A DNA stretch of 64,000 bases from positions 62,001 through 126,000 of the forward strand of contig JAJDUL010000020.1 in NCBI GenBank assembly GCA_022826685.1. The letters are read 5' to 3'. Source of the DNA: Gemmatimonadota bacterium. Its GTDB lineage: Bacteria; Gemmatimonadota; Gemmatimonadetes; Palauibacterales; Palauibacteraceae. This document shows, piece after piece, positions 1-64,000 of the stretch; within the stretch, counting starts at the first letter, position 1; every line of letters starts with the position of its first letter. The notes beneath the pieces were generated by a model. The model was not told where the DNA came from. It made no database searches and saw nothing but the letters and a program-made list of their open reading frames with translations. The translations under genes were made by a program, and so were the position numbers.

Positions 1-129
1 CTCGGGCCGCGCGCGAAGCGCCGTCACCCACAGCTCCTGCACGATGTCGCGCGCATCCTCCGCGTCTCCCAGCATCGCGGCCACATGGCGCTCCAGTTCC
101 CCGCCGTAACGTTCGGACCAGTCGTTCAC
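1..129 (-). CDS. ECF-type RNA polymerase sigma factor, N-terminal fragment
   Basis: Only the first 43 codons are inside the window; the gene continues past position 1. Reading the minus strand from a GTG at 129 gives a peptide with the helix 'AEDARDIVQELW', which is the conserved region 2.1/2.2 signature of sigma-70 family ECF factors (core polymerase binding). A GGAG-containing ribosome binding site lies just upstream of the GTG. It would direct transcription of a specific regulon, and anti-sigma partners, if any, are outside the window. It is divergent from the TolB-like lipoprotein gene that starts at 268. Confidence 0.8.
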   Translation of the reverse strand, partial: MNDWSERYGGELERHVAAMLGDAEDARDIVQELWVTALRARPE

Positions 130-267
130 CCGCCCCCTCTCCTTCGTTCTCACCCCGTGGAACGTATCATTTCGGAATCCGTGAAACGGGACATCTGGCC
201 TCGCGCGCACGCGAGCCGTACCGTGTGGCCCCGCAGCCCCCACCGGGAGGTTTTCTTGACCGCTTTC

Positions 268-1404
268 ATGAAGCCAGAGCTTTCTGTTTCGGCGTCCTCG
301 CCGACCCGCGCCGGGTTCACGCTCATCCTCGCGTCGGTCGCGGCGGCCTGCGTCGGCGCTGCCGGAGACGGGAGCGGCGCCGCGGAAGATGAGGACCATG
401 CGGAGACGAGTGCCGTGAGTCGCGATCCGCTCCCGGAAGAGCGGCGCTTCGCGAGCCTGATCCAGCTCACCTTCGAGGGCGAGAACGCCGAGGCCTATTT
501 CTCCTCGGACGGACAGCGGCTGATCTTCCAGCGCCGGCACGAGGGCGAGTACGAGTGTGACCAGATCTTCACCATCAGCGTCGAGGGGGGCGACCGGCAG
601 CTCGTTTCGACGGGACTCGGCCGGACCACCTGCTCGTACTTCTTCCCGGACGACTCGCGGATCGTCTACAGTTCCACGCATCACGCGGCGCCCGAGTGTC
701 CTCCACCGCCGGACATGCGCCGCGGCTACGTGTGGGCGCTCTACGACTACGACATCTACACGGCGAACCCCGACGGTTCCGACGTCCGGCCGATCTTCTC
801 GAGTCCCGGCTACGACGCGGAGGCGACCCTCTCGCCGGACGGATCGCGGATCGTCTTCACCTCCTCGCGCGGCGGAGATCTGGACATCTATACGATGAAC
901 CCCGATGGCTCCGACGTCCGGCAGCTCACGCACGAACCGGGGTACGATGGCGGGCCCTTCTTCTCGCCGGACGGAACGAAGATCGTCTACCGGGCGAGGC
1001 ACCCCGAGAGCGAGGAAGAACTCGCGGACTACCAGGGGCTCCTGGCCGACGGTCTCGTGCGGCCCGGCGTGCTCGACATATACGTGATGGACGTGGACGG
1101 CTCGAACCGGCTGCGCCTCACGAACAACGGGGCGGCGAACTTCGCCCCCTTCTTCCACCCGAGCGGCGAGAAGGTGATCTTCTCGTCGAACCTGAACGAT
1201 CCGAGCGGCCGCGACTTCGACCTCTTCCTCGTGAACCTGGACGGGACGGGGCTGGAGCAGGTGACGTTCGGCGAGGAGTTCGAGAGCTTCCCGATGTTCA
1301 GCCCGGATGGCCGCTATCTCGTGTTCGGCGCGAACCGGCACGGGTCCCACGAGGGGAACACGAACGTCTTCATCGCGGAGTGGATCGACGACCTCGCCGA
1401 GTGA
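268..1404 (+). CDS. TolB-like beta-propeller lipoprotein (PD40 repeats)
   Basis: The predicted protein has 378 residues. The N-terminus is a lipoprotein signal with lipobox 'VAAAC' (Cys28), so the mature protein should be anchored to a membrane facing the periplasm or the cell surface. The rest consists of about six WD40-like PD40 repeats recognisable by 'FSPDG', 'LSPDGSRIVF' and 'FSPDGRYLVF', the pattern of the TolB C-terminal propeller. Such proteins bind partners or cell-wall components; no enzymatic site is visible. The ATG at 268 is chosen because it directly precedes the signal peptide. An in-frame TTG at 256 has a better spaced GGGAGG and may be the true start. Partner and function are unknown. 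Confidence 0.75.
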   Translation: MKPELSVSASSPTRAGFTLILASVAAACVGAAGDGSGAAEDEDHAETSAVSRDPLPEERRFASLIQLTFEGENAEAYFSSDGQRLIFQRRHEGEYECDQIFTISVEGGDRQLVSTGLGRTTCSYFFPDDSRIVYSSTHHAAPECPPPPDMRRGYVWALYDYDIYTANPDGSDVRPIFSSPGYDAEATLSPDGSRIVFTSSRGGDLDIYTMNPDGSDVRQLTHEPGYDGGPFFSPDGTKIVYRARHPESEEELADYQGLLADGLVRPGVLDIYVMDVDGSNRLRLTNNGAANFAPFFHPSGEKVIFSSNLNDPSGRDFDLFLVNLDGTGLEQVTFGEEFESFPMFSPDGRYLVFGANRHGSHEGNTNVFIAEWIDDLAE

Positions 1405-1442
1405 CCGACTTCCCGCGCGGACCGTCTAGTCTCTGAAGACAG

Positions 1443-1469
1443 CCCCGGCGGCGAGCCTGCCGTCCGGGG
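1443..1469. terminator. GC-rich hairpin between two co-directional genes
   Basis: An inverted repeat CCCCGG-CGGC / GCCG-(T)-CCGGGG with a 6-base loop lies between the stop at 1404 and the ATG at 1498. It is strong enough to pause or end transcription, but no T-tract follows, so a role as intrinsic terminator or mRNA-end stabiliser is only inferred. Confidence 0.4.
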
Positions 1470-1497
1470 CAGGGACCGGAGAACACGGGAGCTTGGG

Positions 1498-3672
1498 ATG
1501 CGGTTCACAAAGGCATTGCGGGGCCGGCGGCGGGTGTGGGCGGTCGGGGTGGCGTGGGGCGTCTCGTTCGCCGCGCCCCCGGTCTCCGCCCAGGAGGTGG
1601 GAACCCCGATCGACTACGACGCCGCGATCGCGCAGAGCGGGATCGACGGCAGCTACGGGTACCTGCGCGCGCTGGACGGGTCCGCGACGCTCATTCAGGG
1701 AGACACCCGGGAGCGCGTCCAGCTCTCGGTGAACGAACCCGTCCTCGTCGGCGACCGGATCTTCGCGTCCGGCGAATCGCGCGTCGAAATCGTGCTCGCC
1801 GACGGAAACCTCGTTCGAATCGGGGACCGGGCGGAACTTCTTTTCCGCGCGCTCGCCAACTCGGCGGACACGAGCGACCCCGCCTCCATCCTCGAACTCG
1901 CGCGCGGGTCGCTGCAGCTCGTGGTGGGCGCGAACGCGCCGAGCGCCGAACGGCCCGCCGTCATCACGCCGAACGCGACGATCCGGCCACAGGGCGCGGG
2001 TGCCTTCCTGATCGTCGTCGACGACCGGGGCCGCAGCGAGGTCGTCGTGCGCGAGGGGGTGGCCGAGGTCACGACACCGACGGAACTCGCCGAGGTTCGC
2101 CCGGGAGAGAGCCTCTTCGTGGAGGGGACACAGGGCGACCGGCTCCGGTTCGCGGCGGCCCCGGGCCTCCAGCACCTGGAGGCGTGGGGCCGGGGGCTCG
2201 GCGAGCAGGCGGGCGGCGAGTACGCCGCTCACGTGGATCCGGACCTCCACTACGCCGCGTCCTCGCTCGGAGGACACGGGTCGTGGGTGCAGGTGGACGC
2301 GGGCGTCGCATGGCGTCCGCGGGTGTCCACGGGCTGGGCGCCGTACCGGCACGGGCGCTGGCGGAACACGCCCAGCGGAATGTTCTGGGTCTCCTACGAA
2401 CCGTGGGGCTGGGTGCCCTACCACTACGGGTACTGGGACCTCGATCCCAACTGGGGCTGGATCTGGTTCCCCGGCAGCCGTTTCGCCGTGGCGCACGTCT
2501 ACTGGTACTGGGGTCCGAGCTACGCGGGCTGGATTCCCTCCGGATACTACTGGCGCCACTACAGGAACCACTATGGGAGCAGTTGGGGCTTCCACTTCGG
2601 CGTCTACGGACATATCGGCGGAGGCTTCGGGCGGTATCGGCACTGGACGTTCCTGCCGCACGGGCGCCTGGGACACCGGCGGCAGCACTTCTACTCGGTG
2701 GGCGGTTCGGACTTCGGCCGCGGGCGGAAGGCGGTCGAGCGCGGCGTGCTGCTGACGGACTCCCGTCTGCTCGGGCGCCAGGCGCAGCGTCGACCCGCGC
2801 AGACGCTGGCGAACCTGCGGCGCGCGGTCTCGCGTGACGGGAGGACGGCGGTCGATGCGAACGGCTTCATCGATCGCGGCACGAGCCTGCCGCGGGAGGT
2901 CGAACGCGTCGTGCTGCGGAGCCGCGACGGCCGGTCGGCCCGCCCGCGCGACGCGACCGCCGGAGCGCGAAGCGACCCTTCGAGGATCGCGGGTTCGGCA
3001 CCGGTCCGCGTCACGTCGCGGTCGGCGGAGGGCCGCGCCCTGCGGCTGGAACGGCCCGGCGTGCAGCGGGCGAGCCCCTCGCCATCGACGAACGACGCCC
3101 GTTCGACGGTGCGGCGGCCCGTGACGCGCGATGCCGCAGGCTCTGCGAGACGGCCTGCGGTGCGGCCCGTGACGCGGTCGGGCTCCAGCGGCGTGCAGCG
3201 CGCGACGCCCCGGGAGCAGCCGGCCGTTCGCCGGACGGGAGGCGCGACGACCCGGCCGACGGTACGGTCGAATCCGGTGAGACCCACCGTGCGGTCCGCT
3301 CCGGCGCGGCCGACCGCACGGCCGAATCCGGTGAGGCCCACTGTGCGGTCCGCTCCGGCGCGGCCGACGGCACGGTCGAACCCGACGAGGCCCACTGTGC
3401 GGTCCGCTCCGGCGAGACCGGCCGTGCGACCCTCGACGGCCAGGCCGTCCCGGCCGGTGGTTCGCCCCGCCCCGTCCACGAGGCGGCCCGTGGCCCGCCA
3501 GTCCGTCCCGCGGTCGTCCCGGCCAGCGGTGCGGCCCGCCGGTTCGTCCCGGTCGAGCGGGAGCGTCGGACGTTCCAGCGGAGGGTCCAGGTCCGGGGGC
3601 GCGGTCCGCCGCAGCGGCGGCAGTACGCGGTCGAGCGGCGCCGCGCGGGCCCGCGGCCGGTCCGGAGGCTAG
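1498..3672 (+). CDS. FecR-domain / DUF6600-like exported protein with long basic tail
   Basis: The predicted protein has 724 residues. A signal peptide ends near 'VSAQE' (about residue 31). Residues about 45-200 match the FecR domain ('VGDRIFASGESRVEIVLADG' type strand pattern), usually a periplasmic sensor fold. Residues about 270-390 are extraordinarily rich in Trp, Tyr, His and Gly ('PYHYGYW', 'NWGWIWFPG'), as in DUF6600. The final ~280 residues are low complexity, almost only Arg, Pro, Ser, Thr, Ala and Val, and contain a 9-residue tandem repeat. No transmembrane helix is seen after the signal, so the protein is probably periplasmic or secreted. The upstream ECF sigma gene is on the other strand and separated by another gene, so a classical FecI/FecR pairing is not shown. 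Confidence 0.75.
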   Translation: MRFTKALRGRRRVWAVGVAWGVSFAAPPVSAQEVGTPIDYDAAIAQSGIDGSYGYLRALDGSATLIQGDTRERVQLSVNEPVLVGDRIFASGESRVEIVLADGNLVRIGDRAELLFRALANSADTSDPASILELARGSLQLVVGANAPSAERPAVITPNATIRPQGAGAFLIVVDDRGRSEVVVREGVAEVTTPTELAEVRPGESLFVEGTQGDRLRFAAAPGLQHLEAWGRGLGEQAGGEYAAHVDPDLHYAASSLGGHGSWVQVDAGVAWRPRVSTGWAPYRHGRWRNTPSGMFWVSYEPWGWVPYHYGYWDLDPNWGWIWFPGSRFAVAHVYWYWGPSYAGWIPSGYYWRHYRNHYGSSWGFHFGVYGHIGGGFGRYRHWTFLPHGRLGHRRQHFYSVGGSDFGRGRKAVERGVLLTDSRLLGRQAQRRPAQTLANLRRAVSRDGRTAVDANGFIDRGTSLPREVERVVLRSRDGRSARPRDATAGARSDPSRIAGSAPVRVTSRSAEGRALRLERPGVQRASPSPSTNDARSTVRRPVTRDAAGSARRPAVRPVTRSGSSGVQRATPREQPAVRRTGGATTRPTVRSNPVRPTVRSAPARPTARPNPVRPTVRSAPARPTARSNPTRPTVRSAPARPAVRPSTARPSRPVVRPAPSTRRPVARQSVPRSSRPAVRPAGSSRSSGSVGRSSGGSRSGGAVRRSGGSTRSSGAARARGRSGG
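3253..3441 (+). repeat. Seven tandem 27-bp units inside the FecR-protein tail
   Basis: Seven consecutive 9-codon units encode variants of RPTVRSAPA / RPTVRSNPV / RPTARPNPV. Units alternate between two subtypes, which suggests that the array grew by duplication of 54-bp pairs. The encoded segment is strongly basic and proline-rich. Confidence 0.85.
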
Positions 3673-3682
3673 CGGACTACGA

Positions 3683-4252
3683 TCAGGGCTCGGGCCACAC
3701 CTCCGGATCCCGCTCCATTTCGGGTTCCGGTTCGACGCCGAGCGCCTCGACCATGCGGACGTAGTAATTGAAGAAGCCGACGACTTCGGTCGCGGTCAGA
3801 ATCTGCGCGTCGGTCCAGCCTACCTCCCGCAACTCGTCGATGTCCCGCCGGGCGGTGGAGGTCGGATCGCGCGTGATCGCCACGGCATAGTCCATCAGCC
3901 GGTGCGTCTTCCTGTCGAGCCCCGCCGTCCGGTAGTCGGTGCGGATCGCGCGGGCCAGTTCATCGTCTCCGGTGGCCTGACGGAGATCCTCTCCGTGCGC
4001 CTCCGTTCAGTAGAAGCACTCGAGTTCGCGCGAGGTCACGGTCGCGAGCATCTCCCGCACGTCCCGCCCCAGCGGCCCCGGCGCGAGCATCAACGCTTCG
4101 TAGAGTTGAATCGAGGCGCGCATGACAGGCGGGTTCAGGCTCTGGATTCCGATCACGTTGAAGACACGCCCCGCGCGGCGGACGGCCTTGTCGTACTCGC
4201 GGGCGAGGAGCCCCTCCGCTTCGTCGGGAGCTACCGTCTCGATATACGGCAT
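3683..4252 (-). CDS. AhpD/CMD-family peroxidase-related protein, probable selenoprotein (in-frame TGA = Sec82)
   Basis: Reading from ATG 4252 (ribosome binding site AGGAGG, 5 bases upstream) gives 81 codons and then TGA at 4007-4009. The same frame continues for another 107 codons to the true stop at 3683. Read through, the 189-residue product matches the uncharacterized peroxidase-related branch of the carboxymuconolactone decarboxylase/AhpD family in length and along its whole course. The family's catalytic CxxC-xxx-H becomes Cys79-Phe-Tyr-TGA-Thr-Glu-Ala-His86, so the TGA replaces exactly the second, peroxide-reactive Cys. A hairpin suited to a bacterial SECIS follows. This would be a thiol/selenol peroxidase or disulfide reductase in the cytoplasm. 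It lies 60 bp downstream of, and likely co-transcribed with, the hydroxyproline dehydratase gene. The alternative is a Cys-to-stop mutation. No selA/B/C/D gene is in the window. Confidence 0.8.
3980..3996 (-). promoter_or_regulatory. SECIS-like hairpin just downstream of the in-frame UGA
   Basis: On the mRNA strand, ten bases after the UGA, ACGGAGA pairs perfectly with TCTCCGT around a GGA loop (7 bp stem). The loop begins 18 nucleotides after the UGA and has G in its first two positions. Both features fit the published bacterial SECIS consensus (loop 16-37 nucleotides after UGA, at least one G in the first two loop bases). It would be the binding site for SelB. Chance occurrence in GC-rich DNA cannot be excluded. 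Confidence 0.6.
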
Positions 4253-4312
4253 TTCGCCTCCTGTGGGCGGCGGATCCGGGGCGTGAATCGGCGCCCTGGC
4301 GGGACCGGCTCC

Positions 4313-5341
4313 TCAGCGCACGAGGAAGCCATCGCGCCACGGGTCGTCCGGATCGATGAGGAACTCGTGCCGTCCCGTCACCCAGGCCCGGCCCCCGACC
4401 TCGGGCACGACCGCCGGATGCTCGCCGACGGCCGCCGTGTCGACGATCCGGCCGCTGAACCGGCCTCCGATGATGCTCTCCACGATGATTTCCGCATCCC
4501 CGGAGATCTCCCCCCGGGCGCGAAGGATGGCCAGGCGGCCGCTCACCGCCGTCCCCGTCGGACTGCGGTCGAGTTCCCCATCGGCGAAGATGCAGACGTG
4601 CCGCGAGTGGTGCGCGGGATCCGCGGCCCGGCTGGTGAACACGGTGCCGTAGAGGAACCCCAGATCGGGGTCGTCGGGGTGGGAGATGTCGTCTCCCGCC
4701 GAGGAGGACACCGCGCGGGTGATCCGGCGCCCCGCGTCGATCAGGTCGGCGGCCGAGCTGGGCAGGAGCGGAAGCCCGAGCGCGTCGGCATCGACATAGG
4801 CGTAGAAGGCGCCGCCGAAGGCGAGGTCGTAGGACACCGTACCCAGCCCCTCCACCTCCACGGACTGCCCCAGCACGGGCGCGAACGAGGGCACGTTGAG
4901 GAACCGGACCTCACCGACCCGTTCGCCGTCCAGAATCGCGGTGGCGCGCACGAGGCCGGCGGGCGTGTCGATCGTCACCGGCCGCTCGTCCCCTGCCCCG
5001 TCGATCCAGCCGGCTTCGACCGCGATCTTCGCCACGCCGATGATCCCGTGGCCGCACATCGTCGAGTAGCCTTCGTTGTGCAGGAAGAGGACGGAGAAGT
5101 CCGAGCCCGGCCTCACCGGAGGCATCACGAGACAACCGTACATGTCCGCATGCCCCCGAGGCTCCCACATGAGGGCACGGCGGAGTTCGTCATGGTCTGC
5201 CCGCGCGACGCGACGCCGCGCGAGGACGGTATCCCCCTCCAACTCCGGGAAGCCCGCCACGATGACGCGCAGCGGCTCCCCCTCCGTGTGCGCATCGATC
5301 GTCTCGACGCGAACCCAATGCTCGGGAGCAGTCCAGGTCAT
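4313..5341 (-). CDS. trans-3-hydroxy-L-proline dehydratase (proline racemase superfamily)
   Basis: The predicted protein has 342 residues, the usual length of the proline racemase superfamily. The first catalytic motif 'STMCGHG' is intact (Cys96). In the second, 'DRSPTGTAVS', the usual Cys is Thr262. In characterised enzymes a Cys/Thr pair marks trans-3-hydroxy-L-proline dehydratase, which removes water to give delta-1-pyrroline-2-carboxylate, whereas Cys/Cys marks racemases and epimerases. It is cytoplasmic and serves amino-acid (collagen-type hydroxyproline) breakdown. The ATG at 5341 is chosen because of GAGGAG five bases upstream. The AhpD-like gene follows 60 bp downstream; the MIP channel gene is divergent. 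Substrate assignment is inferred from this one residue and the family. Confidence 0.85.
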   Translation of the reverse strand: MTWTAPEHWVRVETIDAHTEGEPLRVIVAGFPELEGDTVLARRRVARADHDELRRALMWEPRGHADMYGCLVMPPVRPGSDFSVLFLHNEGYSTMCGHGIIGVAKIAVEAGWIDGAGDERPVTIDTPAGLVRATAILDGERVGEVRFLNVPSFAPVLGQSVEVEGLGTVSYDLAFGGAFYAYVDADALGLPLLPSSAADLIDAGRRITRAVSSSAGDDISHPDDPDLGFLYGTVFTSRAADPAHHSRHVCIFADGELDRSPTGTAVSGRLAILRARGEISGDAEIIVESIIGGRFSGRIVDTAAVGEHPAVVPEVGGRAWVTGRHEFLIDPDDPWRDGFLVR

Positions 5342-5434
5342 GTAACTCCTCGGTGGGGTGGTGGCCGGTGGCGGCGGCATCTTCGTATGCTGGCGCCGCT
5401 GATTCTACGCCGTGTCGCCACTCGAGGAGAAGGC

Positions 5435-6055
5435 ATGAGGCCGAGGGCCGTCGCCGCCGAACTCGTGGGCACGTTCGCGCTCACGTTTTCGGCCCCGATT
5501 TCGATCCACCACGCGGGTTTTCCCATTCCGGCGCCGGCGCTGGCGGGTCTCACGCTGGGAGTGTTGGTCCATCTTCTCGGGCCCGTCTCCGGCTGCCTGC
5601 TGAATCCGGCGGTGACGATCGCCATCTGGTCGATCGGCAAGCTCAACGCGCGGGACGTCGGCGCGTTCATCGTCGCGCAGTTCGCGGGCGCGGGACTGGC
5701 TCTCGCCCTCGGAAACGTCCTCTTCGCAGACGCCACCCCGCTCCCCGTGGACGCCTCTGCCGGCACCGGGGTGGCCGAGATGCTGGGAGCCGCACTCCTC
5801 GCCTTCACGATCGCAGCCGTCTTCATGGGCCGGATCCCCGCCCGGCTGACCGGCGCCGTCATCGGGGGGACGCTGGTCGTGGGGATCGCCTGGGCGGCGC
5901 ACGGATCGAACGGCGTGCTAAACCCGGCGGTCGCCCTCGGGACCGGCTCCTTTTCGCTCCCCTACGTCTGGGGCCCGGTCGTCGGCGCCCTCGCCGGCGC
6001 GCACCTGTCCCGGTACGTGTGTGACCCGGGGGGACGGAAGACCCGGGGCGATTAG
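5435..6055 (+). CDS. MIP-family (aquaporin-like) channel
   Basis: The predicted protein has 206 residues with six hydrophobic segments and the two half-helix motifs of major intrinsic proteins: NPA at 57-59 ('LNPAVT') and NPA at 163-165 ('LNPAVALG'). It would form a tetrameric inner-membrane pore for water or small neutral solutes. The residue after the second NPA is Val instead of the almost invariant selectivity-filter Arg, so the pore should be wider or less selective. The ATG at 5435 follows GAGGAGAAGGC. Its stop (6053-6055) overlaps the stop of the convergent VOC gene by 3 bases. It is divergent from the hydroxyproline dehydratase gene, with 93 bp between starts for both promoters. Confidence 0.85.
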   Translation: MRPRAVAAELVGTFALTFSAPISIHHAGFPIPAPALAGLTLGVLVHLLGPVSGCLLNPAVTIAIWSIGKLNARDVGAFIVAQFAGAGLALALGNVLFADATPLPVDASAGTGVAEMLGAALLAFTIAAVFMGRIPARLTGAVIGGTLVVGIAWAAHGSNGVLNPAVALGTGSFSLPYVWGPVVGALAGAHLSRYVCDPGGRKTRGD

Positions 6056-6534
6056 CCGTCCGTGGCCTGGCCGTCGGCGGCCTCTCCCTCGGCGAGGTTG
6101 CGGTAGAAGGTGAGGCCGTTCATGTCGAGGTCGTAGAAGGCGAACTCGCGGGTGCCCCAGGGGGTCCGCCGCAGCGCCGTCCGCTCGTGGAAGACGCCCA
6201 GGTCCCGGTATTCCTCGAACAGCGCCTCGACGTCGGGCACGACGAAGCGCAGCATGGGGCGCTCGACGCGGGACCATTCCTCCTCATCGTGCCACTGCAG
6301 GTGCAACTCGATCCCGTCGCGCCTCACGCCGGCGTATCCCGGATCGCGGGTGGAATCGGCGAAGGCGAGTTCGAAGCCGAGCCGCCCGACGTAGAAGCCG
6401 ATCGCCGCGGCGACATCCCGCGACGGAAGCACGGGCTGTACCGCCTCGAGGCGGGCCGCCCGCCCCTCCGCCCGCCGCTCCCCCGCTATCGGTAGTTCTC
6501 CATCAGGGCGTCCAGCGCTTCGGAGCCCGGGCAC
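6052..6534 (-). CDS. VOC (glyoxalase/bleomycin-resistance-like) family protein
   Basis: A single vicinal-oxygen-chelate module runs from about 'LEAVQPVLPSRDV' to 'FYDLDMNGLTFYR', the pattern of glyoxalase/bleomycin-resistance proteins, which fold as paired beta-alpha-beta-beta-beta units and bind a metal or small hydrophobic ligand. Function is unknown. The start is uncertain. The domain begins before the in-frame GTG at 6432, so a start inside the end of the preceding oxidoreductase gene is needed; the GTG at 6534 gives a 49 bp overlap, and the ATG at 6558 is another option. It is probably the last gene of the 2-oxoacid oxidoreductase operon. It ends on the same bases as the convergent MIP gene. 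Confidence 0.7.
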   Translation of the reverse strand: MPGLRSAGRPDGELPIAGERRAEGRAARLEAVQPVLPSRDVAAAIGFYVGRLGFELAFADSTRDPGYAGVRRDGIELHLQWHDEEEWSRVERPMLRFVVPDVEALFEEYRDLGVFHERTALRRTPWGTREFAFYDLDMNGLTFYRNLAEGEAADGQATDG

Positions 6535-7559
6535 AACTCCTCGAAGGGGAGGTCCCACAGCGGCCGGTCGACCGTTCCCAGCACGTCGTGCAGGTCCCTC
6601 GACTCCGGGTCCACGTAGAGGAGCCCGGTCGGCACCTCGCCCGCGTTCTGTCGTTCGCGCAGGTAGCCGTAGACGGCGTCCCTGTCCGTCGCGTCGTAGT
6701 CGCCCTCCACCTGCCGGAAGCGGATCACGCTGCCGTCGTGCATGCGGACGTCGCGTACCTCGGCCGACCCGATGTCGGCCGTGATCTCATCGGCCGGGGG
6801 GACGAAGTCCTTCGGGGCGACGAACGCGGCCTCGACGGCCTCGCGGAAGTGCTCGCGCGTGTAGGCGTAGCTCTTCGTCGAACCCACGTGGTCGTTGAAG
6901 GTCACACAGGGCGAGATGACGTCGACGAGGGCGAGGCCCGGGTGCCGGATCCCCGCCTTGATGATGGGGACGAGTTGGTCCTTGTCGCCGGAGAAGCCGC
7001 GAGCCACGAAGGTCGCGCCGATCGAGAGTCCGAGCAGGGCGGGATCGATGGGGGGCTGCTCGTTCGGCACACCCCGCTTCGACTTCGAGCCCATGTCGGC
7101 CGAGGCGGAGAACTGGCCCTTCGTCAGGCCGTAGACCCCGTTGTTCTCGATGATGTAGAGGAGATTGAGATTGCGCCGCACCGCGTGGCACAGCTGCCCG
7201 AGCCCGATCGAGAGCGAGTCCCCGTCTCCGGAGACGCCGATGTAGACGAGGTCGCGGTTCGCGGCGTTCGCTCCGCTCGCGACCGAGGGCATCCGCCCGT
7301 GCACACTGTTGAAGCCGTGGGATTCGGACATGAAGTAGGCGGTCGTCTTCGACGAGCAGCCGATCCCGCTCATCTTCGCGGCCCGGTGCGTCGGGATCGC
7401 GAGTTCCCACGCCGCCTCGATGAGCGCGGCGGTGACGGAATCGTGACCGCACCCCGCGCACAGGGTGGACATCACGCCCTCGTAGTCGCGCCGCGTGAGC
7501 CCGAGTTCGTTCTTCTCCAGGCTCGGGTGGAAGACCCTCGGCTTGGCGATGTACGTCAT
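6486..7559 (-). CDS. korB: 2-oxoacid:ferredoxin oxidoreductase, beta (TPP-binding) subunit
   Basis: The predicted protein has 357 residues. It carries the thiamine-pyrophosphate-binding beta-subunit features of the 2-oxoglutarate/pyruvate:ferredoxin oxidoreductase family: 'CAGCGHD' near residue 34, 'GIGCSSK', and the TPP loop 'GDGDSLSIGLGQL' followed by 'NNGVYGLTKGQ'. With the alpha/gamma subunit it oxidatively decarboxylates a 2-oxoacid, making acyl-CoA and reduced ferredoxin in the cytoplasm. Its ATG overlaps the stop of the alpha gene (ATGA, 7556-7559), a sign of translational coupling. Whether 2-oxoglutarate or another oxoacid is used cannot be decided here; the Kor assignment is by resemblance. 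Confidence 0.88.
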   Translation of the reverse strand: MTYIAKPRVFHPSLEKNELGLTRRDYEGVMSTLCAGCGHDSVTAALIEAAWELAIPTHRAAKMSGIGCSSKTTAYFMSESHGFNSVHGRMPSVASGANAANRDLVYIGVSGDGDSLSIGLGQLCHAVRRNLNLLYIIENNGVYGLTKGQFSASADMGSKSKRGVPNEQPPIDPALLGLSIGATFVARGFSGDKDQLVPIIKAGIRHPGLALVDVISPCVTFNDHVGSTKSYAYTREHFREAVEAAFVAPKDFVPPADEITADIGSAEVRDVRMHDGSVIRFRQVEGDYDATDRDAVYGYLRERQNAGEVPTGLLYVDPESRDLHDVLGTVDRPLWDLPFEELCPGSEALDALMENYR

Positions 7560-9397
7560 GCACCCACTCCTTCCGCGGTCTCCGCCGCGAGCCCGAGGCG
7601 GTCCTTCACGCCCGCGATGACGTGGCGCGCGCTCAGCGGGAGCCCCCCGTAGCGGAGGACGGACGTCAGCCGTTCCTTCGAGGCCGGCGTCTCCAGCGTG
7701 AGCAGCGACTTCAACTGCGCGTCCCGGTTCTGCTCGATGACGATGTTGAGGTCGTGCGCCTCGATGAAACCCGCGACCTCGTGCGCGAAGGGGAAGCCGC
7801 GGATGCGCATGTAGTCGAGCCGGAGTCCGTCCTCCGCCTCCATGCGCTCGATGGCCTCGCGCACCGCGCCGTCGCAGGCGCCCAGCGTGATGAGTCCGTA
7901 TCGCGCGTCCGGCCGCGAGCGGATCTCCGGGGGAGGCACGGCCTCCGCGGCATTGTCGATCTTCACCGCGATGCGGTCGATGACCTCCTGGTATTCGTCC
8001 GGATCCTCCGTGTACTTGCCGTACTTCGTGTGGCCGGAGCCGCGCGTGAAGTAGGCGCCCTTCGGATCCTCGCCCGGGATCGTCCGATACGGGATCCCGT
8101 CCCCGTCCACGTCGAGGTAGCGATAGAAGGTCTCGATCTCCGCGAGCGCCGCCGAGTCGAGCACCTTGCCGCGATCCGGCCTGTACTCGTCGTCCCACTC
8201 GAAGCGGGGCACGACCCAGTCGTTCATCCCGATGTCGAGGTCGGAGAGCACGAAGACGGGCGTCTGGAAGCGTTCCGCGAGGTCGAACGCCTGCACGCTG
8301 AACTCGAAGCACTCCGCCGGGTCCTTCGGGTAGAGGCAGAGGTGCTTCGTGTCGCCGTGCGAGGCGTAGGCGCAGAGGAGGATGTCGCCCTGCTGGGTGC
8401 GCGTGGGCATTCCGGTCGACGGGCCGACGCGCTCGACGTCGAAGAAGACGCACGGGACCTCGGCGTAGTACGCGAGCCCGATGAACTCCGTCATGAGCGA
8501 GATCCCGGCGCCGCTCGTCGCCGTGAAGGCCCGGGCTCCGGCCCACCCCGCGCCGATCGTGATGCCGGCCGCCGCGAGTTCGTCCTCCGCCTGCAGGATC
8601 GCCGCCTTGCTCTGCCCGGTCTCCTCCTCGACGCGCAGACGCCGGCAATAGGCCGTGAAGGCGTCGACGAGCGAGGTCGAGGGGGTGATGGGGTACCAGG
8701 CCGCGACGGTCGCGCCCGCGTAGACGCAGCCGAGCGCCGCCGCCGTGTTGCCGTCGATCAGAATCGAGTCGCGCGTGGCGTCCATCCTCTCGAGGCGGAT
8801 CGGCAGGGGGCACTCGAAGTTCTCGGTCGCGTAGTCGTAGCCGAGCCGGATCGCCTCGAAGTTCGCGTCGAGCAGGTGACGCTTCTTCTCGCCGAAGGTC
8901 TCCTCGAGCAGTCCGCGGATCACGTCCATGTCGATGTCGAGGAGGGCGGCGAGGGCGCCCGTGTAGGCGATGTTCTTCATCAGGATGCGCGTGCGGCCGC
9001 CGTCGAAGGTCTTCACGCACATCTCGGCCAGAGGGACGCCGAGGAAGGTCACCTCGTCGCGCCGCAGCGTGTCCGCCATGGGCCAGCTCGAGTCGTACAG
9101 CAGCCAGCCGCCGGGGACGAGTTCCTCGATGTCCTGGGCGTAGGTCTCCGGGTTCATCGCCACGATGAGGTCGAAGTCCGGCGTGCGTGCGACGTGGCCC
9201 GACCCGTTCACGCGGATCTCGTACCAGGTGGGAAGGCCCTGGATGTTCGAGGGAAAGACGTTCTTCCCCGACACCGGGACCCCCATTCGGAAGATCGACT
9301 GCATGATGAGACCGTTCGCGCTCGCGGAGCCCGTACCGTTCACGGTGCCGATCTTGAGCGCGAGGTCGTTCACGCGGCCGGTCTTCATTTCGGCCAT
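7556..9397 (-). CDS. korA: 2-oxoacid:ferredoxin oxidoreductase, fused gamma-alpha subunit
   Basis: The predicted protein has 613 residues. The first ~190 residues are the gamma domain ('GTGSASANGLIMQSIFRMG', then 'FPSNIQGLPTWYEIRVN'), which is fused to the alpha (pyrimidine-binding) domain starting near 'GNTAAALGCVYAGATVAAWY' and including 'YPITPSTSL'. This gamma-alpha fusion is typical of KorA-type enzymes. It pairs with the beta subunit encoded immediately downstream (4 bp overlap) and is preceded after 4 bp by the GltD-like flavoprotein gene, so the three form one operon. Start ATG 9397; a second in-frame ATG at 9388 is possible. Some annotations call such proteins 2-oxoacid:acceptor oxidoreductase subunit alpha. 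Confidence 0.9.
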   Translation of the reverse strand: MAEMKTGRVNDLALKIGTVNGTGSASANGLIMQSIFRMGVPVSGKNVFPSNIQGLPTWYEIRVNGSGHVARTPDFDLIVAMNPETYAQDIEELVPGGWLLYDSSWPMADTLRRDEVTFLGVPLAEMCVKTFDGGRTRILMKNIAYTGALAALLDIDMDVIRGLLEETFGEKKRHLLDANFEAIRLGYDYATENFECPLPIRLERMDATRDSILIDGNTAAALGCVYAGATVAAWYPITPSTSLVDAFTAYCRRLRVEEETGQSKAAILQAEDELAAAGITIGAGWAGARAFTATSGAGISLMTEFIGLAYYAEVPCVFFDVERVGPSTGMPTRTQQGDILLCAYASHGDTKHLCLYPKDPAECFEFSVQAFDLAERFQTPVFVLSDLDIGMNDWVVPRFEWDDEYRPDRGKVLDSAALAEIETFYRYLDVDGDGIPYRTIPGEDPKGAYFTRGSGHTKYGKYTEDPDEYQEVIDRIAVKIDNAAEAVPPPEIRSRPDARYGLITLGACDGAVREAIERMEAEDGLRLDYMRIRGFPFAHEVAGFIEAHDLNIVIEQNRDAQLKSLLTLETPASKERLTSVLRYGGLPLSARHVIAGVKDRLGLAAETAEGVGA

Positions 9398-9401
9398 TCC
9401 G

Positions 9402-11240
9402 TCAGGGGGTCACCGAAACGAAGCCGCCCGGCGACATCTCCTCGATTCCCATGCCGGAGTAGGGATGTTCCGCATCCTGTCCGGCGTACGGCTTGAGCAG
9501 GTCGAAGGTCCGCATGTCCCACGCCGCCGTCGGACAGCGCTCCGCGCACAGCCCGCAGTGAATGCAGAGGTCCTCGTCCTTCACCATGACGCGGGACGTC
9601 TGCGGCAGCGCCTCCGAGACGTAGATATCCTGCTCCTCGTTCTCGGCGGGCGCGGTCAGCCGCGTGCGGAGTTCCGCCTCTGCCCCGTTGTGCGTGATCG
9701 TGAGACAGCTGAGGGGACAGATGTCGATGCAGGCGTCGCACTCGATGCACAGGCTCCCCGTGAAGTGCGTCTGGATGTCGCAGTTCAGGCAGCGCTCGAC
9801 CTCCGTCAGCGTCTGCTCGATGTCGAACCCCTCCTCGACTTCCGTCTCGATGCTCTGGAGACGCTCCTCCAGGCGGACGTGCCGCATCTTCCGGCGGTGG
9901 GCGTACTCGTAGTCGTTCGAGTAGCTCCACTCGTGGAGGCCCATCTTGGCGCTCACGAGGTTCATGTGCTCGGGCGGGCGCTTCCGCAGGTCCTCGCCGC
10001 GGCAGTACGCGTGGATGGAGATCGCCGCCTGGTGCCCGTGCTCGGCCGCCCAGATGATGTTCTCCGGGCCCCACGCCGCGTCGCCGCCGAAGAAGACGCC
10101 CTCGCGCGTCGACATGAACGTCGTGCGGTCGACGACGGCCTCGCGCCACTTGTTGAACTCGATCCCCGCATCGTCCTCGATCCAGGGGAAGGCGGTCTCC
10201 TGCCCGATGGCGAGGATGACGGCCTCCGCGGGGAAGAACGTCTCGTCGAGCTTGGTCGAAACGAGCCGCCCCTCGTCGTTCTCGTGCCATTCCACGATGT
10301 CGAAGTTCATCCCCCGGAGGACGCCGTCCTCGACGACGAACTCCGTGGGCGAGTGGTTCTCGACGATGTCGACGAGTTCCTCCTCCGCGTCCTCCAGTTC
10401 CCAGGGGGAGGCCTTGAAGTACGGCTTCGACTTCCGTGCCATGACCTTGACGTTCGTGCCGCCGATCCGCTTCGAGGTCCGGCAGCAGTCCATCGCGGTG
10501 TTCCCCACCCCGATGACGAGCACGTTCTCCTCGATCGAGTTCACGTGCCCGAAGGCGACGGATTCGAGCCAGTCGATGCCGATGTAGATGTGGTCCGTGT
10601 CGTACCGGCCCGGCAGGCGCAGTTCCTTGCCGCGCGGAGCGCCCGAGCCGACGAAGACGGCGTCGAAATCCTGCTCCAGCAGCCACTTCATGCTCTCGAC
10701 GGGCGCGTTGTAGCGGATGTCCACGCCCATGTCGAGGATGTAGTCGATCTCCTCCCACAGCACTTCGGGGGGCAGGCGGAACTGCGGAATGTTCGTCCAC
10801 ATGAGGCCGCCCGGCCGGTCGTTCTTCTCGAAGATCGTGACCTCGTAGCCGAGCGGCATGAGGTCGCGGGCGACGGTGAGCGACGCCGGGCCCGCGCCCA
10901 CGCAGGCGATCTTCTTCCCGTTCTTCTGCTTCGGGATATCAGGGAACCGGGGGGTGACGTCGCCCCTGAGATCGGCGGCGACGCGCTTGAGGCGGCAGAT
11001 CGCGACCGGCTTCTCCTCGACCCGTACGCGGCGGCAGGCGGGTTCGCAGGGGCGGTCGCACGTCCGGCCGAGGATGCCCGGGAAGACGTTCGACTCCCAG
11101 TTGAGCATGTACGCGTCGTCGTACCGCTCCTGGGCGATGAGGCGGATGTAACCCGGTACGTTGGTGTGGGCCGGGCAGGCCCACTGGCAATCCACGACTT
11201 TGTGGTAGTAGTCGGGATTCCCGACGTTCGTTGGCTCCAC
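9402..11240 (-). CDS. GltD-like FAD/NAD(P) oxidoreductase with 4Fe-4S clusters
   Basis: The predicted protein has 612 residues. The N-terminal Fer4_20-type domain has clustered cysteines ('CQWACPAH', 'CDRPCEPAC'); it is followed by FAD-binding 'GAGPASLTVARDLM' and NAD(P)-binding 'GVGNTAMDCCR' Rossmann motifs, as in the glutamate synthase small subunit. The C-terminal ~120 residues carry two ferredoxin motifs, 'CIECDACIDICP' and 'CIHCGLCAERCP'. No glutamate synthase large subunit is nearby. As first gene of the operon with korA and korB it most likely shuttles electrons between the 2-oxoacid oxidoreductase (or its ferredoxin) and NAD(P)H. Start GTG 11240 has GAGGAG five bases upstream. Confidence 0.88.
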   Translation of the reverse strand: MEPTNVGNPDYYHKVVDCQWACPAHTNVPGYIRLIAQERYDDAYMLNWESNVFPGILGRTCDRPCEPACRRVRVEEKPVAICRLKRVAADLRGDVTPRFPDIPKQKNGKKIACVGAGPASLTVARDLMPLGYEVTIFEKNDRPGGLMWTNIPQFRLPPEVLWEEIDYILDMGVDIRYNAPVESMKWLLEQDFDAVFVGSGAPRGKELRLPGRYDTDHIYIGIDWLESVAFGHVNSIEENVLVIGVGNTAMDCCRTSKRIGGTNVKVMARKSKPYFKASPWELEDAEEELVDIVENHSPTEFVVEDGVLRGMNFDIVEWHENDEGRLVSTKLDETFFPAEAVILAIGQETAFPWIEDDAGIEFNKWREAVVDRTTFMSTREGVFFGGDAAWGPENIIWAAEHGHQAAISIHAYCRGEDLRKRPPEHMNLVSAKMGLHEWSYSNDYEYAHRRKMRHVRLEERLQSIETEVEEGFDIEQTLTEVERCLNCDIQTHFTGSLCIECDACIDICPLSCLTITHNGAEAELRTRLTAPAENEEQDIYVSEALPQTSRVMVKDEDLCIHCGLCAERCPTAAWDMRTFDLLKPYAGQDAEHPYSGMGIEEMSPGGFVSVTP

Positions 11241-11480
11241 CGTCTCTCCTCGGGCCGACCCCGCCCGACAGTCCCCACGGCTTCCCGACCCGTGAGTCGC
11301 TTGGTGAGATAACCGCCCGCAATCCTAGGGGACGAGAGGGCTTGTCGCCAGTTTTCCGTTGCTCCGGCGGGAGTGCCGGCGGGCCCGGCGGGTGAGGCCC
11401 GGCGGGCTCGGCGCGGGAGGGCCGGCAGGCTCGGCGGCCGGGTCGTTGCTGCGGCGCCCGGAGCCGTGGAAGTTGAGCCC

Positions 11481-12749
11481 ATGCAAAAACAGCCCGTGCA
11501 CACGGTTGTCGGCGGCGCCCACCTCTTCCGGCGGGACACGGCGGCGAAGCTTGGACGGATCGCCGGAGGATATCTCGACCGGTACGCGGCGGACCCCGCC
11601 TCCCTCGCCGATGCCCTGGGGAATCGCCTTCCCCCGGAGACCGCGGAAGCGGTGCACCGGCGGGTGTGCGCGAAGCTCGAACGCGAGCCCGTCGAGTGCT
11701 TTCTGATCGACTTCGAAGATGGGTTCGGCGCCCGATCCGAGGTGGAAGAGGACGAGGCGGCGACGGCGGCGGCGGCGGAAGTCGCGGCGGGGGCGGCGGC
11801 GGGGAGTCTCCCGCCCTCGCTCGGCATCCGCATCAAGTCGCTGTCCGAGGCCACCGGCGGACGGGCGCTGCGGACGCTCGAACTCTTCCTTGCCGCGTTG
11901 GCGCGGACGGGGGGCGAGCTTCCGGACGGGTTCACGGTGCTGCTCCCCAAGATCGTTGACGCCGGGCAGGTGGAGAGGCTCTCGGGGGCCCTGGATCGGC
12001 TCGAGACGACGCTCGGCCTGCCGGAGAGGCGGGTGGGCATCGACCTCATGATCGAGACGCCGCAGTCGCTCGTGGCGCCGGACGGACGGATTGCCCTGCC
12101 CGGGCTGGTCGCCGCGGCGGGGAGGCGGTGCCGCACCGTGCATCTCGGAGCGTACGACCTCACGGGGGCCGTGGCGGTCGCGGCGGAGGCCCAGACGCTG
12201 GGGCACCCGTTGTGCGACATGGCGCGCCAGCTCCTTCAGCTCTCGCTCGGCGGGAGCGGCGTCCGGCTCGCGGACGGGGCGACGAACGTGCTGCCGGTCG
12301 AACCGCACCGGGGAACGGCGGAGATCTCGCCGGCCGAGCGGGTGGAGAACACGGCGGTCGTGCACGACGCATGGCGCCTGCACTACGCCGACGTTCGGCG
12401 GTCTCTGAGCCAGGGGTTCTACCAGAGCTGGGACCTTCACCCGGCGCAGCTCGTCTCCCGCTTCGCGGCCGTGTTCTCCTTCTTCCTCGAGGGTCTGGAC
12501 GCGGCGGCGAGCCGGCTCGACCGCTTCGTGTCCGCCGCGGGACAGGCGGTTCTCACGGGATCCGTGTTCGATGACGAAGCGTCGGGCCAGGGCCTCCTGA
12601 ACTTCTTCCTCCGGGGACTCGCGAGCGGCGCCCTGACGGCGGAGGAGGCGGCGCGTTCCGGCCTCACGCCCGCCGAACTCGAGACCCGCTCCTTCCGCGC
12701 CATCCTGGCGGGCCGTGAGGAGGCCCCGCATCAGGGCCGAGCGCGGTGA
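11481..12749 (+). CDS. DUF6986 / HpcH-HpaI aldolase-like protein
   Basis: The predicted protein has 422 residues. It resembles the DUF6986 branch of the HpcH/HpaI aldolase and citrate-lyase beta superfamily (TIM barrel). Visible landmarks are 'VHTVVGGAHLF' at the N-terminus, 'CFLIDFEDGFGAR' (acidic metal-binding strand), 'LGIRIKSL' and 'VGIDLMIETPQSL' (metal-ligand Glu). Members have been called aldolase or phosphoenolpyruvate-kinase-like, but the reaction is not established. It is probably cytoplasmic. The ATG at 11481 is chosen because homology begins there, although the Shine-Dalgarno is weak. The 240 bp upstream, shared with the divergent oxidoreductase operon, shows no other gene. The dehydrogenase gene 31 bp downstream may be co-transcribed. 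Confidence 0.75.
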   Translation: MQKQPVHTVVGGAHLFRRDTAAKLGRIAGGYLDRYAADPASLADALGNRLPPETAEAVHRRVCAKLEREPVECFLIDFEDGFGARSEVEEDEAATAAAAEVAAGAAAGSLPPSLGIRIKSLSEATGGRALRTLELFLAALARTGGELPDGFTVLLPKIVDAGQVERLSGALDRLETTLGLPERRVGIDLMIETPQSLVAPDGRIALPGLVAAAGRRCRTVHLGAYDLTGAVAVAAEAQTLGHPLCDMARQLLQLSLGGSGVRLADGATNVLPVEPHRGTAEISPAERVENTAVVHDAWRLHYADVRRSLSQGFYQSWDLHPAQLVSRFAAVFSFFLEGLDAAASRLDRFVSAAGQAVLTGSVFDDEASGQGLLNFFLRGLASGALTAEEAARSGLTPAELETRSFRAILAGREEAPHQGRAR

Positions 12750-12780
12750 CGCGCCCGCCTGACAAGGAGCGGCGCGGCGG

Positions 12781-13761
12781 GTGATCGCGGCCTGGATCGA
12801 CCGCGGCAGGGTCCGCGTCCGCGACGACGTCCCGCGGCCTTCCCCCGAGCCCGGGGAAGCCATCGTCCGGGTCCTGCTGGCGGGAATCTGCGGGACGGAC
12901 CTGGAGCTGCTGCGCGGATATCGCGACTTCGCGGGGATCCCGGGGCACGAGTTCGTCGGACGTGTGGAGGAGGGGCCGCCCGAGTGGGTCGGCGCGCGGG
13001 TCGTGGCGGAGATCAACATCACCTGCCGCTCGCGAGGGTCCGAGCCCCCCTGCTTGCCTTGCGAGAACGGGCGGCTCACGCACTGCCTTCGCCGCGAGGC
13101 GATCGGCATCCGCGGCCGTGACGGCGCCTTTGCCGAATGGCTGCGCGTGCCGGTCGCGAACCTGCATCGCGTGCCGGAGTCGCTGCCGGACGAGGTCGCC
13201 GTGTTCGCGGAGCCCGTTGCGGCCGCGTGCCGCGTCCTGCGGCAGATCGAGACCGACGTCGAGCCTGGGCGCGTGACCCGGGCGCTCGTCGTGGGGGCCG
13301 GACGGCTGGGGCAGCAAGTGGCGCGGGTGCTGGCGCGTCGGCTGCCGCGGCTGGAGGTCGCCGGGCGGTCGGAGCGGAGCCTCACGCGGGCTCGTGCGGC
13401 GGGTCTCGCCACCGTGTCGGCCGCGGCCGTGGAGGAGGCGGCCTACGATCTCGTCGTCGATTGCAGCGGCGCACCGGCCGGCTTCGCCGTCGCCCGCCAG
13501 GCCGTTCGGCCGCGCGGAACGATGGTCCTCAAGAGTACGCATAAAAATGAGTTATCCATCGACATCTCATCCATTGTCGTAGATGAAATCCGACTGCTCG
13601 GCTCTCGGTGCGGGTCTTTCGACGACGCCCTGTCGGCGCTGGCGCGAAGCGAGTTCGAGGTGTGCGATCTCATCGACGACCGGCTGCCGCTCTCCGCCGC
13701 CCCGGAGGCCTTCGAGCGGGCTGCGGAATCGGGAATCGCGAAGGTACTTCTCGTCCCCTGA
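12781..13761 (+). CDS. Zinc-dependent alcohol dehydrogenase (MDR family)
   Basis: The predicted protein has 326 residues, slightly short for the medium-chain dehydrogenase/reductase family. Catalytic zinc ligands are visible as 'GICGTD' and 'GHEFVG'; a cysteine-rich lobe ('CLPCENGRLTHC') replaces part of the structural zinc site; the nucleotide-binding motif is 'VVGAGRLGQQVARVL'. It should oxidise an alcohol or polyol with NAD(P)+. The start is a GTG at 12781. A stretch near the end (13529-13595) is markedly AT-rich compared with the rest of the gene although the reading frame is intact. Substrate unknown. Confidence 0.8.
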   Translation: MIAAWIDRGRVRVRDDVPRPSPEPGEAIVRVLLAGICGTDLELLRGYRDFAGIPGHEFVGRVEEGPPEWVGARVVAEINITCRSRGSEPPCLPCENGRLTHCLRREAIGIRGRDGAFAEWLRVPVANLHRVPESLPDEVAVFAEPVAAACRVLRQIETDVEPGRVTRALVVGAGRLGQQVARVLARRLPRLEVAGRSERSLTRARAAGLATVSAAAVEEAAYDLVVDCSGAPAGFAVARQAVRPRGTMVLKSTHKNELSIDISSIVVDEIRLLGSRCGSFDDALSALARSEFEVCDLIDDRLPLSAAPEAFERAAESGIAKVLLVP

Positions 13762-13818
13762 CCCGGCTGGATTCAGTTAACCCGGTTGGGTGCAGTTGAC
13801 CCGGCTGGGTTCAGCCGG
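13762..13818. repeat. Three tandem 19-bp repeats between convergent genes
   Basis: Copies lie at 13762-13780, 13781-13799 and 13800-13818, with consensus CCCGGCTGGGTTCAGTTGA. The third copy is itself a perfect hairpin, CCGGCTG-GGTT-CAGCCGG, and includes the last codons and stop of the convergent gene. The array sits exactly where transcription from both sides should end, so a terminator role is plausible, but there is no T-tract. Confidence 0.7.
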
Positions 13819-15106
13819 AGAGCCGCACGGGGCGAACGCGCACGCCGCCTCCCTCGCCGGGGATCGTCCACGCGAACAGGAGTTCGTCCCCCAGCCGCAC
13901 CATGCGCGGGAAGCCGCTCGAACGCTCGCCGGCGGTCTCCGAGATGAGGAGGGGCGGCTCCTGCGAGCCGTCCGGATGGACGCGGCGGACGAGGACGCGC
14001 GGGGTGTTGTTCGAGGCTTCGAGCCACACGACTGCGGCCGAACCGTCGTCGAGGCGCTCGATGTCCACGCGGCCCAGCGGCAACCCCTCGTCGATCCGGA
14101 TCCGCGGGCCGAAGCTCGCGCCGCCGTCGGCCGAGAAGGCGACGTACGCCTGCGGCGTGCCGCCGGCGCCCGTGTACCAGGCGGAGACCAGCGCCTCTTC
14201 GTCGCCGCTCAACTGCGGCCCGTTCACGGGGCAGCCGGGGATGACCCAGCCGTCGGTCGACACCGGGGCGGGCTCGGTCCAGCGCTCCCCCGCCCCGCGG
14301 ACGACGGCGATGTCGCGGACCTCGGATTCGCTCCGGTCGCGGTAGGCGGCGACGAGGCCGTCCCCCACGCGGGTCAGCGCGGTCTGGCAGCACTCGCACG
14401 TCCGGTCGTCGAGAAGCACCTCCGGGCCCAGTCGCCCGTCCGGCGCGAGCGTCCGGAAGCGGACGGACATCGGACCCCGCTCCGCGTGACCGCCTTCTGT
14501 TACGTGCACGCCCCCGGCGGCGGCGGCCGCCATCGCGCGGGCGTCGAGCCAGGTCAGCGCCGCGCCGTCGCGCCACGGGACCATCGATACGAAACCGTGC
14601 TCGGTCGGCGATTCGTCGTCGTGCGCGCGGAACGGCTCCGTCCACGTCATCCCGTCATCCGACGAGAGCGCCAGCATGACGTGGTAGGCGTACGGCGCCT
14701 CGGCGACCTTCTCCAGCCAGTGGACGGCGAGGGTGCCGTCGGGCATCTCGACCGACGAGGGGAAGTCGGCCCAGTTCACGAACATCTCTTCCGACGTCCA
14801 CACGGTGCGCGGCGCGGACCAGCCGTACGCTTCGCGAATCGCGAGGTGCAGCGCGGGCACGCCGTCCTCCGGCTCGATCCACGTCAGGATCGTGCGGCCC
14901 TCCGCACCCACCGCGAGATGGGGTTCGCCGCTCGGGGATGGACGCTCGAACTCGACGTCCCCCGACTCCAGCGACACCTGCCGCTCCGCTTCGCCACCAC
15001 ACCCGCACAGAAGTGCCGCGACGGCGAGGGCACGGATCGGCCGACGGGCATGGGCGCGGCGGTCCGAACGGGCTCGCGCACGGTTTCGCATCTGGACTCC
15101 GAACAT
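13811..15106 (-). CDS. Sialidase/BNR-repeat-like lipoprotein
   Basis: The predicted protein has 431 residues. A lipoprotein signal ends at 'LLCGC'. The remainder is built of beta-strand repeats with Asp-box-like turns ('SSDDGMTWTEP', 'SADGGASFGPR'), as in six-bladed sialidase/BNR propellers. The Arg triad of true sialidases was not identified, so hydrolase activity is not claimed. A Cys cluster 'CECC' sits mid-protein. The ATG at 15106 is preferred over an earlier ATG at 15112 because CGGGAG is then correctly spaced. It is likely anchored in the envelope. It is divergent from the dehydrogenase gene at 15217 and convergent with the one ending at 13761. Confidence 0.7.
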   Translation of the reverse strand: MFGVQMRNRARARSDRRAHARRPIRALAVAALLCGCGGEAERQVSLESGDVEFERPSPSGEPHLAVGAEGRTILTWIEPEDGVPALHLAIREAYGWSAPRTVWTSEEMFVNWADFPSSVEMPDGTLAVHWLEKVAEAPYAYHVMLALSSDDGMTWTEPFRAHDDESPTEHGFVSMVPWRDGAALTWLDARAMAAAAAGGVHVTEGGHAERGPMSVRFRTLAPDGRLGPEVLLDDRTCECCQTALTRVGDGLVAAYRDRSESEVRDIAVVRGAGERWTEPAPVSTDGWVIPGCPVNGPQLSGDEEALVSAWYTGAGGTPQAYVAFSADGGASFGPRIRIDEGLPLGRVDIERLDDGSAAVVWLEASNNTPRVLVRRVHPDGSQEPPLLISETAGERSSGFPRMVRLGDELLFAWTIPGEGGGVRVRPVRLSG

Positions 15107-15216
15107 TCTCATCTCCCGCGGGCGTCTTCCCCGGACGTCTCCGGGCGTCTCATCCGGGCAAGGCCGTATGATACGCGCCGCAAGGCGACCTGAGAACTCC
15201 GCGGAGGGGAGGCGAA

Positions 15217-16344
15217 GTGCCACAACGCGCGTCGGTGATGACGGGCCCGCGACAGCCGCTCGAGATTCGGGACTTCGATGACCCCGAACTCGGACCGGGC
15301 GAGACATGGCTGGAGATCGAGGCGAGCGAGGTGTGCGGAACCGACGTACACCTCTTTCACGGGCGCCTCGCGGGCGTCCCCTGGCCCATCATCCCGGGGC
15401 ACGTGAGCGTCGGAAGGGTCCGGGAAACCCGCGGACCGGGCGTCGACGCCACCGGGCGGCCGCTGGCGGAGGGGGACACGGTCACCTTCTTCGACGTCGT
15501 GGGCACGTGCCACCGCTGCTTCCATTGTTCCGCGGCGCGGCAGCCGAACCTGTGCCCGCACCGGCGCGTCTACGGCATCACGTTCAGCGCACTCGAGGGG
15601 CTGTTCGGAGGCTGGGCGACGTCCATGCGGCTCACGGCCGACACGTCGATCTTCAAGTTGCCCGAGGAGCTGGAGACAGCGGATGTCATCGGAGGCGGCT
15701 GCGGACTCTTCACCGGTTTCGGAGCCGTCGAGCGCTCGGAACTCCGGCCGGGGGACACGGTCGTCGTCCAGGGCTCCGGCCCCGTGGGCCTCGCGGCCGC
15801 CGCCTTCGCCCGGGTCCGGGGCTGCGGCGTTCTCGTCGTCATCGGCGATCCGGACGAGCGCCTCGATCTCGCCACCGCGATGGGCGCCGACATCACGCTC
15901 TCGGTGAGCCGAACGTCGGGCCCCGACCGGTCGGCGAGCGTGGCCGACCTCACGGAAGGCCGGGGCGCCGACGTCGTCATCGAGGCGAGCGGCAACGCGG
16001 CGGCGATCCCGGAAGGGTTCGCCCTGCTCCGCGACGGAGGCACGTACGTGGTGGCGGGCCACTACACGGACGTCGGCCCCGTCTCCATCAACCCGCACCT
16101 CGACATCAACCGGAAGCACGCGACGGTGAAGGGGCGCTGGGGAACCGAACTGCCGCACGTCGCGCGCGCCCTCGATCTGCTCGCCCGGCACCGCCTCCCC
16201 TTCGCCCGGGTGATCGGGGGAGAGTACGGCCTCGAGGAAACGAATCGGGCGCTCGCCGATGTCGAGCGGCTCGCCGTCACGAAGGCGATCATCGTCCCGT
16301 CCCGCGACCGGGCGACGCAGGCTGAAGGAGCGGGTCGCGGCTAG
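15217..16344 (+). CDS. Zinc-binding alcohol/threonine-type dehydrogenase (MDR family)
   Basis: The predicted protein has 375 residues. It has the MDR fold with 'EVCGTDVHLFHG' (first zinc Cys), the four-cysteine structural zinc lobe 'CHRCFHC...C' around residue 100, and nucleotide-binding 'VQGSGPVGLAAAAFA'. The normal 'GHE' following the catalytic-site Pro-Gly is 'GHV', so the conserved second-shell Glu is missing. Likely an NAD(P)-dependent sugar-alcohol or amino-alcohol dehydrogenase. Start GTG 15217 with GGGGAGG upstream. Its stop overlaps the stop of the convergent permease gene by 3 bases. Confidence 0.82.
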   Translation: MPQRASVMTGPRQPLEIRDFDDPELGPGETWLEIEASEVCGTDVHLFHGRLAGVPWPIIPGHVSVGRVRETRGPGVDATGRPLAEGDTVTFFDVVGTCHRCFHCSAARQPNLCPHRRVYGITFSALEGLFGGWATSMRLTADTSIFKLPEELETADVIGGGCGLFTGFGAVERSELRPGDTVVVQGSGPVGLAAAAFARVRGCGVLVVIGDPDERLDLATAMGADITLSVSRTSGPDRSASVADLTEGRGADVVIEASGNAAAIPEGFALLRDGGTYVVAGHYTDVGPVSINPHLDINRKHATVKGRWGTELPHVARALDLLARHRLPFARVIGGEYGLEETNRALADVERLAVTKAIIVPSRDRATQAEGAGRG

Positions 16345-18122
16345 AAGTCCCTGGCCATCTGGCCCGCGGACTCCACGCGGACCGTGAGGATGTCGATGTC
16401 ATGGTACTGCTGGTGGCGGATCGAGGAGGCGTAGTGCCGCAACAGCCGCAGCGGGGTCTCCGCCTCGACCGGGATGCCCGCGGCCGCCTCGCTGAGCATC
16501 GCCAGCTGGTCTTCGATGTTCTTCTCGTCGGTCGTCGCGATGAACTCGAGATCCGCGGAGGGGCCATCGCCGCGCGCGATCACCAACAGGTTGCGCTGCG
16601 CATCCCCCGCCTCGGGCGTTTCCCCCGCCTCCGGCGCCTTCTCGCGAGTGAGGATGTGCAACGTCTCCTCGCCCACGGCGCGCAGACGCGTTTCCATGTC
16701 TTCGTCCCAGCCGTTGCGCGCGGCGAACTTCACCAGGAAGGTGTCGACCTCCGGCCAGGTGTCGTGCGACAACCGCGTCTTGAGTCGCGCCCGGCGGCCG
16801 CCCATTCCGAAGACCGTGAGCAGGATCACCGTCAAGCCGCCGACGGTCATGCCGTTGCCGAGGAGTTCGCCCCAGGCCCCCTGGAAGGACTCCGGGTAGA
16901 TCCAGTCGAGCTGGAAGGCGATGCCCAGCCAGAACGCGACGCCGACGACGATGCCGTTGCGGTAGTCCAGCCCTTCCTGGAGCAGGATCTTGATTCCGAA
17001 GACGAAGATCAGCGCGACGATGATGACGAAATAGGCCGCCACGACGGGGCCGGGGATCGCGATGATGAGGGCGAGGAATTTCGGCAGGAAGGCGAAGGCC
17101 ACGAAGACGACGCCGACGCACATCCCGATGGCGCGGGAAGCGACGCCCGTGAGTTCTGCGACGGCGATGCTCATGCCGTAGGTCGTATTGGGAACGGTCC
17201 CCGCCAGGCCGGAAAGGAGGTTCCCCACCCCGTCGGCCGAGATCGCGCCCTGAATGGAGCGAAAGTCGATCGCGCGTGGCCTGCGCCACGAGACCCGCTG
17301 AATCGCGATGGCGTCCCCGAGCGTATCCATGGCGCCCACGAGCGTCACCATCACGAAGGACGGCAGCAGCGCCCAGAACTCGGGGCGGAAGCTCAAGTCG
17401 AGCCCCGGGTACGCGAGGTCCGGCAGGCCGATCCAGCGGGCTTCGGCGACCGGGGACAAGTCGTAGATCCCGAACCCGAGGCCGGCGACGAGAGACCCGG
17501 CGGCGATCCCGAGCGCCGGGGCCCAGAGCCGAAGGGCGCCGGAGAAGCGGAGCGGAACGAGCACCAGGACCGCGAGCGTCACGCCCGCAACGACGGGGGC
17601 CGCGGCCGGCGACGCCCCGGCCGGCACCTCGGCGAGCTTCCGCAGGATCAGCGGGGCGAGCGTCACCGGAATGAGCATGAGCACGACGCCCGCCACGGTG
17701 GGGGTGAAGATCCGCCGCAGCAGCGCCATCCTCGAGGCGAGCACGAACTGGATGAGCGAGGAGGCGATGATCAGGAGCGCGAGCATCCCCGGCCCGCCCT
17801 GCTCGAGCGCGGACACGCTCACCGCGAGGAAGGCGCTCGTGCTCCCCATGACGAGGATGTAGCCCGCCCCGATCCGCCCCACGCTGCGCGCCTGGATCGC
17901 CGTCGTGACCCCGCTGATGACGAGCGCCGCGGATACCGCCCACGAGAGGTAGGCATCGCTGCCGCCCGCCACGGTGATCATGACCGTCGGCGTGAGGACG
18001 ATGCTGGCGAGGCAGATGAGGGCGTACTGAACGCCGAGTCCGGCGGCGATCGGGAGCGGGGGCCGCTCGTCCGGCTCGTAGCGTACGTCCTGCGTGGCGC
18101 GCCCCGGACTCGAACCCGCCAT
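16341..18122 (-). CDS. NCS2 (xanthine/uracil-type) permease with C-terminal RsbW/HATPase-like domain
   Basis: The predicted protein has 593 residues, about 130-150 longer than ordinary NCS2 carriers. Residues about 25-445 contain 12-14 hydrophobic segments and match the nucleobase:cation symporter-2 family, for example 'MDTLGDAIAIQRV' and 'GAISADGVGNLLSGLAGTVPN', with 'NTTYGMSIAVAELTGV' after it. Residues 447-593 are soluble and resemble the GHKL-type anti-sigma kinase fold (RsbW/SpoIIAB): an acidic helix 'RLRAVGEETLHIL' and a C-terminal helix-strand 'LRLLRHYASSIRHQQYHD' then 'DILTVRV'. The N-box Asn and G-box glycines are not evident, so ATP binding is doubtful. It should be an inner-membrane purine/pyrimidine or ascorbate-type transporter with a regulatory tail. 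It overlaps the upstream decarboxylase gene by one base. Confidence 0.8.
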   Translation of the reverse strand: MAGSSPGRATQDVRYEPDERPPLPIAAGLGVQYALICLASIVLTPTVMITVAGGSDAYLSWAVSAALVISGVTTAIQARSVGRIGAGYILVMGSTSAFLAVSVSALEQGGPGMLALLIIASSLIQFVLASRMALLRRIFTPTVAGVVLMLIPVTLAPLILRKLAEVPAGASPAAAPVVAGVTLAVLVLVPLRFSGALRLWAPALGIAAGSLVAGLGFGIYDLSPVAEARWIGLPDLAYPGLDLSFRPEFWALLPSFVMVTLVGAMDTLGDAIAIQRVSWRRPRAIDFRSIQGAISADGVGNLLSGLAGTVPNTTYGMSIAVAELTGVASRAIGMCVGVVFVAFAFLPKFLALIIAIPGPVVAAYFVIIVALIFVFGIKILLQEGLDYRNGIVVGVAFWLGIAFQLDWIYPESFQGAWGELLGNGMTVGGLTVILLTVFGMGGRRARLKTRLSHDTWPEVDTFLVKFAARNGWDEDMETRLRAVGEETLHILTREKAPEAGETPEAGDAQRNLLVIARGDGPSADLEFIATTDEKNIEDQLAMLSEAAAGIPVEAETPLRLLRHYASSIRHQQYHDIDILTVRVESAGQMARDF

Positions 18123-19642
18123 CAGCCGCTGCCTCCCCCGGCGAGCGCTCCGGCGGGAGACGCCGCGCGCCAGCGTTCGGGTCGAGCCTCGAGTCTCCCC
18201 ACGGATTCCCGGAGGACCTCGAGCGCGAGGTCGATCGTGTCCAGGTGGGTGCGGAACGCGAGCGCCGCCATCCGCAGCCAGACCGTCCCGTCGATCGTCG
18301 TGGAGGAGAGGAAGACCCGCCCGTCACGGTGGGTTTCGTCCACCAGCGCCCGGTTGAAAGCGTTCGCGTCACCCGACTCCGGCACCCAGCGGTAGGTCAC
18401 GACCGAAAGTTCCGGCTCCGGCCCCACCTCGAACCCGAGCGTCTCGATCTCGCCGTGGAAGTAGCGCGCGAGTTCGAGCTTCTCCCGCAGGCAGGCCTCG
18501 AACGGCGCCTCCCCGTGCAGGAGAAGCGGCAACCAGACCCGCAGCCCCCGAAAGTGCTTGGTGAGTTCTGGCGATACGGCGGCGGGAGAGGGCCCCCAGC
18601 GCTCGGCCTCGACCGTGTCCTGCAGGTAGCTGGCGCCCGACTCGTGCGCGTCAGCCAAGGCCTTTCCGTCACGGACGAGCACGGCGCCCGTGCCGTAGGG
18701 GAGGAACATCCCCTTGTGCGGATCGAGGACGAGGGAGTCCGAGCGTTCCAAGCCCGCCAGCGCGGGCCGAATCTCCTCGAGCATGGCGAAGAAGCCGCCG
18801 TAGGCGCCGTCCACGTGGAACCAGAGATCCTCGCGCTCGGCAACGTCCGCGATCTCCGCGAGCGGGTCGATGGCGCCGATGTCCACGGTGCCCGCCGATG
18901 CGAAGACGAGCCACGGCCGGAGTCCGCGCGCGCGATCCTCCTCCACGAATTCGGCGAGCGCGTCGGCCTGCATGCGGTAATCGCCGTCCAGCGGGACATC
19001 GCGCCGCACCGCCTCTCCCACGCCGGCCATTCTGAGCGCCTTGTGCAGGCAATGGTGCAGGTGGGACGACGAGTAGACGACCGCCCGCTCGTAGTCGCGC
19101 GCCCGAAGTCCGGCCGCCTCGCGGGCGGTGACGACGGCGATGAGGCTCGCGATCGAGCCTCCCGAGGCCAGGTTCCCGGCGCATGTGGCCGGATATCCCG
19201 CGAGACGCGCCATCCAGCCGAGGACGACGTTCTCCATCTCGACGGCGCCGGGGCCGGTGAAGCGTACGCCGGCGTATTCGTTCGTGACGGCCGCGAGATA
19301 ATCCGCGAGCGAAGAGGCGTAGATGCCGCCGCCGGGGATGTAGCCGAGGTGCCCGCCGTGAGAGGGCACGAGTCCCGCCCCCACGACGGACTCGTCGATG
19401 CGGTCGATGAGCCGCTCGATGGGTCGCGTATCGGTCCCGACTCCGAGTTCCCGGATCTCCGCGACGGCTGACCTGTCGTACTCGTAGGCGGGCCGTTCGG
19501 GAAGCCCTGTGAGGAACCGCTGCGCGTAGGCGTGTACCAAGGCCATAAGGCGGTCGCGCTCGCCCGCGCCGGGGTCGAGCGGCCGCGCAGCCTCCTCCAG
19601 TTCCAGGATCCGGGACCGCTGCCGACTTGAGATCGAGCGCAT
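18122..19642 (-). CDS. PLP-dependent group II amino-acid decarboxylase
   Basis: The predicted protein has 506 residues and belongs to the aromatic-L-amino-acid / glutamate decarboxylase family (fold type I). Visible signatures are 'HLHHCLHKA' (His that stacks on the PLP ring), 'WFHVDGAYGGFF' (Asp and Ala of the cofactor site) and 'LDPHKGMFLPYG' (Schiff-base Lys). It would convert an amino acid into an amine and CO2 in the cytoplasm. It is followed with a TGATG overlap by the NCS2-like permease, so the two are probably one operon. The ATG at 19642 has AGGA upstream. The substrate cannot be read from the sequence. Confidence 0.87.
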   Translation of the reverse strand: MRSISSRQRSRILELEEAARPLDPGAGERDRLMALVHAYAQRFLTGLPERPAYEYDRSAVAEIRELGVGTDTRPIERLIDRIDESVVGAGLVPSHGGHLGYIPGGGIYASSLADYLAAVTNEYAGVRFTGPGAVEMENVVLGWMARLAGYPATCAGNLASGGSIASLIAVVTAREAAGLRARDYERAVVYSSSHLHHCLHKALRMAGVGEAVRRDVPLDGDYRMQADALAEFVEEDRARGLRPWLVFASAGTVDIGAIDPLAEIADVAEREDLWFHVDGAYGGFFAMLEEIRPALAGLERSDSLVLDPHKGMFLPYGTGAVLVRDGKALADAHESGASYLQDTVEAERWGPSPAAVSPELTKHFRGLRVWLPLLLHGEAPFEACLREKLELARYFHGEIETLGFEVGPEPELSVVTYRWVPESGDANAFNRALVDETHRDGRVFLSSTTIDGTVWLRMAALAFRTHLDTIDLALEVLRESVGRLEARPERWRAASPAGALAGGGSG

Positions 19643-19715
19643 GATGCGATCCTATCTCTTTCGTTCGGGGGACGCGAGCGTTCCGGTCCCTTTGTCGCCC
19701 ACGGGAGGATCCCGC

Positions 19716-21485
19716 TTGGACCCGCGTCGGAAATCATCCTGGAAGTACGGTCTCGCCGCGGCGCTCGTGCTCGGACTCGCGTCCGGGCTCGCGTCCGCCG
19801 TCGAGGCGCAGGGGCGTGCGGACCGCGCGGAAGGCTACCTCCGGTCCTTCCATGACCTGAGGCTCTTCAACGGTGCGGCCCTGATCGTCGACGAGGGCCA
19901 GGTGCTGTTCGAGGGCGCGTTCGGCGAATCCGACTTCGCCGGCGGCGGCCGCAACACCCTCGACACCCGGTTCCGCGTCGCATCGCTGACGAAGCAGTTC
20001 ACGGCCGCGCTCATCCTGAGACTCGAGGAGGAGGGGCTGCTGCGGGTCGAGGACCCGGTGGGCCGCCACATCGAGGAATATCCGCCGGAAAACGCGGAAC
20101 GGATCACGCTCCACCACCTGCTCACGCACACCTCCGGGCTGCCGAGCCACACGAACATGCCGGGGTTTCTGGAGTGGGAGGCCGCGACCCCGTTTTCGCC
20201 GGGCGAGATCGTCGCGCTGACGTGGGAGGAGCCGCTCTCCTTCGAGCCGGGCACGGACTTCGAGTACTCCAACTCGGGCTACGTGCTCCTGGGCTGGATC
20301 GCGGAACGGGTCACGGGCCTGAGCTACGACGAGGCTCTCCGCACGTATGTGCTCGGACCGCTGGAGTTGAGCGATACGGGGTACGATCATGCGCTGTGGC
20401 CGCCGGAGGGCCACGCGGCCGGCCACACGCGCGACCTCGCCGGCTACCGGCCGGCGCGCCTCATCGACCCGACGGTGCCCTATGCCGCCGGCATGCTGTA
20501 CTCCACCGTCGGCGACCTCGCGCGCTGGGGCGCCGGCCTCTTCGTCGAGGGAGGCCTGTTCCGCGACCCGGAGACGCTGGCGCGCATGACGACGCCCGGC
20601 CTCGAATCCGGGTCGTACGGGTACGGCGTGGGCGTGCGAACGCGGGATATCGGAGACGACCATGGCGTGCGCGTGATCGAACACTCGGGAGGGATCTTCG
20701 GCTTCTCCTCCTACCTGCGCGTCTTCCCGGACTACGGACGCCTCATCGTGCTGATGGACAACACATCCTCCGACCTGGGACCGCTCCTGGAGGGGTTGAC
20801 GAACCTGCTGTGGGGCGCCGAAGCCGTTCGCCCGAAACCGTCGATCGCGGAACGGCTGCTGCCGATCGTCGAGGCGGGCGGGGTCGAGGCGGCGATGTTG
20901 AGGTACGAGAACTGGCGGCGCACGCGGCCGGAGGAATACGACTACTCCACCGGCCAGATCCTGAGGCTCGCGGGCCATTTCCGGGAGGACGAGCCGGCCA
21001 CGGCCATTGCGATCCTCGAAGCCTACGCGGCGGAGACGCCCGACCCCCCCGCGATCCGCTTCGCGCTCTCCGAGCTACACGAAGGGGCCGGGGACCTGGA
21101 GGCGGCGTCCGCCCACATCCGGGACGCGCTCACGTACGCGCCCGGGATGCCCCGGCTCCTGGAGCGCCTGTCGGAGCTGGGCGTCGAGCCGGATCCGGCG
21201 CTCACGCTCCCCATCGTGCGCGCCGAGCCCGGGAGTCTGTCCCTCTTTGTGGGCGAGTACCGCATCGACCCGGCCACGACGCTGACCGTGACGCTCGAGG
21301 ATGGCGTTCTCACGGCCGCGCGCACCGGCGAGGCGGCGTTCCGACTCCTCCCGCAGTCCCCGACGACTTTCCTTCTGCACGGTTCCGCCGTGCAGTTCGA
21401 GTTCGAGGTCGCCGACGGGGTCGCGAGGGCGGTTTCCGTGGTGGAGGCGGACCAGCGCCTCTCCTTCCCCAGAATCGGAAGCTGA
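19716..21485 (+). CDS. Exported serine beta-lactamase-like hydrolase (class C / penicillin-binding family)
   Basis: The predicted protein has 589 residues. A signal peptide ('WKYGLAAALVLGLASGLASA') is followed by a beta-lactamase-related domain with the catalytic triad motifs 'SLTKQF' (Ser-x-x-Lys), 'YSNSGY' (Tyr-x-Asn) and 'HSGG' (KTG equivalent). The C-terminal ~200 residues contain a helical TPR-like stretch and a small beta domain. Such proteins act as periplasmic esterases or D-amino peptidases. The TTG at 19716 is chosen because GGGAGG lies seven bases upstream and it directly precedes the signal peptide; an ATG at 19641 would overlap the start of the divergent decarboxylase gene. Confidence 0.85.
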   Translation: MDPRRKSSWKYGLAAALVLGLASGLASAVEAQGRADRAEGYLRSFHDLRLFNGAALIVDEGQVLFEGAFGESDFAGGGRNTLDTRFRVASLTKQFTAALILRLEEEGLLRVEDPVGRHIEEYPPENAERITLHHLLTHTSGLPSHTNMPGFLEWEAATPFSPGEIVALTWEEPLSFEPGTDFEYSNSGYVLLGWIAERVTGLSYDEALRTYVLGPLELSDTGYDHALWPPEGHAAGHTRDLAGYRPARLIDPTVPYAAGMLYSTVGDLARWGAGLFVEGGLFRDPETLARMTTPGLESGSYGYGVGVRTRDIGDDHGVRVIEHSGGIFGFSSYLRVFPDYGRLIVLMDNTSSDLGPLLEGLTNLLWGAEAVRPKPSIAERLLPIVEAGGVEAAMLRYENWRRTRPEEYDYSTGQILRLAGHFREDEPATAIAILEAYAAETPDPPAIRFALSELHEGAGDLEAASAHIRDALTYAPGMPRLLERLSELGVEPDPALTLPIVRAEPGSLSLFVGEYRIDPATTLTVTLEDGVLTAARTGEAAFRLLPQSPTTFLLHGSAVQFEFEVADGVARAVSVVEADQRLSFPRIGS

Positions 21486-21503
21486 GTCGCGGGCGGCATC
21501 GAC

Positions 21504-22640
21504 TTGCACGACTTCGCCGTCATCGGGCTCGGAGCCATCGGAGGCGCGACCGCGGCCGAACTCGTCCGGCGAGGACATTCGGTGGTCGGGTTCGACCGCT
21601 TCACGCCCCCGCACACCATAGGGTCGGCGCACAGCGAAACGCGGATGATCCGCGAGGCGTGGTACCGGGGATCTCCGTACATGCCGCTCGTCCGCGATGC
21701 CCGGCGGCGCTGGGCAGATCTCGAGCGTACGTCCGGCAGGGCGCTGCTGCGGCCGGCGGGCGCCCTCATGATGGGGCCGGAGGACGGCCGCGTGTTCGCG
21801 GGGAGCCGGCTTCGCGACGCCGCGCGGCCGGACGCCTGCGACATCCTCCTCTCCGCCGGGGAAGTCGTCGAGCGCTTCCCCTGGCTCCGGCCGGATCCGG
21901 GGACCGTCACCATCTACGAACCGGGTGCCGCGATTCTCTCGCTGGAGGCCTGCCTGGAGGCGACGCTGGAGGCCGCAGGGGGTGCGGAGGGCGCGGAGGG
22001 GGCGGAGCTGCGCTTCGACGAACCCGCGATCGAGTGGTCCGCTTCGGCCTCGGGCGTCCGGGTCCGGACCGAACGGGGAGAGTACCCGGCGCGGCGCCTC
22101 GCGATCGCCGCGGGAGCCTGGACGCCGCACCTGCTTCCCGAGCTTTCTCTCCCGCTCGAAGTGGAGCGCACGGTGCAGTACTGGTTCGAGCCCGCCGGGG
22201 CGCATTCGGGCGTGCTCGGGGAGGGTCCCGCCTGGGTGTGGGAACTCGAACGGGAGGGGACGTGGTACGGATTCCCACCGAGTGAGCGAGGTCTCAAGGC
22301 GGGGATGCACTTCCAGGCCGGACGCCGGACCGATGTCGAGCGGGTCGACCGCGAGGTCGGGGCGTCGGAGACGGAGGATCTGCGAAAGCTGTTCGCGCGG
22401 TACGCGCCGGGCGTGGCGGGCGCGCTGAGGCACGCCTCCGTCTGTCTCTACACGAACACACCCGATGAGGACTTCATCCTCGACCGCCACCCCGAGCACC
22501 CCCGCGTCGCGATCTTCGCGGGGGGCTCCGGCCACGCGTTCAAGTTCGCGCCCACCCTCGGATCGCTCATGGCCGACCTCCTCACGGACGAGCCACGCCG
22601 CCACGCACCGCCGATCTTCTCGATCGACCGTTTCGGGTGA
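21504..22640 (+). CDS. FAD-dependent N-methyl-amino-acid oxidase (sarcosine / N-methyltryptophan oxidase-like)
   Basis: The predicted protein has 378 residues, the family's usual length. The N-terminal dinucleotide motif is 'VIGLGAIGGATAAEL'; Cys314 in 'ASVCLYTNTPDEDF' corresponds to the cysteine that covalently holds FAD in monomeric sarcosine oxidase and SolA; 'IFAGGSGHAFKFAP' is the C-terminal FAD loop. It should oxidise a secondary amine such as sarcosine, giving formaldehyde and H2O2. Start TTG 21504, 18 bp after the upstream hydrolase stop, so co-transcription is likely. Exact substrate unknown. Confidence 0.85.
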   Translation: MHDFAVIGLGAIGGATAAELVRRGHSVVGFDRFTPPHTIGSAHSETRMIREAWYRGSPYMPLVRDARRRWADLERTSGRALLRPAGALMMGPEDGRVFAGSRLRDAARPDACDILLSAGEVVERFPWLRPDPGTVTIYEPGAAILSLEACLEATLEAAGGAEGAEGAELRFDEPAIEWSASASGVRVRTERGEYPARRLAIAAGAWTPHLLPELSLPLEVERTVQYWFEPAGAHSGVLGEGPAWVWELEREGTWYGFPPSERGLKAGMHFQAGRRTDVERVDREVGASETEDLRKLFARYAPGVAGALRHASVCLYTNTPDEDFILDRHPEHPRVAIFAGGSGHAFKFAPTLGSLMADLLTDEPRRHAPPIFSIDRFG

Positions 22641-22684
22641 GACCGGAGACCGTCGCCAACGGTGTCCGCCCGAGGTAACCGAAC

Positions 22685-23311
22685 TCAGCCGCCGGGATCG
22701 GGCGCCAGCGGGATCTCACGGTTCAGGTCTACGTCCACGGTGTTGCCGCACAGCGTGCCCGAAGCACTTCCCGTCTGCATCAGATTGCTGAAATTCAACC
22801 GGGACTCCACTGTGGCCGAAACTTCGCAGGTCCCGGTTCTCCCTTCGAGTTGGTAATCCAGAGCGCCGACCATCGACACGTCGAAATCGAACACAAACCC
22901 AAGCTCTTCCGGCATCGAAAACGCGTAGTTGCCCGTCTGCCGGAGGCTGGGCGCCCCGTCGAGCGTGAACGTCCTGCCATTGGCGGTTTCCACACAGCCC
23001 TCCGGCACGATCGTCAGGTTCACCAGCAATCGGAATCCGGTCTCGGTGTCCGAGGGGATCAGCGTCCCTCCCGCATTGACGACACCACCCCCCGCGCAGT
23101 TGGCCCTCACGCTCACGGTACCGGCGAAAGAGGCCGGATCCGTCTCCAACGGTCTCGTCCCGACGAGGTTGATGGCCATGAGCAGCGCCTCGCTCTCCTC
23201 CAACGTCAGCATGGGCTCCCCGGGCTCCGTCGCGCCGTTGCCGCAGCCCCACGTACTCCCTGCCACCGCCAGCAGGGCCGCAATGGACCCCGCTGCTCCC
23301 GGACGTCTCAT
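22685..23311 (-). CDS. Hypothetical lipoprotein downstream of RND efflux genes
   Basis: The predicted protein has 208 residues. The N-terminus is a lipoprotein signal ending in 'STWGC'. The mature part is predicted to be beta-rich and has several cysteines ('CAGG', 'EGCVET', 'TGTCEV', 'TLCGN') that could form disulfides. I do not recognise a family. It follows the RND pump gene with a 4 bp gap, and its ribosome binding site GGAGG overlaps the pump's end, so it belongs to the same operon. No TolC-type outer-membrane channel is encoded here, but nothing shows that this protein replaces one. Base composition is somewhat less GC-rich than neighbours. Confidence 0.65.
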   Translation of the reverse strand: MRRPGAAGSIAALLAVAGSTWGCGNGATEPGEPMLTLEESEALLMAINLVGTRPLETDPASFAGTVSVRANCAGGGVVNAGGTLIPSDTETGFRLLVNLTIVPEGCVETANGRTFTLDGAPSLRQTGNYAFSMPEELGFVFDFDVSMVGALDYQLEGRTGTCEVSATVESRLNFSNLMQTGSASGTLCGNTVDVDLNREIPLAPDPGG

Positions 23312-23315
23312 CTCC

Positions 23316-26300
23316 TCACCTCCGTTTCCCGCCGGGGTGTGTCCCGGCTGTCAGCCTCCCGCCGTCCCGCAGGCTCCCCGGCGACCCGGACCCGGCGAAA
23401 CGCAGGAAGAGGGCCGGAACGACGACCATGTTGAGCGTGGTGGAGGTCACGAGCCCGCCGAGGACCACGACGGCGAGCGGGGCCTGGATCTCCTTGCCCG
23501 GTTCGCCGATGCCCAGCGCGAGCGGAACGAGCGCGAGCCCCGCCGTGAGCGCCGTCATGAGGATCGGGCTCAGACGTTCCATGGAGCCGCGCCGGATGCT
23601 CGGGCCGAGCCCGGCGCCCGCCGCACGCAGGTCCTGATAGCGGCTCACGAGAAGGATCCCGTTTCTCACCGCGATACCAAACAGCGTGATGAACCCGACC
23701 AGGGTCGCGATGTTCACCGTGCCGCCGATGAGCAGGACCGCGAGCACGCCCCCCGCCAGCGCCAGAGGCAGGTTCACCATGAGCAGAGCCGCGATCCGGG
23801 CGCTTCCGAAGGCCCGGAACATGATGAGGAAGATGGCGGCGATCGAGAGCAGCGAGAGCAGCGTGATCCGCCGCGTCGCCTCCCGTCCGCTCTCGAACTG
23901 ACCCCCGTACTGGACGTAGTAGCCCGGCGGCAGTTCGACCTCCGCGGCGACGCGCGCCTGAAGCTCCTCCGCCGCCCCGCCCACGTCGCGCCCGGCGACG
24001 TTCGCGCTCACGACGATCTTCCGCTGCACGTTCTCCCGGCTGATCGTGTTGGGCCCCAGCGACGGCACGATCGATGCCAGCTGCGAGAGCGGCACGGTCG
24101 TGCCCGACGGGGTCGTCATCAGGGTGCCGCCGATCGCCTCGGGGTCCGTGCGGTGTTCGTCCGCGTAGCGCACCACGAGGTCGAAGGCGCGGTCCCCCTC
24201 CCGTATGAGCGACACCTCCTCCCCCTGAAACGCGACGTCGACGGCCGCGGCCATCTCGGCCGGCGTGACGCCGTGGCGGGCCATGGCCCGGCGGTCGGCG
24301 CGGACCTGAAGCTGGGGGATGTCCGCCTGCCTCTCGACGGAGACGTCCACGAGGCCTTCGACGGTCCCCGCAACCGTCTCGATCTCGCCGGCGATGTCGC
24401 GCAGCTGCCGGAGGTCGGGCCCGAACAGGTTCGCCGCGATGGCGGCCCGCGTGCCGGAGAGCATGTGATCGATCCGGTGCCCGATCGGCTGTCCGATCGT
24501 GACGTTCGTCCCCGGGAGCCCCGCCAGATCGTCCCGGAGCGCGGCCATGACCTCCTCCAGGTCATGCTCCGAGAGGTCCAGCCGAGCGTCGACCTCGGAG
24601 GCGTTGGCGCCCTGCGCGTGCTCGTCGAGTTCGGCCCGGCCGGTCCGCCGCGACGTGGAAACGACGGCCGGATGCGCCAGAAGCTGGCGCTCTACGCGGG
24701 CTCCGATCGCATCGGACTCCACCAGCGACGTCCCGGGCAGACTCACGACGGAGATGGTCAGCGTCCCCTCCTGGAATTCGGGCAGGAATCCGCGCCCCAG
24801 CGAGGGGACGAGAGCCAGGGTGCCGGCGAGCAGCAGCACCGCACCGCCGAGCACGGCCCCGGAACGGCGCAGCGCCGCGTCGAGGACGCGCCCGTACAGC
24901 CGTTCGAGCCCGCGCATCAGCCACGGGTCGCGCGGGCGGCCGATCGCCCGATCCCCCGGCAGAAGCATGTGGCAGAGGGCCGGCGTCACCGTGACCGCCA
25001 CGAGCAGCGACGACAGAATGCTCACGATGTACGCCAGCCCGAGCGGTCGGAGCATCCGCCCTTCCACGCCGGAGAGGAAGAAGAGCGGGACGAAGACGAT
25101 GGAGATGATGAGCGTCGCGCTGAGGATCGGGTTCCGGATCTCCCGCGCCGCATCCCGGATGAGGGACAGCGGTCGCCGTCGGCGCTCCGCCGGCCGGCGG
25201 CGGTCCTCGCGCAGGCGGCGGTACACGTTCTCGACGACGATGATCGCGTCATCGACGAGGGCGCCGATGGCGATGGCCATGCCTCCCAGCGTCATCGTGT
25301 TGATGGTGCCCCCGAGGAGCCGCAGCACGATGACGGCCAGGGCGAGCGAGAGCGGGATCGCGAGCACCGAAATCGCCGTCGTCCTCAGGTTCCAGAGGAA
25401 GAGCAGGAGCACCGCGATGACGAGCAGCGCACCGTCGCGCAGGGCTTCGATCACGTTTTCCACGGCAAGCGATATGAAATCGGCCTGCCGGAACACGGAC
25501 CGCTCGAAGGCCACGCCCGCCGGGAGTTCCGCTTCGATTTCATTCAGTTCGGCGTCGATCCGCTCCGTCAGCTCCAGCGTGTTGGCGCCGGGCTGCTTCT
25601 GGATCGAGAGCACGACGGCGGGCTCGGCGTTCACGGAAGCGGTGCCGAGCCGGACGCGCGGACCGATCCGAACCTCCGCCAGATCCTCGATGAGGACGGG
25701 TACTCCCTCCCGCACGGCGACGACGGTGAGGCCGATCTCCTCCAGGTCGCGCGCGCGGCCGATGCCGCGGATCAGGATCTCGCGCCCGCCAGAGCGATAG
25801 ACGCCTCCGGAGGCGTTCCGGTTCGAGCCCGCTGCCGCCTCGAGCACCTGGTCGAGCCCGACGCCGTATGCGAGCAGGCGCTCGGGACGGATCAGGACCT
25901 GGTACTGGCGGACCTGTCCGCCGATGGCGACCACCTGCGACACCCCGGGCACGGCGAGCAGCCTTCGCCGCACGTTCCAGTCGGCCGCCGTCCGCGCCTC
26001 CATGAGTTGCGGGGCGGGCGCGCTCATGCCGACGAGCAGGATCTCCCCCATGATCGAACTCACGGGCGCGAGGATGGGCGCGCTCACGTCGTCGGGGAGT
26101 TGGGCGGTGGCGAGCTGAAGCCGCTCGTTCACGATCTGCCGGGCGCGGAGGATGTCTGTCCCCCAGTCGAAATCCACCCAGACGATGCTGATCCCCTGCG
26201 CCGAACTCGACCGGACCCGGCGCACGCCGGCCGCTCCGTTCACCGCGGTTTCGACCGGGAAGGTGACGAGACTCTCGACCTCTTCCGGGGCGAGGCCGTG

Positions 26301-26507
26301 GGCGTCGCTGAGTACGGTCACCGTGGGAGCGGTGAGGTCGGGAAAGACGTCGACGGGCAGCGTGGCCCCTACCCAGCCCCCGCCCGCCAGGAGGAGGACC
26401 CCGCCAGCCACGGCGAGGAAGCGGTTCTCCAGCGAGGCATGGACGAGCCGGTCGAGCAGTCCGTGCAGGAGGCCCGGCCGATCTCCCGCCGGTCCGGTGG
26501 CGGTCAT
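23316..26507 (-). CDS. RND efflux transporter, CusA/CzcA (heavy-metal) type
   Basis: The predicted protein has 1063 residues, typical of RND pumps. Features: TM1 followed by 'LPVDVFPDLTAPTVTV' and 'VTFPVETAVNG', which are hallmarks of the heavy-metal efflux branch; TM4 with 'GALVDDAIIVVENVYRRL', the proton-relay aspartates; two large periplasmic loops; and a second set of six transmembrane segments ending near residue 1040. It pumps metal ions or other compounds across the envelope using proton flow. Operon order is adaptor (26518-28023), pump, lipoprotein. The double Asp in TM4 also occurs in drug exporters, so substrate class is not certain. Confidence 0.9.
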   Translation of the reverse strand: MTATGPAGDRPGLLHGLLDRLVHASLENRFLAVAGGVLLLAGGGWVGATLPVDVFPDLTAPTVTVLSDAHGLAPEEVESLVTFPVETAVNGAAGVRRVRSSSAQGISIVWVDFDWGTDILRARQIVNERLQLATAQLPDDVSAPILAPVSSIMGEILLVGMSAPAPQLMEARTAADWNVRRRLLAVPGVSQVVAIGGQVRQYQVLIRPERLLAYGVGLDQVLEAAAGSNRNASGGVYRSGGREILIRGIGRARDLEEIGLTVVAVREGVPVLIEDLAEVRIGPRVRLGTASVNAEPAVVLSIQKQPGANTLELTERIDAELNEIEAELPAGVAFERSVFRQADFISLAVENVIEALRDGALLVIAVLLLFLWNLRTTAISVLAIPLSLALAVIVLRLLGGTINTMTLGGMAIAIGALVDDAIIVVENVYRRLREDRRRPAERRRRPLSLIRDAAREIRNPILSATLIISIVFVPLFFLSGVEGRMLRPLGLAYIVSILSSLLVAVTVTPALCHMLLPGDRAIGRPRDPWLMRGLERLYGRVLDAALRRSGAVLGGAVLLLAGTLALVPSLGRGFLPEFQEGTLTISVVSLPGTSLVESDAIGARVERQLLAHPAVVSTSRRTGRAELDEHAQGANASEVDARLDLSEHDLEEVMAALRDDLAGLPGTNVTIGQPIGHRIDHMLSGTRAAIAANLFGPDLRQLRDIAGEIETVAGTVEGLVDVSVERQADIPQLQVRADRRAMARHGVTPAEMAAAVDVAFQGEEVSLIREGDRAFDLVVRYADEHRTDPEAIGGTLMTTPSGTTVPLSQLASIVPSLGPNTISRENVQRKIVVSANVAGRDVGGAAEELQARVAAEVELPPGYYVQYGGQFESGREATRRITLLSLLSIAAIFLIMFRAFGSARIAALLMVNLPLALAGGVLAVLLIGGTVNIATLVGFITLFGIAVRNGILLVSRYQDLRAAGAGLGPSIRRGSMERLSPILMTALTAGLALVPLALGIGEPGKEIQAPLAVVVLGGLVTSTTLNMVVVPALFLRFAGSGSPGSLRDGGRLTAGTHPGGKRR

Positions 26508-26517
26508 CCCGGCATCC

Positions 26518-28023
26518 TCAGTGCGGATGCCCGTGGTCCGAGATCTCCACGTCGCCGAGCGAGGCCAGCCTCACCTGGTAGGCGCCGACCGCGACGACCT
26601 GTTCCCCACTCGCGATTCCGGAGTGCACGATGGTCCACGACCCGTCCGAGGGGCCGGTCTCCACCACCCGCCGTTGGAACGCTTCACCGCCGACCTTCAC
26701 GTAGACAACGGAGAGCCCGTCTTCGTCCAGGATCGCCGGCGTCGGGACCGCCACGCCTTCCACCGGCTCGCCGAGGAGCAGATGTCCCTCGGCCAGCATC
26801 CCCACCTTGAGCACCCCGCCCGGGTTCGCCACCGCGAACCTGACCGGCAGCGCCCGGCTCTCCGGATCGATGATGCTGCCCACGGACACCACGCGGTCGG
26901 CGGCATGCGTGTGGGTCGCGCCTTCGACGGTGAACCATGCGCCGCTGACTTCGCCGGCCGCTTCGGCGTGGCGGGCCGGAACCCGCGCGACGAACCACAG
27001 CGGATCGGGCCGCACCACCGTGAACGCGTGCGTCCCGGTGGCGACGTGCTCGCCGGGGGCCACATGACGATCCGCGATCACTCCCCCGATCGGACTCCGA
27101 AGCCGGTAGACGTTCGGATCGGAAACGCCGTCCGCGTCGGCGGAGTGACTGCCCCCCACGGCCTCGAACGCTGCCCGGGCCACCTCGAGGTTGTGGTGGG
27201 CCTCCTCCAGACGGCGCTCGGCGATGGCTCCGGCGGCGAAGAGACGCTCCGCCCGAGCCGCCTCGCGCTCGGCCTCCACCACGTCCGCCAGCATGCGGGC
27301 GTACGAGTCCTGGAGGCTCGTGGGGGCGATCAGCGCCAACGTCTCTCCCTCCCGCACCACCTCGCCCGGGGCGGGCGATGGCCCCTGGACGAGCACGAGG
27401 CCCTCCACCGGCGTCGAGACGTGCGCGAGACCGCCCGCGGGAGCCGTGATCTCCCCCGTGACCGGGATCGAGTTCGGAATCCGTCGCGTCTCCGCGACCG
27501 CCACCTCGAACGGCATCGCCCACTGCTCTTCCTTCAGAAGCGCGATCAACCCCGGAAGCGGCTGCTCCACGTCGTGCGGGAGCGCATCTTCGCTCGCGAA
27601 CACCTCCAGCTGCCCCACCGGAATCGCGTGGTCCGCGCCGCGGGCCGTGAGGGTCAGGTCCGCCCGCCATGTCCCGACCTCCGTGAGGGTCGGGCTCGCG
27701 CCGTAGGTTCCCGGGCTCGCCGGGGCCTGCATGACGACCTCTTCGCGGGCGCCGCCGGGTCCCCGGAGCAACAGCACGAGGCGCCCCTCCCGCACCGGCT
27801 TCCAGTCCGCCAGCCACGTGAGGTGGATTCCCCACGGTTCGCTCGCGACCCCCCGAACGTGCGGAGGGTACTCGACGAAGAGTTCGAGCGACTCGGTCCA
27901 GTGCGTCACGACGCCGCCGCCGGCATGGGAATGGGTGGCTGCCGCCGCCTCGTCGGCGGACGGCGCATCACACCCCGCACAAGAGAACGCCGCCACAAGG
28001 GCGACCGCCCGGTTCACGCGCAT
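26518..28023 (-). CDS. RND periplasmic adaptor lipoprotein (CusB/CzcB-like)
   Basis: The predicted protein has 501 residues. Lipoprotein signal 'SCAGC'; then an acidic/His-containing linker ('THSHAGGG') and an extra Ig-like N-terminal domain of ~120 residues; then the adaptor core with a lipoyl-like strand pattern ('ITAPAGGLAHVSTPVEGLV'), a helical hairpin ('ARMLADVVEAEREAARAERL') and the second lipoyl half ('RSPIGGVIADRHVAPGEHV'). The C-terminus ends 'DHGHPH', which may bind metal. The ATG at 28023 has GGAGG five bases upstream. It is the first gene of the efflux operon and bridges the pump to an outer-membrane factor not found here. Confidence 0.87.
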   Translation of the reverse strand: MRVNRAVALVAAFSCAGCDAPSADEAAAATHSHAGGGVVTHWTESLELFVEYPPHVRGVASEPWGIHLTWLADWKPVREGRLVLLLRGPGGAREEVVMQAPASPGTYGASPTLTEVGTWRADLTLTARGADHAIPVGQLEVFASEDALPHDVEQPLPGLIALLKEEQWAMPFEVAVAETRRIPNSIPVTGEITAPAGGLAHVSTPVEGLVLVQGPSPAPGEVVREGETLALIAPTSLQDSYARMLADVVEAEREAARAERLFAAGAIAERRLEEAHHNLEVARAAFEAVGGSHSADADGVSDPNVYRLRSPIGGVIADRHVAPGEHVATGTHAFTVVRPDPLWFVARVPARHAEAAGEVSGAWFTVEGATHTHAADRVVSVGSIIDPESRALPVRFAVANPGGVLKVGMLAEGHLLLGEPVEGVAVPTPAILDEDGLSVVYVKVGGEAFQRRVVETGPSDGSWTIVHSGIASGEQVVAVGAYQVRLASLGDVEISDHGHPH

Positions 28024-28209
28024 GACACCTCCTCGACTGCGAACCTCCCCCAGCCGCTCAACGTTGCCCGACGTCCGGCTGCGGGCCAGAGCCGCCGAAA
28101 CCTCGACCCGGGAGCGGCCCGTACTGTCCGGCAGGGCGCGGACGCACTGTTCGGCAGGGGGTGGACGCGCCACCTTGAAGCGTACGCCATGCGCGGAAGA
28201 GGAAACCCG

Positions 28210-28272
28210 ATGAGAAAGATCGCCATAGTCGTCGCCGTCTTCGTCATTCGGAAGCTGCTCAAGAAGCTCTGA
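28210..28272 (+). CDS. Possible 20-residue membrane peptide
   Basis: A short frame starting at ATG 28210 encodes one hydrophobic stretch (IAIVVAVFVI) flanked by Arg/Lys residues and ending RKLLKKL. AGAGG lies about seven bases upstream. The composition is that of a small single-pass membrane or amphipathic peptide and differs from random GC-rich translation. A longer version starts at 28189. No relatives are known to me; it could be chance. Confidence 0.4.
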   Translation: MRKIAIVVAVFVIRKLLKKL

Positions 28273-28307
28273 CGACGGACGCCACACTCTGACGACGGAC
28301 GTCACAC
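28268..28307. repeat. Two tandem 20-bp repeats
   Basis: TCTGACGACGGACGCCACAC (28268-28287) is repeated with one change at 28288-28307. The first copy contains the stop codon of the short peptide frame. The repeats lie just beyond the end of the signal peptidase gene on the other strand. No function is apparent. Confidence 0.75.
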
Positions 28308-28318
28308 GCTCGATCCGC

Positions 28319-29092
28319 TCAGTCCGGCGAGGGTCCGATCCTTCCCGGCCTCATCTCCGTGAGGAACTTCACCGGCTTCAGCGCGTCCCGATCGTACGAG
28401 AAGTAGATGAAGAAGGGCCTGCCCCGCATCTTCCCGCGCTCGACGAAGCCCCAGAACCGCGAATCGAGGCTCTCGTCCCGGTTGTCCCCGAGCATGAAGT
28501 AGCGCTCCGGCGGCACCACGAGGGACCCCCAGTTGTCCCGCGTGGGTTCGTACTCGCCCCGCTCCGGATCCGGAAGCAGGTGCGGCAGCTGCCACTGCAT
28601 CCGGGCATCCCCCTCATCCCGCTGTCGCGGATTGCGGCGGACGTAAGGCTCGTCGACCGCTACGCCGTTCCGGTAGAGGCGGCCTCCCTCCATGCGGAGC
28701 GTGTCTCCGGGCAGACCCACGGTACGCTTTACGATATCCAGCCCCGGAGAATGGTCCGCCCTGAACACGATGATGTCCCCGTACTCCGGCTCGGCGTATC
28801 CCGGCAGGCGTGCATTCGTAAACGGGATCGGCGCACCGAGCGACGTCTTGTTCACGAGCAGGAAATCGCCGACGAGGAGGGTCCCCTCCATCGACCCCGA
28901 CGTGATCACGAACGTCGCCAGCAGAAACGTCCGGAAGAAGAGGAAGATGAGGAGCGCAACGAACAGCGTGCGCCCCCAGTCGCGAAACCACTCGGCGCTG
29001 AACGCGGGCGGAGATGGGGGACGTTTCCGCTTCTCTCCCGCGGCTTCGCCCGCCTCTCCTGTACCGTCCCTTCCTCTGCGACCTCGTGCCAT
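28319..29092 (-). CDS. lepB: Signal peptidase I
   Basis: The predicted protein has 257 residues. One N-terminal transmembrane segment (about 42-62) precedes the catalytic 'SGSMEGTL' (nucleophile Ser67) and 'DIVKRTVGLPGD' (general base Lys122); 'LGDNRDESLDSRFWG' is box E. The enzyme cleaves signal peptides from exported proteins at the outer face of the inner membrane, which is relevant to the many exported proteins in this window. Start ATG 29092. The N-terminus has ~35 charged residues before the membrane segment. No operon partner is obvious; the outer-membrane protein gene upstream is on the same strand but 122 bp away. Confidence 0.95.
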   Translation of the reverse strand: MARGRRGRDGTGEAGEAAGEKRKRPPSPPAFSAEWFRDWGRTLFVALLIFLFFRTFLLATFVITSGSMEGTLLVGDFLLVNKTSLGAPIPFTNARLPGYAEPEYGDIIVFRADHSPGLDIVKRTVGLPGDTLRMEGGRLYRNGVAVDEPYVRRNPRQRDEGDARMQWQLPHLLPDPERGEYEPTRDNWGSLVVPPERYFMLGDNRDESLDSRFWGFVERGKMRGRPFFIYFSYDRDALKPVKFLTEMRPGRIGPSPD

Positions 29093-29214
29093 GTATCCGA
29101 ACGCTCTTCACGGGAAATCACCGGCACATCGAGCGCCGGACGTCATCGTGCGGTTGTGCGGACGCTACGGTGCGGCGAACCCGTCCGCCATGCAAACACC
29201 CGACCCTCGCATCG

Positions 29215-31515
29215 TTACATCAGGCCGTCGGAGTATATGTGGAGGCGCCAGAGGCTGCCGCCGCGGATGGCGCGGGCGATGTCGATGCGAAACAGGCCGT
29301 CCAGGAGCGAGACGCCGACGCCCACGCTCGACCGCCAGCCCTCCGTGCCGAAGGCGTCGACGGGTCCCGTCCAGCCCGTGTCCCAGAACCCGGTGATCCG
29401 CATCGGGCTGCCCCCGACGTCGTACGTGGGATCGCCGATCCGGAAACCGCGCCCCAGTTCCAACCGGCCGAACCAGAAGCTGTCGCCTCCGGTCGACACG
29501 GGATCGAAAGCCCGCAACGTGTAGGATCCGCCGAGGTGGAAGCGACGCTGCGGAGGCGGCTCTCCGAACACTCTTCCGGCCCCGCCCTCCAGCGCCAGCG
29601 ACCAGTCGCTCACGGGGACTTGCAGCGCCGCGGAGACCGCGGCACGCCCGTAGAGATCGAAGTCGCCCGTCGCGACTTCTCCCCAAACGGACCCGCTGAG
29701 GATCGGCGTGCCCGGATCCACCGAGGAAAACGCGCGCAGGCGGCCCGAGACGCCTGCGACGTCGCCGCGCGCGGCGACGATGTTCTCCGAAAAAACCGCA
29801 TCGCCGAAGAGGTTCGGGAGCGAGGCGTCGCTCTGCTTCCGTGCGTTCTGGTGGCGCTCGGCGAAGAGGGCGCCTTCCACGCGGGTCCTCTTGCCGTGGC
29901 GGTTCGCCGAGATCTCGAAGCCGGTCTCGCGGAAGTAGAGGCCCTCGTCGTACCCCACGACGATGCTGTTGAAGGAGTTGCCGAAGGAGAGCGGACGGCC
30001 CCAGTCCCCGAGGTCCGCGAGGCGCCGGTACGCCGTGATCCCGAGACCGCCCGTCGCGGTCTGGCGCCGCCACCCGACCTCCACGCCCGGCTCCCACTCC
30101 GGGATGCCGATCCGCGGCGTGACCGCGAACTCGGACGTGACCCCCGTCGGCACGGCGAGCCGGGCGCTGACCGACAGTCCCTCGACCCGATTGTAGCGGA
30201 GCCTGCGCAGCCCCGGAGAAAGATCCAGGCGGGGACCCAGGGCCGTGGCGCCGGGGATGCGCAGCGAGGAGAGGCGATCCTTAAGGTCGTCGAGCTCCGC
30301 CGTCGCGAAGGCGTCGACGGTGGCGGAAAAGAGCGGCTCCGGAAGCTCCGGGTACGCGGGGAGCTGATCGACGGGCGGGACGATCGTCACGATGGGGTGG
30401 ACCCTGGCGGGGAGCGAATCCGTCTCCGCCGTCAACGGGTCGTCGCGGAATCCCTCGACTCGCCCCTCTTCCCCCTCTTCCCCCCGGAGTTCATCCGCGT
30501 CGATGACCTCGTCGACCCAGCGCGTCCAGCCCTCCGGCAGATCCTCTCCCGGATCGAGCGTCTGCTCGGCGTCGACGAGGTAGTCCTCGAACGTCCATTC
30601 GTAGCGCACGGGCATGCTCGCGAGATCCGCCATCGTGGCAACAGCATCGAAGGCCATGCGATTCGGTAGCCACCAGCGCAGTTCCTGGAGTCCGTAGTCG
30701 ATCGTGATGAAGTCGACCCTGGCGCGGATCGGCTTCACGAACCCGGGAACTTCGTCCGCATCCTCCGGTTCTTCGCGCTCGAAGTCGTATTCGATCGCGG
30801 GACGGTAGGCGGCGCGCGTGAGGACGCCTTCGTCGGCGTCGAACCAGAGTGAGCCCGCGATGCGGTCGAAGCGGGCCTCCCGCGGCTCGATGACCGCCTC
30901 GATCAGCGTCAGCTCGCGGTTGTCCCCCGGGAAGCGGATGCGCAGCGTGTCGCCGGAGCGATAGCGGTAGTGATAGGCTGCGGTATCGGCCAAGGGATGG
31001 AGGGCCCACTCCGAGCCCAGGGCCAGGTGTTCGCTGGCCGGATCGATGATGTCGAAATCGAGTTCGAACGCATCGTCGTCCCGCAGGTCGTCCTCGAACT
31101 CGACGCCCAGGCCGACGATCGGCACGCCGCGTCGCAGTCCCAGCCAGCGGATGATGTGTTCGCCCTCCGCCGCCCAGCGCAGTCGTGCGGCGCGTTCCTG
31201 GTGGAACATCGCGCGCTCGCGGCGCAGGGCCGCGCCGCCCAGCCCGGCGTAGATGCGCTCGCGAAAGGTCGTCTCGAAGCTCGTCAGCCCTTCGGCCCGG
31301 GCCTTGCGCTGCGCCAGGGCGCGCTCGATCAGCCCCGCGATCCCTTCGTCGGCGTAGGCGTCGACCGGAATCGGCCGCGAGGCGGAGGCGGGCGACTCCT
31401 GGAGGGCGCGCGCGTCGAATGCGGCGCCCGCGACGGCTCCCAGGCACACCGCGAGCGCAAGGGCGCACCCGGCAGCAGGCATTCGGTTCAAGAGCGCTCT
31501 CCAGTCCAGAGCCAC
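29215..31515 (-). CDS. Large exported outer-membrane beta-barrel-like protein
   Basis: The predicted protein has 766 residues. A signal peptide ('CALALAVCLGAVAGAAF') is followed by a ~350-residue soluble region that includes a carbohydrate/lipid-carrier-like beta region ('IAGSLWFDADEGVLTRAAYRP'). The C-terminal ~330 residues are alternating strands with Tyr/Trp/Phe and Gly, typical of a barrel ('SYTLRAFDPVSTGGDSFWFG' resembles the Omp85-type strand and loop). The closest impression is a DUF5686/BamA-like outer-membrane protein; a precise family is not claimed. Start GTG 31515; an in-frame ATG at 31482 before the signal peptide is an alternative. It is divergent from the methyltransferase gene. 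Confidence 0.65.
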   Translation of the reverse strand: MALDWRALLNRMPAAGCALALAVCLGAVAGAAFDARALQESPASASRPIPVDAYADEGIAGLIERALAQRKARAEGLTSFETTFRERIYAGLGGAALRRERAMFHQERAARLRWAAEGEHIIRWLGLRRGVPIVGLGVEFEDDLRDDDAFELDFDIIDPASEHLALGSEWALHPLADTAAYHYRYRSGDTLRIRFPGDNRELTLIEAVIEPREARFDRIAGSLWFDADEGVLTRAAYRPAIEYDFEREEPEDADEVPGFVKPIRARVDFITIDYGLQELRWWLPNRMAFDAVATMADLASMPVRYEWTFEDYLVDAEQTLDPGEDLPEGWTRWVDEVIDADELRGEEGEEGRVEGFRDDPLTAETDSLPARVHPIVTIVPPVDQLPAYPELPEPLFSATVDAFATAELDDLKDRLSSLRIPGATALGPRLDLSPGLRRLRYNRVEGLSVSARLAVPTGVTSEFAVTPRIGIPEWEPGVEVGWRRQTATGGLGITAYRRLADLGDWGRPLSFGNSFNSIVVGYDEGLYFRETGFEISANRHGKRTRVEGALFAERHQNARKQSDASLPNLFGDAVFSENIVAARGDVAGVSGRLRAFSSVDPGTPILSGSVWGEVATGDFDLYGRAAVSAALQVPVSDWSLALEGGAGRVFGEPPPQRRFHLGGSYTLRAFDPVSTGGDSFWFGRLELGRGFRIGDPTYDVGGSPMRITGFWDTGWTGPVDAFGTEGWRSSVGVGVSLLDGLFRIDIARAIRGGSLWRLHIYSDGLM

Positions 31516-31538
31516 GACCCATCCCGACGGGAGCCGTT

Positions 31539-31560
31539 ACGTCTATGTTTGAGCAGACGT
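31539..31560. promoter_or_regulatory. Dyad in a divergent promoter region
   Basis: ACGTCT and AGACGT form a perfect inverted repeat with a 10-base spacer between the starts of the outer-membrane protein gene (31515) and the methyltransferase gene (31611). Position and symmetry fit an operator for a dimeric regulator, but there is no other support. Confidence 0.3.
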
Positions 31561-31610
31561 TTCAACCTTCGCCCGCGTCACCGGGCCCGCGTCACCGGGG
31601 AGGAGAGCGA

Positions 31611-32270
31611 GTGGGGCTGTACGCCGAACACATCTTTCCGCGTCTCATGGAGAGCGGGCTCAAGGGCGAACTGCATCGCAGGTACCGGCGCCGGGTCCTC
31701 TCCCGCGCGCAGGGGCACGTGCTCGAAGTCGGCTTCGGCACCGGCCTCAATCTCGAATGTTACCCGATGTCGGTTCGACGCGTCACGGGGATCGACCCCG
31801 CGGCGGTACTCGAACGCCGCGTGCGCGCCCGCATCGCCCGTGCCCCCTTCCCCGTCGACCGCGTGATTCACGACGCCGCCGACCGACTCCCCTTCCCGGA
31901 TGAGCACTTCGACACGGTGACGACCACTTGGACGCTGTGTTCGATCGAGCGGCTCCGGGACGCCCTCCTCGAACTGAGGCGGGCGCTGAAGCCCTCCGGG
32001 GAACTCCTCTTCCTCGAGCACGGACGGAACGACAAAGGATGGGTTTCGCGTCTCCAGGACACGCTGAACCCGGTCCAGAACTTCGTCGCCTGCGGCTGCA
32101 ACATAAACCGGAAGATCGACGCCGAGATCGAAGGCGGCGGATTCCGGATCGTCGACCTCGACCGGTTCACGATGCCGGGAGTGCCCCGGGCGCTGGGTTC
32201 CGTCTACATTGGCGTGGCCAGACCGCGCGGCGGCGGTCGCCTCGCGGGACCGGGGCGGGCAGGGCCGTGA
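31611..32270 (+). CDS. Class I SAM-dependent methyltransferase
   Basis: The predicted protein has 219 residues. Motif I 'VLEVGFGTGLNLE' binds S-adenosylmethionine; 'VTGIDPAAVLERR' supplies the acidic ribose-binding residue; 'LPFPDEHFDTVTTTWTLCSI' and 'ELRRALKPSGELLFLEHG' follow the UbiE/Methyltransf_11 pattern. Relatives often act on small lipophilic acceptors; the substrate is unknown. The GTG at 31611 is chosen because AGGAG lies six bases upstream; an ATG at 31545 would add ~22 low-complexity residues. The final ~15 residues are Gly/Arg-rich. Confidence 0.85.
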   Translation: MGLYAEHIFPRLMESGLKGELHRRYRRRVLSRAQGHVLEVGFGTGLNLECYPMSVRRVTGIDPAAVLERRVRARIARAPFPVDRVIHDAADRLPFPDEHFDTVTTTWTLCSIERLRDALLELRRALKPSGELLFLEHGRNDKGWVSRLQDTLNPVQNFVACGCNINRKIDAEIEGGGFRIVDLDRFTMPGVPRALGSVYIGVARPRGGGRLAGPGRAGP

Positions 32271-32277
32271 GCGCGGG

Positions 32278-32637
32278 TCAGCCGTTCAGCGTCCTCGCGG
32301 CGACGACGGCGCCCGCCGAGCCCGCGACGGCCGGGCCGAGCAGGAAGAGAAGCGCCAGCCCCCAGTGGCCGGACGGAGGATCCGTCACCGTCACCCAGAG
32401 GCCGATGCCGCCCAGCAGGGCCAGACTCCAGCCCGGCGCCAGCCCCCAGAGGAGGGGACGCGCGCCGCGATGCCACAGCGAGAGGCCGAAGCCCGCGGAG
32501 AAGTACAGGAGACCCCCGAGCGCGATGAGCCCGGGACCGGGACCCACGGGCAGATCTCTGAACACGAGCGCCAGCCCCGCGAGGCCGGCGAGGAGGCAGA
32601 CGATGACCGAGACGAGGATCTTCAGGACCGCTTTCAT
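32278..32637 (-). CDS. Small integral membrane protein
   Basis: The predicted protein has 119 residues with four hydrophobic segments: about 5-26, 35-52, 64-84 and 91-113, separated by short loops with few charges ('RDLPVG', 'HRGARP'). No family is recognised. Its start codon shares the bases CATG (32635-32638) with the proposed ATG of the divergent exported protein gene. It converges with the methyltransferase gene, 7 bp apart. Confidence 0.65.
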   Translation of the reverse strand: MKAVLKILVSVIVCLLAGLAGLALVFRDLPVGPGPGLIALGGLLYFSAGFGLSLWHRGARPLLWGLAPGWSLALLGGIGLWVTVTDPPSGHWGLALLFLLGPAVAGSAGAVVAARTLNG

Positions 32638-33244
32638 GGCGTGCGAAGATGTGGCGGAATCCGCGGATTCTCAAACGTCCCCGGCGCGGGCCTTTCGCTG
32701 CCGGGCGGCCGCGGTCGCCGTCGCGCTCGCCGCCGTCGTCCACGCGATCGGCGCCACCGGGGCGATGGGTCAGAATGCGGATCCGGCGGGCCAGGCGGCG
32801 CCCGATGCGCCCACGCGGGCCATCGATCTCGAAAAGATGGCATGGATCGCCGGCCACTGGGGCGGGGACGCCTTCGGGGGACAGATCGAGGAGGGGTGGT
32901 TCGGCCCCGCGGGGCGTTCGATGTCCGGCTCCTTCCGTCTCGTCCAGGACGGTCTCGCGGTCATGTACGAACTGCTGCTCCTGGAGCAGGACGACGACGG
33001 CGAGATCTACTACCGGTTCAAGCACGTCGGGCGGGGCTGGGAACCATGGGAGGAGACGCGCCTCGAATACCGTCTCACGGCCCTCGAAGGCCGGAAGGCC
33101 ACCTTCCGGAGCACGGCGGAGGCGCCGCCGCCGAACGCGCCCTGGTGGTTCACGTACGAGAGCCCGACGAGCGCCGAGCTGATCGTGACCATCCACGGCA
33201 GCTCGGGCGGCGATCCGACGGTGCTGTCGATGAAGAGGCGATGA
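32636..33244 (+). CDS. DUF6265-like exported protein
   Basis: The predicted protein has 202 residues. A hydrophobic signal segment ('AAAVAVALAAVVHAIGATGA') ends near 'MGQ', followed by the sequence pattern of DUF6265 ('LEKMAWIAGHWGG', 'EEGWFGPAGRSMSGSFRL', 'YYRFKHVGRGWEPWEE'), a lipocalin-sized beta domain of unknown function. It is probably periplasmic. The start is uncertain: ATG 32636 overlaps the start of the divergent gene, and an in-frame GTG at 32651 is possible. The gene at 33321 follows 76 bp downstream on the same strand. Confidence 0.7.
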   Translation: MACEDVAESADSQTSPARAFRCRAAAVAVALAAVVHAIGATGAMGQNADPAGQAAPDAPTRAIDLEKMAWIAGHWGGDAFGGQIEEGWFGPAGRSMSGSFRLVQDGLAVMYELLLLEQDDDGEIYYRFKHVGRGWEPWEETRLEYRLTALEGRKATFRSTAEAPPPNAPWWFTYESPTSAELIVTIHGSSGGDPTVLSMKRR

Positions 33245-33320
33245 GACCTTATCTTCAAGGTGATGGAAGGTGGATGATGGAAAGCGTCACCGAGAGGGCC
33301 GGACTCGAGCAGGGGGCGGT

Positions 33321-34145
33321 ATGAGTGCGTTGGAGTCGGGAAGCAGAGGCGCCCGTTTGGCGGCGCTGACCCTGGTCGCCGGAGGCGTGCTGGCGGGTTC
33401 GCCGAGCACGGCTGCGGCGCAGGAGGAGACGGAGCGGCAGACGGCGGAGCTGATCGGGCAGGTGGTCAGCGCCTCGACGGGGCTTCCGATCGAAGGGGCC
33501 CGCGTGATCCTCATGGGCTCCGGATACGGGGCGATCACCGATGTCGAAGGCAACTTCCGGGTCCCGCAGACGTGGGCCGGCAGGGACTCGATCGAGGTGC
33601 GGTTCATCGGCTATGAGGCCGGCTATACGCACATCGACCTCGAGCCGGACCAGACGACGCGCGTCACGTTGACCCTTTCGAGCACTGTCATTCGCATCGC
33701 GGATCTCACCGTGGAGATCCGGCAGACCCGGCGCGCGCGGAACCTGGAGGGCTTCCTCGAACGCAGGGAAAGGGGATTCGGGACCTTCTTTACCCCGCGG
33801 GACATCATCAACCGCAATCCGCGCCTCCCCAGCGACCTCCTGCGCGGCCTGCCGAACGTCTCGGTGGGCCGAATCGAATACGGGATCGCGAAAGTCTTCC
33901 TCGGCGACGGCGCGCGGCTCAACTGTCCGCCGGCGCTCTACCTGGACGGGATGTACCAGGCGGGGATGCAGTTCGACGATCTCCCGAGGGACGATCTGGG
34001 CGCGGTCGAGGTCTACAAGCGTGAAGTCGAGACGCCCATGGAATTTATGCGCACGGGCTCGACCTGCGGCGCGATCGTCGTGTGGACGCCGAGCGGCGCG
34101 GGCTTCCTGGACTGGGCCGGGGACCTTCCCAATCCCTTCGAATAG
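33321..34145 (+). CDS. Carboxypeptidase-regulatory-like / TonB-plug-like exported protein
   Basis: The predicted protein has 274 residues. A signal peptide ('LAALTLVAGGVLAGSPSTAAAQ') precedes a CarboxypepD_reg-type beta sandwich (about residues 42-125: 'GQVVSASTGLPIEGARVIL', 'GNFRVPQTWAG'). The second half resembles a plug domain of TonB-dependent receptors: 'LYLDGMYQAG', 'DDLGAVEVYKREVETPMEF' and 'STCGAIVVWT'. No beta-barrel follows, so it is a stand-alone plug-like protein, a type common in this kind of genome. Its ligand is unknown. Start ATG 33321. Confidence 0.8.
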   Translation: MSALESGSRGARLAALTLVAGGVLAGSPSTAAAQEETERQTAELIGQVVSASTGLPIEGARVILMGSGYGAITDVEGNFRVPQTWAGRDSIEVRFIGYEAGYTHIDLEPDQTTRVTLTLSSTVIRIADLTVEIRQTRRARNLEGFLERRERGFGTFFTPRDIINRNPRLPSDLLRGLPNVSVGRIEYGIAKVFLGDGARLNCPPALYLDGMYQAGMQFDDLPRDDLGAVEVYKREVETPMEFMRTGSTCGAIVVWTPSGAGFLDWAGDLPNPFE

Positions 34146-34158
34146 CGGCCCTGGCCGC

Positions 34159-34581
34159 TCAGTCCTGTCCGCCCGCGGGCTCGCCGTTGAGGGTCAGCGT
34201 CCATTCGAGTTCCATGTCCTTCCGGAGCGAATGGTAGACGGAGCAGTAGCGCTCGAAGGAGAGCATGACGGCCCGCCGGGCCTTCGCCTCGTCCACGTCG
34301 CCGGAGACGTGGAAGTCGAACTGGAGACCCTTCACGTAGCGCGGCGCCGCGTCCGCCCTGCGCGCCCTCGCCCGGACCGAGAGCCCGCTGAGTTCCTGGC
34401 GCCCCTTCTGCAGGATGACCACCACGTCGATCGCGGCACAGGCGGCGACGGACTCCACCATAAGGGCGACCGGGCTGGGGGCGATGCCCTCGTCCCCGTC
34501 GATTCGCGTCTCGTGGTCGGCTCGGTCGGCGCTGAACTTGAGTCCGCCGTCCCACCGGACCTGGATTCCGTCCCTGTTCAT
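34159..34581 (-). CDS. OsmC/Ohr-family protein
   Basis: The predicted protein has 140 residues, the family length. It has the paired redox cysteines of OsmC/Ohr proteins, Cys48 in 'VAACAAIDVV' and Cys113 in 'RYCSVYHSL', with 'PSPVALMVESVAAC' as the core helix. Such dimeric cytoplasmic proteins reduce organic hydroperoxides; the YhfA-like branch is less well defined. The ATG at 34581 has GGAG six bases upstream. It converges with the plug-like gene. Confidence 0.85.
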   Translation of the reverse strand: MNRDGIQVRWDGGLKFSADRADHETRIDGDEGIAPSPVALMVESVAACAAIDVVVILQKGRQELSGLSVRARARRADAAPRYVKGLQFDFHVSGDVDEAKARRAVMLSFERYCSVYHSLRKDMELEWTLTLNGEPAGGQD

Positions 34582-34713
34582 CTCGATCTCCGTGGCTGGG
34601 TTCGGACTTCGGCAACATAGTACAACACGGCCGGCAGCCCGTCGCAAACCGGCTGCCGGACCGCTGAAACCGCCCCGGGATGGAGGGCGTACAGGCTGTG
34701 CGGGAGGTGCGAC

Positions 34714-34998
34714 ATGTTCGAGTTCATCGGGAATTTTCTCTGGCTCGCCATCGCGGGCTTCGCTTCGGTCGGCGGCTACGTGACGATGAAGAGGTTCGTG
34801 CGCGGTCGACTGCGCTTCGTGGACGGCGTTCATCGGCGCGGGGTTCCGCTCGTGGCCGGGGTCGCGGGCTGGGGCGTGGGATTGCTGGCGGCGATCCTTC
34901 CATTCGTCACTCCCCTCACGGCCGTCCTGTTCGGGATCGGGATCGGAACCGGCGTGGCCGCGGGGCGAAGGGAGATCAAGCGCCTCCCTAGCCCTTGA
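34714..34998 (+). CDS. Small membrane protein translationally coupled to a peptidase
   Basis: The predicted protein has 94 residues with hydrophobic segments at about 8-25 and 45-80 (Gly/Ala/Val-rich) and a basic C-terminus. No family is recognised. GGGAGG lies six bases before the ATG. The last bases overlap the TTG start of the M20 peptidase (TTGA at 34995-34998), so the two are translated from one mRNA. Confidence 0.65.
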   Translation: MFEFIGNFLWLAIAGFASVGGYVTMKRFVRGRLRFVDGVHRRGVPLVAGVAGWGVGLLAAILPFVTPLTAVLFGIGIGTGVAAGRREIKRLPSP

Positions 34999-36167
34999 CC
35001 TTCTCCGCCGACCCGCTGCGCCTCACCACCGTCCTCACGGATCTCGTCGCCACGAACTCCGTGAACCCCACGCTGGTGGAGGGGGCGCCCGGCGAGACGG
35101 AGATCGCCGGCCTCACGACGCGGCACATGCGCGAGGCGGGTCTCGAAGTGACGCGGTACGAGCCCGAGGCGGGGCGGCCGAGCGTCGTCGGACGCCTCGC
35201 GGGCGCCGGGACGGGTCCGGCCCTGATGCTGAACGCCCACTACGACACGGTCGGCGTGGAGGGGATGGAGGCGCCGTTTTCGCCGAGCATGCGGGACGGG
35301 CGGCTCTACGGACGGGGGGCCTACGACATGAAGGGGGCGCTGGCCGCCTGCATCGAGGCCGCCCGACTCCTTCGCGATTCGGGAACGCGCCTCGCCGGCG
35401 ATGTCCTCGTGGCCGCCGTGGCGGACGAGGAATACGCGAGCATTGGCACTGCAGACCTGCTCGAACGGCGCGCGCGCGGTGAACTCGCCTTCGACGCCGC
35501 GATCGTCACCGAACCCACGTCGCTGGATCTGTGCGTGGCCCACCGCGGATTCACGTGGATCGAGATCACGACGCGCGGGCGTGCCGCCCACGGCAGCCGC
35601 TACCGGGAGGGCATCGATGCGAACGTGAGAATGGGACGCGTCCTGCACCGACTCGAGGCGTTCATCGAAGAACTCCAATCCCGGCCGGGGCACCCCCTCC
35701 TCGGCCCCCCCTCGATGCACGCGCCGCTGCTCGAGGGCGGAAGCGGGATCAGCACCTACTCTCCGCGCTGCACGCTCCGGGTCGAGCGGCGCACCGTGCC
35801 GCCCGAGACGCGAGAGTCCGTGGAAGCCGAGATCGCGGCCATCATCGAGGACCTGCGCGCGGAGGACCCGTCGCTCGAGGTCGCCTGGTCGACCCTTTTC
35901 CACCGCGAACCCTTCGAGACGACACCGGAGGCGCCGGTTGCGGCCTGCGTATCGCGCGCCGCCCGCACCGTGCTGGGCAGCGCGCCGGAGGTCATCGGAG
36001 ACTCTCCGTGGATGGATTCCGCGCTGACGCAGGCCGCGGGGGTCGACAGCGTCGTGATCGGCCCGCACGGCGAGGGCGCGCACGCCGACGTGGAGTGGGT
36101 GGACCTCGAATCGTGCGCGAGGCTGGCCGAGATCCTCGCGGAGGCGGCGGCCGACTACTGCGGCTAA
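34995..36167 (+). CDS. M20-family metallopeptidase (ArgE/DapE-like deacylase)
   Basis: The predicted protein has 390 residues. Metal-binding and catalytic motifs of the M20 family are visible in order: 'LMLNAHYDTV' (His, Asp), 'GRGAYDMKGALAA' (bridging Asp), 'VADEEYAS' (catalytic Glu-Glu), 'VTEPTS' (Glu) and 'GPHGEGAHADVEWV' (final His). Residues ~175-285 form the lid/dimerisation domain. It is a cytoplasmic two-zinc amidohydrolase acting on an N-acyl amino acid or dipeptide; the exact substrate is unclear. The TTG start overlaps the previous stop. Confidence 0.88.
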   Translation: MTFSADPLRLTTVLTDLVATNSVNPTLVEGAPGETEIAGLTTRHMREAGLEVTRYEPEAGRPSVVGRLAGAGTGPALMLNAHYDTVGVEGMEAPFSPSMRDGRLYGRGAYDMKGALAACIEAARLLRDSGTRLAGDVLVAAVADEEYASIGTADLLERRARGELAFDAAIVTEPTSLDLCVAHRGFTWIEITTRGRAAHGSRYREGIDANVRMGRVLHRLEAFIEELQSRPGHPLLGPPSMHAPLLEGGSGISTYSPRCTLRVERRTVPPETRESVEAEIAAIIEDLRAEDPSLEVAWSTLFHREPFETTPEAPVAACVSRAARTVLGSAPEVIGDSPWMDSALTQAAGVDSVVIGPHGEGAHADVEWVDLESCARLAEILAEAAADYCG

Positions 36168-36197
36168 GCTGGCAGCCCCTCGGCCGGGCGCGTCGAC

Positions 36198-38396
36198 TCA
36201 GCGTGCAAACAGCTCCTCGACGGCCAGTCCCATCCGCAGCTTCCGTTCTATCGCCCCCTGCCAACCCGCCGGACGAGCATCGAACAGGTTGTCCACGCCG
36301 GCCACGAGCTTGAGCCTTCGCCCGAGATCGACGGAGGTCTGCAGGTCGATGGCCACGAACCGCTCCTGCGTCCCGATCCTCGCGTCGCTCCCGTCGGGAC
36401 CGGTTCCGATGATCGGCGCGGCGCCCGTGAGATGCGCCGTGGCATCCAGCCGCAGCCCGGAGAGCGCCTCGGCGGTCCACGCCGCCCGGGCGCGCGCGGA
36501 ATGTGCGGCGCGTCGGTCCAGCGGGAGCCCGGAGTCGACCGCATAGGCATCGAGGTACGCGTAGCCCGCGGTGAACTCCGCGCGATCGAGGACGGCGCGG
36601 AGGCTGAACTCGAACCCGCGCGTGATCGCGTCCGCAACGTTCCGGGGGGAGAAGATGAGGAGGCCGCTCTCGGCATTACCGACGAACCCGGGCTCGATGA
36701 GGTTCCGGATGCGGTTGGAGAAGGCCTCGACTTCCATCCGAAGGGTCGACGCCGGTTGCCATTCCACGCCGCCGGAGAGGTTCCACGAACGCTCCGGGTC
36801 CAGATCCGGGAACCCCTGGAGGACATAGCCGCCCCCCACGTTGACGAAGTTCCAGGCCAGCTCCTTGAAGGAGGGCGCCCTGAAGCCGCGGGCCACCGCC
36901 GCCCGGAGATGCACGTGCGCTCCGGCGCGACGAGTCACACCCACGGTCGGCGAGAGGTTGGAACCCCAGCGATCGTTCCAGGTGAGGCGGGCGCCCCCGC
37001 TCACGACGGTTCCCCCGAGACTCCACGCGTCCTGCGCGAAGAGCGCGAGCTGCCGGTCGGCCGCCCGCTCCTCGATCAACTTGTCGGGCGACCGAATCGC
37101 GCGACTCGCGACCTCGAGGCCGACGTCGACGGAGTGTCCGCCCAGGACGGCGGAATAACCCGCCGCACCCTTCGAGAGGCGCTCCCACTGGGTGTCGGCA
37201 CCCCCATCGGCGATAGGAGCATCTCCACGGGCGCTGCGGAACAGGTGCTCGTATTCCTGAAGGAAGAGACTTCCGCTCCACGCTCCGGGACCCAACGGTC
37301 GTCGCGCCTCCACCGACCCCGAGAATCCCGCGTTGTCGTTGAAGCCGGAGAACGCGCCGCCCACCGGCCAGCGCTGCCGCTCGCGGAGGTAGGTCGCGGT
37401 GGCGAGGATGTCCCAGGCGTCCGACGCCTCGAACTGAAAGCGGGACCGGAAATCCCAGACGCGCGCGAACGCGCTCGGCCCTCCATCGGCGAGCCCCGGA
37501 ATCCGGTCTTCCTGGCGCCAGCCACCCGTGATTCGATACCGGAGACGGCCTCCGCCGCTCGCCGTCGCCTCCGCCTCGCGACGTCCGGCGCCGCCCGACA
37601 GGGCGCGCGCATCGACCTGGAAGCCCGAGGCGGGCAACTGCGTGATGACGTTCACGACCCCGCCCAAGGCGTCGGAGCCGTACAGGGACGAAAGGGGGCC
37701 CTTCACGATCTCGACGCGCTCCACGCCCGCCAGCGACATGCGGCTCAGGTCGCGGTTCTCGAGCAGCGCGCCCGCGCTCGGCTGGCCATCGAGCAGGACG
37801 AGGACGCGCGCCCCGCCGATGCCCCGGATCATGAGATTCGAGCCGACCGGAGTGCCGGCCGTCACCTGGACGCCGGGAAGCTCCGCAAGCAGCCCGTCGG
37901 CGGAAGCGACGCCGGCCGCGTCGATCTCCTCGGCCTCCACCGTCTCCATCGGCACGGCGATCTGCGAGCGGAGGCGCGGCAGTGAACTCGCCGTCACCAC
38001 GATCTCGTCGAGGGCGAGCGGGTCGCGTTCGAGCCCGATCCGCCAGCCCGACTCCGTCGCCTCCGTCCAGGCCAGCCTTCGGGAGAGATATCCGAGCGCG
38101 GAGACCTCGATGCCTCCGCCGGGCCCCCAGGTGTCGTCGGGTGCAAGGACCCCGACGGCGTTGGTGCGCACCGAAGTCCGGCGTTGTGCCGCAGCCGCCG
38201 ACCCTGAGGCGCGGGGAGCCGGGAGCCACACCACCTCGGCGTCCGCGATCCCCGCCCCCGACGCCACGTCGTACACCCGACCCTGTGTCTGGTCCTGCGT
38301 TTGGGTCTGTGTCCGGGCCTCGGCCGCAGCCGGAAGGAGGATGCCGCCCAGCCCGAGGGTGGCGCAGAGCCCCAGCCGGGCGAGCGCGGCCGTCAC
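36198..38396 (-). CDS. TonB-dependent outer-membrane receptor (heme/siderophore type)
   Basis: The predicted protein has 732 residues. A signal peptide and a ~90-residue region with regulatory-like strands precede the TonB box-like 'LDEIVVTA', the plug ('DGLLAELPGVQVT', 'IRGIGGARVLVLLDGQP', 'VERVEIVKGPLSSLYGSDA') and a 22-strand-type barrel that ends in '...LRMGLAVEELFAR'. Start GTG 38396 overlaps the stop of the HmuY-like gene (GTGA). Given the Fur box at the operon head and the HmuY-like partner, it most likely imports heme or a related porphyrin, as HmuR does; this is inference from context. Confidence 0.88.
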   Translation of the reverse strand: MTAALARLGLCATLGLGGILLPAAAEARTQTQTQDQTQGRVYDVASGAGIADAEVVWLPAPRASGSAAAAQRRTSVRTNAVGVLAPDDTWGPGGGIEVSALGYLSRRLAWTEATESGWRIGLERDPLALDEIVVTASSLPRLRSQIAVPMETVEAEEIDAAGVASADGLLAELPGVQVTAGTPVGSNLMIRGIGGARVLVLLDGQPSAGALLENRDLSRMSLAGVERVEIVKGPLSSLYGSDALGGVVNVITQLPASGFQVDARALSGGAGRREAEATASGGGRLRYRITGGWRQEDRIPGLADGGPSAFARVWDFRSRFQFEASDAWDILATATYLRERQRWPVGGAFSGFNDNAGFSGSVEARRPLGPGAWSGSLFLQEYEHLFRSARGDAPIADGGADTQWERLSKGAAGYSAVLGGHSVDVGLEVASRAIRSPDKLIEERAADRQLALFAQDAWSLGGTVVSGGARLTWNDRWGSNLSPTVGVTRRAGAHVHLRAAVARGFRAPSFKELAWNFVNVGGGYVLQGFPDLDPERSWNLSGGVEWQPASTLRMEVEAFSNRIRNLIEPGFVGNAESGLLIFSPRNVADAITRGFEFSLRAVLDRAEFTAGYAYLDAYAVDSGLPLDRRAAHSARARAAWTAEALSGLRLDATAHLTGAAPIIGTGPDGSDARIGTQERFVAIDLQTSVDLGRRLKLVAGVDNLFDARPAGWQGAIERKLRMGLAVEELFAR

Positions 38397-39469
38397 CGGA
38401 GCCGCTGGAACCTCACCGACGGATGGCCCGAGTCACCGGTCGCATTGTAGTAGTCGAAGAGCTGCACCTTGTAAACCTCCGCGCCCACCCGCACGAGGAA
38501 AACGTTGTAGGTCGGCCACATTCGATTGTTCTGCCGGATACTATACCAGAACGCGCCCCGCGCATCTCCCACCGTGGCCGGAAACGCGCCGGCGATCGTC
38601 GAGAGGAAGCCGGCATAGTCCGGCGCGTCGTCCGCGCGGGCCAGGGCCGTGAAGTCGTCCATCGCATCGAGCGGGAAGGTTCCCGCGCCGCAGGCCTCGT
38701 TCACCTGTATCGTGAATTCCGGCGATGTCGCGACGTCCCAGCCGCAGCCGGCGGGGTCGCGCACGATCCCGTTCGACAGACTCAGGAAGACGGGTCCGCG
38801 CGTGAGATCCAGCGCGAGCGTTTCCGGCGCGCCGAGGCTGCCACCCGGGTCGTGACGCCGGAACTGGATCGTCGCGCCGACGGGCCTCTCGCCCTGCATC
38901 GCGATCTCCACCATGCGAATCACGCCGTACCCGCGGCCCGAACCCTCGCGCAGCTTCCAGGCCGCGCCGGGGTTCGCCACGATCGTGCCCGCCTGGGGGT
39001 CGAAGCGAAACCAAGACGGGCCCGTCTCCGGCGCCAGGGCATCCTCGACGAATCCCGCCGCCGGAATGTCGGCCTCGGTGACCGCCGCGAACGCCGCTTC
39101 GCCGTCTTCCGGCGTCAGCGCCGTGACCTGATCCGCCGTCAGGCCCGCGTTGTTCCCCAGACTGACCGCGGAGACACTGCCGGGGCCTGCGACGCCGCCG
39201 TTCAGCCGCACGGAAAACCTGCGGAAAGCCATGTCCCACGCTGTGGAACCGCCCGGCTCCGCCGGGCTCCGAAGCGCCCCGCCGCCGGTCAGACTCACAT
39301 AGGCGAAGGAGACGGGCGAAGTGGCGTCGACCGTGAGCACGCCTTCTTCGAACGTCTCTTCGGGAGGGGCGGCGACTTCCGACTCGCATGCCGCAAGGGC
39401 CGCGAGCGCGATTGGAATCGTCAGTGCGCGGAAGGGGATCCGCGCCGCGAAAAGAGTGCTTCCGGTCAT
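38393..39469 (-). CDS. HmuY-like lipoprotein
   Basis: The predicted protein has 358 residues. The lipoprotein signal ends at 'LAAC'. Two regions match the HmuY fold: the N-terminal 'WDMAFRRFSVRLNGG' block and the C-terminal 'NVFLVRVGAEVYKVQLFDYY' block followed by 'SVRFQRL'. HmuY proteins of Bacteroidota capture heme at the cell surface and hand it to the TonB receptor HmuR, whose equivalent is the next gene with a 4 bp overlap. Gene order and Fur box support this role. The middle ~150 residues are longer than in classic HmuY. Heme ligands cannot be pinpointed. Confidence 0.8.
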   Translation of the reverse strand: MTGSTLFAARIPFRALTIPIALAALAACESEVAAPPEETFEEGVLTVDATSPVSFAYVSLTGGGALRSPAEPGGSTAWDMAFRRFSVRLNGGVAGPGSVSAVSLGNNAGLTADQVTALTPEDGEAAFAAVTEADIPAAGFVEDALAPETGPSWFRFDPQAGTIVANPGAAWKLREGSGRGYGVIRMVEIAMQGERPVGATIQFRRHDPGGSLGAPETLALDLTRGPVFLSLSNGIVRDPAGCGWDVATSPEFTIQVNEACGAGTFPLDAMDDFTALARADDAPDYAGFLSTIAGAFPATVGDARGAFWYSIRQNNRMWPTYNVFLVRVGAEVYKVQLFDYYNATGDSGHPSVRFQRLR

Positions 39470-39493
39470 GTGATCGGGTCTCCGTGTCGAGAG

Positions 39494-40522
39494 CTAGTGT
39501 GGTGCGAGGGTTCGAGGCTGTCTGCGGGGGCGCGACGGCGCGCGCCCACCCGCGGAGACTGAACAGGGTCCGAGCGGTGAGACGACACCGGTGGCGCAGA
39601 AACTCGCCGTCGCCCTCTCCGCGATCCAGTCCGTGATAAGGGGATGGGGAAGGAAGCCTTCGGTGGAGACGTACTCGAGACCTTCAAGCACGTCGGCGTA
39701 GGGGCCGAAGCCGGACACGCGGTACGGGACCACGAGGACGTGCCGGTGACGTTCACCCATTCCGGCGACCAGCGCCTTGATCCGCTCCTCGGCCTCCTCC
39801 CTTGCGCTGGCCCAGTCTTCCCTGAGCGTGCCGACGTGGACCTCGGCGTAGCCGCCGGTCCGCAGGTCCTGGGCCGCATCCTCCATGGAGCCGAGCACCC
39901 GTCGGTCCTCGCCATCATCCCCCATGCCGTGCGCGAGGAGCAGCACGCCGCTCTCGGCGGGGGGTATGCCGGCGGTCGCGGCCCTGTCGACCAGGATGCG
40001 AGCCGCCTGGCCGGACCCTCCCAGGCCCTCCCGCACCAGCAGGATCCGGCTGCTGCTCGCGAGCGGATCGAGTTCGGTCCCGCTCACCATACGGTGCCCC
40101 ACCATCGCGCGCTCCGGGGGGTCGGGTCGTAGGCCGAGCAGGAATTCCGTCGGATGCAGGAACGACGCCCCCGACACGAACAGCCTCACGACGGCCACCG
40201 TGTTCACACCCTCTTCCGCGAGAGAGTCCAGGGCGGACTGCATCGCCCCGGGGTCGGCCATCCCCAGCGCGAGCGACACGGGGATCCGGTCGCGCAGCGG
40301 CCGCAGGGCGTCCTCGACCCGTCCGTTCCACTCCGCCCCACCCCCATGCGCCATGACGAGGATCCCGGGACGCGGCACCGATTCCGGCGTAACTCCCGGG
40401 TGCTCCGGGCGGGAGGTGAGTTCGACGGCGGGCTGCGGTCCCCCTGCGGAGGCACACCCGCTCAACATCCAGAGCAATCCGAAGGCGGCGAACGGCGCGC
40501 GCGCCCGTGATCCGTTCAACAT
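39494..40522 (-). CDS. CbiX/CbiK-like chelatase lipoprotein
   Basis: The predicted protein has 342 residues. The N-terminus is a lipoprotein signal ending in 'LSGC'. The body is a two-lobe class II chelatase-like protein: 'GILVMAHGGGAEWN' and 'GVLLLAHGMGDDGEDRR' are the paired His-containing motifs of CbiX/CbiK/HemH, and 'VVRLFVSGASFLHPTEFLL' follows the first lobe. Cytoplasmic relatives insert cobalt or iron into sirohydrochlorin; a periplasmic CbiK of Desulfovibrio binds heme. An exported, iron-regulated version beside HmuY and a TonB receptor suggests metal removal from, or insertion into, captured porphyrins. The ATG at 40522 has AGGA upstream and directly precedes the signal peptide. First gene of the operon. 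Confidence 0.78.
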   Translation of the reverse strand: MLNGSRARAPFAAFGLLWMLSGCASAGGPQPAVELTSRPEHPGVTPESVPRPGILVMAHGGGAEWNGRVEDALRPLRDRIPVSLALGMADPGAMQSALDSLAEEGVNTVAVVRLFVSGASFLHPTEFLLGLRPDPPERAMVGHRMVSGTELDPLASSSRILLVREGLGGSGQAARILVDRAATAGIPPAESGVLLLAHGMGDDGEDRRVLGSMEDAAQDLRTGGYAEVHVGTLREDWASAREEAEERIKALVAGMGERHRHVLVVPYRVSGFGPYADVLEGLEYVSTEGFLPHPLITDWIAERATASFCATGVVSPLGPCSVSAGGRAPSRPRRQPRTLAPH

Positions 40523-40543
40523 CGGCTCAATCCTGTCAATAAT

Positions 40544-40562
40544 GATAATGAGAATCATTCTC
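40544..40562 (-). promoter_or_regulatory. Fur box upstream of the heme operon
   Basis: GATAATGAGAATCATTCTC matches the 19-bp Fur consensus GATAATGATAATCATTATC at 17 positions and keeps the dyad. It lies 22 bp before the ATG of the chelatase-like lipoprotein gene. Iron-loaded Fur would repress the three-gene operon; the AT-rich block stands out sharply from the GC-rich surroundings. Confidence 0.9.
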
Positions 40563-40628
40563 AACTAGAACCGTCAGATGATGATGCACGTCGCGAGGGG
40601 GGATGGCAAGCTGTAATTCGGCCCGCGG

Positions 40629-41789
40629 CTAGCGGGGGCCGCCGGCGCCGGAGGGGACGTTGGCGAAGATGCCGTTCGGCGCACCGGAATTCGCGGTGAC
40701 GATCTCCGGAAAGCCGTCTCCATTCAGGTCGCCGACCGCGATCCCGTAGGTGGCGCAGTCGCTGCACCCGAAGCGGAACTCCTCGAGTTTCCCGCCCCGG
40801 TTGAAGTAGACGGCGTTCCGCGCGCCGGCGTTCGCGACGACGACGGCGAGGTCTCCATCGAGGTCCAGATCGGCGAGGCGGATCGCGAAGCTCTGGTCGT
40901 CTCCGCGTCCGAAGGGACGCCCCCGGGCGAAGGAGCCGCCCCCTTCCCCGAAGTACACGGCATTCTCCTCGCCGACGTTGGCCGCGACGATGTCGGGCAG
41001 GCCATCGCCATTCACGTCGCCCACGGCGACGCCGCGCGTCTCATCGGTGCCCGTGCCGTACAACGTTTGCCGGTCGAACGCGCCCTCATCGTTCCAGTGG
41101 ATCGCGTTCGCCCCTCCGTCGCGGTTCGCGAGAACGAGATCCAGATCCCCGTCCCCATCGAGGTCCGCCGCGGCGACGTCGATCGTGGAATCGTCCCCTG
41201 CCCCGAACGGCGTTCCCTCATCGAAGGCGCCCCGCCCATCTCCCCGGAAGATGAAGTTCCGGCGACCTCGATTGACGACGAGGATGTCCGTGTGCCCGTC
41301 CCCGTCCAGGTCGGCCAGCGTGAGGCTGCGCGTCGAACTCGGCGCGCCGAAGGTCGAAGCCGCCTCGAAGCGCCCGGCGCCGTCGTTGAGGAAGATGAGA
41401 TTCCGGGTGCGGTCGTTCCCCGTGGCGATGTCGAGGTCGCCATCCCCGTCGAAATCCGCGAGGGGTGCCGCGTACGTGCCATCCTCCTCGTCCCCCAATC
41501 GCCGGGCCAGCGTGAAGCCGCCACGCCCGTCGTTGAGGAAAACCCGGTTCTGCTCGGGCCAGTGTCGGCCGTTGGCCACCACGACGTCGAGCGCCCCGTC
41601 CCCGTCCACATCACCCAGGTGGACGGACGCCGTGAGCCGGCTCGCGGCGCCGAGGGGTCGGAGCGGCCGGAACGTCCGCTCCTGCGCCCCGCTCAACTCG
41701 ACGGCGGACGCGAGCGTCGACACCAGCAGCGCGGCGGCGACGGCGAATATCGCGGCGAAGCCGTCTCTCCTCCTCCGGGGCCCGATCAT
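40629..41789 (-). CDS. FG-GAP/VCBS-repeat exported protein
   Basis: The predicted protein has 386 residues. A signal peptide ('FAAIFAVAAALLVSTLASA') is followed by about seven repeats of ~45 residues with the FG-GAP calcium-loop pattern 'DxDGDGxxDI/VVxN' (for example 'GDVDGDGALDVVVANG', 'DFDGDGDLDIATGND', 'DLDGDGHTDILVVNRG'), forming an integrin-like propeller stabilised by Ca2+. Such proteins are secreted or surface-attached and have no enzymatic signature. Its start overlaps the stop of the quinoprotein gene upstream by 4 bp (41786-41789), so they are co-translated. Confidence 0.85.
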   Translation of the reverse strand: MIGPRRRRDGFAAIFAVAAALLVSTLASAVELSGAQERTFRPLRPLGAASRLTASVHLGDVDGDGALDVVVANGRHWPEQNRVFLNDGRGGFTLARRLGDEEDGTYAAPLADFDGDGDLDIATGNDRTRNLIFLNDGAGRFEAASTFGAPSSTRSLTLADLDGDGHTDILVVNRGRRNFIFRGDGRGAFDEGTPFGAGDDSTIDVAAADLDGDGDLDLVLANRDGGANAIHWNDEGAFDRQTLYGTGTDETRGVAVGDVNGDGLPDIVAANVGEENAVYFGEGGGSFARGRPFGRGDDQSFAIRLADLDLDGDLAVVVANAGARNAVYFNRGGKLEEFRFGCSDCATYGIAVGDLNGDGFPEIVTANSGAPNGIFANVPSGAGGPR

Positions 41790-43807
41790 CGGGCCGGCAG
41801 GGCGAACGCCTGCAGCTTCGAGTCGACCTGTCCGTCGGCGGAGGTCGCGACGACGACGAACTGGCGTCCGGACCGTGTGCGATAGGTCATCGGGTTGCCG
41901 CGCCCCAACCCCTCACCCAGGTCCCCTCGCCACAGCGTGGTCCCGTCGCGGACATCCATGGCCTCGATCCACGGAGTTCCGCCCGCGAGGAACACGATCC
42001 CGCCCCCCGTCGCCAGCGGCCCCGACGTCGTGCCGTGGCTCTGCGGCGTGCCTCCCATGGGGGGAAGGTCGAGTCCCGCCAGCGCCGGGTGCTCCCGGAT
42101 CACGGAGTCGTCCCCGAACGGACGCTGCCACAGGTGGTCGCCCGTGTTGAGGTCGATCGCCGTGATCGTGCCGTAGGGCGGCTTGAGGATCGGAAGCCCG
42201 CCGGCCACCGAGAGCGTGCTCGCGAAGTTCGGGAGATAGTCCGCGTCCCCGGCCCCCGGCTCCGCTGCGGCGACGCGGGCCAGGAAGGGATCGTCATACG
42301 CCTTCACGAACATGTGGCCGCTCTCGGGATCGATCGCCGCGCCGCCCCACCCCGCCCCGCCGATGAGGCCCGGCATCATGATCGTCCCCTCGACGGAAGG
42401 CGGCGTGAAGATCGGCCCGGTGCGGTGACGCCGGAACACCTCCAGCGCCTCCGCGCGCAACTCTGGCGTGAAGTCGATGAGGTCGTCTTCCGTGATCCCC
42501 TGCCGGGAGAACGGGGCGGGCCGCGTCGGGAACGGCTGGGTCGGCCACGGCACCTCGCCGGGAACCGTGCTCTCCGGCACCGCGCGCTCCTCGACCGGCC
42601 ACACGGGCTCGCCGGTCACCCGGTCGAGCACGTACGTGAACGCCGTCTTCCCCACCGCCACAACCGCGTCGACCTCGCGCCCGCCGACCTCGATCGTCAC
42701 GAGCGCGGGGGGCGCGGGCAGGTCGTAGTCCCACAGCCCGTGGTGCACGGTCTGGAAGTGCCACACGCGCTCGCCCGTTCGCGCGTCGAGGCACACGAGC
42801 GATTCCGCGAACAGGTTCTGGCCCCGCCGGTGCCCGCCGTAGAAGTCGTTGTTCGGCGTGGAGACGGGCAGGTAGAGGAACCCCCGCTCCGGGTCCAGCG
42901 AGAACGGTGCCCACACGTTGGCCGAGCCCGTGTAAGACCAGGACCCATCCTCCCACGTCTCGACCCCGAACTCCCCCTCCTTGGGGATGGTGTGGAAAGT
43001 CCAGAGCAGCTCCCCGGTGCGCGCGTCGAACGCCTGCACGTCGCCCGGAGGATTGTTGCGGTAGATCCGGTTGTCCGGGACGCCGCTGCCCACGATCACG
43101 ATGTCCTCGAACACGACGGCGGGAGAAGTGTTGGAGATGTGAAGCCGGTTCGCGTCCCAGGCGAGACCCTCCGTCAGGTCGACCTCGCCTCCGTCCCCGA
43201 AATCGGGGATCGGCTCCCCGGTGGCGGCGTCGAGCGCGATCAGCCGCCAGCGCGAGTTCAGGAAGATCCGCCGCTCCCGCCCGTCGCTCCACTGGGCGAT
43301 TCCGCGGTGACAGAAGCGGCAGCCGCGGTGGAGGTTACCCCACTCCCACGCCTTGGGATCGTAGCTCCAGAACTCCTCTCCCGACTCGGCGTCCAGGGCG
43401 ACGACGCGGCTATAGGGGGTGGAGAGCCACATCGTGTCGTTGATGACGATCGGCGTCGCCTCGAACGCCCCCGGCGCCACGCGCTCGCCCTGGATGGGGC
43501 TCGCCGCATCGGGAATCGGTTCCTCTCCCGTCTCCCAAACCCAGGCTGCCTCGAGTTCGGCGACGTTCGAGCGGTCGATCTCCGTGAGGGACGAATACTT
43601 GAGACCGCCCGGGTCGCCGCCGTAGACGGGCCAGTCGTCACCTGCATAGGCGTCACCCGCGTACGCCGCCGTCGGAGGCAGGCGTTCGTCGGCACCGCTC
43701 GCCGCCTCGTCGCCGGCGCACCCCGAGAGCGCCACTCCGAGCGCCAGCCATCCGAGGGCCGGCATGGCCGGGGAAACGCGGGGAGTAACGAACGGTCGTC
43801 GGGGCAT
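41786..43807 (-). CDS. PQQ-type quinoprotein dehydrogenase lipoprotein with internal CxxCH
   Basis: The predicted protein has 673 residues. The lipobox is 'LSGC' (Cys30). The rest is an eight-bladed beta-propeller of the pyrroloquinoline-quinone glucose/alcohol dehydrogenase superfamily: 'DWPVYGGDPGGLKYSSLTEI', Trp-docking repeats ('LDAESGEEFWSYDP', 'FDARTGELLWTFHT', 'LDARTGERVWHFQTVHHG') and 'GGAGWGGAAIDPESG'. It should oxidise an alcohol or sugar in the periplasm using PQQ. Residues 163-167 read Cys-Arg-Phe-Cys-His where relatives have 'xxFVHRG', making a c-type-heme-like CxxCH. The ATG at 43807 has GGAGG five bases upstream. No PQQ synthesis genes are in the window. Confidence 0.85.
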   Translation of the reverse strand: MPRRPFVTPRVSPAMPALGWLALGVALSGCAGDEAASGADERLPPTAAYAGDAYAGDDWPVYGGDPGGLKYSSLTEIDRSNVAELEAAWVWETGEEPIPDAASPIQGERVAPGAFEATPIVINDTMWLSTPYSRVVALDAESGEEFWSYDPKAWEWGNLHRGCRFCHRGIAQWSDGRERRIFLNSRWRLIALDAATGEPIPDFGDGGEVDLTEGLAWDANRLHISNTSPAVVFEDIVIVGSGVPDNRIYRNNPPGDVQAFDARTGELLWTFHTIPKEGEFGVETWEDGSWSYTGSANVWAPFSLDPERGFLYLPVSTPNNDFYGGHRRGQNLFAESLVCLDARTGERVWHFQTVHHGLWDYDLPAPPALVTIEVGGREVDAVVAVGKTAFTYVLDRVTGEPVWPVEERAVPESTVPGEVPWPTQPFPTRPAPFSRQGITEDDLIDFTPELRAEALEVFRRHRTGPIFTPPSVEGTIMMPGLIGGAGWGGAAIDPESGHMFVKAYDDPFLARVAAAEPGAGDADYLPNFASTLSVAGGLPILKPPYGTITAIDLNTGDHLWQRPFGDDSVIREHPALAGLDLPPMGGTPQSHGTTSGPLATGGGIVFLAGGTPWIEAMDVRDGTTLWRGDLGEGLGRGNPMTYRTRSGRQFVVVATSADGQVDSKLQAFALPAR

Positions 43808-43904
43808 GCGTCCTCCGGGGTGTCTGCAGCAAGTGAATCACAGGGGCGGGAATCTGGGGGGCGCCAGCGGATGCGGCGAGTCCGGCGCCGCCTTCGGCAG
43901 TCGA

Positions 43905-44738
43905 TCAGTCCCTGGCGAGGAGCCCCGGGTTGTGTCGGCAGGCATAGTCCACGCAGGCCTGCCAGTCCGTCTCGTAGAAGGCGCGGGAGCGCGCGAGTTG
44001 AGCTTCGGTGAGAAGTGGGTCGGAACTCAGCATCCGCTCCGGCACCACCCGTCCGAGCGCCACGCCCGCGTGCCAGGCGAACCGTCGACCCCGGACCCGA
44101 AGCCATCGGAGGACGGCGGGCCCGGGGTCGGCGCTCCGCTTCGCCGGCCAGCGTCGACGCACCTCCCGCAGGAATCTGTACTGTCGGTCTCGATAGGAGC
44201 GGTTCGACGGACGGAACGAGATGTCGGTCTCGTCGTACGACGCGCCCACGTAGTCCGCGATCGTTCGGACGAAGGCGCGCCGATCCGCGACGAGCCGGTC
44301 GAAGAAAAGGACGAGCGGCGGGTGTTCGAAGTGATCCTCGAGCACCCGGATGCGCTCGCGGAAGAGGGCCGAGGATCGGGGCCGGACGCCTTCGTCCCGC
44401 TCGAAGTCGATGAACGCCTCGAACGGGACGTAGCGCAGCTCCTTGATCTCCCGGAGATACACCGACCGGAGCCACTCATCGTGGCGGCGGAGGATCAGGA
44501 TCGGCCGGGCCGCCGGCGCCACCCCCGCGAACCACTCCACGGAGGGCGTCAACTCGCGGTATCCGAGCTGTCGGGACACGAGGATGGGAAGGTCTCCACC
44601 CCGCCGCACCACCTTCGCGCTCTGACGAAACCGGGTGCGCGGGACGTAGCGCACCCCTCGAAAGTGCGGAAACACCCGCTCCTGCAGCCACCGCGAAGCC
44701 GCCCGCCCCGCCCCAACATGAAAAAAGACGTCCGGCAT
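43905..44738 (-). CDS. Sulfotransferase-family protein
   Basis: The predicted protein has 277 residues. The N-terminal 'FFHVGAGRAASRWLQ' is in the place of the 5'-phosphosulfate loop of PAPS-dependent sulfotransferases, although the usual Lys is Arg; 'ILILRRHDEWLRSVYLRE' matches the 3'-phosphate-binding Arg...Ser segment. It is probably cytoplasmic or membrane-associated, transferring sulfate to a sugar or lipid; the acceptor is unknown. Start ATG 44738 overlaps the last base of the recQ stop (TGATG). Confidence 0.7.
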   Translation of the reverse strand: MPDVFFHVGAGRAASRWLQERVFPHFRGVRYVPRTRFRQSAKVVRRGGDLPILVSRQLGYRELTPSVEWFAGVAPAARPILILRRHDEWLRSVYLREIKELRYVPFEAFIDFERDEGVRPRSSALFRERIRVLEDHFEHPPLVLFFDRLVADRRAFVRTIADYVGASYDETDISFRPSNRSYRDRQYRFLREVRRRWPAKRSADPGPAVLRWLRVRGRRFAWHAGVALGRVVPERMLSSDPLLTEAQLARSRAFYETDWQACVDYACRHNPGLLARD

Positions 44739-46297
44739 CAACCTTCGCGCAGGGCGTCGAGGAAGACTTCGCCGTACTGCTGGAGCTTGGCGGGGCCGAT
44801 GCCGGGCACGCGCAGCATCTCCTCGGGCGAGCCGGGGCGCAGGTCGATGAGGTCCCATAGCACCTGGTCGCTGAACACGATGTAGGCGGGGACGCCTCGC
44901 TCGTCCGCCAGTTGCTTCCGCAGGGTGCGGAGGCGCTGGAAGGTGGGGTCCGACGGCGACCGGTCGGCCTCGACCGCCGCGGTCCGCCTCCGGGAGCCCG
45001 CCGCGCGCGCCTTCCGCTTCAGGACGGGGAGCACGTCCACGAGATCCGTCACGCCTATTCCCGTGCACACGTCGCACGACTCGCCGCACCCGTCGAAATC
45101 TTCCCCGAAGTACGCGAGCAACCCGCGGTGGCGGCACACGTCGCGGTCCGCGAGGCGGAAGAGGTCGACGGCCGCCCGGCGCTTCGCCTCGCGCACCGTC
45201 GGATCGTCGATTTCGGCGAGGAACCGCTCGCGCACCTTCACGTCCGCCCACGAGTAGAAGAGGACGCAGTCGCTGGGGAGCCCGTCGCGCCCCGCGCGGC
45301 CGATCTCCTGGTACCACGACTCGATGTCCGACGGCATGTCCCGGTGGATGACGAAGCGGACGTTGGATTTGTCGATCCCCATCCCGAAGGCGATCGTCGC
45401 CACGACCACGTCGACCTCGTCGCGGGCGAACGCGTCCTGGTGCTCGGCCCGCGCGTCGTCGTCGAGTCCCGCGTGGTACGGGACCGCGTCGACGCCTTCG
45501 CGCCGGAGGAACTCCGCCATCTGTTCCACGGACTTTCTCGACAGACAGTAGACGATCCCGCTCTCACCCCGGTGGCGGCGGATCAATCCCAGGATCTCGG
45601 CCCGCGTATTTCCTTCCCCCTTCTTTCGGCAGACGACGCGCAGGTTCGAGCGAAAGAAGGAACCCTTGTATCCCTCGGGCTTCCTCATCCCCAACTGCCG
45701 AACGATGTCGGCGGCGACTCTGCGCGTGGCGGTCGCGGTGAGCGCGAGGACGGGCAGTCCGTTCCCGCCCGCGCGTTGATCGCGAATCTCGTCCCGCAGT
45801 CCCTGAAGCGCCCGGTAGGAAGGGCGGAAGTCGTGTCCCCATTGCGAGATGCAGTGCGCCTCATCGACGACGATCAGGGAGAGCGGCGCGTAGCGCAGGC
45901 GTTCCCGCATGTGCGGACCCAGCGCTTCCGGCGCGAGATAGACGAGTTCATAGTCCCCACGCTCGAATCCCCGCAATCGGCGCCGGCGCTCGTCCGCCGC
46001 GAGAGACGAGTTGATCGCCGTGGCGCGGAACCCGACGTCGCGGAGCGCGTCGACCTGGTCCTTCATCAGGCTGATGAGCGGGGAGAGGACGAGCACGGTC
46101 CCGGGCATGATGCGGGCCGGGATCTGGAAGGTGAGCGACTTTCCCGCCCCGGTGGGCATAACGCCTATGCAGTCCCGCCCCGCCAGGACCGAGTCGATGA
46201 TGTGCGCCTGTCCCGGCCGGAACTCGTCGTAACCGAAGACGTCGCGCAGGACGGATTCCGGGTCGTGGGGTCGGGGGTCGCTCATCTCGGTGAACAT
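44738..46297 (-). CDS. recQ: ATP-dependent DNA helicase RecQ
   Basis: The predicted protein has 519 residues, shorter than E. coli RecQ (about 610). Walker A '[12 protein letters not shown]', DEAH box '[19 protein letters not shown]', motif VI '[10 protein letters not shown]', the zinc-binding Cys set ('CRHRGLL' then 'CGESCDVC') and a C-terminal HRDC domain (about 450-519, '[15 protein letters not shown]') are visible. The winged-helix domain between zinc site and HRDC is largely missing. It unwinds DNA in the RecF recombination pathway. An alternative ATG lies at 46285. The sulfotransferase gene follows with a one-base overlap, which looks incidental. Confidence 0.93.
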
Positions 46298-46439
46298 ACG
46301 ACGGATATCCGCCGGGGGCTCAACGTGACCTCAACCGCGTGACGCCCGTCTCCTTCGCGAGGCCGTGCGTCGACGCTGCCGTGCGCGCGGGCGCGCGCGA
46401 ACCCTTTCACTCGTCTCGGTGTCGATAGAGTTTGAGGGG

Positions 46440-46468
46440 TCTGGCCACGTCAGCTCTGGCCACGTCAG
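46440..46468. repeat. Direct repeat upstream of the first TPR-thioredoxin gene
   Basis: TCTGGCCACGTCAG occurs at 46440-46453 and again at 46455-46468, a 15-bp period, 32 bp before the ATG at 46501. The outer edges GGGTCTG/CAGACCC add a short inverted repeat. It could be an operator or a replication-slippage product; no regulator is known. Confidence 0.5.
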
Positions 46469-46500
46469 ACCCAGGACGTCCCTGCCCCGGAGGTGTGCCG

Positions 46501-48747
46501 ATGTCGACGCGTTCCCGTCTTTCCGGCCCGAAGGTCGGACTCTTGCTTCCGCTGGTTGTGTTCGCGGGCGCGATGCTTGGAGCGTGCGGGGACGGTGCCG
46601 CTCCGCCCGACCATACCGCCGAGGAACTCGAGGCGGCGAAGGCCGAACTCCGGGACCACGCGCGGCTGCGCACCTTCGAGGCCGGCAAGCTGTTCGGCGA
46701 GGAGTGGGTCGCCCGCGCTCCGGACGACGCGGAACTCCGTGGGCTCTACGCCTACCAGCTCGTGGGCTGGCGGCTGGCGAAGGAGGTCCACGAGCAGGCT
46801 GATGCGATCCTCGCGGACGACCCCGGGAATCCATGGGGCCTCTACGCGAAGGGCTACGCGCACTACGTCGACAACGAAGTGACACCCGCCATCGAGTTGG
46901 TCCGCGAGGCGTGGGAGGCAGCTCCCCAACCCGAGTTCGCCTCCCTCTACCTCCGGGTGTTGAGCCGGGACGACTTCGAGGCGGCGTGGGAGTTCCTCGA
47001 AGGGCTCGACGAAGAAGCCCGCGGGTGGCCGGAGGTCCTCCGGATGCAGGCCGAGTTGGAGTCCCAGGCCCGCTACCGGCGCCAGGATCCGACATGGGCG
47101 GATTCCAGCCGCGCGACGTGGGCCGAGTTCAAGGAACGGTTCCCGGACCACGTGCTGGGCTACACCAGGTTGGCCAACGAGGCGTATCAAGCGCGGCGCA
47201 TGGATGAGTGGACGCCGCTCATGGAGGCGGCCCTCGAGTTGGCGCCGGGCTCATCGGAAGTGCGGGGCCAGCACTGGCGGGGTCTGTGGATGTCGGAACT
47301 GCTTCCGAGAGAGGAACGTCGACCGGCCGTTGAAGCGAGCATGGCGGCGTTCCGCGAGGCGAGCCCCGAGACACCGCCCGGCCTGTACGCGATGGCTTCG
47401 ATGTACCGGAACATGGAAGACGAAGAGCGGGCGGCCGAACTCGAAGCGCGCATCGTCGAGAGCGACCCGGGGAGTTATTACGCTTCGATGGTCTACCTCG
47501 CCGAGCTGCAGGGGGCCAACGACAAGCTCTCTGAACTCCGGGAAGAGCACGACTCGGACTCGCCCGAGGTGCGGGCCCAACTCGAAGTCGTGCGAGAGGC
47601 CGTGTACGAGTACCTGGAGCGGCCGCTGTACAGCGACACCTACAAGGGCACCGCCTACATCACGCTCTATTTCGCCCTCAATGCGATGGATCCGATTCCG
47701 GTGGAGGACTTCGCCGACGCCGTGCGGGGACTCGCGGCGCACGAGACTCTCAACCCGCACATCACCTTCGGGACGGCCCCGCTGGCCATGATCGACAACA
47801 CGCCGTATGCCCTGGAGGCCGCCGACATCGTGCGCGAGGGCGTGCCGGTGATGCTGGAGCGCGTCATGGATTCGCGCGACTTCTTCGATACCGAAGGCGA
47901 GTTCGATCAGGCGCTCCGGTCGTCGTTGAGCCAGATCTACGACGTGATCGGCTGGGCCCACGTGCAGGCCGGCCGTGCGGAGGACGGACGTCACACCCTC
48001 GAACGCGCGCTGGCGATCTCCGAGAACAGCCGTGACGTCCGCTACCACTTGGGACAGGTATACGAGCAACTGGCCGCCGAGGCCGAGGAACAGGGCAACG
48101 CCGAGGCCGCGACGGAGTGGCTCGACCAGGCAGAAGACTCCTATATCGCCGGATTCGGTGCCAGCCGGGGCACGAACCCCAACGAGGCGGCGCTCGAAGC
48201 GCTCTATGAGAGCCGCAACGGGAGCCGCGAGGGGATCGAGGAGTACCTCGCGACGCTCGACGAACGCGACCGGATCCGGCGCCGCGACCGCATCCTCGAG
48301 TCACGGGTCGAAGCGGCGGGGACCTACGAACCGTTCCAGCTCGCCCGGCTGGACGGCGAGATGGTCGACTCCGCCGACCTCGAGGGGAAGATCGCCGTGC
48401 TCCACTTCTGGGGGACGTGGTGCGGACCGTGCATCGTCGAGATGCCCGAGTATCAGAAGTTCGACGAACGCTACCGGGAAGACGCGGAAGTGGCGGTGAT
48501 CTCGATCAGCAACGACCGCACGAACGACGTGATCGAGGACTACCTGGCGAAGAACGGCTTCGACTTCACCGTGCTCGTCGACGACGACTACGTGACGCGC
48601 GCGGGCGTGAGCGCCTGGCCGACGACCTGGTTCGTCGACCGGGAGGGCTACGTACAGTTCGTCAAGATCGGCACCGCCCTGAAGCTCGACGAGGAGTTCT
48701 CCTGGCGCGTGGAGGCTCTCCGAGAGGAGGCGACGAGCAGTCCGTGA
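46501..48747 (+). CDS. TPR-containing lipoprotein with C-terminal TlpA-like thioredoxin domain (paralogue 1)
   Basis: The predicted protein has 748 residues. Lipobox 'LGAC' (Cys29). Residues ~40-590 are helical and TPR-like (for example 'HTLERALAISENSRDVRYHLGQ' region). Residues ~605-748 form a TlpA/ResA-type thioredoxin domain with 'FWGTWCGPCIVEMPEY' (Cys641, Cys644) and the cis-Pro 'WPTTWFVD'. It should be an envelope-anchored thiol-disulfide reductase tied to a protein-binding scaffold. The start has GGAGG seven bases upstream. The following gene is a close paralogue, 47 bp downstream. Confidence 0.85.
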   Translation: MSTRSRLSGPKVGLLLPLVVFAGAMLGACGDGAAPPDHTAEELEAAKAELRDHARLRTFEAGKLFGEEWVARAPDDAELRGLYAYQLVGWRLAKEVHEQADAILADDPGNPWGLYAKGYAHYVDNEVTPAIELVREAWEAAPQPEFASLYLRVLSRDDFEAAWEFLEGLDEEARGWPEVLRMQAELESQARYRRQDPTWADSSRATWAEFKERFPDHVLGYTRLANEAYQARRMDEWTPLMEAALELAPGSSEVRGQHWRGLWMSELLPREERRPAVEASMAAFREASPETPPGLYAMASMYRNMEDEERAAELEARIVESDPGSYYASMVYLAELQGANDKLSELREEHDSDSPEVRAQLEVVREAVYEYLERPLYSDTYKGTAYITLYFALNAMDPIPVEDFADAVRGLAAHETLNPHITFGTAPLAMIDNTPYALEAADIVREGVPVMLERVMDSRDFFDTEGEFDQALRSSLSQIYDVIGWAHVQAGRAEDGRHTLERALAISENSRDVRYHLGQVYEQLAAEAEEQGNAEAATEWLDQAEDSYIAGFGASRGTNPNEAALEALYESRNGSREGIEEYLATLDERDRIRRRDRILESRVEAAGTYEPFQLARLDGEMVDSADLEGKIAVLHFWGTWCGPCIVEMPEYQKFDERYREDAEVAVISISNDRTNDVIEDYLAKNGFDFTVLVDDDYVTRAGVSAWPTTWFVDREGYVQFVKIGTALKLDEEFSWRVEALREEATSSP

Positions 48748-48794
48748 CCGGGACGCACCGGACGACGAGAACGCACGCCGCCGGGAGGTACACC

Positions 48795-51023
48795 ATGCCG
48801 TCTCGCTCCACTCCTCCCGTCCTCCGAGTCGGACTCCTCCTCGCGTGCGCTGCCCTCGCAAGCTGCGGCACGCCGCCCGACTACACGCCCGAAGAACTTG
48901 AGGCGGCGAAGGCCGAACTTCGGGACCACGTGCGCCTCCGCACTTTCGAGGCCGGCTTGATGTTCGGCGAGGAATGGGTCACACGTGCGCCGGACGACGC
49001 CGAACTCCGGGCCCTCTACGCGGAACAACTCGCGGCCTGGTGGTTGTTCAAGGAAACCCGCGAGCAGGCGGACGCCATCCTTGCCGGTGACCCGGACAAC
49101 CCCTGGGGACACTACGCGCAGGCGCTTTCGTACTTCGCGGAGAACGAATGGGACCTCGCGCGCGAGCCCAGTCTGAGAGCGTGGGAGACGTCGCCCCGTC
49201 CCGAGTTCGCGGCAGCCCATCTCCAATCGCTCCGCCTCGACGGCGTCGAGGGGGCCCGCGCCTTCCTTGCTGCGCTGGATTCGGCTACCCGGGCGACGCC
49301 GGAACTCCTCATTGCGCGCGCCCAACTGGAATCTCAGGCGCAGTACGAGCTGAGCGATCCGGCATGGGCCGACTCGAGCCTCGCCACATACGCGGAGCTG
49401 CGGGAGCAGTTCCCGGATCACGTTATTGGACACCTCCGGGCGGCCGAAAACCTCTTCCGCGCCAACCGGCCGGAAGAGGCGTTGCCGCTGATCGAGCGGG
49501 CCGTGGCGCTCGCGCCCGGATCGGTCGACGTCCGGCAGTGGCACTGGTGGATCCTGTTCGAATCGGACGTTCTCCCCGCCGATGAGCGGCGTCCGGCCGT
49601 CGAGGCCAGCATCACCGAGTTCACGGAGGCGGGGCCCGAGTCCATCCGCGGATTCTCTGCCGTGGCAAGCATGTACAGGGATATGGGGGACACGGATCGG
49701 GCCGAGGAACTCGAGGCTCTGGTCGTCGAGCGCGCTCCCCTCAGTCGCCACGCATCGCTGATTTACGCACGGGAATACAATGCGGAGAGCAGCGAACTCA
49801 ACCGTCTCTACCAGACGAAAGGCCGCGACTCACCCGAGTACCGGGCGCAACTCGAGGTCGTGCGCGACGCCGTGAACCGCTTCCTTGAACGCCCGCGGTA
49901 CTCGGATCGACAGTTGGCTGGCGCGTACCTGCGCCTCTACTTCGCACTCAGTCAAATGGATCCGCCGCCCGCCGAGGAATTGGCGGCGGCCGTTCGTGGA
50001 CTTGTCCGGTACGACGAGCTGAACCCCCACATCACGTACGGAGACGCGCTGGTTGCCATGGCCGAGTCCACTCCGTATGCCGCCGAGGCGGCCGAGTTCG
50101 CGAGGGACCGAGGTCTCGAGGCGGCCATCGACCGAGTCCAGAACTTCGGGACCGTCTTCAGGACCGAAGGGGAGCGCGAGCAGAGCCTGCGCTACTACCT
50201 GAGCATCGTCTACGACGCCATGGGGTGGGGCTACTTCAAGGCGGGCCGGGTCGAGGACGGGCGTCACGCGCTCGAACGCGCGCTGGCGCTCACGGAGGCC
50301 AATCGAGAAGCCCGATACCACCTCGGGCAGGTCTACGAACGCTTCGCAGACGAGGCGGAGGCCGACGGAGATGAGGTCCGTGCGGTCGAGTGGCTGGACC
50401 GTGCGGAGGACTCGTACATCGCTGGCCTCGGGAGTACGCAGGTGGGTGAGAACCCCAGTCAGGCCGCAATCGAAGCGCTCTATGAGCGCCGCTACGGTAG
50501 TCGCGAAGGGATGGGGGAATACCTCGACACGCTGGACGAGCGCGATCAGATCCGCCGGCGCGAGCGGATCCTGGAGTCACGCGTCGAGGCTGCGGGGACG
50601 TACGAACCGTTCCGGTTGGCGCGGATCGATGGGTCGCTGGTCGACTCGGCGGACCTCGACGGCAAGATCGCGGTGGTGCACTTCTGGGGCACCTGGTGCG
50701 GTCCCTGCATCGTCGAGATGCCCGAATACCAGAAGTTCGACCTCCGCTACCGGGACGACCCCGAAGTGCGCGTGGTGTCGATCAGCAACGACAACTCGCG
50801 CCAGATCGTCGACGAATACCTTGCCCGCAACGACTTCGACTTCGAGGTACTCATGGACGATGGCTACGTGCAGCGGGCTGGTATATCGGGCTGGCCGACA
50901 ACGTGGTTCGTGGACCGCGACGGTTACATCCAGTTCGTCAAGCGCGGCAACACCTCGAAGCTCGACGAGGAGTTTTCCTGGCGCGTGGAGGCACTCCGCG
51001 AGGAGACGACGAACAGCCCCTGA
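48795..51023 (+). CDS. TPR-containing lipoprotein with C-terminal TlpA-like thioredoxin domain (paralogue 2)
   Basis: The predicted protein has 742 residues. Lipobox 'LASC' (Cys24). Same architecture as the preceding gene, with similarity along the full length and strongest in the thioredoxin domain ('FWGTWCGPCIVEMPEY' identical; Cys635, Cys638) and in the first 60 mature residues ('ELEAAKAELRDH'). Paralogue divergence is greater in the middle TPR-like region, which suggests different binding partners. GGGAGG lies six bases before the ATG. Together the pair looks like a tandem duplication of a 2.25-kb unit. Confidence 0.85.
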   Translation: MPSRSTPPVLRVGLLLACAALASCGTPPDYTPEELEAAKAELRDHVRLRTFEAGLMFGEEWVTRAPDDAELRALYAEQLAAWWLFKETREQADAILAGDPDNPWGHYAQALSYFAENEWDLAREPSLRAWETSPRPEFAAAHLQSLRLDGVEGARAFLAALDSATRATPELLIARAQLESQAQYELSDPAWADSSLATYAELREQFPDHVIGHLRAAENLFRANRPEEALPLIERAVALAPGSVDVRQWHWWILFESDVLPADERRPAVEASITEFTEAGPESIRGFSAVASMYRDMGDTDRAEELEALVVERAPLSRHASLIYAREYNAESSELNRLYQTKGRDSPEYRAQLEVVRDAVNRFLERPRYSDRQLAGAYLRLYFALSQMDPPPAEELAAAVRGLVRYDELNPHITYGDALVAMAESTPYAAEAAEFARDRGLEAAIDRVQNFGTVFRTEGEREQSLRYYLSIVYDAMGWGYFKAGRVEDGRHALERALALTEANREARYHLGQVYERFADEAEADGDEVRAVEWLDRAEDSYIAGLGSTQVGENPSQAAIEALYERRYGSREGMGEYLDTLDERDQIRRRERILESRVEAAGTYEPFRLARIDGSLVDSADLDGKIAVVHFWGTWCGPCIVEMPEYQKFDLRYRDDPEVRVVSISNDNSRQIVDEYLARNDFDFEVLMDDGYVQRAGISGWPTTWFVDRDGYIQFVKRGNTSKLDEEFSWRVEALREETTNSP

Positions 51024-51044
51024 CCGCGCTGCCGCGCCGGCCCT

Positions 51045-52673
51045 CTACCAGCGGAAGGCGGTGCGGGCGGCTTCGGCGGCGAGGTGCGTCCTCAGTTCCC
51101 GGGCCGTGTCCAGGGGCAGGTAGGGGATGTCGACCTTGTGGGCGGCGGCCCCCGCGCCCGCCGTGTCCACCAGAAGCCGGGCCATGCCGCGCCAGCGGTC
51201 GATCGGCGTCGTCCGGAGCGCCACGACCTGGATGCGGGTGTAGCGGGCGATCGTCGTGCGGCGCCACAGCCAGCCGCTCCGGAACCAGACCATCTCGTCC
51301 TTCAGCGCCCAACCGAGGCACTCGACGTAACGCCGCGCGTAGAACACGGCCCAGGCGAGAAAGGCGGCGTGGAAGGCCACGCCCCAGGCGCCGAGGGTGA
51401 AGTAGAGCGGAACCGACGCGAGCGTGGCAAGGAAGCAGGTTCCCCTCACGACGCGCCGGAACGCGAGCGGAGACACGGGCTCCCAGCCGACCTCGGGGAC
51501 ATCCAGTTCGGGGATCACCTCCCTGAGGAACTCGCGCAGACGGTCCCGCCGCAGGATCGGCGCGAGTCGGTGCCGGTGGGGATCCGCGTTCCCCGACTGC
51601 CCGGCCTGGCTTCCTCCGGCGGTCTGGACGCCGACGGCGACCCGGCCCGCCCAGCGCTGGAGCGGTCCCTCGTGGATCGTCACCGTCTGAACGCGCCGCA
51701 GCGGGATGGTGGCGGCGACCTGCGTCAGCATGCCGAATGTCGCACGCAGCCCCTCCTCGGACCGCACGACGCGGTAGTCGTGGAGGCGGACGAGCGTCCA
51801 GGCGACAGAGAGCATCCGCGCGAAGATCACGAAGGCGACGACCAGCGCCGTGATGGCGACCACGGTCACCAGGATCCCGGCCGCCACCACGTCCGAAGCC
51901 GCGCCCTCGACCGCGGGCCCGATCCACGACTGCTCCCCGGCGATCCAGTCGGATGCCCGCTCGAAGAGCCCCAGCTCCCACGCAAGGCCGAAGGCGGCCG
52001 CGATCAGCACCATGCCGCGGTTCTGGAGCAGCCCGTGGAGCAGGAGTTCGCGCGCGGGAAGGTGCAGCAGCGTGCGACCCTCCGCCGTACCGGCCAGGGT
52101 GGGGTCCACCGGCGGCTCGGCGGGCATGGCGGTTGGCGACTCGGCGCGTATGGCGGTCGCCGCCTCCTCCGCGGCCGTCCCGTCCTCGGCGATCCCCTCC
52201 TTGACCGCCTCCCGCTTTCCCTCGCGGACGCGCTGTCGCAACGCCTCCAGGGCCGGCAGCGGGAGGACGGTCAGCGTCGCCTCGGGTTCCTGTCCCCCGC
52301 CTGTCTGGAGCTTGACCTCCACGACGCCGAGCATGCGATGGAAGACGCCCTGTACCGCGTCGAGATTCTGGATCCGGGCGTAGGGGACGTGCCGCTCGCG
52401 CCGGAACAGGAGTCCGCTCCGGATCACGAGTTCCGCCTCCTCGTACCGGTACCGGAACGTCAGGTAGCGAACGACGGACCCGACGACGAACGGGATGAGT
52501 CCGATGAGGAGGACGGAACGCATCTCCACGACGCCGAGAAAGTTGGCCGACGCACCCCCGACGATCAGGGGGAAGATCGCCCGCCGGAGCTGGCTTCCGA
52601 GGGAGAAGCCGATGGAGAGCGGATGGAGCCGGTGCTCGATCACCCGCGAGGGCGTCGCCGGCTCAGACGGCAT
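51045..52673 (-). CDS. Bacterial PH-domain membrane protein (YdbT-like)
   Basis: The predicted protein has 542 residues. It has paired hydrophobic segments followed by bacterial pleckstrin-homology (bPH2, DUF304) domains: 'RYRYEEAELVIRSGLLFRRERHVPYARIQNLDAVQG' in two parts, then 'RLHDYRVVRSEEGL' with 'IPLRRVQTVTIHEGP', and a third copy 'WLWRRTTIARYTRIQVVALR'. Three bPH2 repeats is the YdbT layout. Located in the inner membrane; function is unknown in the family (proposed envelope role). ATG 52673 overlaps the end of the upstream partner gene by 11 bp; the two form a YdbS-YdbT-type operon. Confidence 0.82.
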   Translation of the reverse strand: MPSEPATPSRVIEHRLHPLSIGFSLGSQLRRAIFPLIVGGASANFLGVVEMRSVLLIGLIPFVVGSVVRYLTFRYRYEEAELVIRSGLLFRRERHVPYARIQNLDAVQGVFHRMLGVVEVKLQTGGGQEPEATLTVLPLPALEALRQRVREGKREAVKEGIAEDGTAAEEAATAIRAESPTAMPAEPPVDPTLAGTAEGRTLLHLPARELLLHGLLQNRGMVLIAAAFGLAWELGLFERASDWIAGEQSWIGPAVEGAASDVVAAGILVTVVAITALVVAFVIFARMLSVAWTLVRLHDYRVVRSEEGLRATFGMLTQVAATIPLRRVQTVTIHEGPLQRWAGRVAVGVQTAGGSQAGQSGNADPHRHRLAPILRRDRLREFLREVIPELDVPEVGWEPVSPLAFRRVVRGTCFLATLASVPLYFTLGAWGVAFHAAFLAWAVFYARRYVECLGWALKDEMVWFRSGWLWRRTTIARYTRIQVVALRTTPIDRWRGMARLLVDTAGAGAAAHKVDIPYLPLDTARELRTHLAAEAARTAFRW

Positions 52674-53235
52674 CGGCACCCGCGGGCGGCAGGAGGTGAT
52701 CGCGGATGCGGAGCGCCGTTTCGTGCTCGAGTCCGTCGAGGGAGACCTTCGCGTAGTCGGTTCCGGCGGTGTAGACGCCCAGCGTGCCGAGGCCGTAGCG
52801 ACGCTCGAGCGGCCCCTGCGACACATCCGTGTGCTGGACGCGGGAGCGCGGGACGCAGATCGCCTTCCGCCACACGACGCCGCTCCGGATCTCGATGTCC
52901 TCCGCGTTGACCGTGTACGAGGCGTAGCGGTGATGGAGGGCCGCCCAGCGGTGCAGCCACCAGCCGAGCACGCCCGTGATGACGGACCACCCGCTCACGA
53001 TCGCCGCGACGACGCCCGGCGGCGGCACGGCCGCGGCCCACACCACCGCCACGCCCACCGCCAGCGGGAGGGAGACGCACGCCGTGACGATGCGGCCGAC
53101 CACCCGCTGCAGCGGGATCGACCGCGGGTCCAGGCCGTGACGGACGCCGTCGGCGATGGCGTCGGCCGCCGTGTCCCCGGAGGCCGTCGGGTCGCCGGGG
53201 TCCGCCGTCTCGAGGTTGTGCGTCGACTCGTTCAT
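52663..53235 (-). CDS. Bacterial PH-domain membrane protein (YdbS-like)
   Basis: The predicted protein has 190 residues. Two transmembrane segments (about 50-70 and 76-95) precede one bPH2 domain: 'YASYTVNAEDIEIRSGVVW', 'VPRSRVQHTDVSQGPLERR' and 'GTLGVYTAGTDYAKVSLDGL'. Short N-terminal Asp/Ala-rich leader. It is the usual partner of the larger three-domain protein encoded downstream with an 11 bp overlap. Divergent from the release-factor-like gene. Confidence 0.82.
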   Translation of the reverse strand: MNESTHNLETADPGDPTASGDTAADAIADGVRHGLDPRSIPLQRVVGRIVTACVSLPLAVGVAVVWAAAVPPPGVVAAIVSGWSVITGVLGWWLHRWAALHHRYASYTVNAEDIEIRSGVVWRKAICVPRSRVQHTDVSQGPLERRYGLGTLGVYTAGTDYAKVSLDGLEHETALRIRDHLLPPAGADAV

Positions 53236-53319
53236 GTGGACAAGTTACGCTGATCGAACGGTTTTCGTGTCGGCGCTCCGGACCGGCGGGAACCGGCCGG
53301 CGATCCGAGGGAGGCAGCC

Positions 53320-53670
53320 GTGAGTGGCGCGGAGTCACGCAGCGACGAAGAACTGCTCGCCGAGTGCACCATCGAGACGTTCCGGGCCGGCGGTCCGGGC
53401 GGCCAGCACCAGAACAAGACGGAGTCGGCCGTGCGGCTCACGCACCGTCCCACCGGCATCGTCGTGACCGCGCGCGAGTCCCGCAGCCAGCACCGCAACC
53501 GCGCCCGCGCCCTGGACCGGCTCCGGACCGCCCTCAGGGAGCGGGAGCACAAGCCGCGACCCCGCCGCCCGACGAAACCCACCCGGGCCTCCCGGGAAGC
53601 GCGGCTCGAAGAGAAACGGCGCCGCTCCCTCACGAAGAGGCAGCGGCGCCGTCCCGAGTCCGACGACTAG
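53320..53670 (+). CDS. Peptide-chain-release-factor-like protein (YaeJ/ArfB or RF-H type)
   Basis: The predicted protein has 116 residues. It consists of the RF-1 GGQ domain only: '[20 protein letters not shown]' with catalytic Gly-Gly-Gln at 27-29, followed by a Lys/Arg-rich C-terminal tail ('[15 protein letters not shown]'), as in ribosome-rescue hydrolases that enter the mRNA channel of stalled ribosomes. No codon-recognition domain is present. Start GTG 53320 with GGGAGG upstream. Whether it is ArfB itself or a related stand-alone factor is not settled. Confidence 0.85.
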
Positions 53671-53673
53671 CCG

Positions 53674-53695
53674 CCGCGGGTCGAAAAGCCCGCGG
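53674..53695. terminator. Hairpin between convergent genes
   Basis: CCGCGGG-(8-base loop)-CCCGCGG is a perfect 7-bp stem located between the release-factor-like gene (stop 53670) and the amidohydrolase operon end (53709). The loop is tcgaaaag. Position fits a two-way terminator; no T-tract is present. Confidence 0.6.
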
Positions 53696-53708
53696 TCCGG
53701 CACCGACG

Positions 53709-55117
53709 TCAGGTCGTCGTCGTCGTCACCCGCCGCGCGGGGCGATTGTTGTACTTCTCCCACAGGCTGCGGTGCTTGTTGTCCAGGTCGGACGGCACGC
53801 CCTTGATGAACACCCACTCGATCTGGGTCGTGATCTCGAGCGGATCCCCGTCGGTCACGATCAGGTTCCCCACCTTCCCGACCTCCAGCGACCCGAGCCG
53901 GTCGTCCACGCCGAGCACGCGCGCCGGGGCCAGCGTCACCGCCTCCAGCGCCGCCTCCTTCGTGAGCCCCCACGACACGGAGTTCGCGGCTTCGTAGGGG
54001 AGCGTCCGCGAATCGGACGAGTTGAAGGTCGCGAACGCGATCTCGACCCCCGCGTCGTGCAGCACGCCGGGCAGCGTGTTCGGATCGTCGTACGCGGTGT
54101 CCTCGCCCTGGGGCACCCGCTGCACCGGTCCCAGGATCACGGGGATGTTCTTCTCGGCCAGCGTCTCCGCGATCTCGCGCGCGCCGTTTCCGCCCGCGAT
54201 GACGAGGTCCAGGTTCCACTTCTCGGCGAACTCGATCGCCGACTCGATCTCGCGCCAGCCGTTCGCCCGCACGATGACCTTCATCCCCCGGTCGAGGACG
54301 CGCGACAGGTGCTCGAGCTGGATGTTGCGCGGCACGCGGTCCGAGCCGGACGCCACCGCCTGCCTGTAATGCTGCGCGGCGACGAACCATTCGTCGATCT
54401 CCGCCACCTGCTCGTCAAAGCGCTCCTGCGCCTGGCGGAAGGAACGGCCGCCGGACGGACGGCCAAAGCCGGCGAAGGCGCGGAAACTCGTCGAGAGCGT
54501 GGGCCAGCCGAGGACCATCGCCGCCGTCTTCTCGATCTCCATCTCCTCCACCGTCCAGCCATCGAGATGGATGAGCGTGGCCTGGCCCTGGATGCCGGAG
54601 CCGCCGCCGCCGAAGCCGCGCCCGCCACCGCCGGGCGCCACCATCGAGTGCGTGATCCCGTTCGCGCGCGCGACCGGGATGTGCTCGCTGGCGGGGTGGA
54701 TCGCCGTATGCGCGTTGAGATGCGGGTTCCAGCGCCCCAGCTCGCTCGCGTCGTTCGTCACCGCCACGGCCCCGATCTCCGTGAGCCCGAGCGAGCTGAA
54801 AGAGTCGATCATGCCGGGAAAGACGTGCTTCCCTTCCCCGTCGATGATCTCGGCGTCGGCCGGGATATCCACATCGCTTCCGACCGCGATGATGCGGCCG
54901 TCCCTGATGACGATCGTCCCGCCCTCGATGACGCCGTCGGACACGGTGTGGATCGTGGATCCCTGCACGGCGAACGTCCCGCCGTCCTGTGCGGCGGCCT
55001 GAGCGGGCAGGGCAAATCCGACGGTCCCGAGGAGGGCCGCCGTCGCGACTATCGACTTCAGCATGTTGCCGATCCTGTCGTTCATGGTGTTCCCGAAGCT
55101 GTTACCGGGTCCGCGCG

Positions 55118-55121
<4 letters not shown>
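53709..55121 (-). CDS. Amidohydrolase-fold exported protein, metal site apparently lost
   Basis: The predicted protein has 470 residues. A signal peptide ('SIVATAALLGTVGFALPAQA') is followed by an imidazolonepropionase/amidohydrolase-like fold: 'IHTVSDGVIEGGTIVIRDG', 'KHVFPGMIDSFSS' and 'LGSLEVGKVGNLIVTDGDP'. The first metal motif, normally Asp-x-His-x-His, reads Asp-Ser-Phe-Ser-Ser (106-110), and the later His positions are also absent, so hydrolysis is unlikely. It is the last gene of a three-gene operon and overlaps the middle amidohydrolase by 4 bp. It may be a structural or regulatory partner of the active enzyme. Confidence 0.82.
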
Positions 55122-56526
<1,405 letters not shown>

Positions 56527-56530
<4 letters not shown>

Positions 56531-58239
56531 CGGACACCTCCTCCGGGCCTCGTGCCCGTGAAGTCCATGTTGCGCATGCCGCCGAAGGAGGCGTTCCCCT
56601 CGATCGAATCGCCCTCGACCGTCCCGGTATAGACGATCTCGACTTCCATGCCGGGTCCCATCGTGGCCGAGGCGGTGATGCTGAACTCGTTGCCGCTCAC
56701 CCAGCCGTCCGTGATCTGCTGCTCGCCGCGCTCGCCCTGGATCACGCCGGAGATCGTGCCGTCTTCCGAAACCTCGAGTTCGGCCGTCGCCTCCTGCGAG
56801 TCGTTGTTCAGGGAAAGAACCCACACGCCGTTCATGTCGACCGCCGGGGGCTCCGTCGGCCGCGGCTCGGGCGCTTCCTCCTCGAACTTGTGGCCGTCGA
56901 CGAACACCATCCGGACATCGGTGTCCTCATCGAACAGCGGGCCGTCCGTGACGACGAGGTTCGCGATCTTCCCCACCTCGACGGAGCCGAGGAGCGCGTC
57001 CACGCCGTAGATGCGGGCGGGCGCGGCAGTGAGCGCCTCCAGCGCCGCCTCCTCCGAGAGCCCGTTCTCGATCGCCGTCCGCACCTTGTCCATCATGGCG
57101 CGGGGGCTGTTCGCCGAGCCGCTGTAGAAGGCCCACTCGGCCCCGGCTTCCTCGAGCCGGGCCGGGGTCGTCGGCGCGTAGGCGCGGCGCTTCAGAGACG
57201 AAAGCGACTCCTCGGCCTCCGGATCCGCGTCCCGGTTCCCCTCGGGCCAGTCCACGTTGACGAGCACCGGGACGCCTGCGGCCGCGATCTCGTCGGCCAG
57301 CTCGTACGCGTCGTGCGCACCCTGGAGGACCGGCCGCGCGCCGGTGTCCTGCCCGAGCTTGATCGCCCGCCGGATCTGCCGCACCTCGTTCGCCGGCATC
57401 ACCGTGGGCCAGCCGCCGGCGATCGCATCCTGAACCGGGCCGAGCGCGCGGTCGTACGTCGGACGCGGCTGACCGCTCGGGTTCGCCGTGTAGCGCGCCT
57501 CGTACTGCCCGGCGTGGTCCGCGTCGAGATAGAGCTGCCGGATGTACGCGATCACGCCCATCAGCGAGCCGGGGAAGCTTCTGAATCCGCCGGCGCCGCT
57601 CATCGTCACGCGGAGCGCGGCAGGCGACTTCACGACCATCTCCTGCTCGTCGCCCGCGAGGTTCACCACGACGCCCTGCCCCGTCACGATCCCGTCGTCG
57701 GGCGCCACGAGCGCGTTCGTGAACCCGCCGCTTCGCCACGCCTCGATCGCATCGGCGTCGGAGTCCAGCATGTCCGCGGCGTTGAACCAGGAGTTCGTCG
57801 CGGGACGGTCCTCCGGCCCCACGGTGCGCGGCTGGTTCGCCTGCTGCGCGAAGGCGAGGAAGGGGTTGTCGCCGCCGGCGGCGGGTCCGTCCCCTCCCGG
57901 TGTCCCCAGTGCGACCTGCGAAAGGCCGTCGAAGAGGCCGGGATAGACGGTGAGGCCGCTGGCGTCGATCAGCCAGGCCTCGCCGGGGATGTCGACGTCG
58001 GCCCCGACGGCTTCGATGAGGCCGTTGGCGATGACGACGGTGCCGTCCTCGATGACGGCGCCCGTGCCGGTCACGATGCGCGCGTTCTGGAGCGCGAAGA
58101 ACGGGGGAGGCACCGGGCTCTGGCTCGGCATGTACTGCGCGGCGGCGGACGCCGGAGAGGCGAGGCCGGACAGTGATGCGAGGAGGAGGCCCGGGACCAC
58201 TCCGCCCGCCAGCCGGCGCGCGAGTGCGGTTCGGTTCAT
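56527..58239 (-). CDS. Amidohydrolase-fold exported protein with C-terminal beta domain, metal site apparently lost
   Basis: The predicted protein has 570 residues. A signal peptide ('GGVVPGLLLASLSGLASPASA') and an amidohydrolase fold ('PFFALQNARIVTGTGAVIEDG', split here from 'LGSVEVGKIANLVVTDGP'). The metal motif position reads 'YPGLFDGLSQ': both His are missing. After residue ~455 an extra lipocalin-like beta domain follows ('VWVLSLNNDSQEATAELEV', 'GMRNMDFTGTRPGG'). It is the first gene of the operon and begins at ATG 58239; the ribosome binding site is weakly placed. It probably partners the active middle enzyme or binds a ligand. Confidence 0.82.
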
Positions 58240-58475
58240 GAGAAGTACATCCTTCCGAGTGGGTCCATCACGGCGAAACACATCCCGCCCGTCCTTCACA
58301 ACGTTCATAACACGCTGATTTCAATGTCCGTTCAGTCCCGAGCGGGGTCAACGGCGCGGATTCCCGTGAAACGCGCCGGAGCCGCGGTGTCCGGGGCCGT
58401 CCCCTGTTTTGGGGATGGTGCGACCGATTGGCGGATGGAAGCTTTCGAAACACCCGCAGGCTCAAGGAGGTTTCG

Positions 58476-58868
58476 ATGGTCCGTCTCGTGGCGCGTCCGC
58501 TGCTGTTGCTCCTCGTCGGGTTGTCCCTGAACGGCTGCTCCCTGGCGTTGCTGAAGAAGCCCCGGCTCGCCGACGGACCCGCAGCCGGAGACTGCACCAC
58601 CTCACCCGTCGCCCCGATACTCGATGCGGCCGGCGCGGGACTCATGGTTGCCGGCATCGTTCGCGTACTGACCTACCAATCCGACGATCCTCTCGTCCCC
58701 GACGTTATCTCCGACGGGGCGCTGACAGCCATTCTCGCACCGCCGGGCCTGCTGTGGGGGTATTCGGCGGCGAGGGGCTTCGGGTGGACCTCCGAATGTC
58801 GCGGTCGCCAGTCCCTGAGCGAGGAAGCGATCGCCGGCTACCTCCGCACGCTGAGCAGGACTCCATGA
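58476..58868 (+). CDS. Small hypothetical lipoprotein
   Basis: The predicted protein has 130 residues. Lipoprotein signal 'LLLLLVGLSLNGC'. One further hydrophobic stretch (about 'ILDAAGAGLMVAGIVRVL') and two cysteines later in the chain. No family is recognised. AAGGAGG sits just upstream of the ATG. The next gene begins 14 bp after its stop, so they are likely co-transcribed. Confidence 0.7.
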   Translation: MVRLVARPLLLLLVGLSLNGCSLALLKKPRLADGPAAGDCTTSPVAPILDAAGAGLMVAGIVRVLTYQSDDPLVPDVISDGALTAILAPPGLLWGYSAARGFGWTSECRGRQSLSEEAIAGYLRTLSRTP

Positions 58869-58882
58869 AAGGAGCTTCACCC

Positions 58883-59518
58883 ATGCGCAGAATCATCGTG
58901 TCACTCCTGCCGCTGCTCGTCGCGGCCCCGCTGGCGGCGCAGACGATGGTGGGGATCCGGGCCGGGATGAACCGGTCCACGGTCTCCGCGGAGGACGCTC
59001 CGACCCAGGATGCTCGCATGGGCATGGTCGTCGGAGTCGACGCCGCCTTCCCCCTCGCCAACTCGGTCGAGCTTCGTGTCGGCGGGGCATACGCGCAGAA
59101 GGGTGCCGGCGCATCGGAGGCCGGCTTTGGGTCGATCAGTTTCGAGATGGACTACCTCCAGCTGTCGGCCCTCGCGAGGATGGGAACACCGCGAGACGGC
59201 CGTGGACCGTCCTTCGGCGTCCTGTTCGGCCCCTGGGCGGCTTTCAACCTCTCGTGCAGCGCGAGCGCAAATCTCGATTTCGGGGAATTCGGCTCGGTGA
59301 ATGAATCGGCATCGTGCGAGGACCCCGACCCGACGGCCATGGACTTCGGGGTCGCGGTCGGTGCCGGTGTGGAACTGCCGGTCTCCGAAAGCCTGCGGCT
59401 GGGACTCGACCTCGTGTATTCGATGGGACTCGCGAATATCGCTCAGGATGAACCGGACAGCGGCAAGCATCGAACCCTGACGATTCAGGCCGGCGTCGTG
59501 ATTCCGCTCGGAGGCTGA
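58883..59518 (+). CDS. Outer-membrane beta-barrel protein (OmpW/PorT-like size)
   Basis: The predicted protein has 211 residues. A signal peptide ('IIVSLLPLLVAAPLAAQ') is followed by alternating strands with Gly and aromatic residues ('TMVGIRAGMNRSTV', 'SVELRVGGAYAQKGAG', 'FGVLFGPWAAFNLS', 'ESLRLGLDLVYSMGLANI') and a hydrophobic C-terminal strand 'GVVIPLGG', as in eight-stranded barrels of the PorT/outer-membrane beta-barrel group. Two Cys in one loop may pair. The ATG at 58883 has GGAG eight bases upstream; an ATG at 58865 overlapping the previous stop is an alternative. Confidence 0.78.
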   Translation: MRRIIVSLLPLLVAAPLAAQTMVGIRAGMNRSTVSAEDAPTQDARMGMVVGVDAAFPLANSVELRVGGAYAQKGAGASEAGFGSISFEMDYLQLSALARMGTPRDGRGPSFGVLFGPWAAFNLSCSASANLDFGEFGSVNESASCEDPDPTAMDFGVAVGAGVELPVSESLRLGLDLVYSMGLANIAQDEPDSGKHRTLTIQAGVVIPLGG

Positions 59519-59561
59519 CGAGCCGTAGCCCAGGCCGCATCGAACTGACGACGCCGATCGC

Positions 59562-62500
59562 ATGAAGTCGCGGGGACTGTGGGTGCGGCGAAGGGCCTCG
59601 TGGGGCGCCGGCGCGCTCCTCGTGGTCTGGGTCGTCGCGTGCGGCGAGGGAGGCGGCGGGCCCCTCACGCCGGGGCAGCCGCCTCCGGCTCCACCCCCGC
59701 CACCGCCGACCACCCCCAACCGCGCGCCGGAGCCGGCGGGCTCGATCCCGGCGCGGGAACTCACGGCCGGAGAGACCGCTTCGTTCGAGGTTTCCTCCTA
59801 CTTCCGGGATCCGGACGGCGACGCGCTGACCTACGCGGCGGGCAGCTCCGACGGTTCGGTGGCGACGGCGTCCGCCTCCGGCGCGACCGTGACGATTACC
59901 GCCGTGGCGGCCGGGACGGCGACGGTCACGGTGACGGCCCGCGACCCGCGCGGGCTGACGGCCACGCAGAACGCCGCCGTGACCGTGCAGCCGGCGAACC
60001 GGGCACCGGAAACGGTGGACTCGATCCCGGCCCGGACGCTGGCGCCGGGACAGGGCGATGCGTTCGACGTGTCGTCCTACTTCAGCGACCCCGATGGCGA
60101 CGCGCTGACGTACGCAGCAGCGAGTTCGGACGCCGCAGTGGTGACCGCCGCAGCTTCCGGCGCGACGGTGACGATGACGGGCGTGGCGCCGGGCACGGCG
60201 ACCGTCACCGTCACGGCCCGCGACCCGGCGGGACTCGCCGCGGAGCAGGAGATCGGTGTCACGGTCACCAGCGGGTCGAACCGCGCGCCGGAAGGCGTGC
60301 GCCAGATCGCCGACCTGACGCTCACCGAAGGTCTCACCTCGACCTTCAACGTGCTGTCGTACTTCACGGACCCGGACGGGGACCGGCTCTCGCTGTCGGG
60401 CCGTGCGTCGAACCCGGATATCGTCGGCGTCACGTTGTCGGGGGGCGCCCTGTCGATCACTGGCGTTTCCGCCGGGCAGACGACCGTGGAACTGTCCGCG
60501 CGAGACCCCGGCAACCTCACCGCCACCATGTCCTTCGGGGTCGCGGTGACGAAGGGGCCGCCGATGGCCGTCGGCGAGATCCCGCGCGACACGCTCAACG
60601 TCGGCGAGACGGTCACGCTGGATCTGTCGGAGTACTTCCGGGATCCGGACGGGGACCCCCTCACATACGGCGCCACCGCGTTCTTCTCGCGGATCGCGAC
60701 GATCTCCGTATCGGGCAGCGTCATGACGATCGAAGGGGCCGCCGAGGGGAGCACGTCCATCACGGCGACGGCGAGCGACCCGGACGGCAACGAGGCGACC
60801 CAGCGCACCCGCATCACGGTTCGACAGCCCAATCAGCCGCCCGTGACGCGAGGAGAGATTCGGGACCGGACGGTCGCCCCCGGGGAAACGACGAGCATTT
60901 ACCTCGGGTCCTACTTCGACGACCGGGATGCCCTGACCTACGCGGCGGCATCCTCGAACGAGGCTGTGGCGACGGTCGCGGTGGAGGATAACCGCGCCAC
61001 AGTGACGGGCGTCGCGCGCGGCACGGCCGAGATCGCCGTGACCGCGCGCGATCCGGCCGGGCTCGAGGCCGGGCAGAGCTTCGCGGTGACGGTGCCCAAC
61101 GGCGCTCCCCAAGGACAGGGGACCCTCCCCGGCGACACGCTGAACGTCGGCGATGCCGTCATGGTGGACCTTTCCTCGTACTTCACCGACCCGGACGGAG
61201 ACCCGCTGACCTACACGGCCGAGCCCTTCTTCGAACGCGTGGCCACGGCCACCGTTTCCGGAAGCGTCATGACGATCACGGGCAGGAGCGACGGCAGCAC
61301 TTCGCTGAGAGTCACGGCGCGCGACCCCGAGGGTCTCGAGGCGACGCAACGGACCCGAATCAGAGTCCGGCAGCCCAACCGCCCGCCCGCCGTGAAGGAC
61401 GCGATTCCGGACCAGACGGTCGCCGCCGGGCGCTCGGCGCGCATCGCGATGTTCTTCCACTTCGAGGATCCGGACCGCGACCGCCTGACCTACACCGCCG
61501 TGACGTCGGATGCCGCCGTCGCCACGGCGACCGCGTCGAGCAGCACCGTAAGAGTCGAAGGCGTGGCGCGGGGAACCGCGGACGTGACGGTGACGGCCCG
61601 CGACCCGGGAGGCCTCGAAGCCACGCAGTCGTTCCGCGTGACGGTGCCCAACAGCGCCCCCGAGGCGACGGGCTCGATCCCCCGGGATTCCCTGGACGTG
61701 GGCGAGACGGTCTCGGTGGATCTCGCACCGTACTTCGAGGACCGCGACGGAGACCCGCTTTCCTACTCGGCGGAGTCCCTCCTGGAATTCCGGGCGCGGG
61801 CGACCGTGTCGGGCAGCGTGATGACCATCGAGGGAGTGGGGGGCGGGCGAACGTCCGTCACCGTCACGGCGCGCGATCCGGACGGACTCGAGGCCACGCA
61901 GCGGGCCTACTTCACCGTCATCCAGCCGAACCGGTCGCCCGAGACCAGGGACGCGATCCCCGACCAGACCGTCGACCTCGGCGACACCGAGAGGCTGTCG
62001 ATGTTCTTCTACTTCGAGGATCCGGACCGGGACGACCTCGAGTATCTGACCGAGTCATCCGACCCGGCCGTCGCGAGCGTCTCCGCGGACGGGCGGAGCG
62101 TGAGGATCACCGCCGTCGCCCGCGGCACCGCGCGGATCACGATCGTGGCGCGCGACCCGGGAGGACTCGAGGCGCGCCAGTCGTTCGCCGTGACCGTGCC
62201 CAACAGCGGCCCGAAGGACACGGGCGACATCCCCGAGCATTCCCTCAACGTCGGCGAGACCTGGTCCGTGGACCTGGTCCCCTACTTCACGGACGCGGAC
62301 GGCGATCCGCTGACGTACACGGCGGACGTGTTCTTCGACCACGTGGCCGACGCCACCGTGGCGGGCGGCGTGATGACGGTCGAGGGGCTGGAGGATGGGC
62401 GTACATCGATCACGGTGACGGCCCGAGACCCGGAGGGGCTGGAGGCGACCCAGCGCACGCGCGTGACGGTGATCCAGCCCAACCGGCCGCCCGAGTCCAC

Positions 62501-64000
62501 GGAGGCGATCCCCGACCAGACGCTGAAGCCGGGCGATACGTACTGGTTCCTCGGGTTCGGCCACTTCAGCGACCCGGACCGCGACCGGCTGACCTACGCG
62601 GCCGCAACATCGAACGCCGGCGTCGCCACCGTCACCGTGTCGGGAAGCCGGGTGACGATCGAGGCGGTAGCCGAGGGCACGGCCACGGTCACCGTGAGCG
62701 CGACCGACCCCGCCGGCCTGTCGGCCGAGCAGGAGGTCGGCGTGACGGTCGAAGCGGAGAACCGGGCCCCGAGGGCTTCGGGGACGATCGCGGACCAGAC
62801 GATCCCGGCCGGGAGTTCGGTCGACGTAGACGTGTCCTCCAGCTTCACCGATGCCGACGGGGATGAGCTGAGCTACACGGCGAGGAGTTCCAACGGATCG
62901 ATCGCTACGGCCTCGGTGTCGGGCAGCCACGTGACGATCCGGGCCGGGGCCGGGGGACGGACCACGGTCACGGTGACCGCGCGGGATCCGGGGGGGCTGA
63001 CCGCCCGGCAGAGAATCTCCGTGACCGTCCCCAGCCGCGGGCCGACGGGCCGTTCGATCCCGGCGCAGACGATCACCCACGGGGGGACGGTCGACCTGAA
63101 CCTGTCGTCCTACTTCTCGGACCCGGACGGGGACCGCCTGAGATACACCGCCTCGTCGAACGACACCGGCGTGGCCACCGCGAGCGTAATCGGCAACTCT
63201 CTGAGGCTGCGGTCCGTGTCGGCCGGGGCCACGACCGTGGACGTCACCGCCCGCGATCCGGGTGGCCTGACCGCGACGGAGGCCGTCCGGGTCACCGTGC
63301 AGGCGCGCGCCAACCGCGTTCCGACGGGCACCGCGATCCCCGCGCAGACGCTGACCGAGGGGGGCTCGGTCACCCTGGATCTGTCGTCCTATTTCTCGGA
63401 TCCGGACGGAGATCCTCTCGTCTACGGCGGATCGTCGAGCGACGTGGGCGTGGCGACGGCGAGCGTGATCGGCCATTCGCTCTCCATCCGGGCCGTGACG
63501 CCGGGGACGGCCACGGTCACGGCCACCGCGACGGATCCCGGCGGCCTGCGGGCCACGCAGACGGTGTCCGTCAGCGTCGCCCGTCCCGACAACCAGCCGC
63601 CGATGTCGGTCGGCACGATCCCCGACGAGACCCTCAACGCGGATGAGTCCGCCACGATACAGCTGTCCTCGTATTTCAACGATCCGGACGCGGACGCGCT
63701 GACGTACGCGGCCTCCGTGTCGCAGACGCGCGTGGCCACGGTGTCGGTATCCGGCAGCGGCGTGACGGTCACTGGGCGAGCACGCGGAACCGCCACGGTG
63801 ACGACGACGGCCCGCGACCCCGGCGGACTCGAGGCGAGGCAGACGTTCGACGTGACGGTGCGCAACAGCGCGCCGGAGGACAGGGGCACGATTCCGGCGA
63901 CCGCGATCGCCGTGAACGCGACGACCGCCATCGACGCGACGGCGTACTTCCGCGACCGAGACGGAGACCCGCTCTCCTACACGGCGGAGACCTCCGACGC
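59562..64000 (+). CDS. Very long lipoprotein of tandem cadherin/Ig-like repeats (partial)
   Basis: At least 1479 codons; the gene runs off the right edge. The N-terminus is a lipoprotein signal ('VVWVVAC') and a Pro-rich linker, so the protein is anchored in the envelope. From 59718 it consists of sixteen repeats of about 80-95 residues (the last cut off) with the pattern 'SSYFxDPDGDxLTY', 'ATVSVSGSxVTI', 'GTATVTVTARDPGGLxATQ'. The DPDGD loop is a probable calcium site, as in cadherin-like and VCBS-type adhesin domains. It likely projects from the surface as an adhesin or spacer; a C-terminal functional domain may lie beyond the window. Confidence 0.85.
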   Translation, partial: MKSRGLWVRRRASWGAGALLVVWVVACGEGGGGPLTPGQPPPAPPPPPPTTPNRAPEPAGSIPARELTAGETASFEVSSYFRDPDGDALTYAAGSSDGSVATASASGATVTITAVAAGTATVTVTARDPRGLTATQNAAVTVQPANRAPETVDSIPARTLAPGQGDAFDVSSYFSDPDGDALTYAAASSDAAVVTAAASGATVTMTGVAPGTATVTVTARDPAGLAAEQEIGVTVTSGSNRAPEGVRQIADLTLTEGLTSTFNVLSYFTDPDGDRLSLSGRASNPDIVGVTLSGGALSITGVSAGQTTVELSARDPGNLTATMSFGVAVTKGPPMAVGEIPRDTLNVGETVTLDLSEYFRDPDGDPLTYGATAFFSRIATISVSGSVMTIEGAAEGSTSITATASDPDGNEATQRTRITVRQPNQPPVTRGEIRDRTVAPGETTSIYLGSYFDDRDALTYAAASSNEAVATVAVEDNRATVTGVARGTAEIAVTARDPAGLEAGQSFAVTVPNGAPQGQGTLPGDTLNVGDAVMVDLSSYFTDPDGDPLTYTAEPFFERVATATVSGSVMTITGRSDGSTSLRVTARDPEGLEATQRTRIRVRQPNRPPAVKDAIPDQTVAAGRSARIAMFFHFEDPDRDRLTYTAVTSDAAVATATASSSTVRVEGVARGTADVTVTARDPGGLEATQSFRVTVPNSAPEATGSIPRDSLDVGETVSVDLAPYFEDRDGDPLSYSAESLLEFRARATVSGSVMTIEGVGGGRTSVTVTARDPDGLEATQRAYFTVIQPNRSPETRDAIPDQTVDLGDTERLSMFFYFEDPDRDDLEYLTESSDPAVASVSADGRSVRITAVARGTARITIVARDPGGLEARQSFAVTVPNSGPKDTGDIPEHSLNVGETWSVDLVPYFTDADGDPLTYTADVFFDHVADATVAGGVMTVEGLEDGRTSITVTARDPEGLEATQRTRVTVIQPNRPPESTEAIPDQTLKPGDTYWFLGFGHFSDPDRDRLTYAAATSNAGVATVTVSGSRVTIEAVAEGTATVTVSATDPAGLSAEQEVGVTVEAENRAPRASGTIADQTIPAGSSVDVDVSSSFTDADGDELSYTARSSNGSIATASVSGSHVTIRAGAGGRTTVTVTARDPGGLTARQRISVTVPSRGPTGRSIPAQTITHGGTVDLNLSSYFSDPDGDRLRYTASSNDTGVATASVIGNSLRLRSVSAGATTVDVTARDPGGLTATEAVRVTVQARANRVPTGTAIPAQTLTEGGSVTLDLSSYFSDPDGDPLVYGGSSSDVGVATASVIGHSLSIRAVTPGTATVTATATDPGGLRATQTVSVSVARPDNQPPMSVGTIPDETLNADESATIQLSSYFNDPDADALTYAASVSQTRVATVSVSGSGVTVTGRARGTATVTTTARDPGGLEARQTFDVTVRNSAPEDRGTIPATAIAVNATTAIDATAYFRDRDGDPLSYTAETSD
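59718..64000 (+). repeat. Array of sixteen ~260-bp coding repeats with two-domain periodicity
   Basis: Repeat starts read NRAPE, NRPPE, NSAPE or similar. From repeat 4 to 11 two subtypes alternate: one with 'IPxDTLNVGE' (4, 6, 8, 10) and one with 'AIPDQTVxxG' (5, 7, 9, 11). This indicates growth by duplication of two-repeat blocks. The first and last repeats are more divergent. Confidence 0.8.

Follow-up and report, generated by a model that had tools for sequence, protein, structure and literature searches.

AhpD-like selenoproteins with a CxxU motif were described in 2005 in a study of the Sargasso Sea, within COG2128 (PMC1088965), and a further description followed in 2008 (PMC2398784). 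In a 2026 review, TIGR01926 with CxxU appears among the selenoprotein families (PMC13188914). These reports bear out the statement, made in an initial annotation of the DNA examined here, that AhpD/CMD-like selenoproteins occur in bacteria. The review does not mention Gemmatimonadota, and a literature search of limited coverage, confined to top-ranked titles, returned no papers on selenoproteins of this phylum. The Gemmatimonadota gene that we describe shares with the known family the TIGR01926 model, the CxxU motif, and a SECIS element immediately downstream (PMC13188914, PMC1088965). This kind of selenoprotein is already known, and the gene is a well-supported addition to the CxxU family, within which we also describe two SECIS placements. 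Through this gene, selenocysteine (Sec) use is tied to a common redox enzyme, and in a phylum of which few members have been cultured.

A TGA codon at the catalytic position of an AhpD-like gene

The gene occupies positions 3683..4252 of the window, the 64,000-nucleotide stretch of DNA that was analyzed, and is encoded on the minus strand. Translation from 4252 to 3683 yields 189 residues, including Sec82. On this strand, an AGGAGG ribosome-binding site (4257..4262) is positioned 4 nt ahead of the ATG, which begins a run of 81 codons that leads to an in-frame TGA (4009-4007), 107 further codons, and a terminal TGA stop (3685-3683). The internal TGA, codon 82, falls within the motif ELEC79-F-Y-U82-T-E-A-H86, where it occupies the position of the second Cys of C79-x-x-U82-x-x-x-H86. 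We read it as Sec based on the TGA found in relatives and the Cys found in stop-free homologues. The codon for Cys79 (TGC, 4016..4018, minus strand), the presumed resolving partner in CxxU, is invariant in our alignment. The initial annotation had reported a 189-codon frame with TGA at 4007-4009 and the Cys79/TGA82/His86 motif; its coordinates, numbering, and motif are correct, but it left the strand (minus) unstated. It had also called for a check for further stops, and none other than TGA82 interrupts the 189-codon frame. A gene of this form would be split or cut short by standard gene callers.

Homology continues unbroken past the TGA, as had been claimed. When the two halves of the protein were scored apart against the Pfam CMD profile, both matches were weak (E 0.083 and 0.056), whereas the halves joined through the TGA scored above the cut-off (E 1.6e-9). 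An open frame counts for little on its own here, since frames that remain open past a TGA are common at 70% GC: the window contains 280 in-frame TGAs preceded by at least 15 open codons and followed by at least 60. The abundance of such frames would also be compatible with a decaying gene, in which the TGA really terminates translation and the 107 codons beyond it are a relic. However, among 13 same-genus sequences, each from a different species and including that of the window, mean dN/dS was 0.193 before the TGA and 0.209 after it, and although the pairs compared are non-independent, the ratio is far from 1. As the value after the TGA matches the upstream value, the downstream part is translated and functional. 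Decay is also difficult to reconcile with a TGA that is always at the catalytic position phylum-wide and that co-occurs with selA (below), and we consider it highly improbable. A TGA at the catalytic Cys, followed by sequence under purifying selection, is not ordinary.

Conservation of the TGA and the selenocysteine pathway

A second concern was that the TGA might be a sequencing or assembly error and that the true codon is TGC or TGT, encoding Cys. The gene comes from a single MAG assembly, and TGA differs from the Cys codons by a single base. Nonetheless, TGA82 is kept in 12 of the 12 same-genus relatives aligned. Codon 82 is also TGA in eight named Palauibacter/Gemmatimonadetes contigs (a set that includes Candidatus Palauibacter species and overlaps with the 12 same-genus survey relatives), which are 90-95% identical in nucleotide sequence and were assembled separately in several studies. 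Because the close relatives all have TGA, and because TGA is present in 99 genomes of a phylum survey among the matches listed, the chance that an error created this codon is negligible.

The survey covered 395 Gemmatimonadota genomes, of which 187 contained family matches at E <= 1e-10. Among the matches listed, the TGA form was found in 99 genomes and the stop-free (Cys) form in 10, and the Sec form predominates among the best matches. We read the active site at 69 loci in the phylum, which comprised 59 with TGA in CxxU, 12 of them from the same genus, and 10 stop-free loci with CxxC; beyond the genus, the 57 loci divided into 47 with CxxU and 10 with CxxC. At every TGA-form locus read, the TGA sits in CxxU. 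Thus, the alignment that the initial annotation had proposed reveals TGA or Cys in the same column, with TGA in all close relatives.

The distribution of the two forms follows that of selA, which was detected in 95 of 99 TGA-form genomes and one of 10 Cys-form genomes (Fisher p 1.6e-9; this count concerns the listed matches only, and the genomes, being related, are non-independent). The four TGA-form genomes in which selA was not detected are all incomplete drafts (82-90% complete). Across the phylum, the contrast between Sec and Cys tracks the presence and absence of selA.

Two other homologues deserve mention. One (L082, G219:C149) contains, besides CxxU, a second in-frame TGA at match residue 22 (IYRUNSG), which could be an error or a second event. 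The other, in a Chloroflexi MAG (L026, 3001-3540), is 33% identical; it too has its TGA at the equivalent column, within CHYU.

A search for selA, selB, selC, and selD had been suggested as a check, and all four are present in the source genome (3.28 Mb in 73 contigs, about 91% complete). Using the Rfam model RF01852, we detected tRNA-Sec at 79.7 bits (cut-off, 47 bits), with an anticodon that ARAGORN assigns as TCA. The same genome encodes selB (369.6 bits), selA (498 bits), and selD (369.1 bits). The selD gene (L031, G000:C35:13378-14298) contains its own in-frame TGA within GAGUACK, so that the selenophosphate synthetase is apparently itself a selenoprotein.

UGA readthrough and changes in the genetic code exist elsewhere, and UGA82 could in principle be read as an amino acid other than Sec. 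This explanation, to which we assign very little probability, conflicts with several observations: the gene itself terminates in TGA, as do most of its relatives; a full Sec pathway and a SECIS hairpin are in place; and selA is mostly missing from the Cys-form genomes.

SECIS hairpins at two distances from the UGA

Although the initial annotation did not mention one, a SECIS-type hairpin is present after UGA82. Its apical part, ACGGAGA-GGA-UCUCCGU (3980..3996, minus strand), consists of a 7-bp stem and a 3-nt GGA loop located 17 nt past the UGA. Folding of 47 nt gave a minimum free energy of -19.4 kcal/mol (z -3.2). Bacterial SECIS elements are expected to have a loop of 3-9 nt, a stem of 4-16 bp, a spacing of 16-37 nt, a minimum free energy <= -7.5, and a G among the first two loop bases (PMC13188914), and the hairpin agrees with all of these values. 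There was no convincing Rfam match at the hairpin. As the stem hardly varies, simple covariation is uninformative for the 17-nt hairpin, and we relied on third-position conservation instead. Over the 13 species, third-position diversity is zero in codons 85-91, the lowest of any 7-codon stretch in the gene (gene mean, 0.220).

With the sel genes, the TGA/Cys column in relatives, and the selection past the TGA, this hairpin supports the proposal of the initial annotation that the TGA is a real Sec codon. On the sequence evidence, we are highly confident that the gene encodes an AhpD-like, peroxidase-related (TIGR01926) selenoprotein with Sec at UGA82, presumably inserted via SECIS and SelB. In this process, SelB would bind the hairpin and so deliver Sec-tRNA to UGA82, where the ribosome would insert Sec rather than terminate.

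Not all Sec-form sequences carry the hairpin at the same place. The 17-nt hairpin is 95% paired in Sec rows of that type, compared to 44% in Cys rows, which have not retained it. It is also missing from another 36 Sec-form sequences (44% paired). These contain a second hairpin, whose loop lies 24 nt past the UGA; it is 96% paired, and two rows carry a two-sided C-G to T-A change in it. The loops also differ, with GG in the 17-nt type and CGGGNN or CGTGNN in the 24-nt type. In a tree whose root is unsure, the 36 rows with the 24-nt hairpin all fall to one side of a branch with good support (98/88), and the change may have run in either direction. An interpretation that we consider somewhat more likely than not is that the SECIS of the Gemmatimonadota AhpD-like selenoproteins has been re-sited (17 versus 24 nt) while the Sec codon stayed fixed, a natural turnover of an RNA signal. 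The two placements offer a natural data set on how bacterial SECIS elements move.

Protein family, possible activity, and neighboring genes

The protein matches TIGR01926 over residues 3-178 at 126.8 bits (curated cut-off, 81.8). Its nearest solved relatives, both by sequence and by fold, are 2pfx, 2oyo, 3c1l, and 6k40, which match over nearly the full length and have CxxC-xxx-H at the same place; these proteins have Cys, whereas the window protein has Sec. In the fold search, 2pfx matched at E 2.3e-9, and the peroxidase-related structures were 26-35% identical. The predicted structure is an all-helical AhpD fold (mean pLDDT 80, pTM 0.77, from a shallow alignment of 9 rows). NF041238 (AhpD_rel_CFYUT, alkylhydroperoxidase-related (seleno)protein) has the same CFYUT active-site string as the window protein, which scores 47.7 bits against the 175-bit cut-off of this 357-position model and is related to that family rather than a member of it.

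In M. tuberculosis AhpD, the proton relay consists of Glu118, Cys130, His132, Cys133, and His137 (PMC3141380). The spacing of E67-C79-Y81-U82-H86 in the window protein equals that of this relay (PMC3141380), with Glu, Cys, x, Cys, and His at the same intervals. M. tuberculosis AhpD (1knc) belongs to a different subfamily, and its fold matches weakly (E 0.038, 12% identity).

By analogy with its family, the protein is predicted to have peroxidase activity, and its substrate and reductant are predicted on the same basis. In AhpD proteins and selenoperoxidases generally, the residue equivalent to Sec82 attacks the peroxide and that equivalent to Cys79 is the resolving residue. The probable substrate is H2O2 or an organic hydroperoxide. 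The Sec82 selenolate would attack this peroxide, after which Cys79 would resolve the selenenic acid to a selenenylsulfide that a thiol donor, such as thioredoxin, could reduce. Glu67, Tyr81, and His86 may form the proton relay, after the M. tuberculosis AhpD scheme.

Although unlikely, a job other than peroxide reduction is an alternative for this selenoprotein; it could, for example, be an adaptor for thiol-disulfide exchange or, like the AhpD-fold debrominase Bmp8, a reductive dehalogenase. AhpD-fold proteins are functionally diverse, Bmp8 (6ohi/6ohj) matches the fold, and deiodinases use Sec for dehalogenation. However, Bmp8 is just 13-14% identical, compared to 26-35% for the peroxidase-related structures, all AhpD relay residues are present, and the gene is found phylum-wide, with no link to halogen chemistry seen. 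We therefore favor a peroxidase-related role.

A proline racemase family gene (4313..5380; Pro_racemase E 5.7e-108), likewise on the minus strand, is located 60 nt upstream of the selenoprotein gene. This neighbor is conserved in eight close relatives and was seen solely in such relatives. From this arrangement, the two genes could possibly form a two-gene operon. The racemase gene was not found beside a 68%-identical homologue at L045, and for this reason we set the operon aside as a clue to function.

The same genome contains a second CMD-type selenoprotein candidate (L028, G000:C38:9306-9776, minus strand), which has a CRYU motif and directly follows a gene that reads as trpB. Despite 38% protein identity, this paralogue has almost the same SECIS hairpin as the window gene.
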